A stretch of 46,415 nucleotides of DNA from Chitinophagales bacterium. Lineage in GTDB: Bacteria; Bacteroidota; Bacteroidia; Chitinophagales; CAIOSU01. Below, one piece after another: positions 1 through 46,415 of this stretch (the stretch's first letter is position 1; each line of letters begins with the position of its first letter). The stretch is from the NCBI GenBank assembly GCA_040877935.1, contig JBBDNB010000061.1, positions 1 to 46,415 on the forward strand, given 5' to 3'. Position numbers and translations under genes: made by a program. Under the pieces are notes generated by a model that was given only the letters and a program-made list of their open reading frames with translations, searched no databases and was not told where the DNA came from.

Positions 1-255
1 AAATTTACTGGTTTCGGACTATATTTATTCGTACCAGTAAATGTAGACACTTCAGTTTCTTGCTGACATACAAATTGCCTCGAAGGAAGAGAAGAACGAA
101 CGCACAACAACACCTACACGCAAGCAGGGTTTTTTAGCTTCGTAGGACAGAAAAATAGTAAATATAAAAACTTAATTCGTAGAAAATTCAGGGATGAAAT
201 ACCTGCCTACGTATAGCCACAAACCATTATGGACTATTTGAAAAACGACAAATAC
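1..255. other. Non-coding left edge with an imperfect hairpin
   Basis: I see no convincing coding region here. An imperfect inverted repeat is visible: left arm CCTAC (113-117) plus AAGC (122-125), an 11-nt A/T-rich loop, then GCTT (137-140) and GTAGG (142-146), with unpaired bases on both sides of the stem. Bulged hairpins between short hypothetical genes recall the attC-like junctions of cassette arrays, but I cannot find convincing core sites. That reading is only a suggestion. Confidence 0.3.
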
Positions 256-885
256 ATGAAAAAGATGAAAATATCAATTTTAGCATTAGCGGTTTGCTTG
301 AACAGTTTGACAACACAAGCACAGACAATTAAGGACTTTTTCGTTCCAACTTCTCCTAAGAACAAGGCAACATTTTATACACCAAGCAAAACAGGTGGAC
401 GAACTGACATGACCAGAACAATTTATTATGTTGACAAGGGAAGTTCCTACAACATTACAGACGCAAAAATGACCTTTGGAAAACCGACAAGTATTCAAAC
501 AAATACTGTAACATTCACTGACAATGAAGTCAAAATCACAAAATCAGTTTCGACAAGCATGTTAGGGCCAACCAACAAACAAGAAAACCATAACCCACCA
601 TTAGTTTTGTTCAAAATGCCTGCTCCAGGAAAAACGGTCACTTGGTCATCTTTATATTCAGGAGATACCCTTAAATACACAGCTAGTTGGACAACTCTAA
701 ATGTTGACGGCAAGGAATTGAAAACTATCAAGGTTGAAAGAGAAATTGAATATTTTGGATCAACAATAATCGAATATTACCTTCAAGGCATTGGACTCTA
801 CAATACGGACTATAAAGGTTCAGATGGAAAGGTTCAAGCCTTTGAAAAATTCGACCAACTTTCATATGACCCAACAGCTAAATAG
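256..885 (+). CDS. Secreted hypothetical protein
   Basis: I do not recognise the family. The reading frame opens at 229, but the ATG at 256 places a normal Sec signal peptide at the N-terminus: Lys-Lys-x-Lys, a hydrophobic stretch rich in Leu and Ala, then a likely cleavage site after Thr-Gln-Ala. That start gives 209 residues. The mature part is rich in Thr, Ser, Tyr and Lys, has no cysteine cluster and no visible catalytic motif, and alternates short polar and hydrophobic segments as beta-sandwich or barrel-like secreted proteins do. It stands alone in an accessory region beside decayed DNA, so it is probably cargo. A periplasmic or extracellular location is inferred from the signal peptide only. 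Confidence 0.6.
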   Translation: MKKMKISILALAVCLNSLTTQAQTIKDFFVPTSPKNKATFYTPSKTGGRTDMTRTIYYVDKGSSYNITDAKMTFGKPTSIQTNTVTFTDNEVKITKSVSTSMLGPTNKQENHNPPLVLFKMPAPGKTVTWSSLYSGDTLKYTASWTTLNVDGKELKTIKVEREIEYFGSTIIEYYLQGIGLYNTDYKGSDGKVQAFEKFDQLSYDPTAK

Positions 886-886
886 A

Positions 887-1167
887 ATGGAAGAACTTAA
901 AAATAAGAAAGTAGAGTTGGAACAGACGGTAAACAACTCGATATGGGACAACTCAACCTATGGCTTGACATACAAATTTTAAAACGGAAAAAACCTTTGG
1001 ATTAATTGGGACGTTCATTTCACTTATGAAATTGCGATTGAGAACTAATGCTAAAATTTTTCCCGAATGGAATGGACTTTTTCATTCAACTAAAATATGG
1101 AGAAACTCTCTACTTAAAGGACGACAAGCAACAATTTGAACTACGATCTAGAGAACAAATAAAATAA
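887..1167 (+). pseudogene. Decayed short gene fragments
   Basis: Three coding-like pieces follow one another. An ATG at 887 opens a 31-codon frame ending in TAA at 980-982. The same frame continues past this stop with a plausible Trp- and Asn-rich stretch to a second stop near 1048. A different frame then opens at ATG 1048 and runs 39 codons to TAA 1165-1167, with a clean mixed composition. An in-frame stop followed by a frame change suggests one inactivated gene of roughly 90 residues. I do not recognise the product. The last 39-codon piece could instead be an intact very small gene. Confidence 0.35.
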
Positions 1168-1174
1168 AAATCAG

Positions 1175-1192
1175 GTGCATAACAGCACCTAA
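1175..1192. repeat. Small perfect hairpin AGGTGC/GCACCT
   Basis: A 6-bp perfect inverted repeat with a 6-nt loop (ATAACA) follows the decayed gene fragments. It may be a transcription stop or the remains of a recombination junction, and nothing else supports either reading. Confidence 0.3.
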
Positions 1193-1244
1193 GAAAACAT
1201 GGGGCGGACACGAAAAGCCTTACGTTTCGTACCCGAGAACGCTA

Positions 1245-1347
1245 GTTCCACAATAATCTAAACCTACTCCAAAACCACCATTACTTGGTTTTTCTCTACG
1301 GCATCGCCTTGTTTTACTGAGATGCTTTTCAGCATGCTATCATAGGT
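1245..1347 (-). pseudogene. Displaced copy of the biotin-carrier gene 3' end (repeat copy A)
   Basis: This stretch aligns without gaps to 5876-5978, the last codons of the intact biotin-carrier gene plus about 18 bp beyond its stop. By eye there are about 9 mismatches in 103 positions, five of them clustered at the right-hand end. On the minus strand it still reads out the C-terminal residues of the carrier (Lys-Ser-Ile-Ser-Val-Lys-Gln-Gly-Asp through Val-Val-Leu-Glu-stop), so the protein sequence is conserved despite the base changes. The rest of the gene is absent: similarity stops near 1347, just before the AbiE operator. This is what remains when an element inserts near the 3' end of a gene and supplies a replacement end. 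Confidence 0.85.
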
Positions 1348-1353
1348 GTAATA

Positions 1354-1383
1354 TGTCAAGTATTATGTTTCATTTACTTGACA
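1354..1383. promoter_or_regulatory. Operator-like inverted repeat before the AbiE pair
   Basis: TGTCAAGTA (1354-1362) and TACTTGACA (1375-1383) are perfect 9-bp inverted repeats with centres 21 bp apart, two helical turns. The right arm contains the TTG (1378-1380) that would be the -33 element. AbiEi antitoxins are known to bind inverted repeats in their own promoter and repress it cooperatively, so this is the expected autoregulatory site. Confidence 0.7.
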
Positions 1384-1407
1384 TTTTGATAATTTGCACT
1401 ACCTTTG
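1378..1407 (+). promoter_or_regulatory. Bacteroidota promoter of the AbiE operon
   Basis: TTG at 1378-1380, a 19-nt gap and TACCTTTG at 1400-1407 match the -33/-7 pattern TTTG...TAnnTTTG. Transcription would start at about 1412-1415, at or next to the ATG at 1415, so the message is probably leaderless or nearly so. This rules out the earlier in-frame ATG at 1394. Confidence 0.65.
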
Positions 1408-1414
1408 TAATGCA

Positions 1415-2140
1415 ATGACCGTAACACAAAAAATAAAAAAACAAATTAGTCGCTTTGCTGAAGGCACTACATTTAAGTACGAGCAGTTGGGTATTGCCAC
1501 ACAAGAATATATTGCAACTGCCAAAGCTCTTGAACGACTAATAGAAAAAGGTGCCATCAAAAGGATTTCAACAGGCGTGTTTTACAAGCCCAAGAAAACT
1601 GTTTTTGGAGAGTTAAAACCCAGCGAAGAGGAAATCCTAAAACCTTATCTATTTGAGAAAGGTAAACGCGTTGCCTACATCACCGGAACTTCGCTATACA
1701 ACCAAATGGGCCTAACGACTCAAGTGCCTAAAACCATAAAAATTGCTAGCAGAAGTAAAAGAATTACAGTTTCAAGGGGCAGCATAAAAGCAATGCCCAC
1801 AAAAAGCTATGTGGAAGTGACAGATAAAAATTTCTACTTACTGGAATTGTTGGATGCCTTAAAAGATTACAAGAAAATCCCTGATTTGAATAAAAATTCA
1901 GCAATTAAAATCCTTTCTAAAAAGCTGAAAAAACTCAACTCATCGGAAACCGAGTTATTGATAAAATGCGGGTTGGTTTATCCGCCAAGAGTGCGGGCAT
2001 TTCTGGGAGCATTGTTGGAAAACATCAAGAAATCAGACGATTTAACAAGATTGAAAAAGAGTTTAAACCCACTTTCAGAATATGAATACGGCATAAATGA
2101 AAAAGAATTGCCCACCGCAGAAAACTGGAACATTAAATGA
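1415..2140 (+). CDS. abiEi: AbiEi-like (DUF6088-type) antitoxin and autorepressor
   Basis: This is probably the antitoxin of a type IV toxin-antitoxin system, neutralising the downstream nucleotidyltransferase without binding it directly and repressing its own promoter. The N-terminal 70 residues form a winged-helix-like unit (Thr-Phe-Lys-Tyr-Glu-Gln-Leu, then Leu-Glu-Arg-Leu-Ile-Glu-Lys-Gly-Ala-Ile-Lys-Arg), followed by a Gly-Val-Phe-Tyr-Lys-Pro segment typical of AbiEi/DUF6088 proteins, then a Lys-rich C-terminal part. ATG 1415 (241 residues) is preferred over 1394 because the -7 element overlaps the latter. The gene overlaps the toxin by 4 bp (ATGA), so translation is coupled. Family assignment comes from motif pattern and pairing. 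AbiE systems abort phage infection in some hosts. Confidence 0.75.
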   Translation: MTVTQKIKKQISRFAEGTTFKYEQLGIATQEYIATAKALERLIEKGAIKRISTGVFYKPKKTVFGELKPSEEEILKPYLFEKGKRVAYITGTSLYNQMGLTTQVPKTIKIASRSKRITVSRGSIKAMPTKSYVEVTDKNFYLLELLDALKDYKKIPDLNKNSAIKILSKKLKKLNSSETELLIKCGLVYPPRVRAFLGALLENIKKSDDLTRLKKSLNPLSEYEYGINEKELPTAENWNIK

Positions 2141-3114
2141 GACTACATGAAAATAAGGAACTGTTTAAAGATGCGGTAATTGCCGCTGCGCAGCAAAAAG
2201 GCATACGTGAAGTTTATGTTGAAAAGGATTATTGGGTAACGTATGCACTGTTTCAGATTTTCAAAAACGAAATTGGCAAAGAAACAATCTTCAAAGGAGG
2301 AACAGCTTTACAGAAATGCTTCGGATTGATACAGCGATTTTCTGAAGACATTGATTTGGTTGTGTTGCGAAACAAAGGTGAAACGGGCAACCAACTGAAA
2401 ACTAAAATCAAAAAGATTTCCAAAAGCGTATCAAAAGTGCTCCCGGAAATAGTGGTTGATGGCATAACCAATAAAAAAGGGATGATACGAAAAACAGCAC
2501 ATAGCTATGAAAAAAAATTCACTGGTCATTTTGGACAAGTTCGGGACAACATTATCATAGAATCCACTTGGTTGGGCAATTTTGAACCTTATTCTACTGT
2601 AAAAATAAGCTCGTTCATCTATGAAATGATGTTGAAAAACAAGCAACAGACCATTATTGATGAATATGGAATAAATTCATTTGAAGTCTTGGTTTTGAGT
2701 CCGAAAAGGACATTGTGCGAAAAAATAATGAGTTTGGTTCGTTTTTCTCAAACCCAAGAACCGATAAACGACTTGCGAAATAAAATTAGACACATTTACG
2801 ACATTCACCTATTATTGAAAGATAGCGAGCTAAGCGCTTTTATGCAGTCGAAAGACTTTGATACAATGCTTTTACGTGTAGCAAATGACGACATAGAAAG
2901 TTTCAAGAGCAACAACGAATGGCTCACAAATCACCCAATAGATACAATTATATTTTCAAAAACAGCCGACACTTGGAACAAAATCAAAAATGTTTACTCC
3001 GGTAGTTTCAGTGAATTAGTGTTTGGTAAACTTCCAGAGGAAAAAGAAATACTGAAAACGTTGTCTAAAATAGCTGAGAGGTTAAAATCCATTAAATGGA
3101 ACATAAAACTATAA
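2137..3114 (+). CDS. abiEii: AbiEii-like nucleotidyltransferase toxin
   Basis: The 325-residue protein carries the AbiEii/AbiGii nucleotidyltransferase signature: Lys-Gly-Gly-Thr-Ala-Leu-x-Lys at 53-60 and Arg-Phe-Ser-Glu-Asp-Ile-Asp-Leu at 67-74. The Gly-Gly-Thr and the acidic pair match the nucleotide- and metal-binding elements of the DNA polymerase beta fold. A Val-Glu-Lys-Asp-Tyr-Trp segment at 28-33 is also typical. Relatives transfer nucleotides to tRNA or other targets and stop growth when not neutralised. The start overlaps the antitoxin stop (ATGA). The length is usual for the family and no key residue is missing, so I expect it to be functional. Role in phage defence is inferred from the family. 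Confidence 0.85.
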   Translation: MRLHENKELFKDAVIAAAQQKGIREVYVEKDYWVTYALFQIFKNEIGKETIFKGGTALQKCFGLIQRFSEDIDLVVLRNKGETGNQLKTKIKKISKSVSKVLPEIVVDGITNKKGMIRKTAHSYEKKFTGHFGQVRDNIIIESTWLGNFEPYSTVKISSFIYEMMLKNKQQTIIDEYGINSFEVLVLSPKRTLCEKIMSLVRFSQTQEPINDLRNKIRHIYDIHLLLKDSELSAFMQSKDFDTMLLRVANDDIESFKSNNEWLTNHPIDTIIFSKTADTWNKIKNVYSGSFSELVFGKLPEEKEILKTLSKIAERLKSIKWNIKL

Positions 3115-3154
3115 GGAATTGCCAAAGCCATAGACCCGTAAAAAATCAACCCTA

Positions 3155-3173
3155 AACCCTACTCCAAAACCAC
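3155..3173. repeat. Repeat copy B (core of the biotin-carrier 3' end)
   Basis: Nineteen bases are identical to 5891-5909 at the stop codon of the biotin-carrier gene, and the 16-bp core CCTACTCCAAAACCAC (3158-3173) is also identical to 1263-1278. Similarity stops right of the core. It lies in the same orientation as copies A and C and separates the AbiE module from the deaminase module. Confidence 0.7.
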
Positions 3174-3319
3174 TGGCCCATTGCTGGTGCATGAGGTCTA
3201 GCCGATGAGCGTAGCCTGCTTGTGCCTCTCTAAAAAAAACATTTTGAAACACCACTCGATTTGAATGGCTGAAAATGCAGATATTTCCCTAAATTTAGCT
3301 TGCAGTTCAACCCTGAAAT

Positions 3320-3524
3320 ATGAATCTACCTGAAATTAAAAATAGTGAAGTTGTTGTCTTCAAACCAAAAGGTGGACAAACCGAATTTCAGGTGGTGCTT
3401 GATGGTGAACACGATACAGGCGAAGTTCAATTTCAACAGTTTTATCATCAACTACGATATCAAGTACCGCATGGGCAAGGCTTTGTTTGGGAAGGAAAGT
3501 CTGAACTATGATGAAGATGATTAA
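3320..3524 (+). pseudogene. Mosaic remnant: RhuM-like N-terminus joined to another gene's tail
   Basis: A frame from ATG 3320 begins with about 33 residues that resemble the start of RhuM-type proteins (Val-Val-Val-Phe-Lys-Pro, then Phe-Gln-Val-Val-Leu-Asp-Gly-Glu), but the expected Thr-Val-Trp-Leu motif never arrives and the frame ends at 3511. From about 3402 a second frame reads a better, more protein-like sequence (Asn-Phe-Asn-Ser-Phe-Ile-Ile-Asn-Tyr-Asp-Ile-Lys-Tyr) to a stop at 3522-3524, resembling the tail of a beta-barrel protein. The likeliest reading is two unrelated gene ends fused by recombination at about 3400-3420. Neither piece is likely to be functional. Confidence 0.45.
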
Positions 3525-3534
3525 ATGATGGACT

Positions 3535-3924
3535 ATGATAAGGCAAAAGTATAAATACAGCGAATTAACCAGCAAAATTATTGGATGTGCCATGACGGTT
3601 CATTCAGCCTTGGGCAATGGTTTTCAAGAAGTCATCTATCAGCGAGCGCTGGAAATTGAAATGGCAGACCAAGGCATTGGGTTCAGTCGTGAACATGAAA
3701 TGCCTATTTATTACAAACAGCAGCAAATTGGCACTCGCAGGGTTGATTTCTTGGTGGAAGGGATTGTTTCAGTTGAACTCAAAGCCATTATTAAATTGGA
3801 AGATGTGCATTTAGCACAAGCCATCAATTACCTAGAAGCCTATGATTTAGAGATTGGCTTGTTGATTAATTTTGGTTCTGAAAGCATGGGATTTAAGCGA
3901 ATTCAGAACAAAAAATTCAAATAA
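3535..3924 (+). CDS. GxxExxY-family PD-(D/E)XK-like protein
   Basis: This 129-residue protein matches the GxxExxY family. The naming motif is Gly-Phe-Gln-Glu-Val-Ile-Tyr at 29-35, preceded by the usual Ile-Gly-Cys-Ala-Met-x-Val-His-x-x-Leu-Gly. A nuclease-like triad is present: Arg-Val-Asp-Phe at 69-72 and Glu-Leu-Lys at 81-83, the E-x-K of the PD-(D/E)XK superfamily, and the later Gln-Ala-Ile-Asn-Tyr-Leu segment also fits. Length is normal. The biochemical role of the family is not established, though its members are common in Bacteroidota accessory DNA. It precedes the deaminase gene by 54 bp on the same strand and may be co-transcribed with it. Confidence 0.85.
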   Translation: MIRQKYKYSELTSKIIGCAMTVHSALGNGFQEVIYQRALEIEMADQGIGFSREHEMPIYYKQQQIGTRRVDFLVEGIVSVELKAIIKLEDVHLAQAINYLEAYDLEIGLLINFGSESMGFKRIQNKKFK

Positions 3925-3978
3925 ACTCATCAAGGTAATCCTGAAATCAAGAGAAATCAAAGTTCAGACAATTAGTTT

Positions 3979-5457
3979 ATGGCAAAAAAGAAATACACAG
4001 ATAAAGAACTCATGCAAATGGCCATTGACGAGATGAACAAAAGCGTCAATGAACCAAGACCTGACGGCAAAGTGCCGCCAAAGGTGGGTGCTGTTTTACT
4101 TTTCCCAGATGGTAGAATAGAAACCGCGTTTCGTGGAGAACTAAGAGAAGGTGACCATGCAGAATTCACACTGTTAGAAAGAAAACTAGCCAATGAAAAT
4201 TTAGAAGGATGTACCCTATTTACAACCCTTGAGCCTTGTGTGGAGAGAAATCCACCTAAAGTGCCTTGTTGTAAAAGAACCACCAATGCCCGCATCAAAA
4301 AAGTGTTTGTGGGAATAGAAGACCGGGATCCAACAGTAGATGGCAAAGGAATCAAGCATCTCGAGAACCACGGTGTTGAAGTCAAAATGTTTGACCGAGA
4401 GTTTCAGCGAATCATAGAAGAAGAAAATAAGGCCTTCTTAAAACAAGCTTTAGAAAGAAAAAGAGAAACGGAAGAAGAAGATCTGCGCACAGCTATTGAA
4501 CTTCCTGTAGCGAACTACGATAGCAGCAAATTTTCAGAGCTTGCACTTCAAAAGTTCATCAAAGAATCCAATCTTGATTTCAAATCAACGGATGAAGCCT
4601 TTTTAGAATACTTGGCAGATTTTGGAGCCATGGAGTGGGATAAAGAAAAAAAGCAATTTATCCCTACGGGCTATGGCGTTTTGCTTTTTGGAAATAATCC
4701 ACGCACCAAATTCAAAAATGCCGTTTTGAAAGCACACGTAACTTATAGTGGCAGCAAAATAGAACCAAAAGATTTTGATCAAGCATTGGTGCTCTTGCCC
4801 GACCAAATTGAGGAATGGTTAAAGAAAGTATTGCCCTTATCAAAAGATACAAGCAGCTTTAAAAGAAAGGATGTTCCTGATTTTCCCATTGAAGTACTGC
4901 GTGAAGCCATCGTCAACGCTTTGGTGCACAGAGATTATGAAATTGAAGGTGCAAAGTGTGAAATCAAGATTGATGAGAATAAAGTTATCGTAACCAGCCC
5001 GGGCAAACCACTACCGGCAATTTCCTTGGATGAACTCAACACCTTTGAAGCACCCTCTCTAAGCCGCAATCCTATTATTACATACGCTTTCAGTTTAATG
5101 GATTATGTGGAGGAAAAAGGATTTGGAATGAAAACCTTTAAGTCTTTAAATAAAGATTACGGCTTACCCATTCCGAAATACACCTATAAAGAACCATTCT
5201 TAAAGTTGACTTTCCCACGTACGGTTGAGGCTGTTAGAGAACTACCCACCGGTGGCGCTGTTGGCGAATTGGATAACCAAGAATTGAAGCTCTTCGAATT
5301 ATTCAGAAGCAATAAAGCATACTCAAAGTCTGAGTTTGTTGAGCAAACGGGATTAGCTTCTCGCACGGCTGAAAGAATGTTGAAGAGATGGGTGGATTTA
5401 AATTTACTTAGGAAAGAAGGTGGCGGAAAGTATCTGAAATATGTAATCAATGAATAA
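3979..5457 (+). CDS. RibD-like deaminase fused to RecG/AlbA-type HATPase and winged helix
   Basis: A 492-residue, three-part protein. Residues 8-140 are a zinc deaminase domain: His60-Ala-Glu62 supplies the zinc His and the catalytic Glu, and Glu-Pro-Cys87 with Cys97/98 supplies the other ligands. The wide Cys spacing and the Asp-Pro-Thr-Val-Asp-Gly-x-Gly segment resemble the pyrimidine deaminase of RibD more than CMP deaminases. Residues 145-170 are a charged linker. Residues about 175-410 match the C-terminal region of Schlafen-AlbA_2 proteins, with a GHKL-like HATPase N-box (Arg-Glu-Ala-Ile-Val-Asn313-Ala-Leu-Val-His-Arg-Asp-Tyr) and a Gly-Phe-Gly motif at 381-383. Residues 434-490 form a winged helix. 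The AlbA_2 domain that normally sits first is absent and the deaminase takes its place. A nucleotide-sensing defence effector is my inference. Confidence 0.85.
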   Translation: MAKKKYTDKELMQMAIDEMNKSVNEPRPDGKVPPKVGAVLLFPDGRIETAFRGELREGDHAEFTLLERKLANENLEGCTLFTTLEPCVERNPPKVPCCKRTTNARIKKVFVGIEDRDPTVDGKGIKHLENHGVEVKMFDREFQRIIEEENKAFLKQALERKRETEEEDLRTAIELPVANYDSSKFSELALQKFIKESNLDFKSTDEAFLEYLADFGAMEWDKEKKQFIPTGYGVLLFGNNPRTKFKNAVLKAHVTYSGSKIEPKDFDQALVLLPDQIEEWLKKVLPLSKDTSSFKRKDVPDFPIEVLREAIVNALVHRDYEIEGAKCEIKIDENKVIVTSPGKPLPAISLDELNTFEAPSLSRNPIITYAFSLMDYVEEKGFGMKTFKSLNKDYGLPIPKYTYKEPFLKLTFPRTVEAVRELPTGGAVGELDNQELKLFELFRSNKAYSKSEFVEQTGLASRTAERMLKRWVDLNLLRKEGGGKYLKYVINE

Positions 5458-5459
5458 TC

Positions 5460-5488
5460 ACTCGCCACTCGGTCGCCATTTTGGCGAG
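5460..5488. repeat. Three-arm palindromic unit 1
   Basis: The layout is ACTCGCCA, 5 nt, TCGCCA, 3 nt, TGGCGAG. The right arm can pair with either left arm, giving two mutually exclusive hairpins. It begins 3 bp after the stop codon of the deaminase fusion gene. Confidence 0.8.
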
Positions 5489-5520
5489 ATAGAACTATTC
5501 CATAAAAATAATCCATTCTT

Positions 5521-5549
5521 ACTCGCCAATTACTCGCCAAATTGGCGAG
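5521..5549. repeat. Three-arm palindromic unit 2
   Basis: The layout is identical to unit 1 (ACTCGCCA, 5 nt, TCGCCA, 3 nt, TGGCGAG), with a different 5-nt spacer and a different 3-nt spacer. Its inner stem is a perfect 8-bp inverted repeat CTCGCCAA/TTGGCGAG. The offset from unit 1 is 61 bp. Confidence 0.8.
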
Positions 5550-5582
5550 CAAGCGAATTATCAGAATTTATCTTTAGTTATA

Positions 5583-5612
5583 TCGCGCCACTTTGGCGGG
5601 ATAATGGCGCGA
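5583..5612. repeat. Three-arm palindromic unit 3, inverted
   Basis: Read on the minus strand it has the same plan as units 1 and 2: left arm TCGCGCCA, 5 nt, second arm CCGCCA, 3 nt, right arm TGGCGCGA. The outer arms form a perfect 8-bp inverted repeat. Arm sequences differ slightly (CGCGCCA versus CTCGCCA) but changes are matched in the partner arm, which keeps the pairing. Confidence 0.75.
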
Positions 5613-5875
5613 AAGAGAAAAAGACTAAGCAATGGACCCACAAAGGCCTCAAACCAAATCTCCGAAAGGGCAATTGGACAAATTATTAACCAATAAAGAA
5701 TTTGACAATGTACAGTCCCTCGTTTCAAAGCCACACACAACTTGTCCCGTTTTTTCGGGATTGTCAAGCCACAAGCCAATTGTACCGGCCAAAGCTTGTC
5801 AAAGAGTGTGTCTTTCCCAACGCACGGACGACAGAAAAGAAAGCACGATTGCCCAACTTTTCATACCGCCAAACC

Positions 5876-5978
5876 GTTCCTCAATAATCTAACCCTACTC
5901 CAAAACCACCATCACTTGGTTTTTCTCTACGGCATCGCCTTGTTTTACAGAGATGCTTTTCACCACGCCATCACCGGG
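5876..5978. repeat. Repeat copy C (in the intact biotin-carrier gene)
   Basis: This is the partner of the direct repeat at 1245-1347. It covers about 28 C-terminal codons of the biotin carrier, its stop codon (5895-5897, minus strand) and 18 bp beyond. The 16-bp core shared by all three copies is 5894-5909 and spans the stop codon. Confidence 0.8.
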
Positions 5979-6395
5979 CGCTTTTAGTACATTTTCCATT
6001 TTCATGGCTTCCAGCACCAGTACTTCATCGCCCTTGCTGAGTTCCTGCCCTTCTTTTGCCAGCACTTCCAATACCAATCCCGGCATAGGCGCTTTAATGT
6101 CAGTCATTTTGCTTCCGGCCAGGGCACTCATGCCCAGTTCTTTCAGCAATAAATCAAAGCGGTCCTGCATTTTCACCGTATAGCTGTGTCCGTTGATCAG
6201 GAATGTAAAGGATTTTTCCTCGGTATCCACACTTTCCAGTTCGGCATTGTAGGAGCGATAGTCCAATATCACATGGTAAGATCCCTCCGCAATTTTTTGA
6301 ATGCAGGCCTCGGTTTTTTCACCATTTATGAATAGTTCATCTCGATTTTGCTCTATGTCAAAAGAGAAATTATTGTTTACGGTAGCCTTGTTCAT
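5895..6395 (-). CDS. Biotin carboxyl-carrier protein (acyl-CoA carboxylase type)
   Basis: A 166-residue biotinyl protein. The C-terminal 70 residues are a biotinyl/lipoyl domain with the biotinylation motif Glu-Ala-Met-Lys132-Met-Glu-Asn and the preceding Ala-Pro-Met-Pro-Gly-Leu. Lys132 would carry biotin, moving CO2 between a biotin carboxylase and a carboxyltransferase. The N-terminal 90 residues resemble the extra domain of stand-alone carriers linked to propionyl- or methylmalonyl-CoA carboxylase in Bacteroidota rather than fatty-acid AccB. I chose the start at 6395 because the 10 upstream residues are non-conserved in character. No carboxylase subunit is adjacent. Its 3' end is the target of the flanking repeats. 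A role with the mutAB operon in this window is plausible but not shown. Confidence 0.85.
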   Translation of the reverse strand: MNKATVNNNFSFDIEQNRDELFINGEKTEACIQKIAEGSYHVILDYRSYNAELESVDTEEKSFTFLINGHSYTVKMQDRFDLLLKELGMSALAGSKMTDIKAPMPGLVLEVLAKEGQELSKGDEVLVLEAMKMENVLKAPGDGVVKSISVKQGDAVEKNQVMVVLE

Positions 6396-6479
6396 GAATT
6401 TTAACTTTATCTGTAAAGGTAGCAATCCGCTTTTTAAAAAGGAAAGCCTTATTTTTGCTGGCTTAAAGTTAATATAGAT

Positions 6480-9065
6480 ATGCCCATCAAAACAAACCTC
6501 TACTTTTTATTATTATCAAGCCTTTTATTCATCACTGCCTGTTCCGGTACAAAAGAACTTACTGAAAAGGAAACGGAACTGGATGAAGTGGTCGTTTCCG
6601 GAGTCGATCGTGAATATCGTGCGGAGGCTACCAGGCATTTCGACCTGATCCACACCAAACTCGATGTGCGCTTTGACTGGAGCAAAAGCCATTTACTTGG
6701 AGTTGCAGACATCACTATGCGTCCTTATTTTTATCCTACAGACTCTGTAGTTCTTGATGCCAAAGGTTTTGACATTAACAGCATTCGTTTAATGAAAGGC
6801 AGTGAGCCGCTTGAACTTAGCTATGTGTATGATTCTTCACAACTAAATATTAAGCTTGATCGCTACTATAACCGAAATGATACTATTGCACTTCGCATTG
6901 ATTATGTGGCCAAACCCGATGAACTGGATGTAGTGGGCAGTTCTGCCATTGCTGCCGACAAGGGTTTGTATTTTATCAATCCGCTGGGTAAAATTCCGGG
7001 AAAACCACGGCAAATTTGGACACAGGGCGAGACCGAAGCCAGTTCCTGCTGGTTTCCCACCATCGACAAACCCAACCAACGCACCACCCAGGAAATCCTT
7101 ATTACTGTTGATACCAATTACACTACCCTTTCCAATGGCTTGATGTTTTCTTCCACAGACAATGGAGATGGGACAAGAACCGACTACTGGAAACAGGAAA
7201 AAGACCACACGCCCTATTTGTTTATGATGGCCATTGGTGAATTTTCCATTGTGGAAGATGAATGGAACGGCATGGAAGTGAACTACTATGTTGAGCCGCA
7301 ATATGCCAAATATGCTAAACGAATTTTTGGCAATACACCCGAAATGATGACGCTTTATTCAGATTTGCTCGGTTATGAATATCCCTGGGAAAAGTACAAC
7401 CAGGTAGCTGTTCGCGATTTTGTGTCAGGAGCAATGGAAAATACATCTGCTTCGCTTTTTGGTGAATTTGTACAGCGCAATGATGCAGAGCTCGATCATC
7501 GGGATTATGAATCTATTGTAGCCCATGAGCTTTTTCATCAATGGTTTGGTGATTTGGTCACCTGCGAATCCTGGTCTAATCTGGCGCTGAACGAATCCTT
7601 TGCAACTTATGGCGAATACATCTGGATTGAGCACAAATACGGAATGGATCACGCGCAATACAACTGGCAAAATGATAAAAATGCATACTTGCATGAAGCC
7701 AGGGCTTATCAAGAAGACCTGATACGTTTTTACTATGAACATAGAGAAGAAATGTTTGACCGCCATACCTATCAGAAAGGCGGCTTGATATTGCATGCCC
7801 TGCGCAATTATATGGGCGATGATGCTTTTTATGCGGGCATTAGGGAATATCTGCACAGCAATGAATTTCAGCCGGTGGAGGCACATCACTTGCGCTTGGC
7901 TTTGGAAAAAGTCAGCGGAGAAGACCTCAACTGGTTTTTCAATCAGTGGTTTTACGGTTCGGGACATGCTGAGCTGAATATCAAACACCACTACAATGAC
8001 AGCCTGGGAGTTTTTTCACTGACTGTAGAGCAAATGCAGGATACTATTGACTACAGCTTTTTTAAGCTTCCGCTAAAAGTAGCTTTTCAGTTTGAGAATT
8101 CCATTCGCTATGAAAACATTGTAATTGACAACCAATGGAAGCAGTTTGAATTTGAGATGGACAGTCTGCCCGAAAATTATATTGTAGATGTTGAGCGTGT
8201 TTTGGTCGGCACAAGCAATTATCTCAATAAAAACAAAGCACACTGGATGAAGCAATTTCAAATGGCGGCACATTATCTCGACAAAGATGAAGCCCTTACT
8301 CAGCTGATGCCGGATATTGATCAGGCCGAAGTTCTGGATGTTTATGTTAAAGCCCTGGAAGATAATTTTTATGGCACGCGACTTTCTGCAATTCAAAATA
8401 TGCCTGTAGATACTGCTGCTGAAAAACGCATTGCACTTTTGTACAGCACAGCCAAAAAAGACAGAGAGGTGAAAGTGCGCATGGCCGCAATTGATAAATT
8501 GGGATCATTAGCAGATAAGAAAATCCTGGACAAACTTGAGCGGTTAATGGAAGAAGAGAAATCCAATATTGCCAAAGGCAGAATTTTAAAGGCCATAAAA
8601 GATATTGATGAAGGATTGGCTTTTGATTATGCAAAGCAATATACCGATGCTACAGAAATTCAATTGGCAGCAAATGTGGCGGATTTATTTGTCAAACAGG
8701 GGGGGATAGAAGAGCAGGCTTATTTTAAAGAGAAATTGTACGAGTTGCGCTCTTATTCCAAATATTATATCATCACTTTCTATGGAGATTTGCTTAAGAA
8801 ACTCGAAGCCCCTGCTATCTTAAACGGTGCAGAAGATTTGAAGCTCAATGCTATTTATGAGGGCTCCTGGTATATTCGCAAGGCGGCAGGTGATGCCCTG
8901 TATAGCGTGTGGAAAGCAGCTGCTGAAAAAGCAAAGGAAACTGAAAATACAGACTGGCAAAATACGGCTGATAGCATTGAAGCAGACCTGCAGGAAATCA
9001 TGGCCGCTGAGAAAACAGAGCGTGTCATAAAAGCCTACGAAAAGGACTTCACTTTCGAACTGTAG
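6480..9065 (+). CDS. M1-family aminopeptidase lipoprotein with HEAT-like C-terminus
   Basis: An 861-residue zinc metallopeptidase of the M1 (gluzincin) family. Gly-Ala-Met-Glu-Asn at 317-321 binds the free N-terminus of the substrate. His-Glu-Leu-Phe-His at 349-353 plus Glu372 (in Asn-Glu-Ser-Phe-Ala-Thr-Tyr) give the zinc site, and Tyr431 is the likely transition-state Tyr. A lipoprotein signal ends in Ile-Thr-Ala-Cys21, so the enzyme is probably anchored in the envelope and degrades peptides outside the cytoplasm. After about residue 590 the C-terminal third is made of helical HEAT-like repeats. The gene is divergent from the biotin-carrier gene with 84 bp between the start codons. No sign of truncation. 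Confidence 0.92.
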   Translation: MPIKTNLYFLLLSSLLFITACSGTKELTEKETELDEVVVSGVDREYRAEATRHFDLIHTKLDVRFDWSKSHLLGVADITMRPYFYPTDSVVLDAKGFDINSIRLMKGSEPLELSYVYDSSQLNIKLDRYYNRNDTIALRIDYVAKPDELDVVGSSAIAADKGLYFINPLGKIPGKPRQIWTQGETEASSCWFPTIDKPNQRTTQEILITVDTNYTTLSNGLMFSSTDNGDGTRTDYWKQEKDHTPYLFMMAIGEFSIVEDEWNGMEVNYYVEPQYAKYAKRIFGNTPEMMTLYSDLLGYEYPWEKYNQVAVRDFVSGAMENTSASLFGEFVQRNDAELDHRDYESIVAHELFHQWFGDLVTCESWSNLALNESFATYGEYIWIEHKYGMDHAQYNWQNDKNAYLHEARAYQEDLIRFYYEHREEMFDRHTYQKGGLILHALRNYMGDDAFYAGIREYLHSNEFQPVEAHHLRLALEKVSGEDLNWFFNQWFYGSGHAELNIKHHYNDSLGVFSLTVEQMQDTIDYSFFKLPLKVAFQFENSIRYENIVIDNQWKQFEFEMDSLPENYIVDVERVLVGTSNYLNKNKAHWMKQFQMAAHYLDKDEALTQLMPDIDQAEVLDVYVKALEDNFYGTRLSAIQNMPVDTAAEKRIALLYSTAKKDREVKVRMAAIDKLGSLADKKILDKLERLMEEEKSNIAKGRILKAIKDIDEGLAFDYAKQYTDATEIQLAANVADLFVKQGGIEEQAYFKEKLYELRSYSKYYIITFYGDLLKKLEAPAILNGAEDLKLNAIYEGSWYIRKAAGDALYSVWKAAAEKAKETENTDWQNTADSIEADLQEIMAAEKTERVIKAYEKDFTFEL

Positions 9066-9230
9066 AATTTCCTCTGTTGATTTTGACTTGCAGCTGCCAT
9101 AGACCTGACATTAGTTTCCAGGCCAGGAATTATTGCTGTTAACCTACAAAAAACAAACAATTTTTTGTATTACGATTAATATTCTATAAATTAATACCTT
9201 GTAAATAGTTGATAACAAAAAAAACAAGGT

Positions 9231-10475
9231 ATGAAAAGGCTGATCAATTTATCCGTAATTACAGTAATTGGTTTTGTTTTTATGTATTCGCCAAACCTGC
9301 TGGCGCAAGCTCCACAATCCTTCAATTACCAGGCAGTAGCCAGGGATGCAAATGGAAGTACATTGCAAGACCAAAACATCAGGGTTAAGTTCTCTATTTT
9401 AAACGGCTCTCCATCCGGTTCGCTACTCTATGAGGAAACGCATAACATCAGTACCAATCAGTTTGGTTTGTTTGATGCGGAAATAGGCAATGGAAACACG
9501 CTTTCAGGAGATTTTACACAAATTGCCTGGGGAGCAGCTCAGAAATGGTTGAAAGTAGAACTTGACCCGGAAGGTGGAAGCAATTATGTCACTATGGGGA
9601 TTACGCAATTGTTGTCAGTTCCCTATGCACTTTATGCCGATAGTGCCAATGTTCCGGGTGTGCTGGGTCCTGCCGGAGCTGACGGACAGGATGGTGCCGA
9701 TGGAGAGAGTGCTTATGAAGTTTGGCTGGGGCTTGGCAATACCGGAAGTGAAACAGATTTCATTAATTCACTTGAAGGCCCTGCCGGAGCTGATGGGCAG
9801 GATGGAGCTACAGGTCCACAGGGGGCTCAAGGCGATCCGGGCCCGCAGGGACCACAGGGTCCTCCGGGTGCAGACGGACAGGATGGAGCTGATGGTGAAA
9901 GTGCCTATGAAACCTGGCTGAGTTTGGGAAATACAGGAAGTGAAACAGATTTTATTAATTCACTTGAAGGCCCTGTCGGCCCTGCCGGCCCAGCCGGAGC
10001 TGATGGTGCTGATGGCGCTGATGGCAATGCAAAAGCGGTGGATCATGCAGGATATGACCTAACAGGAAATTTTCCAAAAGTTAGTTCAACAAGTTGGGAA
10101 ATGTGGGATTGGTCTACTAATGTGGGTTATGGAGATGCAAGCGCCACTGTAAGTTCAGGAGATAAAATATATGTTTCGGTAAGTGCGATGGTATATAAAA
10201 ATGACCTCAATGCAAGTAATGAGTTATATTTAGCACTTTGCCCATGTTACAGTACAAATTTCAGTAATCCAACTGATGCGCCATTTGCTGGACAAACAAG
10301 ACCGTATATCACTTCAAGCGGTTTTTCAGACATGAGTTCAGTTACAGCTCAATATGTGTTTACAGGGTTGAGCGGCACTTACAATTTCAGCTTGTGTGCC
10401 AGAAGGGTTAGTACCAGCACTGCTTATTCTGACTTTGGAATAAGATCACCCAAAGTAAGTGTAGTGGTTTATTGA
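9231..10475 (+). CDS. Secreted collagen-like protein
   Basis: A 414-residue exported protein. A signal peptide ends near Leu-Leu-Ala-Gln-Ala (about residue 27). Residues 28-140 form the N-terminal domain common to Bacteroidota collagen-like proteins (Phe-Asn-Tyr-Gln-Ala-Val-Ala-Arg-Asp, then Thr-Asn-Gln-Phe-Gly-Leu-Phe). Gly-x-y collagen tracts occupy about 146-158, 183-222 and 247-265, rich in Gly-Ala-Asp-Gly and Gly-Pro-Gln. They are separated by two nearly identical 25-residue inserts at 159-183 and 223-247 (Ser-Ala-Tyr-Glu-x-Trp-Leu ... Gly-Ser-Glu-Thr-Asp). Residues 270-414 form a C-terminal domain of unknown fold with Cys residues. It is probably a trimeric surface fibre. There is no T9SS tail, so export beyond the periplasm is unexplained. 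Confidence 0.8.
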   Translation: MKRLINLSVITVIGFVFMYSPNLLAQAPQSFNYQAVARDANGSTLQDQNIRVKFSILNGSPSGSLLYEETHNISTNQFGLFDAEIGNGNTLSGDFTQIAWGAAQKWLKVELDPEGGSNYVTMGITQLLSVPYALYADSANVPGVLGPAGADGQDGADGESAYEVWLGLGNTGSETDFINSLEGPAGADGQDGATGPQGAQGDPGPQGPQGPPGADGQDGADGESAYETWLSLGNTGSETDFINSLEGPVGPAGPAGADGADGADGNAKAVDHAGYDLTGNFPKVSSTSWEMWDWSTNVGYGDASATVSSGDKIYVSVSAMVYKNDLNASNELYLALCPCYSTNFSNPTDAPFAGQTRPYITSSGFSDMSSVTAQYVFTGLSGTYNFSLCARRVSTSTAYSDFGIRSPKVSVVVY

Positions 10476-10487
10476 TTTAGTACAGCT

Positions 10488-12311
10488 CTAAAAAGCCTGC
10501 AAATCCACCAGCTTTTTGTAGAGACCGTTTTTGGCCATCAGGCCGATGTGGTTGCCGCGCTCAAGGATTTTTCCATCGTCCATCACCACTATTTCATCGG
10601 CATATTGAATGGTGGAAAGTCTGTGCGCAATCACAATGGAAGTGCGGTTTTGCATCAATTTATACAAAGCATCCTGCACCAGTTTTTCCGATTCCGTATC
10701 AAGCGATGAAGTAGCCTCGTCCATGATCAAAATGGGCGGGTCGCTCAGAATTGCCCGGGCAATGGTAATGCGCTGTTTTTGCCCACCACTGAGGTTGTCG
10801 CCCCTGTCGCCTACAACGGTATCATAACCATTGCTGAGTTTTTCTATAAAATCATGTGCATTGGCTACTTTGGCTGCTTCAATGATTTCATCATCAGTTA
10901 CCTGTTCATTGCCAAAAGCAATATTGTTCTTTATCGTGTCATTGAACAAAAACGACTCCTGGGTCACAATGCCCAAAATATTCCTCAGGTCGCCAATCTT
11001 GTAATGCTTTACATTAATACCATCTATGGAAATACTGCCGCTGTCCACATCATAGAACCTGGGCAAGAGGTTGATCATAGTAGTCTTACCAGCTCCCGAA
11101 GGCCCAACCAGCGCGATCATTTTTCCTTTTTTGATGTTCAGGTTGATGTTTTGCAGAATCAGTTTGTCGTCATAGTTATTGTAAGTAAAACACACATCCT
11201 TGAATTCTATTGAATCCCTGAAAGTAGAAATGGGTTTTGCATTTTCCTTTTCCATGATATCTATGTGTGAATCCAGCACTTCATAAATCCGCTCTGATGA
11301 GGCCAGGCCGCGTTGTATATTGTAAAAAGCACTGGCAAAACTTTTGGAGGGTGGAATCAGCTGTGAAAAGATCACCATAAAGCCAATGAAAGTTTCTGCT
11401 TCTAGACCATCTCCGCTCAAAACCAGGCGTCCGCCAAACCAAAGTACAACAGAGACAATAATAATGGCCAAAAATTCCGACAGGGGAGAGGAGAGTTCTT
11501 TTCTTCTTAAAATACCATTGGTGATATTATAGTGGCCTTCGTTTTCTCTGGCAAACTTGCTGTTCAGGTATCTCTCAGCATTAAAAGCTTTGATAATACG
11601 CAGGCCACTCAGGCTTTCATCAATGATGGAAGTAATCACACCGAGTTTTTGCTGCCCTTTGGTAGATTCGCGCTTTAGTGTTTTTCCTATTTGCCCAATA
11701 ATTCCGGCTGTAATAAGAATCATCAGCAACACGAAAAACGTCAATTGGCCACTCATGGCCAGCATTGCTGCAAGGTATGCTATAATGGTAATAGGCTCCT
11801 TAAAAGTGACTTCCAGCGTACTCATAATACTGTGCTCAATCTCCTTCAGGTCGGAGGTCATTTTAGAAATCATATCCCCCTTTTTTTCCTCAGAGAAATA
11901 GGAAACCGGCAAATTCAGGATTTTTCCATACATGTCTTTTCGCAGGTCGCGCACAATGCCGTTGCGAATGGGTGCCATAAAGAACAAAGCCAGGTAGCGA
12001 AACAGGTTTTTCAGGAAAAACACAATCACTACAAATACACAGATAAACACCAATGCTGCTGTCTGACCCTGCTCATGAATAAACCAACTCATTCCAAAGT
12101 AGAAATAATCGATAAAAAACTGCACACTCAGTTTAAATGTGGGCTCATCGTACAGGGGTGTTTTCTTGTCAAAGAGCAACTCCAGAAAGGGAATGATCAT
12201 CACTATGGATGCCAGTGAAAAAATCACGGCCAGGATATTGAATAAAACATTGAGCAGCGCAGCTACCCAGTAGTTTTTTAATTGCGAAAGAATACGTAAG
12301 AAATTAGCCAT
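10488..12311 (-). CDS. MsbA-like ABC exporter (fused permease and ATPase)
   Basis: A 607-residue half-transporter. Residues 1-340 are the type-1 exporter membrane domain with about six transmembrane helices (for example 15-45, 85-112, 170-205, 278-300). Residues 365-607 are the ATPase: Walker A Gly-Pro-Ser-Gly-Ala-Gly-Lys-Thr at 403-410, Q-loop Gln451, signature Leu-Ser-Gly-Gly-Gln at 507-511, Walker B ending Met-Asp-Glu at 532, and H-loop His563. It works as a homodimer, exporting lipids, lipid A precursors or drugs. Substrate cannot be told from sequence. The ATP site is complete. The gene is divergent from rbfA, sharing the 12312-12444 spacer. Confidence 0.9.
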   Translation of the reverse strand: MANFLRILSQLKNYWVAALLNVLFNILAVIFSLASIVMIIPFLELLFDKKTPLYDEPTFKLSVQFFIDYFYFGMSWFIHEQGQTAALVFICVFVVIVFFLKNLFRYLALFFMAPIRNGIVRDLRKDMYGKILNLPVSYFSEEKKGDMISKMTSDLKEIEHSIMSTLEVTFKEPITIIAYLAAMLAMSGQLTFFVLLMILITAGIIGQIGKTLKRESTKGQQKLGVITSIIDESLSGLRIIKAFNAERYLNSKFARENEGHYNITNGILRRKELSSPLSEFLAIIIVSVVLWFGGRLVLSGDGLEAETFIGFMVIFSQLIPPSKSFASAFYNIQRGLASSERIYEVLDSHIDIMEKENAKPISTFRDSIEFKDVCFTYNNYDDKLILQNINLNIKKGKMIALVGPSGAGKTTMINLLPRFYDVDSGSISIDGINVKHYKIGDLRNILGIVTQESFLFNDTIKNNIAFGNEQVTDDEIIEAAKVANAHDFIEKLSNGYDTVVGDRGDNLSGGQKQRITIARAILSDPPILIMDEATSSLDTESEKLVQDALYKLMQNRTSIVIAHRLSTIQYADEIVVMDDGKILERGNHIGLMAKNGLYKKLVDLQAF

Positions 12312-12444
12312 AGCAGTGCGGGCAAAGTTATTAATTCATTTTGTTAAATTTATGCTGAATTTGTGCAGCCGGAGACTTCTCAAACTACCTTACATTGATA
12401 TTTCTTACACGAGGTATTTTTCAAAAAAAACAGGATCAAAAATT

Positions 12445-12819
12445 ATGAGCAGCAGAAGACAATTAAAAATAGGAAGACTTCTACAGGAAACACTGGGCGA
12501 AATTTTCAGCAGAAAAGGAGCGGATTATTATGGCCGAGCTCTGGTGAGTATTATCAGTGTGAATGTAACCCCGGATTTGCTGTTGGCAAGAGTCAATGTA
12601 AGCATTTATAATGTGGACGATAAAGAAGCAGTTGTAACACAATTGACTCAAAACAAAGCGGATATTAAAAAGCAGTTGGGTCAAAAACTTAGAAATCATT
12701 TCAGGAAAATGCCGCAACTGGAATTTTATCTGGACAATACCCTTGAGGAAGCAGATCGTCTGGAGCGCATTCTCAAAGACCTGGACAAAGGGGAGGAACA
12801 GGACAATTCTGATCAATGA
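12445..12819 (+). CDS. rbfA: Ribosome-binding factor A
   Basis: RbfA helps mature the 5' end of 16S rRNA and the 30S subunit. The frame is open from 12316, but the family begins with a short polar segment followed by Arg-Gln-x-Lys-Ile-Gly-Arg-Leu-Leu-Gln-Glu-Thr-Leu, so ATG 12445 (Met-Ser-Ser-Arg-Arg) is chosen, giving 124 residues. The KH-like core shows the Ile-Ser-Val-Asn-Val-Thr-Pro-Asp-Leu segment and Arg-Asn-His-Phe-Arg-Lys-Met-Pro-Gln-Leu-Glu-Phe. Its stop overlaps the next gene by 4 bp (ATGA), so the two are translated together. Confidence 0.92.
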   Translation: MSSRRQLKIGRLLQETLGEIFSRKGADYYGRALVSIISVNVTPDLLLARVNVSIYNVDDKEAVVTQLTQNKADIKKQLGQKLRNHFRKMPQLEFYLDNTLEEADRLERILKDLDKGEEQDNSDQ

Positions 12820-14033
12820 AACCTCTGGCTTTAAAAATTGCCTGGAGATACCTTTTCTCCAAAAAATCCACGAATGTCATTAATGTCATTACGGGCGTCA
12901 CTATGCTTGGTATGGGTGTGGGCACTATGGCCTTGGTATTGGTGCTTTCCGTATTCAATGGTTTTGAAGGGCTTGTGATTTCACTATATGGTGAATTCAA
13001 TCCTGATCTTCGGGTAGAGAGCAGCCGGCTCAAGACTTTTGAGGCTGATGAAGATCTATTGGCAAAAATTGAGCAGGTAAACGGAATTGAGCACATTTCT
13101 TTCACCCTGGAAGAAAAAGGGATTCTCAAAAACAAGGAAAATGAATTTATTGCCCACATCAAAGGCGTGGATTCAAACTTTGAAAAGGTAAGTGAAATAG
13201 GGAGGAATGTAGTTCGTGGGCGCTTTTTGAATACTGAATCACCGGAATTGGTATTGGGCTCTGGCATTCAATCGGTTTTGAGGGTAGCCGTTGAAGACCC
13301 GTTGGCAAGGTTGACGGTTTATCTGCCCAAGAGAGGTAAAACCACCGGTCTTTCATTGAATCCCTCATCAGCATTTAATCGCAAAGAAATCAAACCGGTA
13401 GGGGCTTTTTCCATTCAGCAAAGTTTCGACAATGAATATGTGCTTGCTCCAATAGATTTTCTCAGAGACTTGCTGGATTATGAATATGCTGCAACTTATG
13501 CAGAAATTAAAATTCAGGAAAATGCGGATGCAGATGATGTGAAACAAGAGTTGCAAAATGTTCTGGGCGAGGATTACCTGGTAAAAACCCGCTATGAGCA
13601 AAACGAATTGCTTTATAAAATTATGCAGACGGAAAAACTGGCCGTTTTTGCCATTCTCTCTTTTATTCTTTTGATCGCTGCTTTCAATATTATTGGTTCA
13701 CTTTCTATGCTGGTTTTGGAAAAGAAAAAAGACATATCCATTCTCAAGGTTTTGGGTGCAGATGCAGCCTGGATCAGGAAATTATTCCTCCTCGAAGGTT
13801 TTTTTACATCCTTAATTGGTGCAGGAGGAGGTATGATTTTTGGTTTTGTGATTTGTCTGCTGCAAATACAGTTTGGCATAGTGAAATTACAGGGCAGCGG
13901 TTCATTTGTGATTGATGCCTATCCGGTGGATATGCAATGGCCGGATTTTGTAATGGTGGCATTTTTGGTTATCGGTATCAGTCTGATTGCCGCATACCTG
14001 CCTGCTAAAAGGGCAGCTGCAATGCAAAGCTGA
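12816..14033 (+). CDS. LolE/FtsX-type ABC transporter permease
   Basis: A 405-residue permease of the LolC/LolE lipoprotein-release type. An N-terminal helix at about residues 20-45 (Ile-Thr-Gly-Val-Thr-Met-Leu-Gly-Met-Gly-Val-Gly) is followed by a large periplasmic MacB-like domain (about 50-260). Three helices of the FtsX domain lie at about 275-300, 325-350 and 375-398, with the typical Leu-Glu-Lys-Lys-Lys-Asp-Ile-Ser-Ile-Leu-Lys segment. Partners would be a LolD-like ATPase, absent from this window. It would move lipoproteins or act on cell-envelope lipids. It overlaps rbfA by 4 bp. Confidence 0.88.
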   Translation: MKPLALKIAWRYLFSKKSTNVINVITGVTMLGMGVGTMALVLVLSVFNGFEGLVISLYGEFNPDLRVESSRLKTFEADEDLLAKIEQVNGIEHISFTLEEKGILKNKENEFIAHIKGVDSNFEKVSEIGRNVVRGRFLNTESPELVLGSGIQSVLRVAVEDPLARLTVYLPKRGKTTGLSLNPSSAFNRKEIKPVGAFSIQQSFDNEYVLAPIDFLRDLLDYEYAATYAEIKIQENADADDVKQELQNVLGEDYLVKTRYEQNELLYKIMQTEKLAVFAILSFILLIAAFNIIGSLSMLVLEKKKDISILKVLGADAAWIRKLFLLEGFFTSLIGAGGGMIFGFVICLLQIQFGIVKLQGSGSFVIDAYPVDMQWPDFVMVAFLVIGISLIAAYLPAKRAAAMQS

Positions 14034-14111
14034 ATTAATTCAACATCCCCGGATTATTAAAAGCGCACAAATAAATTTAGTTTTACCATTCGTACAAATT
14101 AAAATATACCT

Positions 14112-16619
14112 ATGTCGAAAGGAATTGATTTCAAGACTTACATGCCATACATAGTGGGCGTTCTGATACTGGTACTCATACCATTAATCTATATGAGTCC
14201 TGTTTTTGAAAACAAACAGATCACCCAGTTTGATATTCTTCAATACCAGGGCGCATCAAGTGAAGTGCGTGAATACCGCGAACAAACAGGAGAGGAGGCA
14301 CTTTGGAATCCGGGGATGTTCAGCGGTATGCCTTCTTATCAATCCGGGATTCAGCATAATTCAAATATTATATTATATGTCAATTCATTTTTCAGGCAAG
14401 TTTTCCCGCACCCTACAGGTTTGCTTTTTGTCAATTTACTTGGTTTTTACATTCTGATGCTTGTACTGAGGGTAAATCCTTGGTTGTCTATAGGCGGAGC
14501 CGTGGCTTTTGCAATGGGTTCATTTGCCATGGTGAGTATTGAGGCAGGTCATACCAGCAAGATCAATGCGCTGGGTTACGTGCCCGCTATTCTTGCAGGG
14601 GTATTGCTGGTTTACCAGAGAAAGAAGTTTTGGTTGGGTGCTGCTGTTACGGCATTGTTTCTCACTTTGCATGTGGCCGTCAATCACTTTCAGGTGACCT
14701 ATTACCTGCTTTATTTACTGCTATTTGTTGTATTGGCCGAGCTTTATTCAGCTTATAAAAAAGGGGCTATTGCTGGTTTTGCCAAAGAAAGCGGGATACT
14801 CCTTTTGGCTGCTACACTGGCCATTGGCCCCAATATCAGTAAACTGTGGACTACCTATGAATATGCCAAAGAAACCATTCGGGGTGGTAAATCTGAATTG
14901 ACCGATAACAAACCTGAGAACAGTGCCAAATCACGCTCGGGGCTGGATTGGGATTATGCAATGGCCTGGAGTTATGGTCAATTGGAAACTATGACCTTGT
15001 TGATTCCCAATTTTGCGGGGGGCAACAATCAGATGAAACTCGACAGGGATGCCAATATTGCCAAAAAAGGAATTCCCAAACAATACTATGAGCAGGCACC
15101 TACTTATTGGGGAGAATTGCCTTTCACTTCCGGTCCGGTATATCTCGGGGCGGCATTGAGTTTTCTTTTTGTTTTCTCCATGTTTTTGATCAAAGGTGCC
15201 ATACGCTGGTGGATTCTCGGCTTCAGTATTTTGGCCATTTTGCTTTCCTGGGGCAAAAACTTTGAAGCCTTTAATTCCTTCTTTTTCAATTACGTGCCTT
15301 TTTACAACAAATTCCGCACGCCTTCTATGATCTTGCTATTTCTCAGCCTTACTTTTTCACTTGGGGCAATGTTGGGTCTGCAAAAGGTATTGACTGAAAA
15401 GCTGGACAAACAACAATTGCAGAAATATCTGTACTATGCCCTGGGAATCACCGGTGGGCTGATTGTACTTTTTGGAATTCTAATGGCCGGTACTTATGAT
15501 TATTCAGGGCCATCCGATCCACGCCTTTCACAGGCAGGTTGGCCAATGGATGCACTACAAGCAGATCGCAAAGCGATGCTGCAAAGTGATGCCTTCAGAT
15601 CTTTGCTTTTTATTCTGGCTACAGCAGCATTGCTTTTTGCCTTTATTAAAAACATCATAAAACCAAAACTGCTGATAGCCGGGGTGGTTGTTCTGCTTAC
15701 TGTTGACCTGTGGGCTGTTGACAAGCGTTTTTTTGGTGCCGATAGTTTTAAACCTGAGCGTCAGTTAGAAACCAGGAAAAGGCCATCACCTGCCGACAAT
15801 GCCATTTTGCAGGACAAAGACCCGCATTACCGGGTTTTGAATATGGCAGCCAATACTTTTAATGATGCGGTAACTTCATTTCACCACCGTTCTATTGGCG
15901 GGTACCATGCGGCAAAAATTCTGCGCTACCAGGAAGTGATAGAAAACCATATCAATCCTTCTATTCAGCGTTTGCAACAAGCCATGAGCAATGAACCTAC
16001 TCAGGAAAAAATTGATAGAACCCTCTCGAATTTACCGGTATTGAATATGCTCAATACTAAATACATTATTTACAACCCAGAAGCCAATCCTATTCAAAAC
16101 AGATGGGCACTTGGCAATGCCTGGTTTGTGCAAAATGTGATCTGGGTAAATTCTGCCGATGAGGAAATGCAAAAGCTCGGCACTTTTGAGGCCGGTACTG
16201 AAGTAATTGCCCGTGAGAATGACAAACCCGTTTTAGCAATTGACAATTTTCGCTACGACCCCAATGCTAGTATCCAACTTACGAGCTACGATCCCAAGGA
16301 ACTGGTTTATAAATCAATGGTGGATCAAAATGCCTCTGAGCAAATTGCTGTATTTTCAGAAATCTATTATGAAGGCGGCAATGATGACTGGAAAGTCTAT
16401 ATTGACGGTGAACCGGCAGAGCATGTAAAAGTAAATTATATTTTACGCGCCATGACCGTACCGCCCGGAGAGCACGAGATTAAATTTGAGTTTGTGCCAC
16501 GCTCCTTTTATCTGGGCTCAAAACTATCACTGGCCTTTTCATTACTGATAATGCTGTTTTTAGCATTTGGAATTTGGAAAGAGGTGAAGGGAAGAAAAGA
16601 AGCTAAAGAGGCGGCTTAG
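14112..16619 (+). CDS. YfhO-family polytopic membrane protein
   Basis: An 835-residue protein with many transmembrane helices (first at about 12-30, then repeated segments through about 560, and one near the C-terminus at 805-825). It fits the YfhO family of GT-C-like membrane glycosyltransferases. An acidic first loop (Ile-Thr-Gln-Phe-Asp-Ile-Leu) right after helix 1 is where GT-C enzymes have their catalytic Asp. Residues about 580-800 form a soluble outer domain. Known relatives modify cell-wall glycans with sugars from lipid carriers. The target here is unknown, and the convergent glycosyltransferase suggests surface glycan work. The stop overlaps that gene's stop by 4 bp. Confidence 0.85.
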   Translation: MSKGIDFKTYMPYIVGVLILVLIPLIYMSPVFENKQITQFDILQYQGASSEVREYREQTGEEALWNPGMFSGMPSYQSGIQHNSNIILYVNSFFRQVFPHPTGLLFVNLLGFYILMLVLRVNPWLSIGGAVAFAMGSFAMVSIEAGHTSKINALGYVPAILAGVLLVYQRKKFWLGAAVTALFLTLHVAVNHFQVTYYLLYLLLFVVLAELYSAYKKGAIAGFAKESGILLLAATLAIGPNISKLWTTYEYAKETIRGGKSELTDNKPENSAKSRSGLDWDYAMAWSYGQLETMTLLIPNFAGGNNQMKLDRDANIAKKGIPKQYYEQAPTYWGELPFTSGPVYLGAALSFLFVFSMFLIKGAIRWWILGFSILAILLSWGKNFEAFNSFFFNYVPFYNKFRTPSMILLFLSLTFSLGAMLGLQKVLTEKLDKQQLQKYLYYALGITGGLIVLFGILMAGTYDYSGPSDPRLSQAGWPMDALQADRKAMLQSDAFRSLLFILATAALLFAFIKNIIKPKLLIAGVVVLLTVDLWAVDKRFFGADSFKPERQLETRKRPSPADNAILQDKDPHYRVLNMAANTFNDAVTSFHHRSIGGYHAAKILRYQEVIENHINPSIQRLQQAMSNEPTQEKIDRTLSNLPVLNMLNTKYIIYNPEANPIQNRWALGNAWFVQNVIWVNSADEEMQKLGTFEAGTEVIARENDKPVLAIDNFRYDPNASIQLTSYDPKELVYKSMVDQNASEQIAVFSEIYYEGGNDDWKVYIDGEPAEHVKVNYILRAMTVPPGEHEIKFEFVPRSFYLGSKLSLAFSLLIMLFLAFGIWKEVKGRKEAKEAA

Positions 16620-17926
16620 TTTTTTGAAAGTCCATCCAGTATTTTAGCCAGATCCCCCGTAAGTTTTTTACGCGAAAACTGATCCGTTCCAGAAGCATCT
16701 ACTTTTAAATTTTGCTTTTGGAATTGCTCAAAATAGGAGTTGAGCAGTTCTGCCAGGGTATTTTCATCATTGGAATCCAGCATTTTTCCGGCTTTACTAT
16801 TTTCAATGATTCTCGCCACATCACTGTCTTTTGGGCCAATGCCGATAATGGGGCGCTGGGCAGCAAGGTATTCAAATACCTTCAGGGGAATTCGTCCCCT
16901 GGATTTGTTTTCGGAGCCGAGCAACAGGAGCAATACCTGTGCTTTGCAGGTTTCTTCTACTGCCTTTTTGTGCGAGACTGCTTCCGTATGGTTTGTATTA
17001 TTTTCCAGTTCGTACTGCTTCAGAAAACCCATAAAGGAAGATTCAACCGAACCGATTAATTTGAGCTGAAATTTCTCGGCAAAATCTGCATTTTCCTTTT
17101 TCAATTTTGAAAGACATTTGAAAAGCACTTCATGCACTCTTTCACTACTGATGTTGCCAATATGGGCTATGCTAAATGCGCTATCCAGCTCCGGTTTTAC
17201 TTTGGGCAGGTCAGCAGTATCATAGCCATTGGTAATTACAGAGACATCCTTTGTGCCCAATTCCCTGAAATCTTCTGCCCAGGCATAACTTACGGTAAGC
17301 ACTTTGTCGGTATTTTTTAGCACTTCCTGTTCCAGGGCTTTGTGTTTGGCTGCTGCACTTTTGCTGAGTTTCAATTGATCGAAATAATCCACTTTGGTCC
17401 AGGGATCTCGAAAATCCGCCAGCCAGGGGATATTGAAATGTTTCTTCAATTCCAGTGCTATCAGGTGATCTGACTGTGGCGGGCTGGTGGAGACAATCGC
17501 ATCAACAGGGTTTTCCGCTAAGTATTTTTTCAAATAGCTGACTGAGGGCTTGATCCAGAATTTACGCGCATCGGGAATAAAGAAATTGCCACGCACCCAG
17601 ATGGCAAAGTTTTCCAACAATGAATTTTTCTTGCTGCTGGAAGTAACAATCTCGGGTTGCAAAGTGCTTTGCTTTTTTTTGCCTGTGAGTTTTTTGTAAA
17701 AGGAATAAGGTTCCAAAGCGGGTTTTCGCAAAACAGTAATGCCCTCCGGCACTTCTTTTTCAAGTGTTGAGTCATATTGCGGATACTCTCCATTTTCAAC
17801 AGTGTAAATGATCGGTTCCCAGCCGAAATTGCGCAGGTATTTGCTGAACTTCAACCAACGTTGAACGGCAGCACCACCGCTTGGCGGCCAATAATAAGTT
17901 ATGATCAGGACTTTTTTCAATTCCAT
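16616..17926 (-). CDS. Glycosyltransferase, GT4-like
   Basis: A 436-residue GT-B fold glycosyltransferase. The N-terminus has the family's Ile-Thr-Tyr-Tyr-Trp-Pro-Pro-Ser-Gly-Gly-Ala-Ala-Val-Gln-Arg-Trp, the donor-side loop used by GT4-type enzymes that start or extend polysaccharides. The central region has Ala-Asp-Phe-Arg-Asp-Pro-Trp. The C-terminal half holds His-Ile-Gly-Asn-Ile and Arg-Gly-Arg-Ile-Pro-Leu-Lys-Val-Phe-Glu-Tyr-Leu-Ala, the nucleotide-sugar binding E-x7-E-like segment. It is cytoplasmic and probably acts on capsule or lipopolysaccharide. It overlaps the upstream gene by 10 bp and the convergent yfhO-like gene by 4 bp. Confidence 0.9.
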   Translation of the reverse strand: MELKKVLIITYYWPPSGGAAVQRWLKFSKYLRNFGWEPIIYTVENGEYPQYDSTLEKEVPEGITVLRKPALEPYSFYKKLTGKKKQSTLQPEIVTSSSKKNSLLENFAIWVRGNFFIPDARKFWIKPSVSYLKKYLAENPVDAIVSTSPPQSDHLIALELKKHFNIPWLADFRDPWTKVDYFDQLKLSKSAAAKHKALEQEVLKNTDKVLTVSYAWAEDFRELGTKDVSVITNGYDTADLPKVKPELDSAFSIAHIGNISSERVHEVLFKCLSKLKKENADFAEKFQLKLIGSVESSFMGFLKQYELENNTNHTEAVSHKKAVEETCKAQVLLLLLGSENKSRGRIPLKVFEYLAAQRPIIGIGPKDSDVARIIENSKAGKMLDSNDENTLAELLNSYFEQFQKQNLKVDASGTDQFSRKKLTGDLAKILDGLSKN

Positions 17927-18327
17927 GTCATTATTACTGTCAAAATACCGAGAACTGCAAACATTAGAAATGCAATTAAAGTCAGTCGAAAATAGGTTTG
18001 ATAAAATGAAAGTTGTGATTTAATGTTGTCTGAAAGTTCCTCTATTTTTTGTTGGTTTTTGAATAAAGCAAACATGTCGACCGTTGTCTTGAACTTGCTG
18101 TCATGATAGTTGATTTTCATTTTATCCAAGTAAGTCTTATGATCTACAATTAGCTTCTTGCTCAAATCTATCCAAGTTTTTAAACATAAATATCCATGAA
18201 GCCCAAACCCTAAAAGACCCCAAATTATCGGGATGTAATTTCTTGTCGGTGGATCTAAAATCAAAATCAAGAGAAAGCAACCGATTAATAAGATTGTAAA
18301 AAATATGTTGTGCTGTTTCTCCGTCAT
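17917..18327 (-). CDS. Small membrane protein of unknown function
   Basis: I do not recognise this protein. It reads 136 residues from ATG 18327 (143 from the alternative start at 18348). Two transmembrane helices sit at about 10-24 and 33-49 after a short polar N-terminus, a charged central segment of about 60 residues rich in Lys and Asp looks helical, and a third helix closes the protein (about 115-132), ending in Met-Thr-Trp-Asn. Its 3' end overlaps the glycosyltransferase start by 10 bp, so the two are translated from one message. An accessory role in surface polysaccharide synthesis is only suggested by position. Confidence 0.7.
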   Translation of the reverse strand: MTEKQHNIFFTILLIGCFLLILILDPPTRNYIPIIWGLLGFGLHGYLCLKTWIDLSKKLIVDHKTYLDKMKINYHDSKFKTTVDMFALFKNQQKIEELSDNIKSQLSFYQTYFRLTLIAFLMFAVLGILTVIMTWN

Positions 18328-18643
18328 TTCAAATGTGCTACAATACAAATCTATCTAAGATTTGTTGGTTCTGTAACTTATTCAGCAAAAAAGTCAACAC
18401 TAAAGTTACTTTCAGGGAAATGTTCATGGGTATGAAAATTTTGGAAACCCAAAACATATGATCCCTCAGGGATCAGGTGGGGGCTTATCCGTCTATATTA
18501 TAAACATTTTATCCCTCTGGGATAAATCGCTTTTGATTGTTGAATATTAGTGGTGTTTTTATTATTTGGGTAAAGCAAGACTGACAACACTTGTCAGTTA
18601 GCTATTAAAGCCCATGTAATGACCAAGAGGCTCACCTGAATTA
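18328..18643. other. Intergenic region with two REP-like hairpins
   Basis: No gene is visible. Two hairpins lie 33 nt apart: TGATCCCT-C-AGGGATCA (18459-18475) and TTTATCCC-TCT-GGGATAAA (18508-18526). They share the core ATCCCTC plus T/A, so they are members of one dispersed palindrome family. Another short inverted repeat, CTGACA-N6-TGTCAG, lies near 18582-18599. The left arm of the third pair lies near the 3' end of the flippase gene. Confidence 0.55.
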
Positions 18644-20128
18644 TTAAAACACTTTCCCCCAAACCTTGCGAATTATCCCATTGATGTCTTCAGATATATT
18701 GAAGAAATAGACAGCCGGAACAAACAACAAGACAATCAGCATTGAGCGAATGGCCAGGTCGAGCAGCATAATATCCAGTGTTGGCATCAGCATTTGCAGT
18801 CCGTAAACCGCCAGGCTGAGCAATAATATGTAAATGGTTTTCATGCTAAAAGGATGCATTTTGGATTTTACCAGAACGGTAATCATTCGGCCTACATTGA
18901 AGAAGATAATGGTTATGGCAGTAGCCACTGCTGCCCCTATAAAACCGAGCATTTTTATAAATATGATATTTAAAGTAATGTTCATTACTACCATAGCTCC
19001 AATGAAAAGCGAGTCGTATTTATAATAGGGCGAGTTGACAATAATACCGCCATTGACACCCGCTGCAATATTGAACAACTGTGAAAGTGCAATGATCAAA
19101 ACCACTATTTTTCCGTCAATATATTCCTCGGGCAAAATCATGAACATATTGTCAATATTGGCCCACAAACCAATCAGCAAGAGACAGCCTATGATCAACT
19201 GATTGATGGAAGATTTTTTATACAACTCTTCGATCTTGGCCATATCATTGTTTTTCCATGCTTCTGCAATAATGGGAATGGCAATGCTGTAAACCGATTT
19301 AATGGGTACATTTACTATGTTTCCAATATAAAAAGCCACCGAGTAAATGGCCACATCGGCCAATCCATCAGTGGCCAAAGAACCAATCATCAGGATATCA
19401 ATATTGCCGGCAATATATCCGCCAACACCCGAAAAAAGAACGAAAGCTCCGTATTTGCCAATTTCCCCCAGGGGCAGCTTGCGGTAAAATTGCCAGTCGG
19501 GCAAAAGGTGAACAGCCCTGCTGAAAACCAGGTAAAGGACTACAAAAGCCCCATTTACAAAATAGCTGAGAATGAAAAAACTCACAAAAGTTTCAAAATC
19601 GTACCAGTGCAATGCATAGCCCAATATGCAGCAAAATTGCAGGAAGCGAATCAGCAAATCGCGCGCGAAAGTCTGCAAAGAAGATTTGAGGATAACACGG
19701 GCATAGGAACTCAATTGATTGAAGTAAATTAGAGCAATACTCAGCGGAATCAACCAGTAATAGTATTCCACAAACAGCTCAGAACGCTCAATATAAGCAC
19801 CAACAATCAAGGGTTTGAAAACAATAAGTCCAATTACACATAGCAGGCTGCCAATTGTGCTAAGTAGAAAACCGAAAAATAAAAAGCCGCTGTGCTTATT
19901 GTCGCTATTGCTCTTGAAAAACGGGAAATATTTTATGGAAATATTGATAATGCCGAGCGAGCCTAATTGGGCGGTGATCATACTGGCAGCGATAAAAACC
20001 CTGGTTAATCCAAATTCATCAGGCTCTAAAAAGCGTGGAAACAACAACACTACATTCACATAACCCAGCGCAATACCAATATAGGACCAAATGGAATTCC
20101 AAAAACTCTGCCTGATGATAATGCCCAT
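18644..20128 (-). CDS. Polysaccharide flippase (MOP/Wzx-like)
   Basis: A 494-residue membrane protein with about 12-14 helices throughout and almost no soluble part, matching the Wzx/MATE-type MOP superfamily. The start Met-Gly-Ile-Ile-Ile-Arg-Gln-Ser-Phe-Trp-Asn-Ser is typical of Bacteroidota 'oligosaccharide flippase' genes. It would move undecaprenyl-linked sugars across the inner membrane. Together with the glycosyltransferase (16616) and YfhO-like protein (14112), all within 6 kb, it points to surface glycan export. It is not directly adjacent to them in one operon, because 316 bp with hairpins intervene. I see no broken region. Confidence 0.87.
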   Translation of the reverse strand: MGIIIRQSFWNSIWSYIGIALGYVNVVLLFPRFLEPDEFGLTRVFIAASMITAQLGSLGIINISIKYFPFFKSNSDNKHSGFLFFGFLLSTIGSLLCVIGLIVFKPLIVGAYIERSELFVEYYYWLIPLSIALIYFNQLSSYARVILKSSLQTFARDLLIRFLQFCCILGYALHWYDFETFVSFFILSYFVNGAFVVLYLVFSRAVHLLPDWQFYRKLPLGEIGKYGAFVLFSGVGGYIAGNIDILMIGSLATDGLADVAIYSVAFYIGNIVNVPIKSVYSIAIPIIAEAWKNNDMAKIEELYKKSSINQLIIGCLLLIGLWANIDNMFMILPEEYIDGKIVVLIIALSQLFNIAAGVNGGIIVNSPYYKYDSLFIGAMVVMNITLNIIFIKMLGFIGAAVATAITIIFFNVGRMITVLVKSKMHPFSMKTIYILLLSLAVYGLQMLMPTLDIMLLDLAIRSMLIVLLFVPAVYFFNISEDINGIIRKVWGKVF

Positions 20129-20215
20129 ATTCTTTATCTACTTGCTAATTTGCTGTGAAATTAAGATAAAAGTAGCGCTACTATAGTGTCAAATGTACTT
20201 TACCGGTTTAACACA

Positions 20216-20262
20216 AACGGTCGGACGGCTTTTTGCTGAGATACTATAGCCGTCAGACCGTT
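20216..20262. repeat. GTCAGAC hairpin, copy 1
   Basis: The left arm AACGGTCGGACGGCT (20216-20230) and the right arm AGCCGTCAGACCGTT (20248-20262) pair except at one central position (G opposite A). It lies 30 bp after the 3' end of the acyl-CoA dehydrogenase gene, so it may end transcription or protect the message. Confidence 0.8.
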
Positions 20263-20292
20263 ATTTGGTGCTTGCCTTTACACTACAAGGTT

Positions 20293-22110
20293 TTATAAAG
20301 CATAGCCTTTTTTATCAATAATGTAGCGGGCTACTTTTCTGCGCAATTCTTTAGGATTTACGGGGTAGGCGGGCAGCATAATATTCACCAGTTTTTTCAG
20401 CATGGATTTTTGCAAGCCATTGGCAAAACTATCTATGGCCTCATGTGCTGCTCGTTTTGCTGTATTGGCAGCTACATATAAATAGAGCTGCATGGCCGAT
20501 TTTTGGACCTGGAATTTTTCGCCCTTGTTCCTTTCGGTTTTCTCCAGTTTTTCAATTTTCATCAGCACACTGTCGCAAACGTATGCTTCGGCAAGAATAT
20601 CATAGAAATTCAAAACGATTTCCTGCTCATCTACCAGTTTCTTGCCCAGCTTTTTACCGGCAGCTCCCGATACCATGAGAAAAGTATTTTTCAATCCCTG
20701 AACCAGTCTTTTCTCCGCAGCGTAATTGCTGCTTGATTTAAAAGGTAAAATTTGTTTGAATACAAATCCGGGGATTTTCTTCCCCGCGCTGATCAAATCC
20801 AGCTCTTTGGTGATTACCGCTCTTTTGCTCAGTTCGCCCACGGCCAGCATCCGGTTGACCTCATTCGTGCCTTCGTAAATTTTGGTGATGCGCGCATCGC
20901 GATAGCCCATTTCCATCCCGGTTTCCACGGCATAGCCCATGCCTCCATATATTTGTATGCCCTCATCAGTAGCCAGGCAAACCAGCTCTGATCCTTTCAC
21001 TTTTATAATGGAGGCCTCAATGGCAAATTCCCGCAAACCGCCCAGTTTAGCTTCATTATCGCTTTTGCCCTCTTTCAGCAATTTTTCAGTCAATCGGTCT
21101 ATTTTATCTACGGTGCGATATACCGCTGCTTCGCAACAAAAAGCTTCTGCTGCAATGCTTCCGATTTTGTATTGGATGGCACCAAATTCAGAAATGGATT
21201 GATTAAACTGTTTGCGCTCAATGGCAAAGGGCACGGCCTGGTTCAAAACCAATTGTGCACCGCCAATACCACCGGCACCTGCTTTTATTCTTCCGCCATT
21301 CAAAATATTCAAGGCCATTTTAAAGCCTGCACCTCTTTCGCCCAGCAGATTTCCAGCAGGTACTTTGCAGTCGTCAAAATAAATTTGAACGGTAGAGGAG
21401 CCTTTAATGCCCATTTTCTTTTCTTCCGGTCCGGTGGAAAAACCCGGAAAATTCCGCTCCACAATAAATGCCGACAGGTCTTTATCGTCCTCTATTTTGG
21501 CAAACACCACATATACATCGGCAAATCCTCCATTGGTAATCCAGATTTTCTGACCATTGAGCAGGTAATGGCTTTTGTCCTCGTTCAATTTGGCGCGGGT
21601 TTTTCCCGAATTGGCATCCGACCCGGCTCCGGGTTCAGTCAGGGCATAAGCTGCCACATATTCGCCAGTAGCAATTTTGGGCAGGTATTTTTCCTTTTGG
21701 GCATCATTGCCGTAATAGACTATGGGCAGGGAACCGATAGAGGTTTGCGCGCCCAGTGTAGTGGCAAATGAAAAGCCATTGGAGATCACAGATGAAAACA
21801 GGGTATTGGTCTTGAAATCCAGCCCCATGCCTCCGTATTTTTCAGGAATACTTACTCCGCAAAGTCCCAGCTCACCGGCTTTCTTCAGGAGTTTCAATAC
21901 TTCTGCTTTGTCGGCCTCATCTGTTACATTGTATTCCCTTCCTCTTTCGAAAAATTTATCCTGAATTTCCTTAATGCAAAATTCCTTGACCGTAGAGGCA
22001 ATCATCAATTGCTCCTCATTCCATTCCTCTGTAATGAAAAAATCTTCGTACTGGCCTGAATTGATCAGAAATTGTCCGCCCTGTAAAACATTATTGTTTG
22101 CTGTTTTCAA
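20293..22110 (-). CDS. Acyl-CoA dehydrogenase (long form)
   Basis: A 605-residue flavoenzyme that makes the alpha-beta double bond in acyl-CoAs. Ala-Leu-Thr-Glu-Pro-Gly-Ala-Gly-Ser-Asp at 156-165 and Ile-Thr-Asn-Gly at 191-194 line the FAD site, and the C-terminal segment Ile-Tyr-Glu413-Gly-Thr-Asn-Glu has the catalytic glutamate in the position used by short- and medium-chain enzymes. About 150 extra residues follow the usual end, as in long bacterial forms with a helical extension. Likely role: fatty-acid beta-oxidation. It is cytoplasmic, monocistronic and on the minus strand, with the hairpin copy 1 just after it. Confidence 0.92.
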   Translation of the reverse strand: MKTANNNVLQGGQFLINSGQYEDFFITEEWNEEQLMIASTVKEFCIKEIQDKFFERGREYNVTDEADKAEVLKLLKKAGELGLCGVSIPEKYGGMGLDFKTNTLFSSVISNGFSFATTLGAQTSIGSLPIVYYGNDAQKEKYLPKIATGEYVAAYALTEPGAGSDANSGKTRAKLNEDKSHYLLNGQKIWITNGGFADVYVVFAKIEDDKDLSAFIVERNFPGFSTGPEEKKMGIKGSSTVQIYFDDCKVPAGNLLGERGAGFKMALNILNGGRIKAGAGGIGGAQLVLNQAVPFAIERKQFNQSISEFGAIQYKIGSIAAEAFCCEAAVYRTVDKIDRLTEKLLKEGKSDNEAKLGGLREFAIEASIIKVKGSELVCLATDEGIQIYGGMGYAVETGMEMGYRDARITKIYEGTNEVNRMLAVGELSKRAVITKELDLISAGKKIPGFVFKQILPFKSSSNYAAEKRLVQGLKNTFLMVSGAAGKKLGKKLVDEQEIVLNFYDILAEAYVCDSVLMKIEKLEKTERNKGEKFQVQKSAMQLYLYVAANTAKRAAHEAIDSFANGLQKSMLKKLVNIMLPAYPVNPKELRRKVARYIIDKKGYAL

Positions 22111-22528
22111 TTGTGTGATTTTTTATGGTTTGAAATTACAGCTAATTTCCAAAGATTGGAAAAGGGATATATTGAACTTCAACAGTAGACATGTCAATGT
22201 TTTGATTCATGATTTCAAAAACCCAAGCTAGCGCAATTAGCGAAGCGGTTCTTGTGCTGTAGATATTAAAAATAATCTGCTTTACTTCTTAGTGGCCAAA
22301 TAATTAAACGCTGGAATTTAGGTGTACGACAAATTTCCTTGTACCCAAACAAGGGAGCATGCTCCCTTGCCAAAGCAGCATGTTTCCTTGTCCTGCAACT
22401 TGAAATTCATATATCAAATCAGTTTATGGAAATTTGTTGTATGCCCTAGATGCCCCAATATCTTAACCAACAGATTCTTTCGTAATTTTGAAGGATTCTC
22501 TAATCATCAGAAAGGGTAAATTTTATTT
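22111..22528. other. Divergent intergenic region with a palindrome
   Basis: No gene. It holds the promoters for the minus-strand acyl-CoA dehydrogenase and the plus-strand DUF3817 gene. A 20-bp perfect palindrome lies at 22350-22369 (CAAGGGAGCA and its complement). The rest is A/T-rich with no other structure I can support. Confidence 0.5.
22483..22490 (+). promoter_or_regulatory. -7 element before the DUF3817 gene
   Basis: TAATTTTG matches TAnnTTTG exactly and lies 39 bp before the start codon. No matching TTTG is visible at the usual distance upstream, so the promoter is only half supported. Confidence 0.4.
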
Positions 22529-22801
22529 ATGGATTTTTTCAAGTGGACAGGGCGAATTGAAGGGTTATCCTTTCTGTTTTTATTATTTGTAGCCATGCCC
22601 ATAAAATATGTATGGGGCAATCCCATGGTGGTGAAATACGCAGGATGGGCACATGGCGTATTGTTTATGCTCTATATCGGGGTAGCATTGTATGTTTATG
22701 TTGAATACAAATGGAAATTTAGCAAACTCCTTTTAGCTGGAATCGCCAGTGTTACCCCATTTGGTCCCTGGATTTTTGAAAAGCGGTTGTTGGGAAAATA
22801 A
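22529..22801 (+). CDS. DUF3817 small membrane protein
   Basis: A 90-residue protein of the DUF3817 family: Phe-Phe-Lys-Trp-Thr-Gly-Arg-Ile-Glu-Gly-Leu-Ser-Phe at the start, then Met-Pro-Ile-Lys-Tyr and Gly-Trp-Ala-His-Gly-Val-Leu-Phe. Helices span about 12-24, 38-58 and 67-80, and the tail has Gly-Pro-Trp-Ile-Phe-Glu-Lys-Arg. Function is not known. It is flanked by palindromes on both sides and ends directly at a 35-bp inverted repeat. Confidence 0.85.
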   Translation: MDFFKWTGRIEGLSFLFLLFVAMPIKYVWGNPMVVKYAGWAHGVLFMLYIGVALYVYVEYKWKFSKLLLAGIASVTPFGPWIFEKRLLGK

Positions 22802-22836
22802 AAACCCTAAAGGTCTTTCAAAGACCTTTAGGGTTT
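22802..22836. terminator. Long inverted repeat after the DUF3817 gene
   Basis: The arms are 17 bp each (22802-22818 and 22820-22836), perfect, and separated by a single base. It begins right after the stop codon. No T-run of note follows, so it may act as a bidirectional stop or as a dispersed palindrome used as one. The long stem and one-base loop favour a repeat element. Confidence 0.6.
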
Positions 22837-22888
22837 GTGTGATAAGTGTCTAAAACCAGTCCTTTAAAACAGAATAAATTCTGGGTAG

Positions 22889-22912
22889 TCCAATGGGTCA
22901 TGACCCATTGGA
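22889..22912. repeat. Perfect 24-bp palindrome
   Basis: TCCAATGGGTCA is followed directly by its reverse complement. It sits 28 bp after the 3' end of the TonB receptor gene and may help end both convergent transcripts. Confidence 0.7.
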
Positions 22913-22939
22913 AGTGAGCGTTTTTATATCATATGCATT

Positions 22940-25348
22940 TTAAAAACTCGCTCTCAAAGACAAAATAAAATTCCTGCCCGGAGCTGTAAGCCCAGAACTG
23001 TATGGGCGATAGCGTTGATCGCTCAAGTTTTCCAATCCTGCACTAACAGAAAGGAAATCGGTGATTTGATACAGTGCCTTAAAATTCAAAGTGTACCAGC
23101 CCGGTGACCATGGATTGCCATTTTCATCCGTGGCATAAATTTCTGTTTTGCCAACTTCATCTACCGGCATATCCTCAAATTTTCTTGCAGCACTATACAC
23201 CGCATAAAATTGCAAGCTCAGGTTTTTGTAGCGATAATTGAGCCGTGAAACCCCAAACATGGGCGGTGCATGTCTTGATGCGCTTGTAGTTCCATCGTCC
23301 AATTCTTCTTCGCCCATTTGGTAATTGAAATTGGAAGAAAAACTCACACCTGCCAGAAATTTCACCTCAAGTCCAGCTTGTACGCCATATACATTGGCCA
23401 CCGCAGCATTTTGAATGGCCTGCACCTGGCTCAGCGTATTTTCATAAAAAATACTGTCCTGACCATTCAGCACATAATCGCGCCTAACCAGGGCATTGCG
23501 CAAATGCGTATAATAGCCCGTTACATCAATTTTCACCACATCGCCAAAAATCTTGGCAATGCCGAGGTCAATATTATAAGCATATTCGGCAGATAAATCT
23601 GGATTGGGAACAACCACTGCACCGGGTTCTGAATCGAATACTTTTCCCATATCATCTACATTGGGCGAGCGGAATGCCGTGGCAAAATTACTGCTGATCA
23701 CCCAATTGGAATTGGGACGACAAACCACACCAAAACTTCCGGTCAATGCGCCATTGCTCAAATTGGCCTCGGTAAATGGAAAGGGATAAAATGCCGTATC
23801 AAACTCGGCATCGATCAAAATGTGATTGTAGCGCAAGCCTGCCTGCAACAATATTTTCTCGGAAACCCTAAATTGATTGGAAACATAAGCGGCATAAGAA
23901 GCCCAGCTTGCCTGTGGATAGCGGGAAGCACCGGGACTGCTCGTTCCAGCCACAATATCCTCATTGATCCCGGTGGAGTTGACATCGTTGTAAACGCCTT
24001 CCACTCCATAAAAGAGCTTGTTCCTGCTGCCAATGGATTTTATAAAATCAATATTTCCAGAATAGGCATTTACCTTTTCTATTCTCGTTTCTCGATCTGG
24101 ACTATTGAAATTGCGACTGATGCGGCTTTCCTCAAAGGCCTGATGCGCCAATCGGATGCTCATTTCATCATAGGCCTTGTTATTTGAAGTGTTGGTGATG
24201 TTTAGGTTATTCATCATCCACTTTTGCGGGCCATAGCTCCATTCGCCATATCGGGGTAAACCATTTCTTGTCCTCAAATGCCGGTCGTAGCGGCCGTATT
24301 CAGAGGTGGCCGAATAATGGAACCCATATTGGAAGTCCCATTTTTCATTGGGCTTAAAGCGGAATTTCTGCATCATATTGATCTGCGAATAGCCAGATGG
24401 CTTTTGCACTTTAGAATCCTCATTGCTGATGACCACATCCATTCCATTTTGTCTTTGCACATATTCATGCCTCAGGTATTCCTCTGGCCCATTGCTGCCC
24501 ATACGCAAATCTCCATAGTCATTAAAACTGATGCTACTGACCGATGCCCACTTTTTGCCGCCCACATTCACATGGAAATGCCCGGTTTTCTCCTGATTGG
24601 CCGTGGCATAGCGCATTACTGCACTTCCACCGATCAGGGGTTTGTCGTTAAGGGACAGCTCAGGAGTCAAGGTCTGAAAAGCCATCACTCCGCCAATGGC
24701 ATCGCTGCCGTAAATGACAGAGCCGGGTCCAAAAAATACTTCGGTACTTTCCATGGCAAAGGGGTCGAGCGAAATTACATTTTGGAGATTGCCGCTGCGA
24801 AAAATAGCCGTGTTCATGCGCACACCATCTACGGTGTACAACAGGCGATTGGTAGAAAACCCCCGGATCATGGGGCTTCCTCCACCCTGCTGACTTTTTT
24901 GAATAAAAACCGCATCAGAGGTACCAAGCAAATCGGCAGCCGTTTGCGGATTTTGCAGCGCCACATCTTTTTTGGAAATGCTGATTATTTTGGAAGGCAC
25001 ATCCCTGTTGCTTTGCTTCCATCTGCTTCCAGAAATTACTACGGCATCCATTGTAATGCCCGTAGCATTCAATTCCAATTGGAAATTCTTCTGCTGCAAT
25101 GCTGCATAGCTTGTCTCCACCGTTTTGTAGCCCAATATGCGGATGTGAATTTTTTCCGCGCCTTCAAATTCTGAAATATCAGCCTGTCCTTTTGAATTGG
25201 TGGTTTCAAAAGCCTGTGGGTTTTTGCTGGATATTGTTGCCATTTCCAAAGGGCGTCCACTTTCCCCATCTTGTATGCTTAATATTTGGGAATGGGCAAA
25301 ATCCATTGCTCCCAATAAAATCAAGCACACGAATAAAATATTTTTCAT
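22940..25348 (-). CDS. TonB-dependent receptor, haem/haemoglobin type
   Basis: An 802-residue outer-membrane receptor. A signal peptide (about 1-20) is followed by a carboxypeptidase-regulatory-like domain (about 21-95), as is usual in Bacteroidota. The plug (about 105-240) has Gly-Gly-Gly-Ser-Pro-Met-Ile-Arg-Gly-Phe and Val-Asp-Gly-Val-Arg-Met-Asn, plus Tyr-Gly-Ser-Asp-Ala-Ile-Gly-Gly, strongly like the haemoglobin/transferrin/lactoferrin receptor family. The barrel follows to a terminal Phe. It takes up a ligand with energy from TonB. Haem or iron chelate is the family expectation, not proof. No ligand-binding partner is adjacent; the nearest neighbour is an unknown protein at 25552. Confidence 0.9.
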   Translation of the reverse strand: MKNILFVCLILLGAMDFAHSQILSIQDGESGRPLEMATISSKNPQAFETTNSKGQADISEFEGAEKIHIRILGYKTVETSYAALQQKNFQLELNATGITMDAVVISGSRWKQSNRDVPSKIISISKKDVALQNPQTAADLLGTSDAVFIQKSQQGGGSPMIRGFSTNRLLYTVDGVRMNTAIFRSGNLQNVISLDPFAMESTEVFFGPGSVIYGSDAIGGVMAFQTLTPELSLNDKPLIGGSAVMRYATANQEKTGHFHVNVGGKKWASVSSISFNDYGDLRMGSNGPEEYLRHEYVQRQNGMDVVISNEDSKVQKPSGYSQINMMQKFRFKPNEKWDFQYGFHYSATSEYGRYDRHLRTRNGLPRYGEWSYGPQKWMMNNLNITNTSNNKAYDEMSIRLAHQAFEESRISRNFNSPDRETRIEKVNAYSGNIDFIKSIGSRNKLFYGVEGVYNDVNSTGINEDIVAGTSSPGASRYPQASWASYAAYVSNQFRVSEKILLQAGLRYNHILIDAEFDTAFYPFPFTEANLSNGALTGSFGVVCRPNSNWVISSNFATAFRSPNVDDMGKVFDSEPGAVVVPNPDLSAEYAYNIDLGIAKIFGDVVKIDVTGYYTHLRNALVRRDYVLNGQDSIFYENTLSQVQAIQNAAVANVYGVQAGLEVKFLAGVSFSSNFNYQMGEEELDDGTTSASRHAPPMFGVSRLNYRYKNLSLQFYAVYSAARKFEDMPVDEVGKTEIYATDENGNPWSPGWYTLNFKALYQITDFLSVSAGLENLSDQRYRPYSSGLTAPGRNFILSLRASF

Positions 25349-25434
25349 TGTGTGAAATTCATTGATTAAAAAGAAAATAGAGATTCTATATTTCTTAGTT
25401 GACTAAAGCAGAGCCATACCTACCTTGACGGTTA

Positions 25435-25481
25435 AACGGTCAGACGGCATTTTGCAGCTATTTAATAGCCGTCAGACCGTT
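25435..25481. repeat. GTCAGAC hairpin, copy 2
   Basis: The left arm AACGGTCAGACGGC (25435-25448) and right arm GCCGTCAGACCGTT (25468-25481) pair except for an A opposite A at the centre. It lies 70 bp after the 3' end of the gene at 25552. Confidence 0.8.
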
Positions 25482-25551
25482 GAGTCATTGAAACGAGGCT
25501 AATAACCCAAATTCAATAATCAAATAAAAAAATACAAAATGCAGAAATAAA

Positions 25552-26076
25552 TTACTGCGGGGGTGGGGAAATTGGTTGGCTGTAAAATGTTTTGATGCTA
25601 AAGGAATAGATCCCTTCGGAACTTAAGATTTCTGAAAACAAATTATTGAAAGCAAATTCAAAAGAATTGACCCGAAACTGTTTGTAAATATCCATAAGGC
25701 GTTCGCGCTTTTCATTGCGCTGGGGATTGTCATCGTATTCCTTTTGAATAAGTTGTGTCAGTGCCTTGTTCAGCTTGGTTTCCTCATGATCCCACCAACA
25801 CCAGTAAAACAGACTGTCACCTCGATTTTCCCGCTCTACGATATCATACATTTGGCCATTGTACTCAAATTCCCTTGAATGTTTCCAGTTTAAAACATTG
25901 GCAGAATCTGCTTTGCTGAATTTGAAATAAACCAACTCGCTTTTGTCAATCCCATCTATCATTTTCCATTTGACGCTCTTTTTCACCATTTTCTTTTGGT
26001 ATTGCAACCAAAGATAGGTGCCGCCAACCGGAGCGATCAAGCAAATTAACAATGATATGCTGAGCAGTTTTTTCAA
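25552..26076 (-). CDS. Unknown membrane-anchored protein
   Basis: I do not recognise this 174-residue protein. One N-terminal helix (about 5-25, ending Leu-Trp-Leu-Gln-Tyr) suggests a signal anchor facing the periplasm. The rest is charged, with Lys-rich segments, a Trp-Cys-Trp-Trp-Asp cluster around residue 91, and a C-terminal Gln-Pro-Ile-Ser-Pro-Pro-Pro-Gln tail. It lies upstream of the TonB receptor on the same strand, 203 bp apart with a hairpin between, so they are probably separate transcripts. The proximity may still reflect a shared function. Confidence 0.6.
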   Translation of the reverse strand: MKKLLSISLLICLIAPVGGTYLWLQYQKKMVKKSVKWKMIDGIDKSELVYFKFSKADSANVLNWKHSREFEYNGQMYDIVERENRGDSLFYWCWWDHEETKLNKALTQLIQKEYDDNPQRNEKRERLMDIYKQFRVNSFEFAFNNLFSEILSSEGIYSFSIKTFYSQPISPPPQ

Positions 26077-26125
26077 TGTTAGGTTTTAAAATTCAAAAAT
26101 AAGGATAAATAGCTGACCACCTATA

Positions 26126-26229
26126 TTTCACGCAAAGCTCGCTAAGAAAAGCGCAAAGTCCGCAAAATACAACTGCGCTTGGCTCTGCGAATCGTTGCGT
26201 ATTTAAACTTTGCGTTACTCTGCGTGAAA
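26126..26229. repeat. Inverted repeat TTTCACGCA...TGCGTGAAA
   Basis: TTTCACGCA (26126-26134) and TGCGTGAAA (26221-26229) are perfect 9-bp arms about 86 nt apart, with GCGCAAAG and CTTTGCG pieces between them. The sequence has the look of a dispersed, decayed intergenic repeat of Bacteroidota genomes. It fills most of the spacer between two minus-strand genes. Confidence 0.55.
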
Positions 26230-26256
26230 AATCACGGTTCGTTTTGTGATTTAAAA

Positions 26257-27144
26257 TCAGGAATGTGCTGTTGAAGCATTTCGGTTTCTGTTTTTTATGT
26301 CCGCTAAAATAAACAACAACAAAGGAATCAACATATGCGGCATTCTGAAAAATGACTGCCACCAGTATTGATGCAAACTACTCAATGCAAAATCTGGGTT
26401 GTAATACACCATAACCCTTGCAAGCGCAGTGAACAATCCCCAAATAGCGGCATAGACCAACAGTGGTTTTTCCGTTTTTTCCCAATAAATTCCAATAGCC
26501 ACTAAAAAATCCAGGAAGCCTGCCGTGCGCAAGAAAAATTCTGCAAAAGTTTCATTTACAGGCAGCATGACCATTGTCATTTCCATAAATTTTACCGGAA
26601 CGGGATAAAAACCAAAAGCATATAAACCGTGTCCCACAAATGTTAAACTAACGGCCAATTTCAAGCCGAAAATCAATTGTTTTTTATTGAAAGTATTTCT
26701 ACAGAAAAGGTACAGAAATAATGGCGCAGAAAACTGCAATGTGTATTCTATAAACTGACCCTGTGAAGAAAAATGATCGAGGAAATAAAGGAGTGCCAAA
26801 ATGATAAGACCTGCCGTGGAGAGTAAAAGCAGGATATCTCCTTTCTGTTTTAAGTCCTTTTTGAAGAGCACAAAAATGGAAGTGGCTAAATAAAGAAACC
26901 CCAAAGCATAGCGCGGATAATCCAATACCGCTTCTGCGAGATCGCTTCGGGCATATTCTTCCCAGCTCATGTTGAGCAATGATTGCACGGTATTTTCCAG
27001 TAGGTTCTGATTCCAAAAAAATGCACTCAATGGAATATCAAAAAAGAAATGATGATAGGCCCTGCCTGCCAAAACCGTAAAAGCAGCGATTTTTAAAAAG
27101 GAAAAAATCCATTGTCTTTCTTTATCCGAATATTGCGTGATCAT
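26257..27144 (-). CDS. Polytopic membrane protein (DoxX-like)
   Basis: A 295-residue integral membrane protein with about seven helices. It is recognised only in general terms: conserved-looking His and Trp residues (Arg-Ala-Tyr-His-His, Gly-His-Gly-Leu-Tyr-Ala-Phe-Gly) and an overall layout similar to DoxX-type or electron-transport-linked membrane proteins. The His residues near helix ends could bind a cofactor. Its function is not known. The start is 144 bp before the divergent metallophosphoesterase and both may share that control region. Confidence 0.6.
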   Translation of the reverse strand: MITQYSDKERQWIFSFLKIAAFTVLAGRAYHHFFFDIPLSAFFWNQNLLENTVQSLLNMSWEEYARSDLAEAVLDYPRYALGFLYLATSIFVLFKKDLKQKGDILLLLSTAGLIILALLYFLDHFSSQGQFIEYTLQFSAPLFLYLFCRNTFNKKQLIFGLKLAVSLTFVGHGLYAFGFYPVPVKFMEMTMVMLPVNETFAEFFLRTAGFLDFLVAIGIYWEKTEKPLLVYAAIWGLFTALARVMVYYNPDFALSSLHQYWWQSFFRMPHMLIPLLLFILADIKNRNRNASTAHS

Positions 27145-27188
27145 TAAGTCAGTATTAATTTTTTATAGTGAAAATCCCTGCCTTTGCT

Positions 27189-27196
27189 TAATTTTG
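27189..27196 (+). promoter_or_regulatory. -7 element of the metallophosphoesterase gene
   Basis: TAATTTTG matches TAnnTTTG exactly. The TTG that opens the long reading frame (27184) lies upstream of this element, so it cannot be the true start. This, with the signal peptide, supports GTG 27289. Confidence 0.5.
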
Positions 27197-27288
27197 TTGA
27201 ACTATATAAAACCCAAAAGCATTCTTTGGACTTTCATATCAATAATTCCTTTGGCAATATTCGCAACTATTTTAAAACATTTACCCAG

Positions 27289-30285
27289 GTGAAAACTATT
27301 TTCTCACTTTTTTTTCTTTTCTATTTTACAATTAACACAATAGATTTAAGTGCTGCTACTGAAAAGTACCGTATTATGTGGCGGGACGATCCTTCTACAA
27401 CTATTTGTGTTGGTTGGTCGCAAATTGGTGGAGGAAATGCTACCGTGTATTATGACACTACTGATTACGGGGGCAATCTTTCAGCTTTTCAATTTTCGCA
27501 TGGAGTGGACAGGAGCACCAACTATAAAGGCATGGACCACCGTTTTTCAAGAATCAGTGGCTTGCAGCCCAATACGGCCTATTATTTTTACATAGAAGAT
27601 GCAGATGGACCCAGCCAGATTTTTTGGTTTAAAACCGTGCCTGATCATTCTTATGAAACGCTTTCTATAGTTGCTGGAGGAGATTCACGAAACAACCGTA
27701 CGCCTCGACAAAAGGCCAATTATATGGTGAGTAGGCTTAGGCCTCATGCCGTGTTTTTTGGTGGGGATATGACAGATGGCAATTCCAACGGGGAATGGCA
27801 GGATTGGTTAGACGATTGGCAATTGACAATTGGTTCTGACGGGCGTATGATTCCAATTATTGCGGCAAGGGGAAACCACGAATTTTCCAATAATGATATT
27901 ATAGATATTTTTGACACACCTGGTGGGGATGTTTATTATGCGCTTAGTTTTGGTGGGGATTTACTCAGGGCATATACTCTGAACAGTATGATATTTGCCG
28001 GGGGCGCACAAAATTCCTGGTTGGACAATGATTTAACTGCTCATTCGCAGAGCATATGGAAAATGGCACAATATCATTTACCAACCCGTCCACACGTTTC
28101 CTCTAAATTTGACAATCCCATTCAATATGCCAGCTGGGCGCAGACTTTTTACAATCACAATGTGCAATTGGCTGTAGAATGTGACGCGCATTGCGTGAAA
28201 ACAACCTGGCCGGTGATTCCCGATACAGGGCCAGGCAGCGATGAGGGTTTTTTAAGGGATGATTTAAATGGCACGGTTTATACTGGTGAAGGTTGTTGGG
28301 GAGCACCTACAAGGTCTGCAGATGACACCAAATCATGGACGCGCAGTTCCGGGAGCTTCAACCAATTTAAATGGATATTGATAGACCGCTATAAAATGGA
28401 AATCCGAACCATTAAAGTGGACAATGCTTATACAGTTGGGATGGTAGATGACGAAGACCTGTGCAAAATGCCCAATAACCTTGATGTTTGGGATCCGGGC
28501 AATGGAGACAAAGTAGTTGTGATTGAAAATCCCGATTTAAAAGCCCCGGATATTGGACTCATTCAACCCGAAAATGGGCTTTTTTTTGTCGATACGTATC
28601 CCATCCAATTTAAAGCAACAGCATCTGACAATAATGGAAGTGGAATTAATTATGTAGAGTTTTTGGCAAACAATCAATCCATTGGTAGGGATTCTGCTGC
28701 ACCATATAGTATTAAATGGACAGCTCCTGCTTTTGGAAATTATATGATCCGGGCAAAGGCAGTTGACAATAATGGCGAAACCAAGAAGTCTGAATGCAGG
28801 GATATAGCAGTGGGTGTTTCAGAAGGCTACAGCTATATATTGAATACTGATGACGATGCCGAGGAATTGCAGTACAACAACTCCATGATTTTGAATTCTG
28901 ATGTATTGAAAATTGTGGAATCGGCTTCTGTTCAAAAAGTTGGCCTTCGTTTTTCAGGGCTTAGCCTGCCCAAAGATGCACAGCTAATTGAAGCCAGGAT
29001 TGTTTTTACAGCGAGCCATACGGATGCATCACCTGCCAATATCAATATCAAAGCCCAGCGATCTGCTTCAGCCCCTTCTTTTTCAGGCAACTTGTTTGAT
29101 ATTTATTTCAGACAGTTGACACAGGCAAATGTTAACTGGCAGCCCTATCCCTGGACCAATGTAGGTTCAACATACAGCACCCCTGATTTGAGCAATGTAA
29201 TTCAGGAAGTACAAAACCTGGGCGCATGGAACGAAAACAGTCCTTTGGTTTTTGTGCTGAGCGGAAGCGGAACCCGCAGGGCAGTGTCATTTGATGGCAA
29301 TACTGATTTGGCACCACGGCTTTATTTAAAGTATGATTATGGAAACAACAGGGCGCCAGAACTCGGTCCTGATCAGGAAATATGTTCCGGGCAATCGATT
29401 ATACTTGATGCGGGAAACCGTTTTAACCTGTATGAATGGAATGGGAATACCCTTCAGAATCTTCCAACTTTAACGGTCTCAAACACTGGATTCAATGAAG
29501 TTTGGGTGAGAAGTGGCCTGAACAACCAGGTCGTTGCTTACGATTCGGTAAGTGTAGAACAAATAAATTTGTCGGTATTAAATCTCGGTGCAGATCAGTT
29601 AATATGCCGGGGAGATTCATTATTGCTTGCTTCAAATAATGTGTATGATACTTATCAATGGAGCACAGGTGATGCTTCTGAAATGGTAAAAGTTGGAAAT
29701 GAAGGTTTTTACAAACTAACAGCAGCTATTGGCGCATGCGAAACTTCTGATTCAGTACAGGTCGGTTTTTTTCCGGAGCAAAGCATTCCATTGCCCGGTG
29801 ATACGCTGATTCAAAATGACAGCCAGTTTGTACTTGATGCCGGCAACCCTGCTTTTGTTGATTATCAGTGGTCGGACGGGACTTTTGGTGCTGCTATAAC
29901 TATTGACGCTCCGGGTACTTACACACTTACGGCAACAGATTCCAATAATTGTGAGTATTATAAAAGTGTGGTTGTAAATGCAGATATCCTGGCAAGTACA
30001 ATTGAAGAGAAAACAATAGAAGCAGAAATATTCCCCAACCCTGTAAGTGATAAATTATTCGTTCAGCTGAAAGGGGATTTAACAAACCGTATTAAAGAGA
30101 TTGGAATTTACACTGCCGATGGCCGGATGCTTAAAAACTTTCAAGACTTTTCAGAAAAAAACATTGAGCTGGATTTAAGCACTTTGAATTCCGGTATTTA
30201 CTTTCTTGTACTTAGAAGTGCTGATGAACAGCTGAATAAAAAAATTGTTAAGCTTCGAGTTTGTTCTGAAGACTTAAAACCATGA
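27289..30285 (+). CDS. T9SS-exported metallophosphoesterase, long paralogue
   Basis: A 998-residue secreted protein starting at GTG 27289, where a clear signal peptide begins (Lys-Thr-Ile-Phe-Ser-Leu-Phe-Phe) and is cut near Ala-Thr-Glu. An Fn3-like N-domain (about 22-115) precedes a calcineurin-like phosphoesterase core: Gly-Asp-Ser-Arg at about 131, Gly-Gly-Asp-Met-Thr-Asp at 158-163 and Gly-Asn-His-Glu at 195-198. The usual Gly-His-x-His is replaced by Cys-Asp-Ala-His. An Ig-like domain, a CBM96/DNRLRE-like domain and three PKD-like repeats follow. The C-terminus is a T9SS sorting domain (Phe-Pro-Asn-Pro-Val). Likely a cell-surface phosphatase. It carries nine residues beyond the usual final strand. 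Closest relative is the next gene. Confidence 0.85.
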   Translation: MKTIFSLFFLFYFTINTIDLSAATEKYRIMWRDDPSTTICVGWSQIGGGNATVYYDTTDYGGNLSAFQFSHGVDRSTNYKGMDHRFSRISGLQPNTAYYFYIEDADGPSQIFWFKTVPDHSYETLSIVAGGDSRNNRTPRQKANYMVSRLRPHAVFFGGDMTDGNSNGEWQDWLDDWQLTIGSDGRMIPIIAARGNHEFSNNDIIDIFDTPGGDVYYALSFGGDLLRAYTLNSMIFAGGAQNSWLDNDLTAHSQSIWKMAQYHLPTRPHVSSKFDNPIQYASWAQTFYNHNVQLAVECDAHCVKTTWPVIPDTGPGSDEGFLRDDLNGTVYTGEGCWGAPTRSADDTKSWTRSSGSFNQFKWILIDRYKMEIRTIKVDNAYTVGMVDDEDLCKMPNNLDVWDPGNGDKVVVIENPDLKAPDIGLIQPENGLFFVDTYPIQFKATASDNNGSGINYVEFLANNQSIGRDSAAPYSIKWTAPAFGNYMIRAKAVDNNGETKKSECRDIAVGVSEGYSYILNTDDDAEELQYNNSMILNSDVLKIVESASVQKVGLRFSGLSLPKDAQLIEARIVFTASHTDASPANINIKAQRSASAPSFSGNLFDIYFRQLTQANVNWQPYPWTNVGSTYSTPDLSNVIQEVQNLGAWNENSPLVFVLSGSGTRRAVSFDGNTDLAPRLYLKYDYGNNRAPELGPDQEICSGQSIILDAGNRFNLYEWNGNTLQNLPTLTVSNTGFNEVWVRSGLNNQVVAYDSVSVEQINLSVLNLGADQLICRGDSLLLASNNVYDTYQWSTGDASEMVKVGNEGFYKLTAAIGACETSDSVQVGFFPEQSIPLPGDTLIQNDSQFVLDAGNPAFVDYQWSDGTFGAAITIDAPGTYTLTATDSNNCEYYKSVVVNADILASTIEEKTIEAEIFPNPVSDKLFVQLKGDLTNRIKEIGIYTADGRMLKNFQDFSEKNIELDLSTLNSGIYFLVLRSADEQLNKKIVKLRVCSEDLKP

Positions 30286-30290
30286 TATAT

Positions 30291-30372
30291 AGCGGTCAGA
30301 CGGATTTTCTAATAGACTGTAAACCATGCCCAATAATATTCATGGCTTTAAAAAGTGAACCGTCAGACCGCT
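30291..30372. repeat. GTCAGAC hairpin, copy 3
   Basis: Left arm AGCGGTCAGACGG (30291-30303), right arm CCGTCAGACCGCT (30360-30372), with the central A opposite A. The loop is longer (56 nt) and holds a second inverted repeat CCATG...CATGG. It starts 5 bp after the stop of the long metallophosphoesterase gene. Confidence 0.75.
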
Positions 30373-30492
30373 TTTCAGAGTGGGCTCAGCTTTAGTTGAT
30401 ATTTGACAATACTGTCTGTTTTAAATCCTTCTGAAATTAAAATTGATACAATTTCCTTAATTTAGTACATCAAAGCAAAACCCCAATTACAT

Positions 30493-32289
30493 ATGAAATC
30501 AATATTCAGTTTTATCATCATTACTCTATTTCTGGCATTTCAAACTTCTGCGGAAACAGAAAAGTACCGTTTGATGTGGCGTGATGATCCATCCACAACT
30601 ATATGTATTGGCTGGGTACAGAATGGCGGAGACACTGCCACTGTTTATTTCGACACCACTGATCATGACGGTAATTTAGCCGCTTTTAAAGATTCGTTTA
30701 GTGTTGATCGTTTTGTAAGCCACAAAGGAATGGATCACCGCTTTTCAAGAATCAGTGGTTTACAGCCTAATACCGCTTACTATTTTTACATAGAGGATGC
30801 TGATGGTAGCAGTGATATTTTTTGGTTTAAGACAGCCCCGTACAATTCTTATGAAACGCTCTCAATTATAGCCGGAGGTGATTCGCGCAACAACCGCACA
30901 CCGCGACAAAAAGCCAATCGCCTTGTAAGCAAATTGCGGCCACATGCCGTTTTGTTTGGCGGTGATATGACTGACGACAACACAGATGCGGAATGGAAAG
31001 AATGGCTGGATGATTGGCAACTTACGATAGGTGAAGATGGCAGAATGATCCCAATAATTGCAGCAAGAGGAAATCACGAGCAATCTAACGATGATATTAT
31101 TGATATTTTCGACACCCCGGGTGGAGATGTTTATTATGCATTGAATTTTGGCGGAGATTTGTTAAGAGCCTATACATTGAACAGTATGATTTTTTCCGGC
31201 AATGCCCAAAACAATTGGTTGGAAAACGATTTGAGTACTAATTCACAGGTTATTTGGAAAATGGCACAATACCACTTCCCCATGCGTCCTCACACCTCAG
31301 GAAAATTTGACAATCAATTGCAATATTCAAGTTGGGCACAATCGTTTTACGATCACCATTTGCAATTGGCCGTTGAGTGTGATGCACATACTGTGAAAAC
31401 GACCTGGCCTATAATACCTGATTCCGGCCCCAATCATGATGAGGGCTTTTTAAGAGATGATGTAAATGGCACGGTCTATACCGGTGAAGGCTGTTGGGGA
31501 GCACCTTTGCGCGATAATGATGATGACAAAAGCTGGACGCGAAGTTCCGGTAAGTTCAACCAGTTTAAATGGATATTGATTGATCGCTATAAAATTGAAT
31601 TGAGAACTATAAAAGTTGACAATGGCGATTCAGTTGGAACGCTCAATGACCATGATATTCGCAGAGCTCCTGCAAACCTGGATGTTTGGGATCCGGGCAA
31701 TGGCGATACAGTGGTGATTATTAAAAATTCCGACCTGAGTGCACCGGGAATCAGTTTGATAGAGCCTGTTGATTACAGTCTTTTCCCGAATTTGGATCCC
31801 ATTAATATTGAAGCTTCAGTAGAAGACAACAATAGCGTGGGAATACAAAAAGTGGAATTTTTTGTTGATGGAGAAAAGATAGACTCCATTGCAGGCGGTG
31901 CCTCACCATACAATACACAATGGACACCACCCGATTTTGGTGAGTATATAATTAAGGCAAGAGTAGAAGACAGTTTGGGTGAATACATGACAAAATCAAG
32001 TTTGATTACTGTTGATAAAAGCATTTCTATAGATGATCCAACAGAAGAATTGGAATATACCCTCTCTCCCAATCCGGTTTCAAACCGCTTGTTTATTTCT
32101 TGCAAAAATTGTGAAAACACTCCTGATCATATTCGGATTTATGATATTTCCGGTAAGATGATAAAGAATTATACTGTATTGAATGAGCAGAACAATATTT
32201 TAAATTTGAATTTTTTAGATTCTGGTATTTATATTGTGGAAATTAATTCTAAATCTGTTACATTTAGCAGCAAAATTGTCAAACTCTAA
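30493..32289 (+). CDS. T9SS-exported metallophosphoesterase, short paralogue
   Basis: A 598-residue protein closely similar to the preceding one from the mature N-terminus (Thr-Glu-Lys-Tyr-Arg) to the Ig-like domain. A signal peptide is cut near Ser-Ala-Glu-Thr (about 20-21). The core has Gly-Asp-Ser-Arg at 129-132, Gly-Gly-Asp-Met-Thr-Asp at 156-161, Gly-Asn-His-Glu at 193-196 and Glu-Cys-Asp-Ala-His-Thr. It lacks the CBM96-like and PKD-like parts of its neighbour and goes from the Ig-like domain (about 415-505) straight to the T9SS tail (about 520-598, Pro-Asn-Pro-Val ... Lys-Ile-Val-Lys-Leu). The pair is a tandem duplication with later domain gain or loss. Substrate unknown. A 59-codon lipoprotein follows within 12 bp. 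Confidence 0.87.
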   Translation: MKSIFSFIIITLFLAFQTSAETEKYRLMWRDDPSTTICIGWVQNGGDTATVYFDTTDHDGNLAAFKDSFSVDRFVSHKGMDHRFSRISGLQPNTAYYFYIEDADGSSDIFWFKTAPYNSYETLSIIAGGDSRNNRTPRQKANRLVSKLRPHAVLFGGDMTDDNTDAEWKEWLDDWQLTIGEDGRMIPIIAARGNHEQSNDDIIDIFDTPGGDVYYALNFGGDLLRAYTLNSMIFSGNAQNNWLENDLSTNSQVIWKMAQYHFPMRPHTSGKFDNQLQYSSWAQSFYDHHLQLAVECDAHTVKTTWPIIPDSGPNHDEGFLRDDVNGTVYTGEGCWGAPLRDNDDDKSWTRSSGKFNQFKWILIDRYKIELRTIKVDNGDSVGTLNDHDIRRAPANLDVWDPGNGDTVVIIKNSDLSAPGISLIEPVDYSLFPNLDPINIEASVEDNNSVGIQKVEFFVDGEKIDSIAGGASPYNTQWTPPDFGEYIIKARVEDSLGEYMTKSSLITVDKSISIDDPTEELEYTLSPNPVSNRLFISCKNCENTPDHIRIYDISGKMIKNYTVLNEQNNILNLNFLDSGIYIVEINSKSVTFSSKIVKL

Positions 32290-32300
32290 AAACTAAAGTC

Positions 32301-32480
32301 ATGAAAAGAATCAATGTTTTAATGATGGTACTTGCTTTGTTCACTTTCACACTTGCCTCCTGCGGATGTCAGGAATGTGTTGGGGGCACATATGATGGTG
32401 ATGAAAATTGCTCTAGAAGTAGAATTGTAAAGCAATCTTTTAAAAGCTCATGTCAAAGTGGTGGTGGAACAGTGAAATAA
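32301..32480 (+). CDS. Small Cys-rich lipoprotein
   Basis: A 59-residue lipoprotein. A signal peptide runs to Thr-Leu-Ala-Ser-Cys21, a clear lipobox, so Cys21 would be lipidated. Four more Cys follow at 23, 26, 37 and 51 in a Gly- and Ser-rich tail. It starts 12 bp after the metallophosphoesterase and is probably on the same message. A strong terminator follows at 32507. Function unknown. It resembles in size and layout the lipoprotein at 36948. Confidence 0.75.
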   Translation: MKRINVLMMVLALFTFTLASCGCQECVGGTYDGDENCSRSRIVKQSFKSSCQSGGGTVK

Positions 32481-32506
32481 CCATCTCTCTTATTTAAAAA
32501 ATTACA

Positions 32507-32535
32507 GCCGGAGTTCGATCAACTTCGGCTTTTTT
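32507..32535 (+). terminator. Intrinsic terminator
   Basis: GCCGGAGTT, a 5-nt loop, AACTTCGGC (one G-T wobble), then six T. It ends the metallophosphoesterase-lipoprotein transcript. The gldA promoter lies beyond it. Confidence 0.85.
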
Positions 32536-32579
32536 GTTAAACTACGTTAAGATTTTTATGTATATTTTAAAAGGGCATT

Positions 32580-32587
32580 TAATTTTG
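32580..32587 (+). promoter_or_regulatory. -7 element before gldA
   Basis: TAATTTTG matches TAnnTTTG exactly, 28 bp before ATG 32615. It supports the later start, because the in-frame start at 32534 lies upstream of it. No good -33 TTTG is seen at the right distance. Confidence 0.45.
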
Positions 32588-32614
32588 TGTCATTTAAAAA
32601 TTCATCTTTGTCCT

Positions 32615-33535
32615 ATGGATATAAAAGTTGAAAATCTGAGTAAGATTTACGGAGCTCAAAAGGCAGTGGATGATATTTCCTTTGAGGTTAAAACAGGTGA
32701 GATACTCGGTTTTCTGGGTCCCAACGGAGCAGGGAAATCTACAACTATGAAGATTATTACCTGTTATATAGCAGCATCAAAAGGGATTGTTAAGGTAGGC
32801 AATTACAATAACCTTGAACATCAGGAAGCAATCAAAAAACATATTGGCTATTTGCCTGAAAACAATCCGCTTTATCCCGAAATGCCGGTAACAGAATTTC
32901 TTGAATTTATGGCCGCATTACAGGGTGTTCCAACAAAACATATTCCCGACAAGGTCAAACAAATGATAAAAATTTGCGGTCTTGATATAGAAAAACACAA
33001 ACGCATAGTCCAGTTATCAAAAGGCTACAGGCAAAGAGTTGGGCTGGCACAAGCCATGATCCACGATCCGGAAGTTTTGATTCTTGATGAACCAACATCT
33101 GGTTTAGATCCCAATCAAATAGTGGAAATCAGAAAATTGATCAGGGAACTGGGCAGGGAAAAAACAGTAATCCTGAGCACACATATTTTGCCCGAGGTAG
33201 AAGCTACATGCGACCGTATCTTGATTATCAATAAAGGTAAAGTTGTAGCTGATGGCACAGCAGATACATTAAGAAAGCAGGCCCAAGGCCAGGAGCTTTT
33301 AAAAATACAAATTGAAGGTGCAGCGCAGAATGATATTTTTTCTAAAATAAAAGCGCTCGATACTATAGATAAAGTCACTTTGGAGGAAAATTGTTTTATG
33401 TTGCAAAGCAAGCCCGGTGAGAGTTCACGTAAGGCGGTATTTAAATTATGTGTAGATCAGAACTGGATATTAACTGAGCTGACACCACTGGAAACTAAAT
33501 TAGAAGATGTTTTTGGACAATTGACAAATAATTAA
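32615..33535 (+). CDS. gldA: Gliding-motility ABC transporter ATPase GldA
   Basis: A 306-residue ABC ATPase from ATG 32615. The reading frame is open from 32534, but the family starts at Met-Asp-Ile-Lys-Val-Glu-Asn-Leu-Ser-Lys, and a promoter element lies between. Walker A is Gly-Pro-Asn-Gly-Ala-Gly-Lys-Ser at 35-42, the signature is Leu-Ser-Lys-Gly-Tyr-Arg-Gln at 134-140, and Walker B is Val-Leu-Ile-Leu-Asp-Glu-Pro at 154-160. With GldF and GldG it forms an ABC transporter required for gliding in Flavobacterium johnsoniae. Similar Nos-type transporters also exist in non-gliders. It leads the operon gldA-gldF-gldG-DUF4340. Confidence 0.9.
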   Translation: MDIKVENLSKIYGAQKAVDDISFEVKTGEILGFLGPNGAGKSTTMKIITCYIAASKGIVKVGNYNNLEHQEAIKKHIGYLPENNPLYPEMPVTEFLEFMAALQGVPTKHIPDKVKQMIKICGLDIEKHKRIVQLSKGYRQRVGLAQAMIHDPEVLILDEPTSGLDPNQIVEIRKLIRELGREKTVILSTHILPEVEATCDRILIINKGKVVADGTADTLRKQAQGQELLKIQIEGAAQNDIFSKIKALDTIDKVTLEENCFMLQSKPGESSRKAVFKLCVDQNWILTELTPLETKLEDVFGQLTNN

Positions 33536-33547
33536 ATCAAGTACATT

Positions 33548-34273
33548 ATGTCTTCTATCTGGATTATAGCTAAAAAGGAACTCAATACATTTTTTGATGC
33601 TTTAACAGCCTATGTACTTCTGATCATATTTCTGGGCATGAGTGGTTTTTTCACCTGGATATATGGCTCTGATGTCTTTATGAGCGGACAGGTGAGTATG
33701 CAGCCATTTTTCTCCATTGCTTACTGGACCCTTTCCTTTTTTATTCCCGCAGTTACAATGCGTATGCTTGCAGAAGAAAAACGTACAGGTACCATTGAAT
33801 TGCTACAGACGAAAGCGCTAAGTGATACGCAAATAGTATTGGGAAAAGCGTTTGCTTGTCTTGCACTCATATGCATTGCACTATTGCTTACATTGCCTTA
33901 TTATTTTACATTGACCCGCTTAGGAGAAGTGGATCACGGTGCAGTGATTTGCGGGTATCTGGGGCTAATACTGATGAGCTGTGCCTATATAGGAATAGGT
34001 TTATTTGCCAGCAGTATCAGCAATAATCAAATTGTGTCATTTCTCACTGCACTTTTAATAGGGGTGTTTTTCCTGATCATATTTGAAGTACTTAGTAATA
34101 ATGTTGGAGGTACAGCTGCTCAACTATTTCATTATCTGAGCATCTCCATGCATTTTGAATCTATGAGCAGGGGAGTGTTGGATATTCAGGATATTACCTA
34201 TTTTTTATTGCTTTCTACCTGTGGAATAGTATTGTCCGTAGCTGTTTTGAGTAAAAGAAATATTGTTGAATAA
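33548..34273 (+). CDS. gldF: Gliding-motility ABC permease GldF
   Basis: A 241-residue permease with six predicted helices (about 15-37, 58-77, 105-125, 140-160, 170-190, 215-236) and the typical segment Arg-Met-Leu-Ala-Glu-Glu-Lys-Arg-Thr-Gly-Thr-Ile-Glu-Leu-Leu between helices 2 and 3, as in ABC-2 and NosY-type permeases. It is the membrane part of GldAFG. It starts 12 bp after gldA and is followed 11 bp later by gldG. Confidence 0.9.
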   Translation: MSSIWIIAKKELNTFFDALTAYVLLIIFLGMSGFFTWIYGSDVFMSGQVSMQPFFSIAYWTLSFFIPAVTMRMLAEEKRTGTIELLQTKALSDTQIVLGKAFACLALICIALLLTLPYYFTLTRLGEVDHGAVICGYLGLILMSCAYIGIGLFASSISNNQIVSFLTALLIGVFFLIIFEVLSNNVGGTAAQLFHYLSISMHFESMSRGVLDIQDITYFLLLSTCGIVLSVAVLSKRNIVE

Positions 34274-34284
34274 AGCTGTCAATT

Positions 34285-35805
34285 ATGTCCAAACAAAATC
34301 TTTATACCCGCTTATTGATAATGCTTGCAATAATAGTCAGCCTGGCATTTATTTCCACACAATTTACTTTTAGGCTTGATTTCACAGGTGATCAGCGTTA
34401 TACGCTAAGCAACGCCACATTAGACATCCTCAATGATTTGGAACAGGTAGTAACAGTTAAAGCCTATTTTTCAAAAGACCTGCCACCTAATATAGCGAGT
34501 GTAAAAACAGATTTCAAAGACCTATTGATTGAATACGAGAGGCGTTCGGGTGGGAAAATTGCTTATGAATTTATTGATCCATCCAAATCAGAAGAAGCAG
34601 AACAAGAAGCTATGCAGGCAGGTATTCAACCTGTAATGATCAATGTGAGGGACAAAGACCAGGTAAAACAACAAAAAGCATATTTAGGAGCCAAACTGAT
34701 TCATACCAACAATGAAGAAATTCTTCCTTTTATTCAGCCCGGTGCTGCAATGGAATATGCATTGTCATCAAGTATTAAAAAGCTAAGTATTCCTGAAAAG
34801 CCAAAAATTGGATTGATTACAGGGCACGGTGCGGCAGGAAGGCAGTCTATGCAACAGGCCGTTTCAGTTTTGGAAGATCTTTATCACTTGTCGGAAATCG
34901 ATTTGAGGAATGTAGAGCAGTTGGAAAATTTTGAATCATTAATTATTGTCGCTCCTGAAAACCCTTTTTCAGAAGAAGAACTGAAAATCTTAGAAAGTCA
35001 GGTTAAAAACGGAACAGGATTGTTACTCGCCATAAATACCGTTGAAGGTGATTTTTCTACAAATAGGGGGAAAGCAGTAGAGACAGGTCTGGCAGATTGG
35101 TTAAAACAAACAGGAATTGAACTCAAACAGGAATTTGCGCTGGATATTAATTGTGGATCAGTAAGTGTACAACAGCAACAAGGATTTTTCACCTATAATA
35201 CACCTATTCAATTTCCCTATCTGCCCTTAATCAGAAAATTCCCTGATCACCCGATTACCAAAGGACTTGAAAATATTGTATTTTCTTTTGCAAGTCCCAT
35301 TAAACTCAGTTTGTCTGATTCTACTATTCATGCAGATGTGCTTTTGCGCACTTCTACTAAATCAGCTACGGAACCTACATCCACATATTTTGATATCAGA
35401 AAGCAGTGGCGCGACAGTGATTTTGACCAATCGGAGCTAATTTTAGGTATCGCTGCTGAAGGAAATTTCTTTGGAAGTTCTAAAAAATCCAAATTAGTAC
35501 TCTTTGGAGATGGGGACTTTCCTGTAAATGGCCTGGGACAACAAGCCCGGGAGTTGAATAAAGACAATGTAAGCCTGTTTGTAAATGCTGTAGAGTGGTT
35601 GAGTGATGATACCGGATTGAATGAATTGCGCACCAAAGGAAGAAATTCAAGACCAATAACTGCTGAACTTGAAGATCGGGACAGGAATATTATAAAGTAT
35701 GCTAATTTTATTACGCCTTTGTTTTTGGTAATAATATATGGCCTGATACGTGCCTGGCTCAGAAAAAGAAAGCGCAACAGACTGAAGGAAACGAAAATGA
35801 GCTGA
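34285..35805 (+). CDS. gldG: Gliding-motility ABC auxiliary protein GldG
   Basis: A 506-residue protein with one N-terminal helix (about 10-28), a long periplasmic part containing the ABC-transporter auxiliary domain (about 170-430) and one C-terminal helix (about 475-495) ending in a Lys/Arg-rich tail. This matches GldG (substrate-binding-like subunit). A Gly-Asp-Gly-Asp-Phe-Pro-Val segment near 405 is conserved in relatives. Works with GldA and GldF. Length is as expected, with no missing part. Confidence 0.9.
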   Translation: MSKQNLYTRLLIMLAIIVSLAFISTQFTFRLDFTGDQRYTLSNATLDILNDLEQVVTVKAYFSKDLPPNIASVKTDFKDLLIEYERRSGGKIAYEFIDPSKSEEAEQEAMQAGIQPVMINVRDKDQVKQQKAYLGAKLIHTNNEEILPFIQPGAAMEYALSSSIKKLSIPEKPKIGLITGHGAAGRQSMQQAVSVLEDLYHLSEIDLRNVEQLENFESLIIVAPENPFSEEELKILESQVKNGTGLLLAINTVEGDFSTNRGKAVETGLADWLKQTGIELKQEFALDINCGSVSVQQQQGFFTYNTPIQFPYLPLIRKFPDHPITKGLENIVFSFASPIKLSLSDSTIHADVLLRTSTKSATEPTSTYFDIRKQWRDSDFDQSELILGIAAEGNFFGSSKKSKLVLFGDGDFPVNGLGQQARELNKDNVSLFVNAVEWLSDDTGLNELRTKGRNSRPITAELEDRDRNIIKYANFITPLFLVIIYGLIRAWLRKRKRNRLKETKMS

Positions 35806-35837
35806 GGCTATTTAAAGTCAGAAAAATTTGAAAGACC

Positions 35838-36794
35838 ATGTTGAAAAAATTATCCAATCTACAATTGCTTTTGGTACTGATACTATTGATGCTGATCATA
35901 GGAGGAATTAAATGGTACGATCACGAAAAGGGAGAGCGCAATTTCAGAAAAGAACTGGTAAGTATAGACAGCAGCCGAATTTCAGCACTTTATATTTATC
36001 CTCAGTTTTCTGAGGAAAAAGAAGTGGTGCTTTACAACGACAAAAAGGATCAGCGATGGGAAGTGAAAATCAATGAAAACTTTGGTGCTCCGGCAGATAG
36101 AAAAAAGCTGTCTGAATTGATGCTCAATTTGCATCGACTAAAACCAGAAAGGGTTGTAGCCAATTCTGAGAAATTCTGGCCGCAGTATAAAGTGGATTCA
36201 TCAGGTACAAAATTGTTGGTTGTTTATGAAAATGAAAAGCGGGCAATAGAGCTGATAATTGGTCGGCCGGAGTTTAGAAATCAACAGGACATACATTCCT
36301 ATGTGCGTGTTTCTGGTGAAAAAAACATTTATGAAATCCCTTCAAAACTTGCCATTACAGCCAAGCAGGAAAAAGACCATTACCGCAGCAAAGAATTGAT
36401 TTCCATTCCAAAAGAGGATTGGAAGCGTTTAACATACAAATTGCCGGCTTTTGGAGATTATATTCTTGAAAAGCGTGAGAACACCTGGAATATAGATAAT
36501 GTGAAAATTGATAGTAGCCGGGCAGAACAACTGCTTGGTAAAATGGCAGATACCCGACCAATTGCTTTTTATGATGAGAAACAGATCGATGATTTAAGTA
36601 ATAAACCTGATTTTCAGTTGATTATTGAAAGCAAAAGTGGCAATACAGATACATTAAAGGGATTTGTTCTTAATGACAAAGAATTACTCACAAGTTCGGC
36701 CAATCCAGTGAATGTTATAGATGCCGGAACGGGAAAGCTTTTTGAAAATATTTTTATAGGAAAAGGAAGCTGGCAGCATAATAGGGGAAAGTAG
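35838..36794 (+). CDS. DUF4340 membrane-anchored protein
   Basis: A 318-residue protein with a single N-terminal helix (about 10-28) followed by a periplasmic domain matching DUF4340, with Trp-Glu-Val-Lys-Ile-Asn-Glu and Ala-Asp-Arg-Lys-Lys-Leu at about 70-90. DUF4340 genes commonly follow GldG- or NosF-type ABC operons, and this one starts 32 bp after gldG. It may be an extra subunit of that transporter. No catalytic motif is visible. Confidence 0.8.
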   Translation: MLKKLSNLQLLLVLILLMLIIGGIKWYDHEKGERNFRKELVSIDSSRISALYIYPQFSEEKEVVLYNDKKDQRWEVKINENFGAPADRKKLSELMLNLHRLKPERVVANSEKFWPQYKVDSSGTKLLVVYENEKRAIELIIGRPEFRNQQDIHSYVRVSGEKNIYEIPSKLAITAKQEKDHYRSKELISIPKEDWKRLTYKLPAFGDYILEKRENTWNIDNVKIDSSRAEQLLGKMADTRPIAFYDEKQIDDLSNKPDFQLIIESKSGNTDTLKGFVLNDKELLTSSANPVNVIDAGTGKLFENIFIGKGSWQHNRGK

Positions 36795-36884
36795 TAACAA
36801 AGTTTGGGTTTTCGGTTTTCCCTATAGATATTTTTTTCATGGCATAGTAAATGTTTATAAGTATTGAATTTAATTATGCTAAAA

Positions 36885-36916
36885 TTTGCATAGATGGATT
36901 TCGATTTATAGTTTTG
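36885..36916 (+). promoter_or_regulatory. Complete Bacteroidota promoter
   Basis: TTTG at 36885-36888, a 20-nt gap, and TAGTTTTG at 36909-36916, a full match to TTTG-N17-23-TAnnTTTG. Transcription would start at about 36922, 26 nt before the ATG at 36948. This is the clearest promoter in the window. Confidence 0.7.
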
Positions 36917-36947
36917 GTTTCATTATTTAATCAAAAACTTATTTATC

Positions 36948-37145
36948 ATGAAAAAAATGTTGTTAGTATTTGCAGTTGCAGGAATGGCTTTTGGATTCTC
37001 TTCTTGCAAAAAAGATTACACTTGTGAGTGTGATGGAACAGTTGTTGGAACTTTTGAAAACACCAAAAAATCAGATGCAGAAGATGCATGTGATGCTATG
37101 AACACCTTTGGTACCTATACTAAATGTGAGGTTTCAGAAAAATAG
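36948..37145 (+). CDS. Small Cys-rich lipoprotein
   Basis: A 65-residue lipoprotein. The lipobox is Phe-Ser-Ser-Cys20 and the mature part has further Cys at 26, 28, 48 and 59, with Asp-Tyr-Thr-Cys-Glu-Cys near its start, a pattern I have seen in many short Bacteroidota lipoproteins. It has its own strong promoter and terminator, so it is expressed as a separate and probably abundant message. Function unknown. Even Cys spacing could form disulfides outside the cytoplasm. Confidence 0.85.
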   Translation: MKKMLLVFAVAGMAFGFSSCKKDYTCECDGTVVGTFENTKKSDAEDACDAMNTFGTYTKCEVSEK

Positions 37146-37166
37146 TCCACACTACGGTTTATTTTT

Positions 37167-37193
37167 AAAGGTTGCCTTCGGGCAGCCTTTTTT
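37167..37193 (+). terminator. Intrinsic terminator
   Basis: GGTTGCC, loop TTCG, GGCAGCC (one G-T wobble), flanked by AAA and followed by six T. It ends the small lipoprotein message and lies only 13 bp before the next start codon. Confidence 0.85.
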
Positions 37194-37206
37194 ATTTTTA
37201 TCACTT

Positions 37207-38106
37207 ATGGCACAAAAAAACAAGCCCAATTATATATTGTATTTAATACTGGCATTAATAAACCTGCTATGGTTTTTTCACAATTTCAATTCTTTTGAAT
37301 TGATTGAATACCGTCTGGTAGAACATGAATTGTCAGGGTGGTTGGCAACCCCATTCATTACCCGCATTTTTTTAGGTTTAATGCTTTGCGTGTCCGGCCT
37401 TTTGATTTTTAATATTAACCCTCGCAAATTCACACTGAAACTGTCGCTATTGCTTCTAATCATCGCATTTTTGGATATTTCCCGGGAAATCCTGGGTTCA
37501 AACCATATTATCCTGCATTGCTATGGTTGTATTTCTGATATTACCTTGCTAAATATCTCTGTCTGGATATTTGCATTTATCCTTACGCTTTATTTATTGA
37601 GATTTAATGGCTCAGATATGAAATGGAAATGGGTTAAATTCCCTGTTGTAATAATTCTGCTTTCTATCCCTTTTGTTATCAACCCGGTTTATCCGCAAGA
37701 TTTTAGAGATGAGACTTCTGGGTTGAATGAGGCTTTGGAAGAAAAATTGTTTTCTGAAAATTTTAATAGTAATTCGTTTTTATTGGCAGTTTTTTCACCG
37801 GGTTGTAAGCATTGTCAAAGAGTGGGAAGAGCAATTTCAGTTGAGAAAAAGACAGGTGATAATTTCCCTGAAGTCAAAATTGCATTTGGAGGAAAGAAAG
37901 AGTATTCCGAGGAATTTCTTGCCCAAAGCAATGTAAGTAATCTTGATTATTTAAATATTGAGGACAAATTATTTTTCGAATTGAGCGGGGGGAGATTCCC
38001 TATGATTCTGTTTGTAGAAAATGATACCATTAAGAAAAAGTGGGATGGTCGAACATTTAACTATTTTGTTTTAAATGAGCTCAGTAAGCCCAATATTAAG
38101 TTCTAG
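37207..38106 (+). CDS. MauE/DoxX-like membrane protein with thioredoxin-like domain
   Basis: A 299-residue protein from ATG 37207; the frame is open from 37108 but that part overlaps the preceding lipoprotein and its terminator. Four N-terminal helices (about 7-26, 45-65, 78-95, 118-140) contain Cys-Tyr-Gly-Cys after helix 3, as in MauE/DoxX redox membrane proteins. Residues about 190-295 are thioredoxin-like with Ser-Pro-Gly-Cys-Lys-His-Cys and the cis-Pro region Arg-Phe-Pro-Met-Ile. It could pass electrons across the membrane to reduce or form disulfides. The fusion of both parts in one chain is the notable point. Its stop overlaps the meaB stop by 4 bp (convergent). Confidence 0.75.
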   Translation: MAQKNKPNYILYLILALINLLWFFHNFNSFELIEYRLVEHELSGWLATPFITRIFLGLMLCVSGLLIFNINPRKFTLKLSLLLLIIAFLDISREILGSNHIILHCYGCISDITLLNISVWIFAFILTLYLLRFNGSDMKWKWVKFPVVIILLSIPFVINPVYPQDFRDETSGLNEALEEKLFSENFNSNSFLLAVFSPGCKHCQRVGRAISVEKKTGDNFPEVKIAFGGKKEYSEEFLAQSNVSNLDYLNIEDKLFFELSGGRFPMILFVENDTIKKKWDGRTFNYFVLNELSKPNIKF

Positions 38107-39080
38107 CTGTTTGATATTTTCTTGGCTGCTTCAAAAGGACTCAGTTTCCCTTTCATCACTTCATCTTCAAGAGTAAGTAGGGCTTTTTGTTTTTCGGGAT
38201 CCCGGTAAAATTTATCCAGAAGCAATTGGCGAATGCTGTCATGCAACCAGAATTTATTTTGCTCGCTGCGGTTTTTGCTCCACCATCCTGATTTTTTCAT
38301 TTGCATTTCAAAACCTGTTATAATTTCCCAAATGTTCTCCAAACCTTTGTTCTCGATTGAAGAGCAGGTGAGCACTTCGCTTGTCCAATTGTATTCTTTT
38401 GGTGGAAATAGGTGAAGTGCTCGTTTATACTCTTTTGCTGCATTTTCAGCAGCTTTTATATTATCTCCATCTGCTTTGTTGATGGCTATGGCATCGGCCA
38501 TTTCCATAATGCCTTTTTTCATGCCCTGCAATTCATCACCGGCACCGGCCAACATCAGCAGCAAAAAGAAATCTACCATGCTGTGCACACTGGTTTCAGA
38601 TTGCCCAACGCCAACAGTTTCTATAATCACAATATCGTAGCCTGCTGCTTCACAGAGCAAAATACTTTCACGGGTTTTTCTTGCCACTCCACCCAGCGAA
38701 CCTGAACTGGCACTGGGGCGGATATAGGCTTTAGGGTTGTTGGCCAATTTTGGCATCCGTGTTTTATCGCCCAGAATACTGCCTTTGCTTCTGCTGCTGC
38801 TTGGGTCAATGCTCAACACAGCCACTTTTTTCTTTTGATTTTCAATTAAATAGCTGCCAAAAGCTTCTATAAATGTACTTTTCCCAACTCCCGGCACACC
38901 GGTTATTCCTATTCTTATGGAATTGCCTGAATTTCCGAGACAGCCATTTAGGATTTCCGCTGCCAATTTCTGATGGTCTTTTTTTGTGCTCTCAACCAAA
39001 GTAATCGCCTTGCTGAGCATAATGCGGTCTCCTGTTAGGATTTTTTTTACGTATTCATCAGATGTGTAGAACTGGGACAT
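38103..39080 (-). CDS. meaB: MeaB/ArgK-type GTPase for methylmalonyl-CoA mutase
   Basis: A 325-residue G3E-type GTPase that loads and protects cobalamin in methylmalonyl-CoA mutase. Walker A is Gly-Val-Pro-Gly-Val-Gly-Lys-Ser at 61-68, the G3 region is Glu-Thr-Val-Gly-Val-Gly-Gln-Ser-Glu at 154-162 and Asn-Lys-Ala-Asp is at 201-204. I chose Met 39080 (Met-Ser-Gln-Phe-Tyr) because the longer start at 39104 would overlap the upstream toxin gene. It ends the mutA-mutB-toxin-antitoxin-meaB series on the minus strand. Confidence 0.9.
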   Translation of the reverse strand: MSQFYTSDEYVKKILTGDRIMLSKAITLVESTKKDHQKLAAEILNGCLGNSGNSIRIGITGVPGVGKSTFIEAFGSYLIENQKKKVAVLSIDPSSSRSKGSILGDKTRMPKLANNPKAYIRPSASSGSLGGVARKTRESILLCEAAGYDIVIIETVGVGQSETSVHSMVDFFLLLMLAGAGDELQGMKKGIMEMADAIAINKADGDNIKAAENAAKEYKRALHLFPPKEYNWTSEVLTCSSIENKGLENIWEIITGFEMQMKKSGWWSKNRSEQNKFWLHDSIRQLLLDKFYRDPEKQKALLTLEDEVMKGKLSPFEAAKKISNS

Positions 39081-39087
39081 ATAGATT

Positions 39088-39387
39088 TTACTTAGGTATG
39101 TCAAGTTTCTTAGGATTTTGTCTGGAATCCCAAATTTTCAAAACAATTATCTTGTCATTCAGAATTTCGTAAAATACAATATAGTTTTCTACAATAATAC
39201 CCCGAATAGCGTCAAGCTTTGTTTTAATCCCTATTTCAGGGTTTGAAGCTACTTTTTTGAGATGTTGAATTTTACCATAAAGTTTTTTTGAGTAAGCACT
39301 ACTCTTGTTTCTACGTATGTAAAACTCAAGGATCTGTTGAAGTTGAATCTCTGAATTTTTAGTCCACTTTATTTTTCTTTTAACCAC
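39088..39387 (-). CDS. RelE/ParE-family toxin
   Basis: A 99-residue protein with the RelE/ParE fold: Ile-Lys-Trp-Thr at 6-9, a long helix with Ile-Leu-Glu-Phe-Tyr, the central Asn-Pro-Glu-Ile-Gly segment, and Ile-Val-Glu-Asn-Tyr-Ile-Val-Phe-Tyr-Glu near 64-73. The C-terminal Ile-Trp-Asp-Ser-Arg-Gln-Asn-Pro fits the family. Toxins of this fold either cut mRNA on the ribosome or poison gyrase; the sequence does not decide. Its start overlaps the antitoxin by 19 bp. It lies between mutB and meaB, ending 8 bp before the meaB start. Confidence 0.85.
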   Translation of the reverse strand: MVKRKIKWTKNSEIQLQQILEFYIRRNKSSAYSKKLYGKIQHLKKVASNPEIGIKTKLDAIRGIIVENYIVFYEILNDKIIVLKIWDSRQNPKKLDIPK

Positions 39388-39605
39388 TCTGAAACTTTTT
39401 TGTCAATTTCATCTTGTGAAACAACCTTGCTTTTTTTTGCAGATTTACTTTCGAATAAAAGTTCTTTTTCAAGTTCAGGGCTTAACTTCAAAAAAGGTTC
39501 TTTTTGTTTATAATCCATAATGGTTTTAATGGCTTTGAGAAAATCTATATCATCAATTCCGGATATTCTCTCAATAAGTTCCTGTTTTAATTTTATTGTA
39601 CTCAT
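39369..39605 (-). CDS. Antitoxin of the RelE/ParE module
   Basis: A 78-residue acidic and Lys-rich protein from ATG 39605 (a GTG at 39611 would add two residues). The first part looks like a short helical dimer unit (Ile-Lys-Leu-Lys-Gln-Glu-Leu-Ile-Glu-Arg-Ile), the second part (Leu-Ser-Pro-Glu-Leu-Glu-Lys-Glu-Leu-Leu) is the kind of flexible segment that wraps a toxin. Many RelE-like partners have this form. It precedes and overlaps the toxin gene. Confidence 0.75.
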   Translation of the reverse strand: MSTIKLKQELIERISGIDDIDFLKAIKTIMDYKQKEPFLKLSPELEKELLFESKSAKKSKVVSQDEIDKKVSEWLKEK

Positions 39606-39631
39606 AATCACCTTTTTGGTATTTATAAATT

Positions 39632-41758
39632 TTACTCCAACATTTTCTCCAAAATATCAATAGCTGCTTTGGCTATAACAGTTCCCGGACCAAAGATGCC
39701 TATTACTCCTAGCTCCCTGAGGAAAGCATAATCTTGTTTTGGTATTACACCTCCTGCAATGACTTTAATATCCTGCCTCCCCAATTTTTTCAACTCCTCA
39801 ATAACTTGCGGTACCAAAGTTTTGTGCCCTGCTGCGAGGCTGCTCACGCCTAAAATATGTACATCGTTTTCAGCGGCCTGCATGGCTGCTTCTTTGGGTG
39901 TTTGGAAAAGCGGTCCGATGTCCACATCAAAGCCAAGATCTGCAAAACTGCTGGCAATAACTTTCGCGCCACGGTCATGTCCGTCCTGACCCATTTTTGC
40001 GATCATTATGCGCGGTCTTCTACCATCTTTTTCGGCAAATTCATCAGCCAATTGCTGAGCCTTTTTGAAGTGTTCATTGTCTTTTATAGCTGATGCGTAC
40101 ACGCCTGATACAGATTTTATTGTTGCCTGATACCTGCCATAGACTTCTTCCAAAGCAGTAGATATCTCCCCTAAAGTAGCTCTTTTTCTCGCTGCATCAA
40201 TTGATAATTCCAGTAAATTTCCTTTTTCGCTTTTTGCGGCTTCTGTTAATTTACTTAGTGCGAGCCCCACAACAGTTTCATTGCGGTACTTTCTGAGCTT
40301 TTCAAGCCGCTCGATTTGTTTTTTTCGAACAGCGGCATTGTCCACATCCCGAATATCTATTTCTTCCTCATTTTCCGTTTGAAATACATTTACCCCAATA
40401 ATTTTCTCCCTGCCGCTATCTACTTTTGCCTGCTTTTGTGCAGCAGCTTCTTCTATACGCATTTTGGGCAGTCCCGACTCAATGGCCTTAGTCATTCCTC
40501 CCAGTGCTTCGACTTCCTGTATCAGTCCCCATGCTTTCCGCATCAATTGGTCTGTGAGGTATTCCACATAATAGGAGCCGCCCCAGGGATCTACGGCATT
40601 GCAAATACCTGTTTCCTTTTGCAAATAAATCTGTGTCTCACGGGCGATTTTTGCTGAGAAATCAGTAGGCAGAGCAATAGCTTCATCAAATGCGTTGGTA
40701 TGCAGGGATTGGGTTCCACCAAATGCTGCCGCCATTGCCTCAATGCAGGTTCGGGTTACATTGTTAAAAGGATCTTGCTCTGTGAGCGAATAACCAGAAG
40801 TCTGACAATGGGTGCGTAAAGCCATTGATTTTTGGTTTTTTGGATTAAACTGCTTAATGATTTTTGCCCAAAGCAATCTTCCGGCACGCATTTTTGCAAT
40901 TTCCATAAAATGGTTCATGCCAATGCCCCAGAAAAAAGAAATACGCGGAGCAAAATCGTCAATTTTCAATCCTGCCTCAATTCCGGTACGCACATATTCC
41001 AAACCATCGGCAAGGGTATATGCCAATTCTATATCGGCAGTGGCTCCTGCTTCGTGCATGTGATATCCGCTCACACTTATGGAATTGAAACGGGGCATTT
41101 TTCGCGAGGTGAATTCAAAAATATCTGCAATAATTTTCATAGAGGCTTTGGGCGGATAGATATAAGTATTGCGCACCATGAATTCTTTTAAAATATCATT
41201 TTGAATGGTGCCGCTGAGTTGATTTAAATCCACGCCCTGTTCTTCGGCAGCTACAATGTAAAAAGCCATAATAGGCAATACTGCGCCATTCATAGTCATG
41301 GAAACTGACATTTCATCCAGTGGAATTTCATCAAACAGGATTTTCATATCCAATACGGAATCTATGGCTACACCAGCTTTGCCTACATCGCCCACTACGC
41401 GTTCATGATCAGAATCATAGCCCCGGTGTGTGGCCAGGTCGAAAGCCACGGAAAGTCCTTTTTGCCCTGCTGCAAGATTTCTTTTATAAAAAGCATTGGA
41501 AGACTCCGCATCAGAAAATCCTGCATATTGGCGAATGGTCCAGGGGCGGGTAAAATACATCGTAGAGTAGGGGCCGCGTAAAAAAGGCGGCAATCCGGCA
41601 GCATAGTTTAAATGTTCCATGCCTTCTATATCTGCATGGCCATAGGAGGATTTTATGCTTATGCCTTCAGCTGAAGTATAAGCTGAACTGTCTTTCACTG
41701 ATTTTGGGAAAATATCTTCCTCAAAAGCTTTTATCTTTGAAAAATCCGGTCTGTTCAT
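39632..41758 (-). CDS. mutB: Methylmalonyl-CoA mutase large subunit
   Basis: A 708-residue catalytic subunit that interconverts succinyl-CoA and methylmalonyl-CoA using adenosylcobalamin. The TIM barrel (about 60-420) has [11 protein letters not shown] and Trp-Gly-Gly-Ser-Tyr-Tyr-Val-Glu. The B12-binding domain has Asp592-Gly-His594-Asp-Arg-Gly, where His594 binds cobalt. Length is as expected. It overlaps the upstream small subunit by 4 bp (ATGA), so the two are translated together. Confidence 0.95.
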
Positions 41759-42930
41759 TGTTTTTCTGTTTTAGAGAAACCGCCTCCGGCTTCTATCTGC
41801 TGAAATTTTCCCCATGCTTTTTCTGCCAATTGGTAGCTTAGGTTTTCAATATAATAGGATCCATTGGCAGGGTCATTTACATTTTCCAGTTTTGATTCTT
41901 CACGCAGAATATGCTGCACATTGATGGCAATGCGCTGGAAAAATTCCGGGTTTTCAGCTTCCTTTTCTCCTTCAATCTTTAAGTGAATGCTGTCAGCACC
42001 ACCAATTACTGCAATCATTGCCATAGTGGTGTGGCGCAACATGTTCCAATAGGGGTCTTCATGTGTGAAAAGTGGAGAATTGCGTGTCTGAATATACACT
42101 GCAGCTTCATGTAGCCCGTAGTTTTTAATGATGTTGGGCCAAAGCAAACGCAGCGCTCTCAATTTGGCGATTTCTACAAAATAAATGCAGCCCACCGGTA
42201 CAGTGCATTGTATTCTTGAATGCAGATTTTTTTCGATTAAATCCGGAGCTTTTGCTTTCAATTGAAAAAGGTATTCACTTAGTTTAGCAAGCACTAATGC
42301 CAGTTCATCTGCTTCTTGGTTTTCTTTGTGAAAAACATGCTGATCAATACTGATGTGCTTGAAAGCAGGAAGTATTTCACAAGCTTCTTCCAGCCAATCC
42401 AAATCTTCCTGTCCCAGGCTTTTTTGATTCAATAGTGGGTCAAAATCAAAAGAGCCCTGCCATTGTATGGTGTTTTTGTTTTCCAGAAAAAGCTTTAGTC
42501 CTGTCCACAATTCAAGCGTTCCGCTTCCAAAAAGAAAATGAACGTGGAGGGCTTCAATCACTACGCCTTCAAAAATAATTTCCCAATCTTCTGCTTCCAG
42601 TACTTTTTCGGGTTTAAGTCCAATTGCATTTACACCTTTTTCCAGGGCAACTTTAATCCGTTTATTACTTTCTTTTGGATCTGAAATGCTAAAGTCCATG
42701 CGAATTGCACAGCCGCCCTCATTTCTGTGAAAAGTAAATTGCCCTATTTCACTCATGTCTTCTGAGTTGAAAATAATTGGGAAATGTAAATCATTACTGT
42801 ATTTCCATATGGCCTCACTTTCATTCCCCGATTTTTCCAAATCACGGCTTACTTGCTCCATCCACTCAGCTTTGCTGTGGGATGGGAAGTCTTTAGTAAG
42901 TTCAGGACGACTGCTTTCTATTTTACCCAT
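41755..42930 (-). CDS. mutA: Methylmalonyl-CoA mutase small subunit (short form)
   Basis: A 391-residue protein homologous to the barrel part of MutB. It ends at Gln-Gln-Ile-Glu-Ala-Gly-Gly-Gly-Phe, which aligns to the end of the barrel in MutB, so the whole B12-binding-like C-terminal domain that many MutA proteins keep is missing. The small subunit does not bind B12, so the loss can be tolerated. The heterodimer partner is MutB, immediately downstream with 4-bp overlap. A TAAATTTG -7 element lies 5 bp before the start codon. Confidence 0.88.
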
Positions 42931-42934
42931 GCTA

Positions 42935-42942
42935 CAAATTTA
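42935..42942 (-). promoter_or_regulatory. -7 element before mutA
   Basis: Minus-strand TAAATTTG matches TAnnTTTG exactly and ends 5 bp before the mutA ATG, so the transcript start would fall at or inside the start codon (leaderless message) unless a later start is used. I see no good -33 partner, so this is tentative. Confidence 0.4.
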
Positions 42943-43037
42943 CAAATAGAGGCTTAAAAATTTCTGTAGCAAATAAAGGACAACTTACATCGCAGACACT
43001 GTATTTTTTACAGCACTTTAGCTCAAAGCCTTGAACT

Positions 43038-43358
43038 ATGTGTTTTTTAACATTAGTTGCAGTTTTTGGCATAATAATTGACTTTATGTGGGTGTTAGTA
43101 TGGCAAGAAATTGCAAACACAATGAGAGATTTTAAAAACACTAAAACGAGGCAAAGATATTTGCAAGAAGTCATGAAAAGAAATGAGCTCATAACTAAAT
43201 TAAAAGCATTGATCCCGGATTCAAGGGACAAGGGACTTTATATTGAAGCTCAGGCAATTGCACAACTTGTCGACTATATAGAAAAAAATAGAAGTGATGA
43301 TTCAAGTTTTTTAATGAAACTTTTAAGAAGAAATAGAGTACAAGAAGAAATCAGATAA
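43038..43358 (+). CDS. Small membrane protein of unknown function
   Basis: I do not recognise this 106-residue protein. One N-terminal helix (about 4-23) is followed by a charged helical segment with Trp-Gln-Glu-Ile-Ala-Asn-Thr-Met-Arg and Lys/Arg-rich stretches, ending Arg-Arg-Asn-Arg-Val-Gln-Glu-Glu-Ile-Arg. It looks like a bitopic membrane protein with a cytoplasmic coiled-coil tail. It has a strong terminator at 43391, so it is probably transcribed alone. Confidence 0.65.
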   Translation: MCFLTLVAVFGIIIDFMWVLVWQEIANTMRDFKNTKTRQRYLQEVMKRNELITKLKALIPDSRDKGLYIEAQAIAQLVDYIEKNRSDDSSFLMKLLRRNRVQEEIR

Positions 43359-43390
43359 TCCTTTTCATATCTGTTGTTTGTTTGGACAAT

Positions 43391-43424
43391 GAGGGCTTCG
43401 GGAAACCGGAGCCCTCATTTTTTT
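43391..43424. terminator. Intrinsic terminator
   Basis: GAGGGCTTCGG, loop GAAA, CCGGAGCCCTC (one wobble pair), then A and seven T. It ends the transcript of the gene at 43038. Confidence 0.9.
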
Positions 43425-43524
43425 AAGGGAATGTGGTTTTAGTATTTATTGATGAAAATTGGAGTTTAGAAAGAAGATACTTGTAGCGTTAAAACACATA
43501 TAAATATATTTTATAATACCATTG

Positions 43525-43938
43525 CTATTTTTCAATTCTAATAAAAGCACTCAATTCCAAATCATTTACATTTTTAAAGCCGGTGTTTTTATAAAAAGCA
43601 AGGGTTTCGGGAGTATTGTCGGTTAGCAATACTTTTTGCCGAACCGATCTGAATTTCTCAAAGGTTCTGTTGATCAATTCCTTGCCAATTCCTCTCCGCT
43701 GATGACTTTTTAAAACAAGGATGTCCTGGATATAGATAATCGTGAGGCCGTCACCAATCATCCGCAGCAATCCCACTAATTTTTCATCTTCCCAGGCAGT
43801 CAATACAAACAGTGAGTTGCTGACAGCTTTTTGAAGTGTTTCCGGTGAGGAAGTATAGGCTTGCCATCCGGCATCGTTGTACAAGGCCAATAATTGATCG
43901 GACTGTATTTCATTGCCTGTTTTGTAGATAATAGACAT
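43525..43938 (-). CDS. GNAT-family N-acetyltransferase
   Basis: A 137-residue acetyltransferase. The acetyl-CoA loop is Gln-Arg-Arg-Gly-Ile-Gly-Lys at about 80-86, preceded by Ile-Gln-Asp-Ile-Leu-Val and followed by Leu-Ala-Phe-Tyr-Lys-Asn-Thr-Gly-Phe near 112-120, both hallmarks of the family. The acceptor is unknown. It is the last gene of the lemA-TPM-TPM series, 12 bp after it, on the minus strand. Confidence 0.85.
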   Translation of the reverse strand: MSIIYKTGNEIQSDQLLALYNDAGWQAYTSSPETLQKAVSNSLFVLTAWEDEKLVGLLRMIGDGLTIIYIQDILVLKSHQRRGIGKELINRTFEKFRSVRQKVLLTDNTPETLAFYKNTGFKNVNDLELSAFIRIEK

Positions 43939-43950
43939 GATCGAATAATA

Positions 43951-44700
43951 TTACCAGCGACCACCTGCACCACCACCGCCAAAAGAGCCGCCACCAAATC
44001 CGCCAAAGCCTCCTCCACCCCCGGAGGAACCTCCAAACCCGCCAACAAAACCACCACCGCCCCGATAGCCGCGACCTGAATAAGAGGCATAGCGGTTTCT
44101 TCTGAATAGAGAGGAAACACCAAATAAGACCAGAATAATAAGAATATAGTACCAGGGAATAGGCGGGCGTTTGCCTTTAATATCTTCGGCAGTAAATTTT
44201 CCTGCCACAAGCCCCATGATATAATTTATGGCCTGGTCAAAACCATTGTAGAAATCTCCGTTTTTAAAATTGGGTACAATCACAGCTTCCACTATTCTTT
44301 TGGCCAATGCATCGGGCACATACTCCTCTAATCCATAACCGGTAGCAATAAACACTTCGCGGTCTTCCTTAGATGCAAGGATCAACAAGCCATTGTCAAT
44401 GTTTTTTTGACCAATGCCCCATTTTTCGCCCAATTGAAAACTGTATTCACTGATTTCGTACCCATCTAAAGCTTGCACGGTGACAATAGTAATTTGAGTC
44501 CCGGTGCTGTCATTGTAATTGCGCAGCTTTCTTTCCAGTTGTGCAGCTTCATTTTCAGAAAGGAAATTTCCCAGGTCATTCACCAGCCGTGGAGGGCTGG
44601 GTTGATTGGGGATGTCTTGAGCAAGTGCAGTTTCAACAGGAAGGAGAAAAAGCAAAAACAGAAAAAAAGCAGTGTATTTATTTATTGTATGAAATGTCAT
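43951..44700 (-). CDS. TPM-domain membrane protein (YgcG type)
   Basis: A 249-residue protein from ATG 44700, where a signal peptide (Phe-Phe-Leu-Phe-Leu-Leu, cut near Ala-Leu-Ala-Gln) begins. Residues about 45-165 are the TPM domain (Val-Asn-Asp-Leu-Gly-Asn-Phe-Leu, then Asp-Gly-Tyr-Glu-Ile). A helix (about 172-190) is followed by a Gly-rich tail of about 50 residues, typical of YgcG-like proteins. It is thought to act in the envelope with LemA. Its start overlaps the end of the other TPM gene by 23 bp. Confidence 0.87.
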   Translation of the reverse strand: MTFHTINKYTAFFLFLLFLLPVETALAQDIPNQPSPPRLVNDLGNFLSENEAAQLERKLRNYNDSTGTQITIVTVQALDGYEISEYSFQLGEKWGIGQKNIDNGLLILASKEDREVFIATGYGLEEYVPDALAKRIVEAVIVPNFKNGDFYNGFDQAINYIMGLVAGKFTAEDIKGKRPPIPWYYILIILVLFGVSSLFRRNRYASYSGRGYRGGGGFVGGFGGSSGGGGGFGGFGGGSFGGGGAGGRW

Positions 44701-45121
44701 CAGGTAATTCGTTTTTATCATCGCCCATATCGGGAAAATCCTTTTGCAGTTCTTCGCCTGCCAGTTCTATGCCTTCACAAATGCCTTCAAGGAATTCACC
44801 GTTTTTAAATTTCTCCTGCATCAGGTCGCGCACATTTTCCCAGAAGTCTTCTGGCGAAAGTTCATTGATGCCTTTATCGCCAATAATGGCAAATTGATGG
44901 TCTTTGATGGCCAGGTAGATCAATACGCCATTGCGCAGTTCTGTTTCGTCCATTTTCAATTTATGAAACAATTGCTCTGCACGCGCTATCGCACCTTTCT
45001 TTCCACAGCGGTTTTCCAGGTGCAGTCGGACTTCGCCAGAGGTTTTTTGCTCCGCTTTGCGAATGCTTTCAATAATGGCAACTTGTTCGTCTTCGCTAAA
45101 AAAATCTTTGGCATCAGGCAT
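44678..45121 (-). CDS. TPM-domain protein, second copy
   Basis: A 147-residue soluble TPM-domain protein without signal peptide: Ser-Glu-Asp-Glu-Gln-Val-Ala-Ile-Ile, Lys-Thr-Ser-Gly-Glu-Val-Arg-Leu-His-Leu, Gly-Asp-Lys-Gly-Ile-Asn-Glu. TPM pairs next to lemA are usual in Bacteroidota. Whether it is cytosolic or exported by another route is not visible. It starts 1 bp after lemA. Confidence 0.82.
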   Translation of the reverse strand: MPDAKDFFSEDEQVAIIESIRKAEQKTSGEVRLHLENRCGKKGAIARAEQLFHKLKMDETELRNGVLIYLAIKDHQFAIIGDKGINELSPEDFWENVRDLMQEKFKNGEFLEGICEGIELAGEELQKDFPDMGDDKNELPDDISYNK

Positions 45122-45122
45122 A

Positions 45123-45701
45123 TCAGAATTCTACATTTGGCACTTCGTCTGCTCCCTGGTCTGCTTCAAAGTAGGGTTTTTTCTCAAAACCAAACCACCC
45201 GGCATATATTACATTGGGAAACTTACGTATAGTGCTGTTATATGATTGTGTTACTTCATTGAATTTTCTCCTTTCAACGGCAATGCGGTTTTCCGTCCCT
45301 TCCAGCTGTGCCTGCAATTCCAGAAAATTTTGATTGGCTTTCAACTCCGGATATCGCTCTACCACGACCATCAGGCGGCTGAGTGCGCTGCTCAATTTGC
45401 CTTGTGCCTGCTGAAACTGCTCCAGTGATTGCGGATCGTTTGGGTTGACATTCACCTGGGTAGCTTTTGAGCGGGCTTCAATGACATCCTGCAAAGTACC
45501 GCGCTCAAAATCGGCAGCACCTTTTACTGTATTTACCAGGTTGGGAATCAAGTCCGCCCGTCTTTGATAAACATTTTCCACATTGGCCCATTGGCTGCTC
45601 ACCTGTTCATCAAGGCCTACCATTTTATTGTAGCCGCAACTGCTTAAAAAGGAGGCAAAGATCAGGAGCAAAAAGATTTTACTTATTGAAGCTGTTTTCA
45701 T
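45123..45701 (-). CDS. lemA: LemA-family lipoprotein
   Basis: A 192-residue protein from ATG 45701. The signal ends with Leu-Ser-Ser-Cys19-Gly-Tyr, a lipobox, so it is likely an anchored lipoprotein in the envelope. The LemA domain follows: Asn-Lys-Met-Val-Gly-Leu-Asp-Glu, Gln-Trp-Ala-Asn-Val-Glu-Asn-Val-Tyr-Gln-Arg-Arg, and Tyr-Pro-Glu-Leu-Lys-Ala-Asn-Gln-Asn-Phe. It leads the lemA-TPM-TPM-GNAT operon on the minus strand. A 14-bp repeat tract lies 85 bp before the start. Confidence 0.9.
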   Translation of the reverse strand: MKTASISKIFLLLIFASFLSSCGYNKMVGLDEQVSSQWANVENVYQRRADLIPNLVNTVKGAADFERGTLQDVIEARSKATQVNVNPNDPQSLEQFQQAQGKLSSALSRLMVVVERYPELKANQNFLELQAQLEGTENRIAVERRKFNEVTQSYNSTIRKFPNVIYAGWFGFEKKPYFEADQGADEVPNVEF

Positions 45702-45785
45702 TTTTGGTGATTTTATTTGTTGCAAAAATAGGTTTTCTTGGGCGTTTATTAAATTTTGAATTGAGCGGAAAATCTTCTTGTAAAA

Positions 45786-45869
45786 ATGGAAAATGTATGA
45801 TGGAAAATGTGTGATGGAAACAGTATGATGGAAAAAGTATGATGGAAAATGTGTGATGGAAAATGTTAA
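45786..45869. repeat. Six-copy 14-bp tandem repeat upstream of lemA
   Basis: Six units of about 14 bp, consensus ATGGAAAATGTGTG, run head to tail. Units differ mainly at positions 8, 9 and 12. The last unit ends ATGGAAAATGTTAA. The tract sits between lemA (start 45701) and the 87-codon frame at 45897, so it could change the spacing of lemA control elements when copies are gained or lost. Confidence 0.85.
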
Positions 45870-45896
45870 ATGTGGGGTATGGCATTTAATTTCAGT

Positions 45897-46160
45897 TCAG
45901 CCTTTTGAATTCCTTCGCTTATTTGAATCAGACAAATTTCCTGCAAACCATAGATTATTGTCATTGGAAAATTTCAGGAGCTCGTTTTTCTGTTTTTCTT
46001 TAATTTTTGATTGATTATAGAAGTCCTTTTCAGCTTTAGTATTTGTTTTAAAGCTTGCTGATAAGAAATTTCGGGCTGCTGTAAGATGATCTTTTCGCCA
46101 AGTAATGCTCTTTCCTCGAAAGATAACACTAAGTTCTTCTTGTTTTTCATAACTCAACAT
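45897..46160 (-). CDS. Possible small unknown protein
   Basis: An 87-residue frame without any recognised motif: Lys-rich, with Phe-Arg-Gly-Lys-Ser-Ile-Thr-Trp-Arg-Lys-Asp-His-Leu-Thr-Ala-Ala-Arg and a basic tail. Composition is protein-like and the frame is uninterrupted, but there is no signal peptide, no clear promoter and no strong neighbour link. It could be a small nucleic-acid-binding protein or a chance frame. Confidence 0.45.
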   Translation of the reverse strand: MLSYEKQEELSVIFRGKSITWRKDHLTAARNFLSASFKTNTKAEKDFYNQSKIKEKQKNELLKFSNDNNLWFAGNLSDSNKRRNSKG

Positions 46161-46415
46161 TTGAATTGGAAAATAAACAAAATAGTAGGTAAATTCAATT
46201 TCACTTCCTTAAATGAAGCCAGAACTACCTTGTTCATTTAAATGCTTTTATTAAGATTATTTTAATACAAACTCATTTCAAAAAAATTTCAATTGTTCAT
46301 CGCAACAAGCAATTTATCCAAATTTTGTTTGCTGTAACAAACAATCATGAGCAATTGATATAATAATGCGAATCAAGGGTTAAAAAATGAGAGAAACAAA
46401 AGCTGCTGCTAATTT
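46161..46415. other. Right edge with a possible partial gene start
   Basis: A/T-rich DNA with an inverted repeat TTGTTTG (46325-46331) and CAAACAA (46338-46344), then ATG at 46387 starting Met-Arg-Glu-Thr-Lys-Ala-Ala-Ala-Asn, cut by the window end. If this is a gene, the inverted repeat would lie about 43 bp before it. Nothing more can be said. Confidence 0.3.

Follow-up and report, generated by a model that had tools for sequence, protein, structure and literature searches.

The array of three-arm palindromic units that lies directly behind a gene for a deaminase-HATPase-winged-helix fusion protein is probably a helically phased DNA platform for that protein's own winged helix (wHTH), situated at the 3' end of the gene. 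This reading, drawn from a comparison of loci, is suggested by the presence of the array in all loci compared, its fixed geometry, its 3'-only position, the co-variation of its arms with the wHTH, and wHTH exchange.

Three units behind the fusion gene

The window is the whole stretch of DNA that was analyzed, 46,415 bp in length. The features relevant to the array are as follows.

3979 to 5457, plus strand: fusion gene, 492 amino acids, comprising deaminase, middle region, HATPase_c_4 and winged helix (open reading frame, Pfam, NCBIfam, PDB profile search, AlphaFold model)
3997 to 4413, plus strand: deaminase domain, residues 7-145 (dCMP_cyt_deam_1, 1.4e-12; Inv-AAD, 1.8e-10)
4948 to 5214, plus strand: HATPase_c_4 domain, residues 324-412 (Pfam, 8.9e-14)
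5275 to 5448, plus strand: C-terminal winged helix (wHTH), residues 433-490 (secondary structure of the AlphaFold model)
5460 to 5488, plus strand: unit 1, with a direct pair of TCGCCA half-sites at 11 bp spacing plus an inverted one (sequence)
5521 to 5549, plus strand: unit 2, of the same type as unit 1 and 61 bp beyond it (sequence)
5583 to 5612, minus strand: unit 3, GCGCCA type, resembling the arrays of loci L020 and L015 (sequence, locus comparison)
5876 to 5973, no strand assigned: right copy of a 98-bp, 93% direct duplication around the island of gene and array (left copy at 1245 to 1342)

Read directly from the sequence, unit 1 is ACTCGCCA-CTCGG-TCGCCA-TTT-TGGCGAG, unit 2 is ACTCGCCA-ATT-ACTCGCCA-AAT-TGGCGAG, and unit 3 is TCGCGCCA-CTT-TGGCGGG-ATAA-TGGCGCGA, which is the plan of units 1 and 2 on the opposite strand. 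The three units were found where the first-pass annotation had placed them, with the 61 bp it had given between units 1 and 2; units 2 and 3 are 62 bp apart. The stop codon of the fusion gene occupies 5455 to 5457 and two bases separate it from unit 1, in agreement with the earlier statement that the units begin right after the stop. A scan of the whole window by geometry alone returned exactly these three units, whereas Markov sequences of the same length (n=3) gave a mean of 0.33; the three units are far from chance. The genome (4.03 Mb) has no other occurrence of TCGCCA-N3-TGGCGAG. A REP/RAYT element was rejected because the three-arm pattern is confined to the array in this genome and the adjoining gene encodes a deaminase-HATPase-wHTH fusion.

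Behind the arrays of both the window (5790 to 5840) and L014 (about 205 to 245 bp past the stop) lies a common tail, AAAGCTTGTCAAAGAGTGTGTCT, which is a piece of a longer intergenic element common to the two.

The fusion protein

The N-terminal domain was assigned to the RibD/dCMP deaminase type by Pfam, NCBIfam and the PDB profile search, and H60, A61, E62, P86, C87 and C97 are invariant in an alignment of 22 sequences. The AlbA label of the first-pass annotation needs correcting: the Pfam scan matched none in the fusion protein, whose domains are a RibD/dCMP-type deaminase, HATPase_c_4 and wHTH. Residues 133-343 are similar to PADLOC models of prokaryotic-Argonaute-associated proteins. The AlphaFold model is weak overall (mean pLDDT 67.6, pTM 0.43) and better in the wHTH region, where the means of 10-residue blocks are 70-91; in this model the likely recognition helix comprises residues 461-473 (5359 to 5397). 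The C-terminal wHTH is also the most variable part of the protein across the fusion family.

An AbiEi/AbiEii pair and a GxxExxY protein are encoded upstream of the fusion gene. Upstream of the GxxExxY gene, remnant frames are present at 3300 to 3535 that resemble, by eye, the start of RhuM joined to the end of HsdM.

Arrays are tied to the deaminase fusion

Seventeen loci were taken from GTDB contigs and the others from searches of 298, 395, 395, 98 and 245 genomes (overlapping sets), which gave 3, 8, 12, 5 and 5 positives, respectively, at the set limits. Removal of repeats (L038-L041, L049-L055, L058) and one fragment (L030) left 36 loci for comparison, among which the near copies L032 and L034 were both counted. 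Arrays of half-sites were present directly past the stop in all 36 loci with a deaminase-HATPase-wHTH fusion, so that none of the homologues lacked them; an otherwise identical homologue without the units had been named in advance as a finding that would refute the association. Three-arm units were detected by the scan in 34 of the 36; before the arrays were counted, seven scanner hits were dropped by eye as chance (L015 +194, L017 +140, L021 +206, L027 +31, L032 +220, L034 +220, L043 +172). The other two loci carry variants recognized by eye: L012 has tandem TTGGCCGGA copies and an inverted arm, and L059 has only direct repeats of TTTGCGTCAGA, with a period of 11 and no inverted arm. In L060 the gene is shortened and the units are retained. 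The units start just past the stop codon, and in some loci they overlap it.

Motif searches gave the same picture. The CGCCA three-arm pattern has eight sites in 277 genomes, seven of them at a fusion gene, so that the random spread envisaged as the other refuting outcome is not seen; TCGCGACA-N3-TGTCGCGA, allowing at most one mismatch, was found only at the array (11 of 11 sites in six genomes). The bare CGCCA-N3-TGGCG palindrome is less exclusive, with 16 of 38 sites in arrays and 22 away from them (nine genomes). Across 34 loci, the arrays hold 188 exact half-sites, the 400 bp upstream of the genes 1, the genes themselves 3 and the remaining sequence 19, the corresponding null counts being 1, 1, 11 and 23. 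The sites at its own promoter that would mark a promoter-type autoregulatory operator are therefore not seen, as the single upstream half-site equals the null.

A general link of the motif to AlbA/HATPase genes, as first suggested, was rejected: the array is absent behind seven HATPase genes without a deaminase (six in the window's genome, one elsewhere), and a loose scan gave a single weak, mismatched hit behind three of the seven. Two of the HATPase paralogues in the window's genome, L005 and L009, contain short peptide repeats (TVEETVEETVEE; DHVTDHVTDHVTDHV) between the HATPase and the winged helix, which are missing from the aligned deaminase fusions.

Geometry of the units

The spacing between arms is 11 bp where the arms end in GCCA and 12 bp where they end in GACA or GCAA, and the center of the unit is 3 bp, except in L036 and L037 (2) and L047 (0). 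Among neighboring units closer than 70 bp, 28 of 29 pairs have a pitch of 61-63 bp and the remaining pair one of 44; three wider pairs are 124, 126 and 91 bp apart. The spacers between units show no visible conservation. As the spacing is fixed in length and free in sequence, it suggests helical phasing. The plan occurs on either strand, being flipped in L015, L020 and window unit 3, and the fixed orientation to transcription that characterizes stoperators is therefore absent.

The array might instead be an RNA element: the 3' portion of the mRNA would fold into alternative hairpins and serve as a terminator, a stabilizer or a switch, or as an antitoxin-like repeat RNA. The units can form perfect short hairpins, and their position, starting just past the stop codon or overlapping it, would suit such a role. 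However, mismatches between arms show no excess of G-U (arm 1, 10 G-U and 15 A-C; arm 2, 20 and 28), units also occur in flipped orientation, L059 has no inverted arm, and the pitch is fixed while the spacer sequence is free. Rfam matches were likewise far below gathering scores: a scan of 3000 to 6500 gave five at E<=1, all far under, and the best over the units was mir-2 (23.9 versus 45.5 bits). An RNA element is accordingly very unlikely. A two-fold RNA switch, corresponding to the two rival folds per unit proposed at first, was rejected because of the lack of G-U bias, the strand flips and the direct repeats without inverted arms in L059; a type III toxin-antitoxin system seems doubtful too, as no RNA signature and no Rfam match were seen. 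The best reading of these comparisons is that the array would act at the DNA level. Of the first-pass interpretation, the nucleic-acid level of the pattern and its tie to the fusion gene are thus supported by the locus comparison, and the rival folds and the AlbA/HATPase link are not.

Arms co-vary with the winged helix

The arms vary widely among loci and include CTCGCCA, CGCGCCA, TCGCGACA, CTTGGACA, CATAGACA, CATGGACA, TCCGGACA, AAGGGACA and others. In a partial Mantel test of 32 loci (L034, L060, L012 and L059 were left out), in which shared ancestry is not fully removed, arm distance correlated with wHTH distance once the remaining protein was controlled for (r=0.54, p=0.0002); the converse correlation, with the remaining protein given the wHTH, was hardly present (r=0.12, p=0.07). 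By this measure, the arms track the C-terminal wHTH and not the remaining protein. The data fit the suggestion made at first pass that the units are putative binding sites of the fusion protein.

The wHTH is, judging from the alignments, exchanged between protein bodies. L044 and L031 are 64-97% identical over residues 1-420 and 33-47% beyond; L031 and L043 have divergent bodies, a tip that is 73-90% shared, and CTTGGACA arms in both; and L028 and L056, whose bodies are far from that of the window, have tips of the TAER type and TCGCCA as their arms.

More than one arm type is found in the arrays of the window, L024, L044 (where the proximal CATAGACA units were recognized by eye), L056 and L057. 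In four of these five mixed arrays, the stop-proximal unit agrees with the arms found at the locus whose wHTH is nearest. For L057, two loci tie as nearest in wHTH and only one of them fits the proximal unit; one of the tied loci carries the distal and not the proximal arm type. As matches to the distal unit, the arms of the nearest-body locus rank best for L044 and L057, second best for the window (0.87) and third best for L056 (0.86); the distal unit of L024 does not resemble the arms of its nearest-body locus. The mixed arrays look like traces of wHTH swaps. Unit 3 of the window (GCGCCA, reversed) is probably the relic of an L015/L020-like wHTH tip, to go by its resemblance to those arrays, which would account for the "matched arm changes" that had been remarked on in this unit.

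Neighboring genes and flanking duplications

In restriction-modification loci, the array could be an operator that controls the next gene, hsdR or hsdM. HSDR_N proteins follow the array in L018, L020, L032 and L012, HsdM follows it in L056, and similar genes were recognized by eye in L033 and L035. Elsewhere no such gene follows, yet the array is equally regular, and the next real gene in the window is convergent. We consider control of the next gene unlikely.

It was also considered that gene and array form a mobile module, with the units as its ends or recombination sites. Two-sided direct duplications of neighboring DNA (62-659 bp, 75-100% identical) were found in 10 of 32 loci, compared with 3 of 40 control positions in the window and 0 of 22 flank segments. 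The flanking ORFs, however, revealed no common recombinase by eye, the 5' side has no sites, and the duplications begin at varying distances and most are diverged; homologous recombination of the flanks would explain such duplications too. A mobile module is thus extremely improbable. The duplication at L021 is a 100% copy that stops where the contig does and could be an artifact of assembly.

Several observations concern the duplications themselves. A 19-bp part of the 98-bp duplication in the window recurs at 3155 to 3173, and all three segments (1245 to 1342, 3155 to 3173, 5876 to 5973) are copies of the 3' end of a gene named by eye as biotin-carrier-like. These copies frame two adjoining inserts, one with the AbiE pair and the other with the GxxExxY gene, the deaminase fusion and the array. 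In L031, L032, L034, L035, L037 and L024, partial, diverged copies of a neighboring gene stand before the fusion gene and again behind the array, the copy being the start of hsdR in L032, L034 and L035. The background test for duplications also revealed long direct repeats, 72-75% identical and up to 1 kb, at about 26600 to 32900 of the window.

Units in DNA without the gene

The eighth of the three-arm sites in the 277 genomes is L140 (genome G725), where four units of three types stand in a row between AbiEii and Fic genes; the fusion gene is absent from the 3 kb read. Units were also found in IMG/VR viral contigs: searches with three arm types returned 19, 39 and 116 stretches, the last number belonging to the TGGACA unit (80 of these stretches were analyzed). 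Control searches returned 4 and 3 stretches when the arms were scrambled and 3 when the spacing was wrong. Bases outside the pattern were palindromic as well, with means of 2.8, 1.9 and 2.5 of 4 (16, 28 and 53 distinct units) where chance is 1.0; because of its outer-base matching, the GCGACA set is probably part chance. An enrichment predicted for GCGCCA, the type of window unit 3, failed: of the 11 stretches found, most are GC-rich, and their outer bases match no better than chance (0.8 of 4 for 10 distinct units). Among them only L276 and perhaps the AT-rich L275 look real.

A further 37 distinct unit-like sites turned up in 1.51 Mb of selected viral DNA (some of it overlapping), and 11 of them have G[AC]CA ends in all three arms. 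Such ends in all arms were seen in none of 18 Markov sites, none of 11 sites in 86 kb of control viral DNA and none of 8 unit-like sites in 174 kb of bacterial flanks. Two or more units occur in 11 of 136 loci. Among 11 gene-less neighbor pairs within 300 bp (8 viral pairs and 3 from L140), 7 show at least two differences over the seven arm positions and 4 do not; for host pairs, the figures are 4 and 28 of 32. TGGACA units lie outside ORFs of at least 150 amino acids in 40 of 54 distinct cases, and at least five tRNA genes are present in 7 of 25 loci scanned.

Two viral loci show units of differing types together. Within 350 bp of L195 (8350 to 8700) are units or half-units of CGCGACA, AAGGGACA, CGAGGACA and CCGGACA type, the last two partly recognized by eye, and three units of differing types lie at 3826 to 3960 of L222, within a predicted viral reading frame of 2142 amino acids. 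A protein of L195 resembles (67%) a protein of Microcystis phage Mel-JY01; a search for relatives of an L164 protein gave no match.

The viral stretches that were searched, which cover part of most contigs, yielded neither a fusion nor a wHTH gene, and a pattern search of viral_contigs did not find the fusion protein either. Against plasmids and phages the protein gave 113 and 30 matching records, respectively, none covering more than 80% of the query. Typed unit sequences had no match in named phages, and a 20-base plasmid match in a Haladaptatus amino acid permease was taken as chance.

The favored explanation of the viral units is that they would be DNA decoys, since viruses would lose sites that merely harm them. 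They may alternatively be targets of the fusion protein or be bound by a viral protein not yet seen. In a literature search, the titles and abstract openings of the matches listed contained no description of such units as phage DNA decoys or as palindromes in huge-phage tRNA arrays. If either holds, the viral units would allow a direct test of DNA decoys aimed at a bacterial defense protein, or of its viral targets.

Proposed function of the array

In the platform reading, the C-terminal winged helix of the fusion protein would bind the units, as putative sites, in DNA. Within each unit, the two direct half-sites and the inverted one would be spaced by roughly one helical turn, and successive units would be about six turns apart, which would put all sites on one face of the DNA. 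Several copies of the protein could then assemble on the array, and the ATP-binding deaminase would be kept in a complex confined to the locus that encodes it. There, the complex might limit its own expression or activity, as a roadblock, a store or a sensor platform. Several points count against the platform: the Mantel test retains some shared ancestry, bare palindromes also lie away from arrays, the wHTH tie of L057 includes a locus with the distal arm type, given the mixed arrays and the viral units, sites are not always beside a matching gene, and sites behind a gene with none at the promoter are unusual for autoregulation.

We know of no described function for a deaminase-HATPase-wHTH fusion, and a literature search, covering titles and the starts of abstracts and few subscription papers, returned no description of a function for it or its array. 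Neighbors such as AbiE and type I restriction genes suggest that the fusion protein may have a role in defense. A specificity arms race is a broader scenario, which we regard as possible but doubtful: a host deaminase-ATPase defense protein would have to assemble on its own 3' array, the cassette of wHTH and array would be diversified by swaps, and viruses, some very large, would carry units or multi-specificity panels as decoys, often intergenic and near tRNA clusters. Were the platform real, a regulatory or assembly site would travel with an enzyme's exchangeable DNA-binding tip, and dozens of natural winged helices would have a recognition code readable from their own loci.

Comparison with known systems

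The stoperators of mycobacteriophage L5 are several sites for a cognate regulator that lie away from the promoter and are possible transcription roadblocks. The fusion array may be likened to them in having several candidate sites for its own regulator off the promoter, but it stands at a single place, with three sites per unit, an inverted arm and either orientation. In phage immunity regions, repressor and operators are exchanged en bloc. The fusion locus is similar in that DNA-binding specificity and sites would be inherited and swapped together; unlike those regions, it swaps only the C-terminal domain of an enzyme, and its sites lie behind the gene.

The best solved relatives of the N-terminal domain are RibD deaminases (PDB 3zpc and 2b3z, 7.4e-16). 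In contrast to RibD, the deaminase of the window is fused to a HATPase and a wHTH, and the protein misses the NCBIfam RibD equivalog cut-off (66.9 versus 156.35 bits).

The autoregulatory operators of restriction-modification C proteins, AbiEi and WYL regulators are likewise palindromic sites beside the gene of a defense-associated DNA-binding protein. The fusion array differs from these operators in lying behind the gene and not at the promoter and in its phased three-site units, and its predicted binder is a deaminase-ATPase.
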